Shown piece after piece: positions 1 to 24,624 of a stretch of DNA of 24,624 nt (position 1 is its first letter; every line of letters begins with the position of its first letter). The stretch is taken from IMG/VR virus record IMGVR_UViG_3300031803_000009, positions 1-24,624 of that record, one strand, 5' to 3'. The stretch comes from a virus. The notes under the pieces were generated by a model. It ran no database searches and was not told the DNA's origin. It saw only the letters and a list, made by a program, of their open reading frames with translations. Made by a program: the position numbers and the translations under genes.

Positions 1-414
1 AATGAGGAAGAATATATTAACGGAGCCATGCCTGACTCTGTGGAAATGTTTAGTTCCTTAAAGCCTATCTTGAAGCAAAGCGTAGGTAATATTTACGGGC
101 AAGAGCTTGCATTATATTCCGACCATCTAGGTGTTGCCGGGCGTGTCGATTTGATTGCCGAGTGGGACGGGGTTCCGTCCATTATTGATTTCAAGACTTC
201 GGCTCGCTCCAAGAAACTTGAATGGATTGATGATTATTTCATGCAATGTTCTGGCTATGCAGCCATGTATTATGAGATGACTGATTTTCCTATTAAGGAT
301 GTTGTAGTAGCCATTATGGTTGATGGTGATAGCCCCCAAATTTTTAAAGGAAAAGTAGGCGAATGGTTGCCTTCTTTGGCGAGAGCAATTGGCAATTTTA
401 AAAGAAATATTTAA
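1..414 (+). CDS. PD-(D/E)XK exonuclease, 5'-truncated by window edge
   Basis: The reading frame is open from base 1, so only the C-terminal ~137 residues are present. The segment GRVDLIAEWDG, followed by PSIIDFKTS and then QCSGYA, matches the catalytic core of RecB/Cas4-like PD-(D/E)XK nucleases: an acidic residue in GRVD, the D-F-K lysine motif, and the Q-x3-Y motif. In T4-like phages of the marine type, such a single-strand or recombination exonuclease lies near replication genes, and gp33, gp59 and gp32 follow within 6 kb here. The likely role is DNA end processing in phage recombination/replication. The family call is firm. The exact function and full length cannot be judged because the N-terminus is outside the window. 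Confidence 0.75.
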   Translation, partial: NEEEYINGAMPDSVEMFSSLKPILKQSVGNIYGQELALYSDHLGVAGRVDLIAEWDGVPSIIDFKTSARSKKLEWIDDYFMQCSGYAAMYYEMTDFPIKDVVVAIMVDGDSPQIFKGKVGEWLPSLARAIGNFKRNI

Positions 415-415
415 T

Positions 416-505
416 GTGTTGATTATTATTTCTCGCGATCCTATGATTCGGATCCTTGTTCCAATAGTTGGTTTAACTATTATTGTGGAGAAATGTTGTT
501 TATGA
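416..505 (+). CDS. possible tiny hydrophobic peptide upstream of the cell-wall hydrolase
   Basis: A GTG-started frame of 29 codons (an internal ATG at 443 would give 20) fills the gap between the exonuclease and the hydrolase. It ends in a TGA that overlaps the hydrolase ATG at 502 as ATGA. The peptide is very hydrophobic (MIRILVPIVGLTIIV) and could form one membrane segment. There is no strong ribosome-binding site. The ATGA coupling and the membrane character fit a small lysis-associated protein, but a frame this short can arise by chance, so this is a weak call. Confidence 0.2.
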   Translation: MLIIISRDPMIRILVPIVGLTIIVEKCCL

Positions 506-1110
506 CCTCCTTCAAATATTTTATTATCGCGAATATTATTAGTTTGATTATGTTTTCTAGTACATTTATCGCTGGGTTCATGGTTGGTAAAGAAGACAAG
601 ATGGTTTTTCATACTCACCTAATTAGTCATCTTGATGTTCCGTCAATTAGTAATATGCAAAAAAAGGAATATGCCGAGAAACTTTCCGTGGCTGTCGTTC
701 CAGAGTTACCTTCTAGCACTTCTATTTTAGATGATGAATTTGTCTGTCTTTCAAGGACAATTTATTTTGAGGCAGGTAATCAATCTTATTATGGAAAGAT
801 TGCCGTTGGTTCTGTTGTAATGAATCGTGTAAATGACGAAAGATATCCAGATACTATTTGTGATGTGATTAAACAACACAGACAATTCTCATGGTACTCA
901 GATGGAAAGTCCGATGTTCCGTTTGATGGCCCTGCATGGGAAGAATCAATTCGTGCAGCCAAAGAAGTGTTATGTGGTTGTGGTAAGGCTTCGGGATTGT
1001 TTTTTGATGACGCGGCAGTTCAGTATTATCATGCAGATTATGTAAACCCTAAGTGGGCAAAGAAAATGAAGCGTGTGGCAAAAATTGACAATCATATTTT
1101 CTATAGGTAA
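502..1110 (+). CDS. SleB-like cell-wall hydrolase with N-terminal membrane anchor
   Basis: The 202-residue protein has a hydrophobic N-terminal segment (roughly residues 7-27, a signal-anchor or SAR-like sequence). A C-terminal Hydrolase_2/SleB domain follows, recognised by LSRTIYFEAGNQ, the SVVMNRV block, FSW and a final NHIFYR. SleB-family enzymes cleave peptidoglycan glycan strands, so this is probably the lysis enzyme or a murein-processing enzyme, acting at the inner membrane/periplasm. Two ATGs are possible. The one at 493 sits only 2 bases after GGAG, whereas 502 has 11 bases of spacing and an ATGA overlap with a small upstream frame, so 502 is preferred. It lies outside the structural genes. 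The spike gene gp5 in this window lacks a lysozyme domain, so this is the only obvious murein hydrolase seen. Confidence 0.8.
   Translation: MTSFKYFIIANIISLIMFSSTFIAGFMVGKEDKMVFHTHLISHLDVPSISNMQKKEYAEKLSVAVVPELPSSTSILDDEFVCLSRTIYFEAGNQSYYGKIAVGSVVMNRVNDERYPDTICDVIKQHRQFSWYSDGKSDVPFDGPAWEESIRAAKEVLCGCGKASGLFFDDAAVQYYHADYVNPKWAKKMKRVAKIDNHIFYR
1081..1104 (+). repeat. left copy of an imperfect 24-bp direct repeat (3' end of hydrolase)
   Basis: These bases encode the end of the SleB-like protein (IDNHIFY). They match 21 of 24 bases at 2270-2293. The two copies bracket the 384-residue accessory gene. Confidence 0.6.
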
Positions 1111-1116
1111 ATTATT

Positions 1117-2271
1117 ATGACACTTTCTAGAACTACGGCTGCAAATCTTGACCAAAAATATTGGGACGACCATCAGGTAGATGGAATTACTTTTATCCGA
1201 TGGCTACACCCTAATGAATATTATGGGTATGGTACTGGTGTTGACAATGCCATATTTACAGGATTTTATTTGGCCTCGGCTGCCTTTAGATATTCTGTAA
1301 CTCCTAGCGACACAAATCTTAGTAAAATAGAGCGAACGCTTGATGGAATACATTTACTTACACACATATCCGGCACGCCAGGAGTTTTGGCTCGTTTGGC
1401 CTTTCCTTTGGAAGATGCATACCATCAAATTGGATATGTTCCTGATTCTATGCAGCCTGAACCACAGGGTTGGGGCCCAGGAAACTCTTGGTGGGACAGA
1501 AAATCGGAAGGGTCTTTGTATGAATCGGACACACATTTTTATTATTGCCGAACTACTAGAGACCAATTAACGGGTATTGTTCTTGGATTATCTGTTGCGT
1601 GGAATGTATTAAATCATCATGCCTCGCTTTTCCCGAAGACTGACACGAGGCATGATAATTGCATGTCAAAAATTCAAATTATTGTTCAGGATCTTGTTAC
1701 TCGTCTTGAAAACACTGATTGGAGTTTGAAAGACCATACAGGACTTATTGGGGATACGAATGCACATAGGCTAAAAGATAATTTAAAAGATGCTTTAGTT
1801 TTACTTAATTGTGCGGTTAATAATAAACCCAGACCTTCTATTAAAGGATTGAAAAGATTTTATCGGTTTTTGTGGTTCTATACTTTTTACTATCGGTTTA
1901 CTCGACATATGTATGCCTGGAATTTACGAACAGCCATTGCGTTTTCGTTGTGGATTAATGAACCAGATTCAATATTGCGTGCCGGGGCCAAGAAGTGGAT
2001 GAAGCGTATTTCAGCTTTTACTAAAAATGAAGATAATGCATTTTTTGTTTTTGCGGAAGCTGTGATGGGAAATGATGTTTCTAAAGAACGCCTAGATGCT
2101 GCATTAGAAGCTCTTGACCAGTTATCAGAGGTGGGTCATAATAGTTTTTTTGCATGGCAAAAATCTAAAGATGAGGCAAGACCAGCTGGTATAAATGGGC
2201 TCTATGGGCCAGGAATTGATATTTTGTTGCCATATTGGATGCACCGATATTATTTAGAGGGACGAGTATAA
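1117..2271 (+). CDS. unknown protein, alpha-toroid (six-hairpin-like) candidate
   Basis: This 384-residue protein starts 7 bases after the hydrolase stop (attattATG). I do not recognise a named family. Residues 38-100 (GTGVDNAIFTGFY, then DGIHLLTHISGTPGVLAR) resemble the repeating helix-hairpin layout of (alpha/alpha)6 toroid proteins such as six-hairpin glycosidases and epimerases. That layout typically has an 'N/D-x-TG-x-Y-L-A' helix followed by a 'G..G..AR' turn. A second similar stretch (TRDQLTGIVLGLSVAWNVL) supports internal helical repetition. Trp/Tyr/His content is high, as in carbohydrate-binding clefts. There is no signal peptide. A role in polysaccharide breakdown or cell-surface modification is inference only. 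Imperfect direct repeats flank the gene, so it looks like an inserted accessory gene. Confidence 0.55.
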   Translation: MTLSRTTAANLDQKYWDDHQVDGITFIRWLHPNEYYGYGTGVDNAIFTGFYLASAAFRYSVTPSDTNLSKIERTLDGIHLLTHISGTPGVLARLAFPLEDAYHQIGYVPDSMQPEPQGWGPGNSWWDRKSEGSLYESDTHFYYCRTTRDQLTGIVLGLSVAWNVLNHHASLFPKTDTRHDNCMSKIQIIVQDLVTRLENTDWSLKDHTGLIGDTNAHRLKDNLKDALVLLNCAVNNKPRPSIKGLKRFYRFLWFYTFYYRFTRHMYAWNLRTAIAFSLWINEPDSILRAGAKKWMKRISAFTKNEDNAFFVFAEAVMGNDVSKERLDAALEALDQLSEVGHNSFFAWQKSKDEARPAGINGLYGPGIDILLPYWMHRYYLEGRV

Positions 2272-2302
2272 AATGGATAATCATATTTTTTATGGAAGAT
2301 AA
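2270..2302 (+). repeat. right copy of the repeat: remnant of a hydrolase 3' end
   Basis: An ATG at 2273 reads M-D-N-H-I-F-Y-G-R-stop, almost the same as the I-D-N-H-I-F-Y-R-stop ending of the SleB-like gene. Identity is 21/24 bases over 2270-2293. This looks like the stub of a second hydrolase copy or a recombination scar, not a functional gene. Confidence 0.55.
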
Positions 2303-2378
2303 AAATTTTAAACAATGGTCTTTCGATCGGTTTATGTGTTTTTTAAGTGGGCCCCTTTTGACGGTTATCTTTGTGTGA
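2292..2378 (+). CDS. possible 28-residue small membrane protein
   Basis: An ATG frame from 2292 to a TGA at 2376-2378 covers most of the 116-base gap between two accessory genes. It has a polar start (MEDKNFKQWSFDRF) and a hydrophobic end (CFLSGPLLTVIFV), as in small one-span membrane proteins. The ribosome-binding site is weak and its ATG lies within the repeated hydrolase-like segment. It could be real or chance. Apart from it and the repeat, the gap holds nothing I can support. Confidence 0.25.
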   Translation: MEDKNFKQWSFDRFMCFLSGPLLTVIFV

Positions 2379-2387
2379 AATAATTAT

Positions 2388-3218
2388 ATGCACTTTACTA
2401 ATTTATTTAATTCAGAATTTAAACGGGCGCTTGATGATAATTTTTCAAGTATAGTTACTGAAAATGTTGGTCCGTTTCTTTATTCTGTTGTAAAAACAAT
2501 TCGCCCAAAAACTGTTTTGGAAGTTGGTGCTGGATATACAAGTGTTTTTCTTGCCAAGGCATTATCTGAAATTAGGGCCGAGGATAATTTTGACCAGGTT
2601 TTATTGGATAGTGTGACTGAACTTCAGCCTTTGTGGTACAATGGGCAGACTAACATGCGTGCTTGGGAAGAGGTTCGTGTAAAGGGTTCCGTACCAAAAG
2701 AATGGATGAGACGACTATTTATGCTGTATCCGTATTATGTGCGTGATGAAGAATCGCGGTTGTTAATAATAGATAATTTAAGTAAGGAACTATATGATAA
2801 TGCGAGCCCGGTGAATAAAGCTCTTAATGATTTAAATTTGGATGAGTTTGTTGAAATTATCAATTGCGACGTTTATAAATTTGATGATGTTGATAAATTT
2901 TTAAAAGAATATCCAGTTTTAGATTTTGTGTTTTTGGATTTTGGTGCAATGTTAAAATTACCAACATTCTTTAATTTTTTTCTTGAGAGGTTAAATGATT
3001 TTGGTGGTTGTATTATGATTCATTCAACGCTAAGTAATGTGATGCATAGGCTTTGGTTAGCAGAATTAAAATTAAAATATCAGAATGACCATACTGTTGA
3101 AATATTTTCTTTTCTTGAACCGAATAAAGTAATACAAAATAGTTTTACATTGGTTAAAAAATATAAAGAATCTATTGGTGGGGATTATAGTCCTCCAATA
3201 CTTACTCAACTCCCGTAA
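2388..3218 (+). CDS. class I SAM-dependent methyltransferase-like protein
   Basis: Residues 43-52 (VLEVGAGYTS) are a textbook motif I, the glycine-rich S-adenosylmethionine loop. Residues 178-185 (LDFVFLDF) give the strand-4 acidic motif, and FGGCIMIHSTLSN follows as the post-motif strand. This is the Methyltransferase_24-like arrangement. The substrate is unknown. Family members act on small molecules, sugars or surface glycans. The gene is very AT-rich and sits between a probable inserted accessory gene and gp33, so it is probably part of the same variable region rather than the core replication block. No clear ribosome-binding site is seen (aataattatATG). Family confidence is fair and functional confidence low. 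Confidence 0.65.
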   Translation: MHFTNLFNSEFKRALDDNFSSIVTENVGPFLYSVVKTIRPKTVLEVGAGYTSVFLAKALSEIRAEDNFDQVLLDSVTELQPLWYNGQTNMRAWEEVRVKGSVPKEWMRRLFMLYPYYVRDEESRLLIIDNLSKELYDNASPVNKALNDLNLDEFVEIINCDVYKFDDVDKFLKEYPVLDFVFLDFGAMLKLPTFFNFFLERLNDFGGCIMIHSTLSNVMHRLWLAELKLKYQNDHTVEIFSFLEPNKVIQNSFTLVKKYKESIGGDYSPPILTQLP

Positions 3219-3253
3219 ATAAGTAAATTATTATTTAGAGGAACAAGGATAAA

Positions 3254-3475
3254 ATGGATATAGCATTAGATAAGAAAACATTTTCCAAACGAGTTGAGGA
3301 TTTAATTCAAAATAAACCAATGCCGTATATGGACGCAATCATTATGTGTTCTGAATTGATAGGATTAGAGGTCGAGTCTGCGGCCAGACTCATCAATAAA
3401 AATATTAAAGAAAAGCTAGAAGCCGAGGCTCAGGACTTGAATTTAATGCAAAGGTCTGCTAAACTCCCTATATGA
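3254..3475 (+). CDS. 33: late-transcription co-activator, gp33-like
   Basis: The 73-residue protein matches the conserved core of T4 gp33. The stretch YMDAIIMCSELIGLEVESAA followed by LINKNIKEKLEAEAQDLNL aligns with T4 YLEATTAFLEE...FIPSGIIEKIQSEAIDENL. In T4, gp33 binds the RNA polymerase beta flap and links it to the sliding clamp for late transcription with gp55 at TATAAATA promoters, three of which occur in this window. The protein is shorter than T4 gp33 (112 residues) and ends in KLPI rather than the T4 clamp-binding LDFLL tail. The start is supported by AGGATAAA before ATG. It overlaps the next gene by 4 bases (ATGA), so the two are probably translated together. The next genes are gp59 and gp32, as in T4. 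Confidence 0.8.
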   Translation: MDIALDKKTFSKRVEDLIQNKPMPYMDAIIMCSELIGLEVESAARLINKNIKEKLEAEAQDLNLMQRSAKLPI

Positions 3476-4566
3476 AATCAAATCATAATTTGCGTGACTT
3501 GCGCGGAAGGGATGATAAACCATTCTCTTCGCTTGATGCTCCGAAGTATGCTCCTTATCGAGATGGTAAGGGGCAACTTGATGTTGGTATGAAGCTCATT
3601 GATATACCTGAGCACAAAGAGCCTGAAGATGTTATTTTTGACATTGATAAGTTTTGGCCTTATTACATGAACAAGAAGCATTGGCTTTTTAATAATTGCC
3701 GCGATGTGGTATATCAAGACATTAACAAGAAAAAAGTGTCTAAGGCTCATTGGGAATTGTCGATGATGAATCATTTGACTGTTACCGACCTTGAGCATGG
3801 TTTTGGTCCTGGCGTCGAAAATCCTAATTGGGATAATTGGAATCAAAATAAAAGTTACGAGCCGGAGTATTTTGAGTGGATAGACCGTAACGAAACCAAA
3901 ACTGATATTACATATAAGTATCGTAATTTTTTTGGTGGACCTATAGTATACACGAGGCCCTTGGGTAGTAAGAAGTATGGCTTAGAAGAAACGGCTCGCA
4001 TGGTCCAAGAAGACTTGTGTATTCTTCGTCGTCGCGATGATGGTTGGAATCTTCGGGCTGCTGCTGTTTGTTTTCCGTCTTATTGGTCGCTCAAAGAAAA
4101 GATGGGTAAGCCTTTGGATGTTATTCACAGTCCTGTTCCTCAGCTTACTCCTACCATTAATGGTGTAATTACTTCTAAGCTGGATGCTTTAGAAAAGAGC
4201 AAACCAGTCGAACGATTCAATTGGACATTGACTGATGATATGGAATTGCATCAGCCCAGTCCTGTCAGAAAATCCTTTGAGCCGACTGCCGGGTGGGGCC
4301 GGGGTGATGTTGATTACAGAATGCATAAAATTATGGTCCGAGTTGAACGGCAGACAATGTTGTTGCTCCGGTCTGGGGATATTCTTTTTACCATCCGAAC
4401 CTATTTGAATAGTTTGGGCACTATACTCCAAGACCGAGAGTTGTCTACTGGACTACACGATTCAATTTTGAACACTGACCCAGAAGTGTTGAATTACCGT
4501 AGTATTGACCGATTTGGTACTCAGGTTATGAGAACGATTGACCAAACATGGGGCCCGTCGGTATAA
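3472..4566 (+). CDS. DUF3445 / heme-dependent oxidative N-demethylase-like protein
   Basis: This 364-residue protein carries the conserved core of family DUF3445 (HDOD): VQEDLCILRRR (178-188), LRAAAVCFPSYWSLKEKMGK (194-213), VIHSPVPQL (217-225), PVERFNW (245-251), VRVERQTMLLL (289-299) and ILFTIRTYL (304-312). Characterised bacterial members are the heme subunit of oxidative N-demethylases acting on small methylated amines such as dimethylamine. Known systems also have partner redox subunits, and none is encoded here. The gene sits inside the gp33-gp59 pair, overlapping gp33 by 4 bases and gp59 by one (TAATG), so it is co-expressed with replication genes. Length is normal for the family and nothing looks broken. 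Activity and substrate are not shown. It is a candidate auxiliary metabolic gene, or the fold may have been recruited for another task. Confidence 0.75.
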   Translation: MKSNHNLRDLRGRDDKPFSSLDAPKYAPYRDGKGQLDVGMKLIDIPEHKEPEDVIFDIDKFWPYYMNKKHWLFNNCRDVVYQDINKKKVSKAHWELSMMNHLTVTDLEHGFGPGVENPNWDNWNQNKSYEPEYFEWIDRNETKTDITYKYRNFFGGPIVYTRPLGSKKYGLEETARMVQEDLCILRRRDDGWNLRAAAVCFPSYWSLKEKMGKPLDVIHSPVPQLTPTINGVITSKLDALEKSKPVERFNWTLTDDMELHQPSPVRKSFEPTAGWGRGDVDYRMHKIMVRVERQTMLLLRSGDILFTIRTYLNSLGTILQDRELSTGLHDSILNTDPEVLNYRSIDRFGTQVMRTIDQTWGPSV

Positions 4567-5222
4567 TGAAAGCCCTTGAGGTTTATCAAACATATCTTGC
4601 AGTCAAGCAACATTTCTCTGATAGCAGCTATGACTACTTCAAGTACAATGGGAAGATTCGAGTCAATGCATCGAACTTCAATACTCGCAAGGACCGATTC
4701 TTTTACGAAAAGTTAGCCCGCAAGTTTGATGGGAAACCCGAAGACTTGCGGAATTATTTTGCCTGTAATCTGCGTGAGAATCCCAAAGTATGGATTCGTG
4801 AATTAATTGGTGCCCGGGCTGAAGAGACATACGCCAAGTGGAAGGCTTATCAAGAATCCTTGACCTATAATCTCATACAAGATGTGGCCAAAGTTGAAGA
4901 AGCTCATCCAGAAGGGGATTTTGCATCTTTGTTCATATGTAGAGATGGTCAACATCCAATTCTATTAAATTTGTATACCAATTCTGTAATCTCTATTGAA
5001 ACTTTGATAGGATTTGATATACTTATAGAGTGCTTTGTTAGATGGAACAAAGAAATTGATGACACTATTATTTGGCCTGACATTTATCTTGCGTGCCAAC
5101 GGTATCGTCCCTTTGTGACATTTGATTCAGAAGCACTTAATGTGAAGTTTCGCTTAGCATTAAAGAGAGTGTATGTGCCAAGAAGGGACGAGACTAAAGC
5201 AATGGAAGGAATGAAGGAATGA
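4566..5222 (+). CDS. 59: gp59-like DNA helicase loader
   Basis: The protein (218 residues from this start) aligns along its length with T4 gp59, the loader that places the gp41 helicase on forks and gp32-coated DNA. The N-terminal VYQTYLAVKQHF and YDYFKYNGK, then RKDRFFYEKLARKF (T4 KRRDKYFFQKLSEKY), and the C-terminal NSVISIETLIGFD (T4 SNIISFETFILLD) are shared. Length fits T4 (217). An upstream ATG at 4548 exists, but 4566 is preferred because it forms a TAATG overlap with the previous stop and begins right at the conserved EVYQTYLAVK helix. gp32, its partner, is two genes downstream. Confidence 0.85.
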   Translation: MKALEVYQTYLAVKQHFSDSSYDYFKYNGKIRVNASNFNTRKDRFFYEKLARKFDGKPEDLRNYFACNLRENPKVWIRELIGARAEETYAKWKAYQESLTYNLIQDVAKVEEAHPEGDFASLFICRDGQHPILLNLYTNSVISIETLIGFDILIECFVRWNKEIDDTIIWPDIYLACQRYRPFVTFDSEALNVKFRLALKRVYVPRRDETKAMEGMKE

Positions 5223-5437
5223 AATTATCAAAATTTTGGGGTCATGGCAGCCAGTTCTACGGGCACTACTCGCTAGACTCGCAGAAGGAGTTGTTGGAAG
5301 AAAATAAGATGCTTCGGGAATTGATTACCGAGACTCTGACAGAGGTTGAAAATACCCAGGTTATTATCGGGGATTTTATCGAACGGTTAGATTCCATTTT
5401 GAATTCTGTTGAAAAAATCTCTGATGGTACTGAATAA
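5219..5437 (+). CDS. small coiled-coil protein of unknown function between gp59 and gp32
   Basis: The 72-residue protein overlaps gp59 by four bases (ATGA), so it is translationally coupled. The N-terminal 20 residues are basic/aromatic (KFWGHGSQFYGHYS). Residues about 22-68 form a continuous amphipathic helix of coiled-coil type (LLEENKMLRELITETL and IIGDFIERLDSILNSVEKI). I do not recognise a family. T4 has no gene between 59 and 32. Its position suggests a small replisome or gp59/gp32 accessory factor, but this is inference from location only. Confidence 0.6.
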   Translation: MKLSKFWGHGSQFYGHYSLDSQKELLEENKMLRELITETLTEVENTQVIIGDFIERLDSILNSVEKISDGTE

Positions 5438-5452
5438 TCATGCTATATATTA

Positions 5453-5527
5453 TTGATACTATGTATTATGCATAGTTGATATACAATAAAACAATACGAC
5501 GAAATATACAAAAAGGAGTATAATACA
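5453..5527 (+). promoter_or_regulatory. gp32 leader: hairpin plus A-rich unstructured stretch and strong RBS
   Basis: ACTATG (5458-5463) pairs with CATAGT (5471-5476) around a 7-base loop, 52-70 bases before the gp32 start. The loop TATT can pair with AATA at 5485-5488, giving an H-type pseudoknot. An A-rich stretch with little pairing potential follows, up to AAGGAG (5513-5518) and the ATG. In T4, gp32 represses its own translation by nucleating on a pseudoknot about 40-67 bases upstream of its AUG and spreading over an unstructured leader. The layout here is the same, but the operator role is inferred. No convincing sigma-70 promoter was found in this gap. Confidence 0.4.
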
Positions 5528-6448
5528 ATGTCATTTGCAAAATTAAAGAAGGCTCGGAAGACAGACTTATCTAAGCTCACCGAAGAGATTGAGAAGCTGA
5601 ATAGTTCCAATAGGGGTAGTAACGGCAATAGTGCTGATGGGCGACTATGGAAGTTGACTGTTGATAAGGCGGGTAACGGTCATGCAGTTATTCGTTTTCT
5701 TCCGGCTCCCCAGGGTGAAGATATTCCTTGGGCTCGCATCTGGGACCATGGTTTTCAGGGTCCTGGGGGTTGGTACATTGAAAATTCTCTGACCACTCTT
5801 GGTAAAAAGGACCCGGTTTCTGAATATAATTCAAAGCTGTGGAATTCAGGTGTGGAATCAAATAAGGATGTTGCGCGAAAGCAGAAGCGAAGGCTTTCTT
5901 ATTATACGAACATTTATGTGATAAGTGATTCTGCAAAACCGGAAAATGAAGGAAAGACTTTTCTTTATAAGTTTGGAAAGAAGATTTTCGATAAGGTCAA
6001 TGATTCGATGAGCCCTGAGTTTGATGATGAAACTCCGATGAATCCGTTTGACTTTTGGGAAGGTGCAAACTTCAAGTTGCGGGCCCGCCAGGTTGCGAAA
6101 TTTCGTAATTATGATAAGTCGGAATTTGATTCACCTTCTGCGTTGTCTGATGATGATGCAGAATTGGAGAAGATTTATAATCAGGAATATTCTCTTCAGG
6201 AACTTCTTGATACCAAGCACTTTAAGTCATATGAAGAGTTGTCGGCTCGCATGACTAGGGTTCTTGGGGAAGCGACACAGCGCCTCGCGCATCTTGGGAT
6301 GGAAGAGGTTTCGTCTGATGTTGAAAATTCCCCCACGCCTCCGCGACAGTCGATGGATGCACATTCGATGCCGACCGCAGAGGCTAATGCTGGAGTTGAA
6401 GAGGACGAAAGTCTTTTATACTTCAGTAAGCTCGCCGACGAGGCGTAG
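5528..6448 (+). CDS. 32: single-stranded DNA-binding protein gp32
   Basis: The 306-residue protein is a clear gp32. Its basic N-terminus (KLKKARKTDLSKL) is the cooperativity (LAST-type) arm, and the core carries DHGFQGPGGWYIENSLTTLG and GKTFLYKFGKKIFDKVND. MNPFDFWEGANFKLRARQV follows, and the tail is acidic (EEDESLLYFSKLADEA), used in T4 for contacts with gp59, polymerase and other replisome parts. There is not one cysteine, so the H-C-C-C zinc site of T4 gp32 is absent. It has the strongest ribosome-binding site seen in the window (AAAAGGAG, 9 bases before ATG). Its leader may hold an autoregulatory pseudoknot, and a terminator follows 40 bases after its stop. Confidence 0.95.
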   Translation: MSFAKLKKARKTDLSKLTEEIEKLNSSNRGSNGNSADGRLWKLTVDKAGNGHAVIRFLPAPQGEDIPWARIWDHGFQGPGGWYIENSLTTLGKKDPVSEYNSKLWNSGVESNKDVARKQKRRLSYYTNIYVISDSAKPENEGKTFLYKFGKKIFDKVNDSMSPEFDDETPMNPFDFWEGANFKLRARQVAKFRNYDKSEFDSPSALSDDDAELEKIYNQEYSLQELLDTKHFKSYEELSARMTRVLGEATQRLAHLGMEEVSSDVENSPTPPRQSMDAHSMPTAEANAGVEEDESLLYFSKLADEA

Positions 6449-6453
6449 CGAAC

Positions 6454-6480
6454 AGACTTGCGGGAATGCCTCGCAGGTCT
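6454..6480 (+). other. hairpin upstream of the gp32 terminator
   Basis: AGACTTGCG (6454-6462) pairs with CGCAGGTCT (6472-6480) with one G-T wobble and a 9-base loop. It begins 5 bases after the gp32 stop and stands just before the terminator hairpin. It may protect the mRNA 3' end or assist termination. Confidence 0.6.
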
Positions 6481-6487
6481 CTAAACC

Positions 6488-6526
6488 GAGGGGGAGAGTG
6501 TTAAAACTCTCTCCCTCATTTTTTTT
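6488..6526 (+). terminator. rho-independent terminator after gp32
   Basis: GAGGGGGAGAGT (6488-6499) pairs over 12 positions (one G-T) with ACTCTCTCCCTC (6506-6517), loop GTTAAA, followed by A and eight T (6519-6526). It ends the rightward transcript just before the convergent tape-measure gene, whose stop codon lies 7 bases beyond the T-run. Confidence 0.9.
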
Positions 6527-6532
6527 GTTTTT

Positions 6533-8569
6533 TTAAGATGACGTAAAGGCATCTGCGCCTTCAAAGGAACTACCACCTTTGGTAGTATCTCTTTGGGCAG
6601 CCATCACCACTTGCCCTGATGAGTTGGTGTTCGTTACATTGTTAGTCTGAGGTGCGTTCATCACGACTGGTGCCGCGCCGGCTGCTTCGTTTTCTGATTT
6701 TTGAAGTGCCTGTTCTTTGAGTACCTTGTCTACTTTGTCATCTGTTGGCACGGGTTCAAAGTCTCCTCCCGGCATAGCCGCTCTTGCCTGGCCACGGGCT
6801 CTATCTATTTGGGCTTCTTCATCACGAATCTTTTTCAGTGCGGCAGGATCGTCTTGCGCCTCAAGGAATTCTTTTAGTTTTTCTGGGGTCCGGTATTCCT
6901 CTCCAGTTTTTGCTTTATATGCCATCTTGGCGGAACGGCGGGCAGACCCCATCAATGAATGCTTTGAGAGCATCGGATTTTTCTCTATGGCGGCTTCCTC
7001 GTCCCCAAGAAGGATAGCCCGGTCTTGCTCGCTTAATTCACCGAACTTGTCAATACTTGCATCTTCATCCACCCCATCGCCTTTGGGCTTGTCATCGCCG
7101 CCGCGCTTGAAGAGGCCACCCAGCTTGCCCAGGGCGCCGGCGATCATTCCGCCACCCTTGCTGAGAGTAGCCATAATATTTTCCAATGTGAAAATACCTT
7201 TAATTGTCTCCCACACTTCTGATAAGGTTTCTTTAAACGTTACCCATAGTTCAGTGAACTTGTCGCTGATAGCAGTAAACGCTTCTCGGACCCCTCCGGA
7301 AAGGTCAAAGTCAAAATCACCCACCGCAGCAGCAGCGTCTTCAGCACCGAAGAATCTTAATACTGACTCCACAAGGCCTTTGATCCAATTCAAAGGAGCG
7401 TCGATTATATTTTCGATATAACCTTCTACCATTTGAATCATTCCTTCTACAAAACCTCCTTCTTGAAACCCTTTAATAAAATCTTGTACTGCCGTGAAGG
7501 GAGCCGCGATAAAGGCAATTACTGGGTCTATAAAATCTAATAATTTTCCAAATAAACCAGAGAAGTCAAATTCAAATGCATCTAATTCCTTTGAAAATTC
7601 ATCGAAACCTAGGAACCCTGCTATCCATGAAATCATATCTTTAATAAGATTTAGAGGCATGTCAATTAAACTATCCACTACATTCATAAGTCCAGATTTT
7701 ATGCTCTCGACAATATTGCCTTCCTTCTTAAATTCATCAACAAAACCTGAGATGAATGAGAAAATACCCATAATAATAGTAATAGGTAGAAACATTTTTG
7801 CAAATATTTTACTAGCTGCTTTACTAAAGTTCCAAAGCCCTTTGATGATCTTTATTATCGGACCAAGAAATTTTAGTATTGAGGTCATCATCGTGCCCAT
7901 GATGCCACCCTGTTCTTCTGCCTCTTCCTCTTCTTCTGCTGGTGCTGCTCCTGGTGCTCCACCCTTCCCTTTTGCTGCCCGGGCCGCTTCTCGTTTTTCT
8001 TCAATTGCTTTTAATTTAGCGGTAGGATCTACCTTTTCGCGGATTTTTCTAAAGCCTGCAAATTTACCGTCAATTTTCATCTGTCCTTGTGGTGCACCTC
8101 GTTCCCCAGGCGCGCCGCCTATCTGCCCTCCCCCTGGCATCCCCCCACTCGCCTCCCTGGCTTGTTTAAATATTTTACCTAACCACTCTTGGGTTTTTTC
8201 TACGGCTCTTTCTACAGCAAAAATAGAATCACGAATATCTTCTAAGATAGTTTCTAGATTTTCAAGGCCAAGCATACTACCCAAAGCACTCAAACCTTCG
8301 GCCGATTCATCCAATTTATCAGAAGATTCGGAAAGGTCTTTCCCAGCCTCTTTAAGTTTTTTGTCTGGCTTATCGTCATCGCCACCAAACATTGTTCCCA
8401 TAGCTGCCGCAGCCGCCATGACCACCGGAGGAGCATTTAATGTTTGTAGAGGATTGCCTAGAGCAGCCCCGGCAGCCTTCAAAGGCTCCATTGCAGGACC
8501 CATTGTTTCTTGAATGAATCCTGTACCTGCTTCTACGGTACTGCCTGTTGTTGGTAGTGCTACTGCCAT
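6533..8569 (-). CDS. tape-measure-like tail protein
   Basis: This 678-residue protein starts directly after the gp51 stop (TAA then ATG), the place where a tape measure follows its chaperones. It is Ala/Gly-rich with a long helical N-terminus (70-140) and Gly/Pro-rich linkers (142-165, 200-212). An acidic run of Glu (212-219) precedes hydrophobic membrane-like segments around 226-278 and 290-360. A helical repeat unit occurs twice (about 299-340 and 386-427). Such mixed helical/hydrophobic architecture is typical of tape measures. By the usual ~0.15 nm per residue, 678 residues would fit a tail near 100 nm, as in T4 (gp29, 590 residues). I see no clear sequence identity to T4 gp29, so the call rests on position and composition. 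Confidence 0.65.
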   Translation of the reverse strand: MAVALPTTGSTVEAGTGFIQETMGPAMEPLKAAGAALGNPLQTLNAPPVVMAAAAAMGTMFGGDDDKPDKKLKEAGKDLSESSDKLDESAEGLSALGSMLGLENLETILEDIRDSIFAVERAVEKTQEWLGKIFKQAREASGGMPGGGQIGGAPGERGAPQGQMKIDGKFAGFRKIREKVDPTAKLKAIEEKREAARAAKGKGGAPGAAPAEEEEEAEEQGGIMGTMMTSILKFLGPIIKIIKGLWNFSKAASKIFAKMFLPITIIMGIFSFISGFVDEFKKEGNIVESIKSGLMNVVDSLIDMPLNLIKDMISWIAGFLGFDEFSKELDAFEFDFSGLFGKLLDFIDPVIAFIAAPFTAVQDFIKGFQEGGFVEGMIQMVEGYIENIIDAPLNWIKGLVESVLRFFGAEDAAAAVGDFDFDLSGGVREAFTAISDKFTELWVTFKETLSEVWETIKGIFTLENIMATLSKGGGMIAGALGKLGGLFKRGGDDKPKGDGVDEDASIDKFGELSEQDRAILLGDEEAAIEKNPMLSKHSLMGSARRSAKMAYKAKTGEEYRTPEKLKEFLEAQDDPAALKKIRDEEAQIDRARGQARAAMPGGDFEPVPTDDKVDKVLKEQALQKSENEAAGAAPVVMNAPQTNNVTNTNSSGQVVMAAQRDTTKGGSSFEGADAFTSS

Positions 8570-8761
8570 TTATCTACTCTTCTTCTTATTCTCTATTCGT
8601 TCGTTTTCTTCTGCAATCCATTCCATTAACAATGCAATATAAATTTCTCTTTCCCAGGGTATCATTTCTTCTAGCTCAGTCAGGCTATATTTGTGATGTT
8701 GCATCAATGAAAAATTAACCCGATAGTAATTAATCAATGTTTCATGACTGAGCCCTATCCA
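8570..8761 (-). CDS. 51: gp51-like hub assembly factor, probably made as a -1 frameshift extension of gp26
   Basis: The frame from TGG (8761-8759) to TAA (8572-8570) encodes 63 residues and is open from the slippery site of gp26. Its core HHKYSLTELEEMIPWEREIY matches gp51-type proteins of T4-like phages. In T4, gp51 and gp26 are needed for baseplate hub assembly. There is no good independent start before the conserved part: the only nearby ATG (residue 20) has no ribosome-binding site, and the 19 preceding codons look coding (GLSHETLINYYRVNFSL). This supports production as a gp26-gp51 fusion of 302 residues, like lambda gpG-T. Independent initiation at the ATG is the alternative. Confidence 0.75.
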   Translation of the reverse strand, partial: WIGLSHETLINYYRVNFSLMQHHKYSLTELEEMIPWEREIYIALLMEWIAEENERIENKKKSR

Positions 8762-9477
8762 AAAAAATTCTGCATTCCCTCGATTTCTACTTCGTTATCC
8801 TTTTTGCATTTGTTACAAATTAATGTGTCTTTGTATTTCACCTTTGGCATTGTATCGAAGAATGCCTTAATTTTCCCGAATTGGTCCTGAGTTAATCCTT
8901 CTAAAAATTCTGCGGTTTCAGATTTATCGGTATCCTTCATTTTATATACAGCATTTTCGTCATAGATAGATTCCATACATTCTATAATGACCTCTAATAT
9001 ATCATCAACACTATCAGTATCGAAATTTTGATCTATGATAGTTTCAAGGTCGGGGTATTTCATCGTAATGCCAATGGTATTTGTCAAGTCGATTTTGCTG
9101 GTATGTTTAGGATCTTTTGTCACCTTTACATCATCAATATTAACCGTGAAATTAATTACATTGTCGCAGGCTGTTTTTCCCTTTTTATTTTTACATTTAT
9201 AGGTTAAGTCAATTGTTTCTCCAATAGATTTTGCTCTTAGTAATATGAAAAAATATTCAAGGTCAAAAGGTGCCAGTGCATCCACATCAATATCATCTAG
9301 ACAACAATTATTGATGGTTTGTTTTAAGGCAAGGGCCATTTCATTCTTGTCTTTGCCTTCCATTGCCATTAACAATATTTTTTCTTCTTTTACTAAAAAT
9401 GGTCGATATTTAACCTTTTGTTCTGTTGACGGAATTGTCATTTCAAATGTGGGTACGTTAATCTTAGGTAGTGCCAT
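8755..9477 (-). CDS. 26: gp26-like baseplate hub/tail assembly chaperone
   Basis: The 240-residue protein has the T4 gp26 (baseplate protein) signature: KYRPFLVKEEKILLMAME (23-40), PFDLEYFFILLRAKSIGE (70-87), KYPDLETIID (140-149), and a C-terminal CNKCKKDNEVEIEGMQNFFG. The two C-x2-C and C-x8-C pairs (95/104 and 221/224) could bind a metal. In T4, gp26 acts with gp51 and gp28/29 in building the central hub. By position between tube and tape measure it equals the G-type tail assembly chaperone. The ribosome-binding site GGAG lies upstream with 9 bases of spacing. Its last codons run through a T7 tract where a -1 shift would extend it into gp51. Confidence 0.8.
   Translation of the reverse strand: MALPKINVPTFEMTIPSTEQKVKYRPFLVKEEKILLMAMEGKDKNEMALALKQTINNCCLDDIDVDALAPFDLEYFFILLRAKSIGETIDLTYKCKNKKGKTACDNVINFTVNIDDVKVTKDPKHTSKIDLTNTIGITMKYPDLETIIDQNFDTDSVDDILEVIIECMESIYDENAVYKMKDTDKSETAEFLEGLTQDQFGKIKAFFDTMPKVKYKDTLICNKCKKDNEVEIEGMQNFFG
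8761..8781 (-). promoter_or_regulatory. probable programmed -1 ribosomal frameshift site
   Basis: On the minus strand the gp26 codons read AAT TTT TTT GGA TAG. The heptamer T-TTT-TTT (8767-8761) has the X-XXY-YYZ form with tRNA-Phe re-pairing perfectly after a -1 slip. A Shine-Dalgarno-like GAGGGA (8781-8776) lies 8 bases upstream, near the spacing that stimulates -1 shifting in E. coli dnaX. Shifting skips the TAG and enters the gp51 frame. Confidence 0.7.
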
Positions 9478-9505
9478 AATTTATCATCTCCATTATGTTT
9501 ACATG

Positions 9506-10195
9506 TTAAAGTATATTACTAAGAAAGTTTCCTGCTTTCTTAACTTTGGTCATAAATTGACCATCGGCTCGACTCACAACTGCGACTCCAAAATCGTCTA
9601 TTGCTCCTGTTATATCGAAGTTTGGATATAGGCTGTTGATTGACAAATTGTTTCCAAACGGGGAAAATGGTATTTGTTGTATATGCCATTTGCGATATGC
9701 AAAAGTGACATTTAAATTATGAAACGTATTTGTGCTTGACCAATCAAGGGCAAGGGGCGCAACTATTATAGGATAGGCGTCAATAAATTTACAGGCATAA
9801 ATAATATTTTGTTGGTCATCATATTGTTCAATTTCAATATCTGCAACATATTGGTCAAAATAATTTACTCGCCCTGTCCCTGTTTTAATAATTGAATCTT
9901 GCCATTCTTCAAAAAGGTCTCGGGGAAATAGATTTTTGTTTGTGCAGTATATTCCTAACTGAAGGTCATCATAGATTGAATTATAAGGAGCCTTGCGAAT
10001 TGGCCCGTGTGTTCTAATGTCGTTTGTGGCTAATGCTCTTCCGGGAATGATAGCCTGATTGCAGAGCATAGATATAGCCTGCGCCGTGCTATTTTTTAAT
10101 ACTCCTCCTGTGATGAGTACCCTAAATTTATTAGGTTGAGCAAGGCCTCCTTGCTTATTGATTTCGCTTTTAAACCCGTTTATATTAAATGGCAT
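9506..10195 (-). CDS. gp19/gp54-family tail tube protein
   Basis: The 229-residue protein has the conserved outline of T4-like tube proteins: a start near KQGGLAQPNKFRV, the LCNQAIIPGRALATNDIRTH block (44-63), LFEEWQ, NYFDQYVADIEIEQYD, and NVTFAYRKW. The gp19 tube, gp54 tube initiator and gp48 cap share this fold. It is longer than T4 gp19 (163) and shorter than gp54 (320). As the gene lies directly before gp26/gp51/tape measure and near gp4, gp54 or a tube paralogue both remain possible. Its ATG abuts the stop of the upstream gene, with GGAAA as ribosome-binding site. A TATAAATA box on this strand lies ~180 bases upstream inside the preceding gene, suggesting its own late promoter. Confidence 0.75.
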   Translation of the reverse strand: MPFNINGFKSEINKQGGLAQPNKFRVLITGGVLKNSTAQAISMLCNQAIIPGRALATNDIRTHGPIRKAPYNSIYDDLQLGIYCTNKNLFPRDLFEEWQDSIIKTGTGRVNYFDQYVADIEIEQYDDQQNIIYACKFIDAYPIIVAPLALDWSSTNTFHNLNVTFAYRKWHIQQIPFSPFGNNLSINSLYPNFDITGAIDDFGVAVVSRADGQFMTKVKKAGNFLSNIL

Positions 10196-10840
10196 TTATT
10201 TTCCGCCCCGATTCATTATTTGTTGACGACTTTTCATCCAAACTTCTGTTTTTCTAGAGTTTTGAAATCTTTCTAGTGGTAAAAATAGAGCAATATCCCA
10301 CTCTTCTTTACTTAACTGTATCATCCGTGACCTCATATTTGAAAACTTGTATTGTTTTAAACAGGGTCTAAAGTATTTATACTTTGCAAACCGCGATAGC
10401 CTACTGTAGTTTATCTTTCTCCAGTCTAGCTTGCCTTCTTGAGATTGTTCTGAACGGTCTGCTGCGTCTGGAGTCTGTCTTACCAAATCAAGGAGGCGGT
10501 CCATAAAAATGGCTCGTAACTTCCAATCTAGATAATGGAAGTTAATAGCCAAAAAACCTTCGTTTGTTAATTCGATGGGTACGACAAGGGGAAATGCATC
10601 CCAGAAGGGAAGATTATCTTTACCTTCTGCTTCATAAAAGAAATAATACATATTTCCGAGAAGGCGTCTTCGTAGGGTATAATGTTTATGTCGTTCTTTT
10701 GCAGACCATACTTGACGAGGAGTTGTTCTTGTTCGTCTAGCTTTTTGTTGAAACCATCTTGTGGCCTGCCGGGTTTCTCTAGGAAGAGTTCCTTTTGCTG
10801 CGCCTTCTTCTAGAATTTTTTGAAATACCATTTTTGCCAT
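10196..10840 (-). CDS. conserved T4-like phage protein of unknown function
   Basis: The protein (214 residues from this start) has a very basic N-terminus (TRQATRWFQQKARRTRTTPR). A block follows, YYFFYEAEGKDNLPFWDAFPLVVPIEL, GFLAINFHYLDWKLRAIFMDRLLD. I recognise this block as recurring in marine T4-like phages, but I cannot assign a T4 number. It lies between gp4 and a tube protein, so a head-completion or tail/DNA-end role is possible. Starts at 10858, 10840 and 10831 are all possible. 10840 is preferred because AGGA lies 11 bases upstream, but even so the gene overlaps gp4 by 62 bases, which is long for a phage. Confidence 0.6.
   Translation of the reverse strand: MAKMVFQKILEEGAAKGTLPRETRQATRWFQQKARRTRTTPRQVWSAKERHKHYTLRRRLLGNMYYFFYEAEGKDNLPFWDAFPLVVPIELTNEGFLAINFHYLDWKLRAIFMDRLLDLVRQTPDAADRSEQSQEGKLDWRKINYSRLSRFAKYKYFRPCLKQYKFSNMRSRMIQLSKEEWDIALFLPLERFQNSRKTEVWMKSRQQIMNRGGK
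10374..10381 (-). promoter_or_regulatory. T4-type late promoter box TATAAATA (minus strand)
   Basis: An exact TATAAATA reads leftward inside the 220-residue-class gene, about 180 bases before the tube gene start. It could raise expression of tube, gp26/51 and tape measure. The exact match is certain and its use is inferred. Confidence 0.5.
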
Positions 10841-11297
10841 ATAAGTATTTATCCTCATTGAGGAGTTTTATGCCTAAGTCTTTGAGAGTATCTTCTGTCC
10901 AGATTTGAAACTCCCAACCTCGGTCCTTTGCATATTCTTCGGCATAGGTCCATTTAGATATGTTCATGCCATAGGCCATCATTTCTGAGATATATTTTCG
11001 TGTGACACGAGCCTTCTTTTTTGGGGGCTTGGTTTGGCGTTTAGGTTTAATTTCGGCCAGAATTGTGTTACCATTATTGAATGTGATTTTTAGGTCAACG
11101 AAGTATCTGTGCATTTTACCGTCTGTTGCCGATTTGTAGGGAACAACCACCGATTCGCTCGACCAAGATTTGATGTCAGAATTGGTGTCGCACCATTTGA
11201 ATGTTTGTCGTTCCCATAGAGAACGATAGACAATTTTGGTGGGGTCACCGTCATATTTGTCGCGATTTTTTGGGCGCCATTTGCCTTTATAACTCAT
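10779..11297 (-). CDS. 4: gp4-like head completion nuclease-fold protein
   Basis: The 172-residue protein matches T4 gp4 (150 residues): YDGDPTKIVYRSLWERQTFKW (T4 YDGDVNKIIYRSMWELKCFMW), then SESVVVPYKSATDGKMHRYF (T4 SEEIVVPYVSPVDNRVHRYF). The residues E29, D68 and E82-x-K84 (AEIKP) form the catalytic pattern of a TnsA/PD-(D/E)XK nuclease fold. In T4, gp4 is needed to finish the filled head before tail joining. The C-terminus is a basic RRRRSKR tail that overlaps the start of the next gene. No Shine-Dalgarno and no late box for this strand are visible in the 51-base divergent gap. Confidence 0.88.
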   Translation of the reverse strand: MSYKGKWRPKNRDKYDGDPTKIVYRSLWERQTFKWCDTNSDIKSWSSESVVVPYKSATDGKMHRYFVDLKITFNNGNTILAEIKPKRQTKPPKKKARVTRKYISEMMAYGMNISKWTYAEEYAKDRGWEFQIWTEDTLKDLGIKLLNEDKYLYGKNGISKNSRRRRSKRNSS

Positions 11298-11306
11298 GGT
11301 ATTATG

Positions 11307-11314
11307 TATAAATA
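11307..11314 (+). promoter_or_regulatory. T4-type late promoter TATAAATA for the baseplate operon
   Basis: An exact TATAAATA lies in the divergent gap, 34 bases before the gp48 ATG, correctly oriented for the rightward gp48-gp53-hub-spike operon. It fits the presence of a gp33-like co-activator. The gp48 ribosome-binding site AAAGGAAA follows. Confidence 0.8.
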
Positions 11315-11348
11315 GTGATGTCTAAACTTTTAATAAAAGGAAATTAAT

Positions 11349-12500
11349 ATGACCATACGCGATGCCATTGACCCCGGAGGTCACTATACTGTTCCAACAC
11401 CCGGTGATCCTGCGCCCAACCCAAGCGGGGCTCCTGATGGGCCTTTAGGTTCTTTGTATGCGGACAAATATAGAGACATATTTCTTCAGTATCCATTAAA
11501 TCTTGAATCGGCCGAAGAAAATCATTGGGTTCGTTTTGATATTAAAGCTCTACTCGGCGCGCAAATTAAGCAGGATGAGCAGAGGTCTGTTCTTGCGGGC
11601 CACGGGTTTGCCGGAGGGCTTGGTGGTGGTGGTGGCGGAGGTTCATTTCTCGACCGTGTTGTATCAGGCACAGCCGAAAGGGTTTCGGCTCTTGTGACAA
11701 CTGCATTACTGGCTCCTGTTAATATTGCAAAATCTGTTGTGAATGAATATTTAAATGACCTTCCTCCTGTGTTGGGGGGTGTTGGTCGAGAATTTCTTGG
11801 TGGATTTACTAGTAAAGGTAAAGCAAGAGGTTTGGGGTCGATTATGATTTATTCTCCACACACACGCCAAGAAAATCTTAAATTTAATTGGAAAGGCGAA
11901 TCTCTTGGGCAAGTTGGTGCTGCGGTCAAAGCAGCAGGAGGTTCTGGCCGTGCGATTGGCGATATAATGCGTGGCGATAGTGAAACCGTCTCTGCTCTAA
12001 TGAGAAATTCGGGTGTGTTGGCTGAAGGGGCATTCGCTAAATTGGCTGGGTCTGCTTTGGGAGCAAATGCAGATGCTCTCGTCTCACTAACATATAAATC
12101 TAAGGGTCAGGCAATAAATCCACACTTAGAAATGTTTTTTGAGAATGTGGACTTTCGTACATTTACGTTTGATTTTAAACTGGCTCCCAGAAATGCTTCT
12201 GAAGCTAAGGTAATTAGAGAAATAGTGAATTTATTTAAGTATGCAGCAGCTCCGGCATATGAGGGAAATTCTCCTGGCGGAGTCTTTTTTGTTTATCCCA
12301 ACGTATTTGAAACTACGTTTTTTAATGAAGACCAAACACACAAAATTGCTCAATCTGCATTAACAAGCGTGAGCGTAAATTATACAGCTTCTGGAATAAA
12401 CAGTACATTTTATGATAATTATCCATTAGAAACTCAACTCAATTTAACTTTTACTGAACTTGAAATTATGCATAAGGGTAAAATTGACCAGGGATATTAA
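11349..12500 (+). CDS. 48: gp48-like tail tube cap / baseplate protein
   Basis: The 383-residue protein carries the gp48/gp54 C-terminal signature: NPHLEMFFENVDFRTFTFDF, then KLAPRNASEAKVIREIVNLFKYAAAP, GGVFFVYPNVFETTFF, VSVNYTASGINSTFYD and LNLTFTELEIMHKGKI. In T4, gp48 sits on the hub and starts the tube. Length is close to T4 gp48 (364). A short poly-Gly linker (GLGGGGGGG, around residue 95) separates a Pro-rich N-terminus from a hydrophobic helical middle (TERVSALVTTALLAPVNIA). It is the first gene of the late operon, directly after a TATAAATA promoter, with ribosome-binding site AAAGGAAA. Confidence 0.82.
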   Translation: MTIRDAIDPGGHYTVPTPGDPAPNPSGAPDGPLGSLYADKYRDIFLQYPLNLESAEENHWVRFDIKALLGAQIKQDEQRSVLAGHGFAGGLGGGGGGGSFLDRVVSGTAERVSALVTTALLAPVNIAKSVVNEYLNDLPPVLGGVGREFLGGFTSKGKARGLGSIMIYSPHTRQENLKFNWKGESLGQVGAAVKAAGGSGRAIGDIMRGDSETVSALMRNSGVLAEGAFAKLAGSALGANADALVSLTYKSKGQAINPHLEMFFENVDFRTFTFDFKLAPRNASEAKVIREIVNLFKYAAAPAYEGNSPGGVFFVYPNVFETTFFNEDQTHKIAQSALTSVSVNYTASGINSTFYDNYPLETQLNLTFTELEIMHKGKIDQGY

Positions 12501-12502
12501 AC

Positions 12503-13966
12503 ATGGCTAAAAAATATTTCCAAATGGTCCCTACTGTCGATTATGATGTTGATGGAGATGGGATGACAAAGCTGGCGGTTGATATTCTTCGGAGGGTTAA
12601 GGCCCGAGCCGAAACCTTGGCCGACGGAGCAATTTTTTATAATTATCAAATGCAAGATGGTGATAATGTAGAAATTATTGCCGATAAGTATTATGGTTCT
12701 TCACAGTATCATTGGGTTGTTTTGATGATGAATAATGTGATTGACCATACATATGATTTGGTGTTGAATGATAATAATTTTGAACGATATATTGCAGCTA
12801 CTTATGGGTCTATGCCTCGCGCATCTGGAGTGTCAGTTAATTTGACTTCTTATCCAAGCACCGGAATTAATTCTGAAACTCATCCGACAACTGTTACTTT
12901 TGAGGCGCCGACCGAGGTCGGGATGCCACTGCGTAGAGCTGAATCTTCCGAATCAGGAAATACCGGAATTGTGTCAGGATCATTTCCTTCAGGAAACTCT
13001 ACTGCTATTTGGATAAAAGGCGAAAGTTCTGATACTGATCCGTTTCAGAATTTAGATGTTGGTGACACGGTACATCTTTTTGTTCCCGAGACTTGGTATG
13101 ACCGAACCTCTTTGGTCACGCCGACCACACATTCAGGAAATGTTTTTTCTGATTCTGTCATCGGGCCCGACGGCCTTGGCGCTACATCGAGAGTTCAGCT
13201 TGCCCAGAACGCATCTGATGTTCCTCATCTTTATTTAGGCCATATTCCCGCATCTGCTATTCATCATCTTTATGTAGGTGGGTCAATTACTATAACGTCC
13301 GAAGGAAATGGAACAACAGGAATTACAGGTAACACAAGAGTTATTTCTACCTATAATGGCGACTCTAAAACAATAACAATAACCGAGCCATTTGAAGATA
13401 TTCCACAAGGTGACGCCGACCTTACATATGGACGCGCCGGGCCCGGGCGCAACGCGGCGCGCCGCGCGGCCGCCCTTGACGCTTGGGCATATACTATTTC
13501 ATATAATGCATCTCAAAATTTTCCGATGATTTCATATACGTCACCGTGCAAAATTGTCGCAAAGTCTATCTATAAGGATGGCGAGGTTGAAGAAACTGGT
13601 GTGTGGAAAGAAGATGAATCTTCGGAAAGATATTTTCAAATTAACGTAGAAATGGATTCTACTACTTTTGATGCATTTACTTGGGACAAAACTAGAGATA
13701 TTGTTTATATACAAACAGGTATTCATCATTTTGAGAGAGATTTATACGATGCGACGGGAACAATTCTTTTGGCCGATGGTACCACAGTTACTCAAGAGCA
13801 ATACGTCAATACTTCTATTGGAACAGCAAGCACCAAAAAGATTGTTACCAATTTAGAATATGAAGCTAAGGCTAATGAAGATAAAAGAACCATTTATTTA
13901 CTAAAGCGAGATTTTTTGATGGAATTTGTCGAAGAATTTGAAACTTTAATGAAGTTGGGTGTATAG
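12503..13966 (+). CDS. 53: gp53-like baseplate wedge protein with a large insertion
   Basis: The N-terminal ~100 residues are gp53: YFQMVPTVDYDVDG, then FYNYQMQDGDNVEIIADKYY, GSSQYHWVVLMMNNVIDHTY, a LysM-like unit. The C-terminus (TNLEYEAKANEDKRTIYLLKR, FVEEFETLM) also fits gp53. T4 gp53 has 196 residues and this protein 487. Residues about 110-330 form an inserted Ser/Thr/Gly-rich, beta-like region. The insertion ends at an extremely GC-rich stretch encoding GRAGPGRNAARRAAAL. In T4, gp53 joins adjacent wedges around the hub. The gene starts 2 bases after the gp48 stop. The inserted domain may be surface-exposed on the baseplate. Confidence 0.85.
   Translation: MAKKYFQMVPTVDYDVDGDGMTKLAVDILRRVKARAETLADGAIFYNYQMQDGDNVEIIADKYYGSSQYHWVVLMMNNVIDHTYDLVLNDNNFERYIAATYGSMPRASGVSVNLTSYPSTGINSETHPTTVTFEAPTEVGMPLRRAESSESGNTGIVSGSFPSGNSTAIWIKGESSDTDPFQNLDVGDTVHLFVPETWYDRTSLVTPTTHSGNVFSDSVIGPDGLGATSRVQLAQNASDVPHLYLGHIPASAIHHLYVGGSITITSEGNGTTGITGNTRVISTYNGDSKTITITEPFEDIPQGDADLTYGRAGPGRNAARRAAALDAWAYTISYNASQNFPMISYTSPCKIVAKSIYKDGEVEETGVWKEDESSERYFQINVEMDSTTFDAFTWDKTRDIVYIQTGIHHFERDLYDATGTILLADGTTVTQEQYVNTSIGTASTKKIVTNLEYEAKANEDKRTIYLLKRDFLMEFVEEFETLMKLGV
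13433..13475 (+). other. 43-bp ultra-GC-rich patch with overlapping palindromes
   Basis: 41 of 43 bases are G or C in a gene that is otherwise about 40% GC. It contains CCCGGG, GGCGCGCC (13456-13463) and GCGGCCGC (13466-13473). It stays in frame and encodes an Arg/Ala/Gly stretch of the gp53-like protein. Confidence 0.85.
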
Positions 13967-13974
13967 ATAATATT

Positions 13975-15318
13975 ATGGCTGAAGAACCTATTATACAACA
14001 AGAAACAGTAGTAAAGGGAGGAGATGTTAATGTTCTTTCGGTAGAACTATTTTCATCGCACCATGCGGACTCTATTAAATTAGGTAATATTTGGAAACAT
14101 ATTTCTATTTTTGAAAATATGAAAAAGAATTATATTGAAGGGCAGATTACAATATCTGAGACACAAGATTTATTGGCATTTATTCCCATTCTCACAAACG
14201 AAAAAATTGTAATTAAGTTTATCACTCCCTCTGCAACAGAACCTTATGTATTTGTTGGGCATCTTCACGAAATTCCAACTAGAATACAGGCGACACAAGG
14301 GCAGCAGGTTTATGTTTTGGGTTTTATTTCTCCTGAATTTGTTAGAAACCAAAAAGTTCAATTTTCAAAGGCCTACAATAAAATGTTAATTTCTGATATG
14401 GTCGGGAGCATTCATTCACAATTTATTAAAGGAGTAACTGGTAAAGAAATGACTATTGTTCCAACATCTGAGCAAACAAGTCGTGTTATCCCAACAATGA
14501 GTCCGTTTAAGGCAATTAATTGGTTATCTAAATGGTCTGTTGCTCCTTCTTATAGGACTGGAGCAAGTTATGTTTTTTTTGAAAATCAAATGGGATATTA
14601 TTTTGGCCCTATAGAAGCGTTAATTGACCGGAGTGTTAATAAGGCCCCTGCCGCCTCATATACAAAAGAAATAGTATTGGCTCAAGAGGGTAAGCAAAAA
14701 GAAACTGGTCGAGGATATTATAGTATTTCTGATATAGAATCAATTACTCCGAAATATATTCCTAATATTGTTTCTGGAGCATATGCATCTAAAACAAAAA
14801 CACATGACATAGTTCTTCGTCGGATAGGAGATTCTACTCGCAATTACTTTACGTCATATTCTAGCACAAAGCATTTAGAATCTTCGGAAGAAAAAACTAT
14901 GCTACACAATGACCTTTCTCTTGGTGGATATACTGATTCATTTATCCAATATGTCCCCGACCATTATTTGGCGTTTTCAGAGCAGCCATCATATCGTACT
15001 ACTGATACAACATTAACTCGCAACTCTCAGCTTTCTCAATTTTTTTCCAAGCAATTAAAAATTACAGTTCCTGGAGATAGTGATAGGACGATTGGGGAAG
15101 TGGTGAATGTAAAAATACCGGCTGCTGCTCCTACATTAGACGAAACATTGGGAAATAAGGACAAATATTTATCTGGCAGATATTTAATTACAGGATTACG
15201 ACACAATATTGAAAAGTCAGAAAAAGAGAATAAGACGTTTCATTCTTTGCAAATGGAATTATCTAGCGATTCTTATGAATCTCCATTACCCGAACAAACA
15301 GTCCGTCATTGGACATAG
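13975..15318 (+). CDS. 27: gp27-like baseplate hub protein
   Basis: The 447-residue protein lies just before the spike genes, where the hub is expected. The N-terminal part (LGNIWKHISIFENMKKNYIE, GQITISETQDLLAFIPILTN, EKIVIKFITP) follows the gp27/gpD tube-like fold pattern: an early strand pair, a helix, and the 'PI.G.E.I.I.F.TP' strand. The C-terminus (KLKITVPGDSDRTIGEVVNV, LSGRYLITGLRHNI) resembles the second tube-like domain. T4 gp27 is a trimeric torus of 391 residues that holds gp5. Sequence identity to T4 looks low, so the call relies on pattern and neighbours. Confidence 0.7.
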   Translation: MAEEPIIQQETVVKGGDVNVLSVELFSSHHADSIKLGNIWKHISIFENMKKNYIEGQITISETQDLLAFIPILTNEKIVIKFITPSATEPYVFVGHLHEIPTRIQATQGQQVYVLGFISPEFVRNQKVQFSKAYNKMLISDMVGSIHSQFIKGVTGKEMTIVPTSEQTSRVIPTMSPFKAINWLSKWSVAPSYRTGASYVFFENQMGYYFGPIEALIDRSVNKAPAASYTKEIVLAQEGKQKETGRGYYSISDIESITPKYIPNIVSGAYASKTKTHDIVLRRIGDSTRNYFTSYSSTKHLESSEEKTMLHNDLSLGGYTDSFIQYVPDHYLAFSEQPSYRTTDTTLTRNSQLSQFFSKQLKITVPGDSDRTIGEVVNVKIPAAAPTLDETLGNKDKYLSGRYLITGLRHNIEKSEKENKTFHSLQMELSSDSYESPLPEQTVRHWT

Positions 15319-15327
15319 GATATAGAA

Positions 15328-16011
15328 ATGAAATCATTTATACATTTTTTAGAAGAAGGTGTCAACGACCCTGGAATTTTTAAGGCTGTGTTCATGGCTG
15401 GAGGGCCTGGGTCTGGAAAAACTTTTATGGCAGACCAATCAGGCCTGGCGGCTTTAGGTTTGCGCCTAATCAATTCAGATGATGTTTTTGAAAAGGCTTT
15501 GAAAAAGGCTGGGTTGGAGGCAACTCCTGAAGTTATTTTTTCTAAACGAGGGCAAGAAGTCATTCGTCCAGCAGCAAAGGCCCTGACTCTAAAGAAGCAA
15601 GAAGCTGCATTGCTTGGAAGGCTTGGCTTGGTTATTGATGGAACTGGAAAAAAGTATGACAGAATTAATACGCAAAGAAAAGCTCTTCTCCGGATGGGAT
15701 ATGACACCATGATGCTCTTTATCAATACAGACTTAGAGACTGCATTAAAAAGAAATGAGGACAGGCCTAGAAAGTTGCCAAAAGACACAGTTGAAAAAAT
15801 GTGGGGGGCAGTTCAGCGCAATATTGGTGCATTTCAGAGATTGTTTGGTAGGGATTTTGTCGTGGTAGATAATTCAGAAGGTAAGGACTATAAAAAAGAA
15901 TCAACGGTAGCCTATAAGCGTGCTTCTAAGTTTACTAAACTTGAGCCGCAAAATCATATTGCACAGAAATGGATTGCAGATGAAAAGAAGCGCAGAGGAA
16001 TTAAAGCATGA
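15328..16011 (+). CDS. zeta-toxin-like P-loop kinase
   Basis: The 227-residue protein has an early Walker A motif, GGPGSGKT (25-32). INSDD (49-53) supplies the acidic catalytic position of zeta/polynucleotide-kinase-type enzymes. Strand GLVIDGTGK follows, then a lid-like RNEDRPRKLP with closely spaced Arg/Lys. The conserved opening (FLEEGVNDPGIFKAVFMAGG) and ending (EPQNHIAQKWI) are those of a kinase family I know from marine T4-like phages. The substrate is unknown: nucleic acid ends, nucleotides or a sugar nucleotide are all possible. It sits between the hub and the gp5 OB gene, overlapping the latter by 4 bases (ATGA), so a cytosolic enzyme is co-translated with spike parts. Confidence 0.78.
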   Translation: MKSFIHFLEEGVNDPGIFKAVFMAGGPGSGKTFMADQSGLAALGLRLINSDDVFEKALKKAGLEATPEVIFSKRGQEVIRPAAKALTLKKQEAALLGRLGLVIDGTGKKYDRINTQRKALLRMGYDTMMLFINTDLETALKRNEDRPRKLPKDTVEKMWGAVQRNIGAFQRLFGRDFVVVDNSEGKDYKKESTVAYKRASKFTKLEPQNHIAQKWIADEKKRRGIKA

Positions 16012-16310
16012 AAAAGGGAATGGGTCGAGATGGATTTATTTGGTTTGAAGGTGTCATAGAAGACCGAATGGATCCGCTTGGGATTGGGCGAATGAGAGTT
16101 CGTGCCTATGGTTTTGATAGCGAAAGTCGAGAAGAAGTTCCAACAGAGCATTTGCCTTGGGCTTATCCTGTGCTCCCTCTCAATAGCGCACAAGGTGAAG
16201 TGCATTCCCCTAAGGAAGGAACATGGGTTCTTGGATTTTTTCGAGATGGTATGGATGCACAAGATAGAGTTATTTTAGGAACAATCAATACAGGAGCATA
16301 TAATGGCTAG
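16008..16310 (+). CDS. 5: gp5 N-terminal OB-fold domain as a separate protein
   Basis: The 100-residue protein matches the first domain of T4 gp5: FIWFEGVIEDRMDPLGIGRMRVRAYGF (T4 LNWFVGVVEDRMDPLKLGRVRVRVVGL), then VPTEHLPWAYPVLPL and GTWVLGFFRDGMDAQDRVILGT. In T4 this OB fold seats the spike on the gp27 torus. The protein ends right after the OB fold (TINTGAYNG). No lysozyme or beta-helix is attached. Overlaps with the kinase (ATGA) and the next gene (8 bases) show tight coupling. Confidence 0.88.
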   Translation: MKKGMGRDGFIWFEGVIEDRMDPLGIGRMRVRAYGFDSESREEVPTEHLPWAYPVLPLNSAQGEVHSPKEGTWVLGFFRDGMDAQDRVILGTINTGAYNG

Positions 16311-17490
16311 CCCTCCTATTCCTGAAAATGTAGAAGACCTTGTTGAATCGCCAATTAATCCTGATGTATTGGCCGATGCAATGCCTAGCGAACCGGTGTG
16401 CCCCAGTATTCCTGGGCTGACTTTTCCTGAGTTGCCTGACCCCGCTGCTCTTGGAAAACTTATAGGTGATAAGTTAGATTCTGCGGCAGATGCAATTTCC
16501 GAATCTTTTGAGGACCTTCAGGCAAAAGCAGCAAAGTTAGAAGAACGAATTAAAAATCCTCCGTCGCCTACTGATCTGATGAATGAGGTCGCAAATCAAG
16601 TTTCGTCTGCGGCCGATAAGGCAGCAAAGGCTTTAGAAAAAGCAGCCATAGATATAAAAGCTCAAGTCTCAGCCAATCTTGCGGCCGAGTGGGATAAGGC
16701 CGCTGGAGCCTTTACAGATTTAGAGTCGGCCATGGCGGCCGCCAGTTCTGGTGCAGTTGATCTTGGCTCTCTTGGGATTGATTTATCATCGCTTCCTGGG
16801 GATGTATTGTCGGGTGTTTTTGCTGGATTTAAAAATGCTGCGGAATGTCTGACCGGTGAACCCGGAAGTGCAGAAGAGGCTTTTAATAAAACAGCCCCAG
16901 AATTGGATGTTGGTGTTGATGATGGTAGAGGAGCAGATGGCGCAACCGCAGCCTTGGCTGTTACTGAAACATCGAAAGTTGTTGTAAATGAGGCGGGCGA
17001 TAAAGTATCAGAACAAGTGCCCCTCACAAAAGAAAAGGTAGATGAGCTTCGTGCAGAAAAACAAGAAAAATTGCCAGAAAAACCTATCACCGCAGAACCT
17101 GTTCCTGTTTCAGAAGTTCCGACGAAAGTAATAAGACCTGAAAAAAGTCATGCTGATGAGATAGTTTCTGAGGGTATTCCTACTGAGGCGCCGCCAGGGC
17201 CAACAGAAGACCAAATAAAAAGGGCCGAGGCAATCAGAAATCATTATTATAAAGAAGTTCGACCCGCAATTATTTTTCGGGACGACGAGGATTACGCGGA
17301 ATTTAAGGGCATCCCGGTCGGGCCGCCGGCAACAGACGAAGAATGGGAGGAAGTCCGTAGACTAGAACAGGTAATGTTTGCTGAAGTAGATGCGATATTA
17401 AATGAAAATCAAGCGGCCTCTACCCTCACGGATGCTGAGGAAATCAAAGCACAAATGTCATCTCAACTTGGTCTTACGTTTGTAAATTAA
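16303..17490 (+). CDS. unknown protein between the two halves of gp5
   Basis: This 395-residue protein overlaps the OB-fold gene and precedes the beta-helix spike gene. I do not recognise a family. It is acidic and Ala-rich. There is a Pro-rich start, a helical/coiled-coil part (about 50-145, e.g. DLQAKAAKLEERI), and a Gly/Ser/Leu patch (SLGIDLSSLPGDVLSGVF). A Pro/Glu-rich linker (KPITAEPVPVSEVPTKV) and a helical C-terminus (RAEAIRNHYYKEVRP, EEVRRLEQVMFAEV) follow. There is no lysozyme motif (no E-x8-D-x5-T pattern in the T4 context). It occupies the place of the gp5 lysozyme domain in gene order, so it may be a virion protein or a scaffold for spike assembly. This is inference from place. 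Confidence 0.55.
   Translation: MASPPIPENVEDLVESPINPDVLADAMPSEPVCPSIPGLTFPELPDPAALGKLIGDKLDSAADAISESFEDLQAKAAKLEERIKNPPSPTDLMNEVANQVSSAADKAAKALEKAAIDIKAQVSANLAAEWDKAAGAFTDLESAMAAASSGAVDLGSLGIDLSSLPGDVLSGVFAGFKNAAECLTGEPGSAEEAFNKTAPELDVGVDDGRGADGATAALAVTETSKVVVNEAGDKVSEQVPLTKEKVDELRAEKQEKLPEKPITAEPVPVSEVPTKVIRPEKSHADEIVSEGIPTEAPPGPTEDQIKRAEAIRNHYYKEVRPAIIFRDDEDYAEFKGIPVGPPATDEEWEEVRRLEQVMFAEVDAILNENQAASTLTDAEEIKAQMSSQLGLTFVN
16734..16743 (+). repeat. GGCGGCCGCC palindrome
   Basis: A 10-base perfect palindrome containing GCGGCCGC. It encodes Ala-Ala-Ala as GCG GCC GCC, the same codon string as at 13466, 22366 and 23324. Confidence 0.8.
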
Positions 17491-17505
17491 AGGGATTATT
17501 ATAAC

Positions 17506-18813
17506 ATGAGTATTATGACAAAGGCACTATCATTTTTGGAAGGATTAGGATTCTTGAGTATACCTCATACCAAACTTCCTGGTGCGTTTATGAAAATAGG
17601 ATCGGATGGAAAACCAGAACCTGGAGAGTTTGTTGGTTCTGACTATCGTAAAGAAGGAGCTCCTGGATTTACTGATGACCGAAAACGAAATGATAAAGAT
17701 TATGTGCCATATGCTCCTAGAAAAATTATTCCTGATCTGGAGGGAGGAGGATATAATGTCTCTGAAAATTTTCCTCAATCTGCGGCCAAAGGCTTTAATG
17801 CAGAAACAGTAGAAGCTAATGTTCCTAGACAGGCTAGGGGTATTAAGGCCGATACTTTAACACGGATGCACGATGCAAAAAGAACATTTGATATTTCTGT
17901 TGCAACATTCAAAGATACATTAGATGATGTTCCTCCACCAGACGAACCAGCAGCCTGGGATGGAAAATCTAATCCAACGACAACACAACCAGAGAATCCG
18001 TTTAATGCAAAGTATCCATATAATCATGTTCGCGAAACAGAGAGTGGGCATTTGTTTGAGGCTGATGATACACCAGGCTCAGAACGCATTAAAGAATCTC
18101 ATCGGTCAGGAACATACTATGAAGTATTTCCTGATGGTAGCAAAGTAGAAAAAATTGTTCGCGATAATTTTACATTGATTGTTGGTAATGACCGAGTTAA
18201 TATTCAAGGAAGTGTAATTGTTACGGTCGAAGGTGATTGTAATATGTACACCAAAGGAAATTTCACTCACCAAGTCAATGGTGATTATAACCTATTGGTC
18301 AAAGGAACGCACACAACTCAAGTGGGGGATGATACCACGCTCGATTGTCATTCTGACTACTACCATTATGTCGGAAATACAATTGACCCGACAAAGGCAG
18401 GTAAGGGGCGAGGAAATAAGGGTGGTTCTTCAAAGGTCGCGATTGCCAATGACTATAAACTTAATGTAGATGGAGTCACAACTGAGATTTATGGTAATGA
18501 GAAGGCATATGAGGATAACAAGACAATTACTAAACGTAGCGCAACCTTGTTTGGTGAGCTGACAGAAAGAATAATTGGTGGAGGAAAGTTTGAACAAATT
18601 GATAATGATTCAACCGAAGCTATAGGCAAGAATCATAATATAACTGTTCTTGGAGGAAAGTTTGAGAAAATTAGTATAAATTCAATTGAGACTGTTCTTG
18701 GTGACAAAAAGCAGACTGTCACGGGGCAGTATATTGCTCGGTCTCTAAAGGATACAGAAATTACTGGCGGGCCTAACATTGAACTCAATCCACCTAGCCC
18801 GATAGATGAATAA
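17506..18813 (+). CDS. 5: gp5 C-terminal beta-helix spike as a separate protein
   Basis: The 435-residue protein contains, from about residue 165, the T4 gp5 C-terminal region: YPYNHVRETESGHLFEADDT and GSERIKESHRSGTYYEVFPD (T4 YPYVHTMETESGHIQEFDDT, GQERYRLVHPTGTYEEVSPS). Eight-residue V-x-G-x5 repeats then build the triple-stranded beta-helix needle (about 225-275 and again to ~425). The N-terminal 160 residues are Pro/Gly/charged and unrecognised, with no lysozyme domain. The protein would trimerise and be tipped by the PAAR protein encoded next. It is longer than the T4 needle portion. The start is supported by AAAGGGA 11 bases upstream. Confidence 0.87.
   Translation: MSIMTKALSFLEGLGFLSIPHTKLPGAFMKIGSDGKPEPGEFVGSDYRKEGAPGFTDDRKRNDKDYVPYAPRKIIPDLEGGGYNVSENFPQSAAKGFNAETVEANVPRQARGIKADTLTRMHDAKRTFDISVATFKDTLDDVPPPDEPAAWDGKSNPTTTQPENPFNAKYPYNHVRETESGHLFEADDTPGSERIKESHRSGTYYEVFPDGSKVEKIVRDNFTLIVGNDRVNIQGSVIVTVEGDCNMYTKGNFTHQVNGDYNLLVKGTHTTQVGDDTTLDCHSDYYHYVGNTIDPTKAGKGRGNKGGSSKVAIANDYKLNVDGVTTEIYGNEKAYEDNKTITKRSATLFGELTERIIGGGKFEQIDNDSTEAIGKNHNITVLGGKFEKISINSIETVLGDKKQTVTGQYIARSLKDTEITGGPNIELNPPSPIDE
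18580..18665 (+). repeat. 72-base internal duplication in the spike gene
   Basis: GGAGGAAAGTTTGA occurs at 18580-18593 and 18652-18665. The period of 72 bases is 24 residues, three 8-residue beta-helix units. The encoded GGKFEQI/GGKFEKI units are alike. Confidence 0.65.
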
Positions 18814-18827
18814 TAGGATATAAAATA

Positions 18828-19133
18828 ATGGGACTTGGACCAAACGTACATAGACTAGGTGATATTTGCACAGGGCATGGATGCTGGCCCTCTCGCCCTA
18901 GCACAGCAGGTTCGCCAACCGTAAATGTGAATGGAATTCCTGTTCATCGTCAGGATGATGCCTGGGATTCTCATTGTTGTCCTAACAAAGGTTGTCATAC
19001 TAGTGTATTGCAGGCTGGGTCGTCAACTGTTAATGTAAATGGACTGCAAATGGCTCGGATTGATGACCCCGTGGCCTGCGGGTCTACAGCCTCGGCTGCT
19101 ATGTGTAGCCCAACTGTGTTTTGTGGAGGATGA
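18828..19133 (+). CDS. 5.4: PAAR-type spike tip protein (gp5.4-like)
   Basis: The 101-residue protein is of PAAR type. It has two GSPTVNVNG/GSSTVNVNG motifs (28-36 and 64-72) and HRLGD near the start. Many Cys and His residues (H8, C14, H17, C19, H40, H49, C50, C51, C56, H57, C84, C93, C99) supply the metal site at the cone tip. In T4, gp5.4 (97 residues) caps the gp5 beta-helix and helps pierce the outer membrane. It lies directly after the beta-helix gene, as expected. It has more cysteines than most PAAR tips. Confidence 0.88.
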   Translation: MGLGPNVHRLGDICTGHGCWPSRPSTAGSPTVNVNGIPVHRQDDAWDSHCCPNKGCHTSVLQAGSSTVNVNGLQMARIDDPVACGSTASAAMCSPTVFCGG

Positions 19134-19137
19134 ATTA

Positions 19138-19305
19138 ATGTCAATAATTACATTAACAGAAAGACCTGTTGATATGTTCACAGACGAACAATGGGATAGT
19201 ATTGTAGAAAATACGCCAAGAGTGAAAGTTATGAGTGAAGTTCGTCTAAAAAAGTTAATGTCAAGAGGGGCTATTATTTTTATATATGAGGAAGAGGAGG
19301 AATAG
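19138..19305 (+). CDS. small unknown protein with acidic C-terminus
   Basis: The 55-residue protein starts at an ATG preceded by GGAGGA 7 bases upstream, which decides this start over an in-frame ATG inside the PAAR gene. It reads MSIITLTERPVDMFTDEQWD, has an amphipathic middle (VRLKKLMSRGAIIFIY) and ends in EEEEE. No family is recognised. It lies between the PAAR tip and the 545-residue protein, 3 bases before the latter, so it may be its partner or chaperone. Confidence 0.6.
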   Translation: MSIITLTERPVDMFTDEQWDSIVENTPRVKVMSEVRLKKLMSRGAIIFIYEEEEE

Positions 19306-19308
19306 ATT

Positions 19309-20946
19309 ATGGCCGCGAATACTGTTGCTCTTGCTGGTGCATTGAATCCTGATGATGGTTTTGATATCCTTCCCTTTCAAAATCCTCATCACTGGAGAAT
19401 GAATGAATCTAAACAGTTTGTAAATTATAATTTAAGACTTCGCCGAGGCCTCGGCCGAAACTATGGATTAACACCCTTCGGTCCGCCTGGGCAGGAATAC
19501 GGCGGCCCGCCCATCCCACCACCCCTCCTTAATATGCCTGCTGCCGGAGAGTCCCTTGCTGATAGTCCGCAATATGGTATGACGTTGGGTGAAATAAAAA
19601 ATGCCATTGAATTTGAAGGTGAACAACTTGGTATTTATTCGCCTCGAAGCCCCGCACCCCACGATCAAACGCATTCTCCTAACCCAGAGCTGGCAGGATC
19701 AGATCTTTATGGCTTGAGTTCGTTTACTTATGGATTTAATCCAGATAATGCAGATATTCCGTTTGCCGAAGGTCCTCCCGGCGCGACTATATGGGACTGG
19801 GCAGATTATGGATGGTATTCTGATGTCACGCTCGGAATCACAGGCCTCCTCGCCCCAGGCGATAGGACCCCCGCCAGCTTCGGCCTCTTCGGTTTAGATG
19901 GTAATATTGCGGCTCCTAATTCAATGTCATTATTTAAGTACATGAGCGGTAGTGATGGAATATTACATAATGCAGATTATAATGGTTCGACTTGGGCTTT
20001 AGACACAAATCTTAGTAATGCAATAGACATGGATGATTTGTTTTTACTGGCCAATAATATGTCCTGGTGTTATCATAATGTAGCCACGTTTGAAGCAATG
20101 ACCGATGTGTTATCTGGATATGTGCAGTATACAGATAGACAATGGGATAATGACCCAGACAGACCCGTGGCAACAGGAGGAGATGGATTTCATTCAAATA
20201 CGACCTCTCGTTATATTCCTGGATTTGTAAATAATTCTAGCGAATCTTCTAATATTATGTTAACCATTAAATCGTTGGTACTAAACTATGATGCAATTCC
20301 TGAAAATAGTGATAAGATGGTTTTAACGACAACTGGTGAAATGGAAACTTTGAACTCGTTGGGATATTCTACTGCCGACTCTATTGTTTTTGCTTCACTC
20401 AATGCAATTAGCGTATTTGCTATTTCTAATAGCTGTCCTTTTTGGGCAAATAGTACAGCCACTCTACATACAGGATATGGAGGAGAAAATCCTTCAATGA
20501 ACACCATAGCCATGTGGTTATATTCGGCTAATGGAAGTGATGGTGATACGCCAGTGAGCACCCCGCCGACCGCGACTAGGCCAGCTGGTCTTGGAGCAAC
20601 CCATCCCGCAGCTAGTATGACCGTCAAAGAGGTTTATGATTATTTTCTTGGCGCAGTAAATAACTATACTTATTTTGTCCGAAGTTTTATTGAGGCCGAT
20701 ACTACTCCTTATGGGGGATTTGCTGGAAGTTCCAAAATGCCTTCAATGTATCCCGCTGCTGGAAATTATGATCCAAATCCAGGAGTTGTTCCTGCAAACA
20801 CATTTCTATATGGAGGTGGCGGAACTATGCAACAGACATTGGCAAGACGAAGCCAAAGGCTCTCTGTTGTCGATCTTATGTCCAGAACAACGCTTCCTGG
20901 AGGAACATCTACTGCAATGCATAATGCAATGGCCAACACTTCATAA
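19309..20946 (+). CDS. unknown probable virion protein of the baseplate/spike operon
   Basis: The 545-residue protein has no family I recognise. It is rich in Gly, Asn, Ser, Pro and aromatic residues, as in extracellular virion proteins. An N-terminal Pro/Gly-rich part (50-80) is encoded by unusually GC-rich DNA. The middle holds WDWADYGWYSD and LFGLDGNIAAPNSM, and the end YGGGGTMQQTLARRSQRLSV. There is no signal peptide or coiled coil. A late promoter follows directly, so it ends the spike operon. A baseplate or receptor-contact role is inferred from position and composition only. Confidence 0.55.
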   Translation: MAANTVALAGALNPDDGFDILPFQNPHHWRMNESKQFVNYNLRLRRGLGRNYGLTPFGPPGQEYGGPPIPPPLLNMPAAGESLADSPQYGMTLGEIKNAIEFEGEQLGIYSPRSPAPHDQTHSPNPELAGSDLYGLSSFTYGFNPDNADIPFAEGPPGATIWDWADYGWYSDVTLGITGLLAPGDRTPASFGLFGLDGNIAAPNSMSLFKYMSGSDGILHNADYNGSTWALDTNLSNAIDMDDLFLLANNMSWCYHNVATFEAMTDVLSGYVQYTDRQWDNDPDRPVATGGDGFHSNTTSRYIPGFVNNSSESSNIMLTIKSLVLNYDAIPENSDKMVLTTTGEMETLNSLGYSTADSIVFASLNAISVFAISNSCPFWANSTATLHTGYGGENPSMNTIAMWLYSANGSDGDTPVSTPPTATRPAGLGATHPAASMTVKEVYDYFLGAVNNYTYFVRSFIEADTTPYGGFAGSSKMPSMYPAAGNYDPNPGVVPANTFLYGGGGTMQQTLARRSQRLSVVDLMSRTTLPGGTSTAMHNAMANTS

Positions 20947-20956
20947 GGAAAATTCA

Positions 20957-20964
20957 TATAAATA
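20957..20964 (+). promoter_or_regulatory. T4-type late promoter TATAAATA before gp25
   Basis: An exact TATAAATA lies 11 bases after the preceding stop and 33 bases before the gp25 ATG, in the only intergenic gap (51 bases) of this stretch. It should drive the wedge genes gp25-gp6-gp7. Confidence 0.8.
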
Positions 20965-20997
20965 GAATATAGTGTTGATTAGTAATAGAGAGTAAAA

Positions 20998-21405
20998 ATG
21001 CCGGCACAACGATTAACTTCTCAAAATAAGATATATAAAGATTTGGATTTAGATTTTGACATTCATCCAAATACAAAACAATTGAACACTCTTACCGAAG
21101 ATTTGGCGGTTGTTCGGTCTTTGAAAAATTTGATATTTACGAGCCATTATGAGCGCCCATTTCATCCTGAAATAGGATGTAAAATTAAACGGTCTCTTTT
21201 TGATAATATTATGCCTTCGACGGCTATGACTATCCAAAATTCAATCGAAGAAGTTGTAGAAAATTTTGAGCCTAGAATTAATTTAACTGCCGTAGATGTT
21301 CGTGCTGTATCAGATGAAAATAGATATGAAGTCAACATTAAGTTTTTTGTCATAAATGAAGCTACGTCTAGACAAGTCACCTTTTTCCTAGAGAGAATTA
21401 GATAA
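20998..21405 (+). CDS. 25: gp25-like baseplate wedge protein
   Basis: The 135-residue protein matches the GPW/gp25 family: YKDLDLDFDIHPNTKQLNTL, then AVVRSLKNLIFTSHYERPFH and PEIGCKIKRSLFDN, with the RYEVNIKFFVIN strand near the end. The pattern 'N..LI.T...ERPF.P..G..I...LF' is diagnostic. T4 gp25 has 132 residues and joins gp6 and gp53 to close the wedge around the hub. It is followed by gp6 with one base between stop and start, as expected for a wedge operon, and sits 33 bases after a TATAAATA box. Confidence 0.92.
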   Translation: MPAQRLTSQNKIYKDLDLDFDIHPNTKQLNTLTEDLAVVRSLKNLIFTSHYERPFHPEIGCKIKRSLFDNIMPSTAMTIQNSIEEVVENFEPRINLTAVDVRAVSDENRYEVNIKFFVINEATSRQVTFFLERIR

Positions 21406-21406
21406 A

Positions 21407-23368
21407 ATGCCAGGTATAACAACAAGTAAGCTCAAGGTTACTGAACTTGATTTTGATTTGGTCAAAAATAGTCTAAAGGATTATTTGAAAGGGCAGGACC
21501 AATTTACCGATTATGATTTTGAAGGTTCAGGAATGGCTGTTTTATTAGACTTGCTTGCATATAATACACATTATAATGCATTCTATACCAATATGATTGC
21601 CAATGAAATGTTTCTAGATACTTCTACACTTCGGGAGTCGGCCGTTTCATTAGCCAGACAATTAGGTTATACTCCTCGTTCTACAGTAGGTGCAACGGCC
21701 AGAGTAGACATAACTTTTAATCCGGATGATTTAGGAGGTGACACCACCGACTTGTCAAGGTTAGGAACAAGTGTTGTAATTCCTAAAGGGTCTGTGTTTT
21801 TATCCGAACTAGAAAATAAGACATATGGTTTTGTAACGACACAATCATATACTGCATCTCCTACACCAAACACAGATGGTGGATATTTAATTGGTGTGAC
21901 TCAAGCATCAGGTGTTGTTCCTTATACCGCAACTAATATGGAGATTACTCAAGGAGTATATGCGTTTATTCAGTATGTGTATAATACACAAATAAAAAAT
22001 CAACAGTTTATTATACCTAATGATGGTGTAGACACATCAACAATTACCGTTTTGGTTACGGATACATTATCAGGAACATCCGGAGAAATTTATACGCTTT
22101 CTAAAGATTATGCTTCTATTACTTCTGCCGATAAAGTATTTTTTGTACAAGAAACTTTGAATGGAAAATATGAAATTTATTTCGGCGATGGGAACATAGG
22201 CGCCAAACCTTCAGACGGAAATATTGTTGATATTACATATGTTGTTTCTGAGGGTGAAGCCGGAAATGGAGCAACTATTTTTAAAGCTGACCCAATTAAG
22301 TCACCTTTTTATGGAAAGAATGATTCAACGGTAACCTATTCACCAACCGTATCTTTAGTCGAGAAGGCGGCCGCCGGCTCGGCCTTAGAAGATTTAAATT
22401 CAATTAAATTTTTAGCTCCTAGAAATTATGAGGCTCAAAATCGGGCTGTCACAACAGATGATTATGTGGTTAAATTATTAAGCGATTATCCCCAGTTAGA
22501 TGCAGTTCGTTGTTGGGGGGGAGAAGAAAACGACCCGCCATATTACGGTAAAGTGTTTCTTTCGGTGAAGCCGACCAAAGGATATATTTTATCAGATGCC
22601 GAAAAGAATAATATTAAAAAAGATGTTCTAAAAAGTAGAAATGTGATTACAGTAGAACCTATAATTGTGGACCCGGTATATATTTATTTGATTATTGATA
22701 CACTTATAAAGTGGGATAGTCGATTAACACCATTAACCGAGGCTGTATTAAGAGTTGGTATTAGAAATGAAATTGTAGAATGGGGGCAAAATAATCTTGA
22801 AAAATTTGAAACCTATTTTAGATATTCAGTATTAACAGGAATTATTGACAATTATAATACAGGTATTGTAAACAATGAAACTACTGTCAAGTTTCGTGCA
22901 GAAATTGTTCCTATTGTCGGTGTAGCTGCAACATATGAAGCGGTTTTTGCTAATCCCCTACAATATCCACATACGGGTCATCAAGGAACTTTGATTAGCA
23001 CTTTTTTTGATTATGCCGGATATACTTCATGTGTATTAAGAGATAATGATGGTATAATGCAGATATATGGCCAATCTGCCGCGGGCCAAAATGTGTTGAT
23101 TTCTTCTAATGCGGGAACTGTCAATTACAACACAGGAAAAATGGTGTTGTCTGGTTTCCAGCCAACTTCAGTAAATGGTGGAGTGTTATCTGTTATTGCT
23201 ATACCTGAGAATAAAGATATTGTTCCAAATTATAATCAATTGCTTACACTTAAAGAGTCAGACCTGACGATTACTATGGCTGATGATGCATCAATAATAT
23301 ATGGAACAATTGGAACTATAAGGGCGGCCGCCCAAATAACAGGAACTACTAGTGGTAGCACTTATTAA
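21407..23368 (+). CDS. 6: gp6-like baseplate wedge protein
   Basis: The 653-residue protein is close to T4 gp6 (660). The N-terminus LKVTELDFDLVKNSLKDYLK, then FTDYDFEGSGMAVLLDLLAY, NTHYNAFYTNMIANEMFLDT, and STLRESAVSLARQLGYTPRS are the conserved gp6/gpJ-type core. The region around 300-420 (AAAGSALEDLNSIKFLAPRN, EAQNRAVTTDDYVVKLLSDY, PQLDAVRCWGGEEN) is also typical. gp6 dimers form the continuous wedge ring of the T4 baseplate. The gene contains two of the GCGGCCGC palindromes, each encoding Ala-Ala-Ala. Confidence 0.92.
   Translation: MPGITTSKLKVTELDFDLVKNSLKDYLKGQDQFTDYDFEGSGMAVLLDLLAYNTHYNAFYTNMIANEMFLDTSTLRESAVSLARQLGYTPRSTVGATARVDITFNPDDLGGDTTDLSRLGTSVVIPKGSVFLSELENKTYGFVTTQSYTASPTPNTDGGYLIGVTQASGVVPYTATNMEITQGVYAFIQYVYNTQIKNQQFIIPNDGVDTSTITVLVTDTLSGTSGEIYTLSKDYASITSADKVFFVQETLNGKYEIYFGDGNIGAKPSDGNIVDITYVVSEGEAGNGATIFKADPIKSPFYGKNDSTVTYSPTVSLVEKAAAGSALEDLNSIKFLAPRNYEAQNRAVTTDDYVVKLLSDYPQLDAVRCWGGEENDPPYYGKVFLSVKPTKGYILSDAEKNNIKKDVLKSRNVITVEPIIVDPVYIYLIIDTLIKWDSRLTPLTEAVLRVGIRNEIVEWGQNNLEKFETYFRYSVLTGIIDNYNTGIVNNETTVKFRAEIVPIVGVAATYEAVFANPLQYPHTGHQGTLISTFFDYAGYTSCVLRDNDGIMQIYGQSAAGQNVLISSNAGTVNYNTGKMVLSGFQPTSVNGGVLSVIAIPENKDIVPNYNQLLTLKESDLTITMADDASIIYGTIGTIRAAAQITGTTSGSTY
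22366..22375 (+). repeat. GGCGGCCGCC palindrome
   Basis: A 10-base palindrome in the gp6-like gene, encoding Ala-Ala-Ala by GCG GCC GCC within the KAAAGSA segment. Confidence 0.8.
23322..23333 (+). repeat. GGGCGGCCGCCC palindrome
   Basis: A 12-base perfect palindrome near the 3' end of the gp6-like gene, again encoding Ala-Ala-Ala by GCG GCC GCC (RAAAQ). Confidence 0.8.
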
Positions 23369-23373
23369 ATCAA

Positions 23374-24624
23374 ATGGCTATTAAAAACAATAAAACTTCT
23401 ACAATAATTGAAGAGCAGATTCCTGATTTTATTCGGGAAGAACATGATAATTTTGTTCAGTTTTTAAAATCATATTATGAATTTTTAGAGTCTGCTGACC
23501 CACCAACTAGGCTGCCATTGGTTGTAAACAATCCTTCGCCTGATATGTATGGGTTTACAGATAATCCTTATGGCGGTAAGTTTCTAGTTGGCGAAACTAT
23601 TAACCAAAGGTCTAATGCTCTTGACTCTACTGAAGTAACTGCGTCTGCAAAAGTATTTGCTTGGATTGGAAATACGACAGTGCAAACTGCTGTTGTCACC
23701 TCTTTTGGCGGAACAGATAAAGTATTTGAGAAAGATATTGAAATTGTTGGTGAAAAAAGTGGTGTTAAATTTTTCGCCATGGCTAAAACAGAAAGCATGA
23801 AAGCTGGTGCTGTCCGAGCATCATTAGACTTATTGGACACTAAAAATATTGATGAAACGTTAGATGACTATGTTCAATATATTAAAAATGAATTTGCAGT
23901 AAATTTACCCCGAACATTATATCCTGGTACAGACACTCGTAAAGTTTTAAAGAATATTCGGGATTTTTATAGGGCCCGCGGTACAGAAAACTCTTTTAAG
24001 TTTTTATTTCGATTATTGTATGGAGAAGATATTTCAATATATCTCCCCGAAACAGATATGCTTCGGGCTAGCGATGCAAATTGGAAAGATATTACGGTTA
24101 TTCGTACTAAAATTCCAAAAGTAGATGTTTATACTGGTCTTCCGGTTACAACTTCTAACCTAGAAGGAAGAAAAATTAAAGGGCATATATCACGGGCTTC
24201 GGCCATTGTTGAAAGTGCAACTGAAATTATTATTGGTAACATTAGGTTTGCTGAGCTAGGACTTAGCCATAAATTAGGAACTTTTATTGCAGGCGAACAT
24301 GTTGAGACTGACAATGTTGGTGATGGCACAACCATTGAAACGAAAGTTTTGGGAATACTTAACAATATTAATATTGTTGATCCAGGAACTAATTACCATA
24401 TTGGGGACCGAGTTGCAATTTCTCCGGGAATAAATGAAGTTGGAACGCCTTTCGGAGCAATAGCAGAAGTCGCAACTACAAATGTTAGCTCTGGGGCTAT
24501 TACATCTATTAAAATTCTCGACCCGGGATATGATTATAATTTAGCTCCTACTTTAGACATAACAGGCCCCCATAATGCAGATGCAGGTGCGGCACGATTT
24601 GAGGCTGGGCCTCTAGAGACAATT
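23374..24624 (+). CDS. 7: gp7-like baseplate wedge protein, 3'-truncated by window edge
   Basis: 417 codons are open to the last base. The N-terminus (QIPDFIREEHDNFVQFLKSY, YEFLESADPP) and the block NIRDFYRARGTENSFKFLFR, LLYGEDISIYLPETDMLRAS are those of a large baseplate-wedge protein found after gp6 in marine T4-like phages. T4 order (6, 7, 8) suggests gp7, the wedge initiator. Further on, repeated Gly/Asp-rich beta segments (VDPGTNYHIGDRVAISPG, ILDPGYDYNLAPTLDITG) look like small beta domains. The start follows the gp6 stop by 5 bases. The match to T4 gp7 itself is too distant to see here, so the number is inferred from order. Confidence 0.65.
   Translation, partial: MAIKNNKTSTIIEEQIPDFIREEHDNFVQFLKSYYEFLESADPPTRLPLVVNNPSPDMYGFTDNPYGGKFLVGETINQRSNALDSTEVTASAKVFAWIGNTTVQTAVVTSFGGTDKVFEKDIEIVGEKSGVKFFAMAKTESMKAGAVRASLDLLDTKNIDETLDDYVQYIKNEFAVNLPRTLYPGTDTRKVLKNIRDFYRARGTENSFKFLFRLLYGEDISIYLPETDMLRASDANWKDITVIRTKIPKVDVYTGLPVTTSNLEGRKIKGHISRASAIVESATEIIIGNIRFAELGLSHKLGTFIAGEHVETDNVGDGTTIETKVLGILNNINIVDPGTNYHIGDRVAISPGINEVGTPFGAIAEVATTNVSSGAITSIKILDPGYDYNLAPTLDITGPHNADAGAARFEAGPLETI

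Follow-up and report, generated by a model that had tools for sequence, protein, structure and literature searches.

Genes 26 and 51 of an uncultivated T4-like virus as probably one tail assembly chaperone gene with a predicted programmed -1 frameshift

Do the gp26-like and gp51-like reading frames of T4-like viruses represent two genes, or one gene near whose end a fraction of the ribosomes change frame? The question is raised by a locus in an IMG/VR record of an uncultivated T4-like virus; "the window" below means the whole stretch of DNA that was analysed, 24,624 b in length (Table 1). The gp26-like frame ends ATG CAG AAT TTT TTT GGA TAG, and this end, the in-phase run of seven T and the GAGGGA 8 bases upstream of it are all exactly as an earlier, sequence-only reading had described them. 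That reading had also claimed that the -1 frame is open for 63 codons, with 19 codons ahead of its first ATG and a tape-measure-like gene directly behind it, and the sequence bears this out: the -1-frame stop ends at 8570 and the tape-measure-like ORF starts at 8569. The -1 product begins WIGLSHETLINYYRVNFSL-MQHHKYSLTELEEMIPWEREIY, WIGLSHETLINYYRVNFSLMQHHKYSLTELEEMIPWEREIYIALLMEWIAEENERIENKKKSR being the peptide read in the -1 frame from the second TTT, and no SD-like 4-mer precedes the first -1-frame ATG of the window. In-frame sites of the form T_TTT_TTY occur seven times in the 7,593 codons of the 26 window ORFs, and the gp26 site is the only one that lies 40 codons or fewer from a gene end. 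As a single site in one sequence the gp26 T-run is modest evidence; its conservation in 84 of 86 non-redundant loci is what decides that it is more than chance.

Table 1. Coordinates of the features discussed (window positions unless a relative is named)
Feature	Coordinates	Strand	Details
gp26-like ORF, short tail assembly chaperone (TAC-N)	8755..9477	-	240 aa; PF12322 T4_baseplate E=3.8e-62; phrog_150 E=2.4e-70; AlphaFold mean pLDDT 85.9
GAGGGA, SD-like, proposed dnaX-type frameshift stimulator	8776..8781	-	8 nt upstream of heptamer; last G of GAGG 10 nt upstream
T_TTT_TTT slippery heptamer, -1 frameshift site (predicted)	8761..8767 (+ coordinates)	-	in phase; T_TTT_TTY in 84/86 non-redundant loci
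-1 frame past the slip, gp51 / TAC-C domain	8570..8761	-	63 aa + stop; phrog_634 E=2.2e-27; phrog_150 C-terminal part; model pLDDT 85.6
Full frameshifted product TAC-NC (predicted)	8570..9477	-	302 aa; profile of such fusions aligns gap-free to T4 gp51 at junction
Tape measure protein, presumed chaperone client	6533..8569	-	678 aa; phrog_991 E=2.4e-13, phrog_58 E=3.6e-12, both "tail length tape measure protein"
Upstream tail tube / tail tube initiator family protein	9506..10195	-	phrog_45 E=1.4e-35; phrog_3629 E=2.6e-29
Cyanophage stem-loop	L010 (P-SSM2) 2501-2550; L020, L037, L051, L083, L086, L089, L095		covarying

In the window a tube-family gene is followed by gp26, gp51 and the tape measure gene. 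This is the order that the sequence-only reading had put forward as tube, 26, 26/51 and tape measure, and the order stands; the identity of its first member is less secure. Because the upstream gene matched tail-tube families and because the HTVC008M gene at the same position is annotated as tail tube initiator, it could resemble gp54 instead of being the major tube. Farther upstream are two minus-strand ORFs (10196-10858 and 10779-11297) that overlap by 80 bases, an overlap that may simply reflect a start called too early in the second ORF. By their place in the gene order, these two ORFs may correspond to the gp4 and gp2 neighbours found in relatives.

Seven relatives of the locus were found by sequence and 80 more by profile, to which named phages were added, and thinning to less than 85% likeness at the junction left a non-redundant set of 86 loci. 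Retention of the T-run across relatives had been proposed as a check, and the run was indeed retained: an in-phase T_TTT_TTY is present in 84 of the 86 loci (67 TTTTTTC and 17 TTTTTTT), a count of loci that share ancestry and not of independent events. The heptamer lies one codon ahead of the gp26 stop in 76 of the 84, and gp51 follows it in the -1 phase in every case. The phase and position of gp51 formed a second check, and in all frameshift-type relatives examined it adjoins gp26 in the -1 phase. In all 84 loci the two Phe codons are preceded by a codon with T in third position, whichever of S, N, D, A and G it specifies; given the codon usage of the same genes, and with shared ancestry ignored, log10 P for this bias is about -18.5. 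Of the two Phe codons themselves, the first is TTT at all 84 loci, compared with 71% elsewhere. Furthermore, GA[AG]-GG is kept in relatives at the position of the SD-like element, the last G of which precedes the heptamer by 10 nt in 43 loci and by 6 nt in 28, and the Glu codon within it is GAG in 45 loci and GAA in 21, against 24% GAG elsewhere in gp26, a preference that makes for a stronger GAGG. Rhizobium phage LG08 and Stenotrophomonas phage Yut3 also have T_TTT_TTC. In Pelagibacter phage Mosig (L019, about 1498-1525) the 0-frame stop comes eight codons past the heptamer, leaving a natural dual-coded stretch, yet conservation of the -1 peptide already sets in at the heptamer.

Of the 86 loci, only two lack the heptamer, those of Vi01 (Ackermannviridae) and of Vibrio phage K469. 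In these phages and in SWJM-01, Ds5CZ, PWKp5, CRW-SP2, Kuja and Vibrio phage D524, gp51 is still in the -1 phase and the site is ATT_TTC or CTT_TTY rather than a full heptamer; in Vi01, SWJM-01, PWKp5 and Kuja no ATG is found at the start of the -1 segment. Such a non-canonical site lies at the gp26 stop of the Ackermannviridae and related Vibrio phages at loci L015, L018, L102-L105, L108 and L110, and several records of these phages have no gene annotated at the gp51-like ORF. The ATT_TTC and CTT_TTY sites are reminiscent of the site in T7 gene 10. They likewise recall the GTTTTT motif of the Vandenendeviridae (PMC12846349).

Taken on its sequence features, the locus is very probably best explained by programmed -1 ribosomal frameshifting that yields TAC-N and TAC-NC. 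The rival that survives best, still a very unlikely one, is that a separate small gp51 is made by termination-coupled re-initiation after the gp26 stop, the -1 phase being a by-product of an overlap of one or a few bases. Cyanophage relatives do have an ATG 2-3 nt past the stop, and are annotated accordingly, and TAATG is found in some Ackermannviridae and in KVP40-like phages. The latter belong to the 30 of 84 loci with an ATG no more than seven codons past the slip site, where re-initiation could also give a separate gp51. Against this, none of ATG, GTG and TTG occurs among -1 codons one to seven in 47 of the 84 loci, a group to which the window belongs. A conserved gp51 start or ribosome-binding site was sought in the relatives and none was found: as the sequence-only reading had claimed for the window, gp51 has no ribosome-binding site, an SD-like 4-mer at the proper distance being present at 0 of 83 candidate gp51 ATGs, against 62 of 82 gp26 starts and 9.7% of random positions. 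Re-initiation also leaves the invariant T_TTT_TTY unexplained, would have to use an ATG that is held within a covarying stem in many cyanophages, and does not account for the fused form carried by T4.

The protein encoded ahead of any ATG argues further against re-initiation. The sequence-only reading had called the codons before the first ATG coding-looking, and among the seven closest sequences the 18 codons from the slip to the first ATG give a pN/pS of 0.24 when read in the -1 frame, the 0 and +1 frames giving 0.70 and 2.97. The stretch ahead of the first ATG is under selection as protein of the -1 frame. Within the -1 peptide, L9, N16 and F17, all of which precede M20, vary little or not at all among 38 sequences. 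The peptide is predicted to form three helices; since the first spans residues 9-22, a start at M20 would be expected to remove or cut it. The second ORF, as judged from these comparisons, appears to have no independent initiation. A separate start for gp51 was considered and rejected on the missing start codons, the pN/pS values, the conserved residues before the ATG and the lack of an SD.

Stimulatory structure in the RNA downstream of the heptamer differs among lineages. No strong structure is predicted downstream in the window (z of -0.32 over 50 nt and -0.56 over 70 nt), nor in its close relatives (z from -0.70 to +0.84). Many cyanophage loci, in which the heptamer is T_TTT_TTC, have a stem-loop of the form GTATGGCNCA - 9 nt - TGNGTCATAC that starts 5-6 nt after it, which is the classic spacing between heptamer and stem. 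Across 18 aligned loci 85.9% of the cells pair, and double-sided changes number 10 cells against 3.8 +/- 1.3 after shuffling (0 of 500 shuffles as high). When the partner is slid by 1-3 columns pairing falls to 26-49%, a control biased towards the stem that was picked from these same sequences. The best covarying pair has U-A, G-C and A-U versions, and the annotated gp51 ATG of the cyanophages sits within the 5' arm of the stem. Strong hairpins occupy the same place in L011 (S-PM2; 2215-2260), L043 and L070, with sequences unrelated to the common cyanophage stem, and these suggest repeated gain of the stimulator.

We lean slightly toward a lineage-dependent control of frameshifting, in which the window would use an SD-like element and T7 without a strong stem-loop, many cyanophages an SD-like element, T_TTT_TTC and, 5-6 nt downstream, a covarying stem-loop in which the annotated gp51 start is hidden, and the Ackermannviridae a -1 slip on ATT_TTC or CTT_TTY. 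The cyanophage stem-loop over the gp51 start and the Ackermannviridae slip sites are possibly the less documented parts of this scheme.

It is very unlikely, and less likely than re-initiation, that RNA polymerase rather than the ribosome slips on the T-run, so that some mRNAs with an altered run encode the fusion in frame. A homopolymer run does exist, and the protein to be expected is alike for both processes. However, in the 67 loci with TTTTTTC the run amounts to only six T followed by C, and six T are short for polymerase slippage; the SD-like element at its preferred distance and the cyanophage stem-loop 5-6 nt downstream are stimulators of ribosomal frameshifting. A sequencing or assembly error in the homopolymer, with one continuous ORF as the true gene, can practically be dismissed: although a run of seven T is prone to indel errors and T4 gp51 is a continuous ORF, the identical split recurs in 84 non-redundant loci, most of them with TTTTTTC and some of them finished genomes of cultured isolates, and this conservation in finished genomes refutes it in practice.

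Programmed frameshifting at the gp26 end would give a product for which T4 offers a ready comparison. Genes 26 and 51 of T4 are neighbours on opposite strands, and the first frame of the window's gp26, T4 gp26 and T4 gp51 all match PF12322. The -1 frame of the window matches phrog_634, "baseplate hub assembly catalyst", and also positions 226-277 of the 282 in phrog_150; since this is the C-terminal end of phrog_150, that family already holds members with both parts joined. T4 gp51, a single ORF, matches phrog_150 from 13 to 280 as well as phrog_634, and the phrog_150 match of T4 gp26 stops at position 235. When the profile of predicted fusions is aligned to T4 gp51 the alignment passes the junction with no gap there, and T4 gp26 terminates exactly at the junction (GLKEFFEL). 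By these alignments, T4 gp51 reads as the natural one-piece homologue of the predicted fusion.

A search of the PDB for sequence relatives of gp26 or of T4 gp51 found none. The two parts of the fusion, gp26 and the -1 peptide, were folded separately. When the gp26 model was compared with the PDB by Foldseek, the highest probabilities went to the HK97 tail assembly chaperone 2ob9 (0.77) and to 3fgx (0.54), neither of them significant, and 2ob9 was the sole sensible match to a phage-assembly protein (E 0.68; 61 columns aligned at 3.7 A, roughly one quarter of gp26). The likeness of the gp26 model to the HK97 chaperone is weak; among viral models, the gp26 model matches gp26 and gp51 proteins of many phages.

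The proposed course of events would begin with most ribosomes stopping at the gp26 TAG to give the short form, TAC-N. A fraction would pause as the upstream GAGGGA pairs with 16S rRNA, move one base back on T_TTT_TTT, and read through the -1 frame to give the long form, TAC-NC. Both forms would then coat the tape measure protein encoded next, with the tail tube polymerising around the tape measure as in the case of lambda G and GT. We infer the slippage, its frequency and the role of the SD-like element in this scheme, and a chaperone function is suggested by knowledge of the family together with the published T4 assignment. The "26" and "51" of this locus are almost certainly one tail assembly chaperone gene.

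The abstract of a paper by Vladimirov et al. on T4-like phages reportedly names T4 genes 26 and 51 and describes frameshifting as kept in several T4-like groups. Parallels also exist in other systems. E. coli dnaX has an SD-like element about 10 nt before its heptamer and, as in the cyanophage relatives, a stem-loop 5-6 nt downstream; it differs in its slip sequence, A_AAA_AAG in place of T_TTT_TTY, and from the window in that the window has no strong stem-loop. Furthermore, the dnaX slip leads to the short form, whereas the slip proposed for gp26 leads to the long one. The G/GT region of lambda, an instance of the -1 frameshift conserved among phage tail genes (Xu, Hendrix & Duda), lies just before the tape measure gene, like the pair of frames described here. 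A short and a long product arise there from a -1 slip late in the first frame, at a slip sequence other than that of the window. A chaperone of the Vandenendeviridae (Pseudomonas phage Adele), a different phage family with a different motif, has a -1 frame that is open in every genome and the conserved polyT motif at the end of TAC-N, with the downstream ORF usually annotated as a separate hypothetical gene (PMC12846349).

The sequence-only reading had proposed that T4-type gp26 and gp51 are the G/GT chaperones in disguise. The proposal was correct without being new: the tail chaperone genes of T4-like phages were identified by Vladimirov, Gautam & Davidson (Virology 2022;566:9-15), as that work is cited in PMC12846349 and PMC10885494. 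As described there, the families are the same 26 and 51, with short and long forms sharing an N-terminal part. Vladimirov et al. are credited with polyT slip signals in the TAC-N genes of T4-like phages (PMC12846349), and with the finding that in some T4-like phages the short and the fused long form instead have a gene each (PMC10885494). By the latter account T4 has separate short and fused long genes, whereas the window has one gene and a slip. The window locus is, in relation to the 2022 publication as cited in these sources, a well-supported new example and not a discovery.

The annotated gp51 start is wrong at least in the lineages that have no start codon at all, and is probably wrong in most lineages. 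If control of the slip is indeed specific to lineages, hundreds of marine-phage genes annotated as "gp51 baseplate hub assembly catalyst" would have no start of their own. The "baseplate hub" protein and the "baseplate hub assembly catalyst" in hundreds of marine phage records are very probably one frameshifted tail chaperone gene, and the independent environmental sequences support the 2022 assignment of T4 genes 26 and 51.
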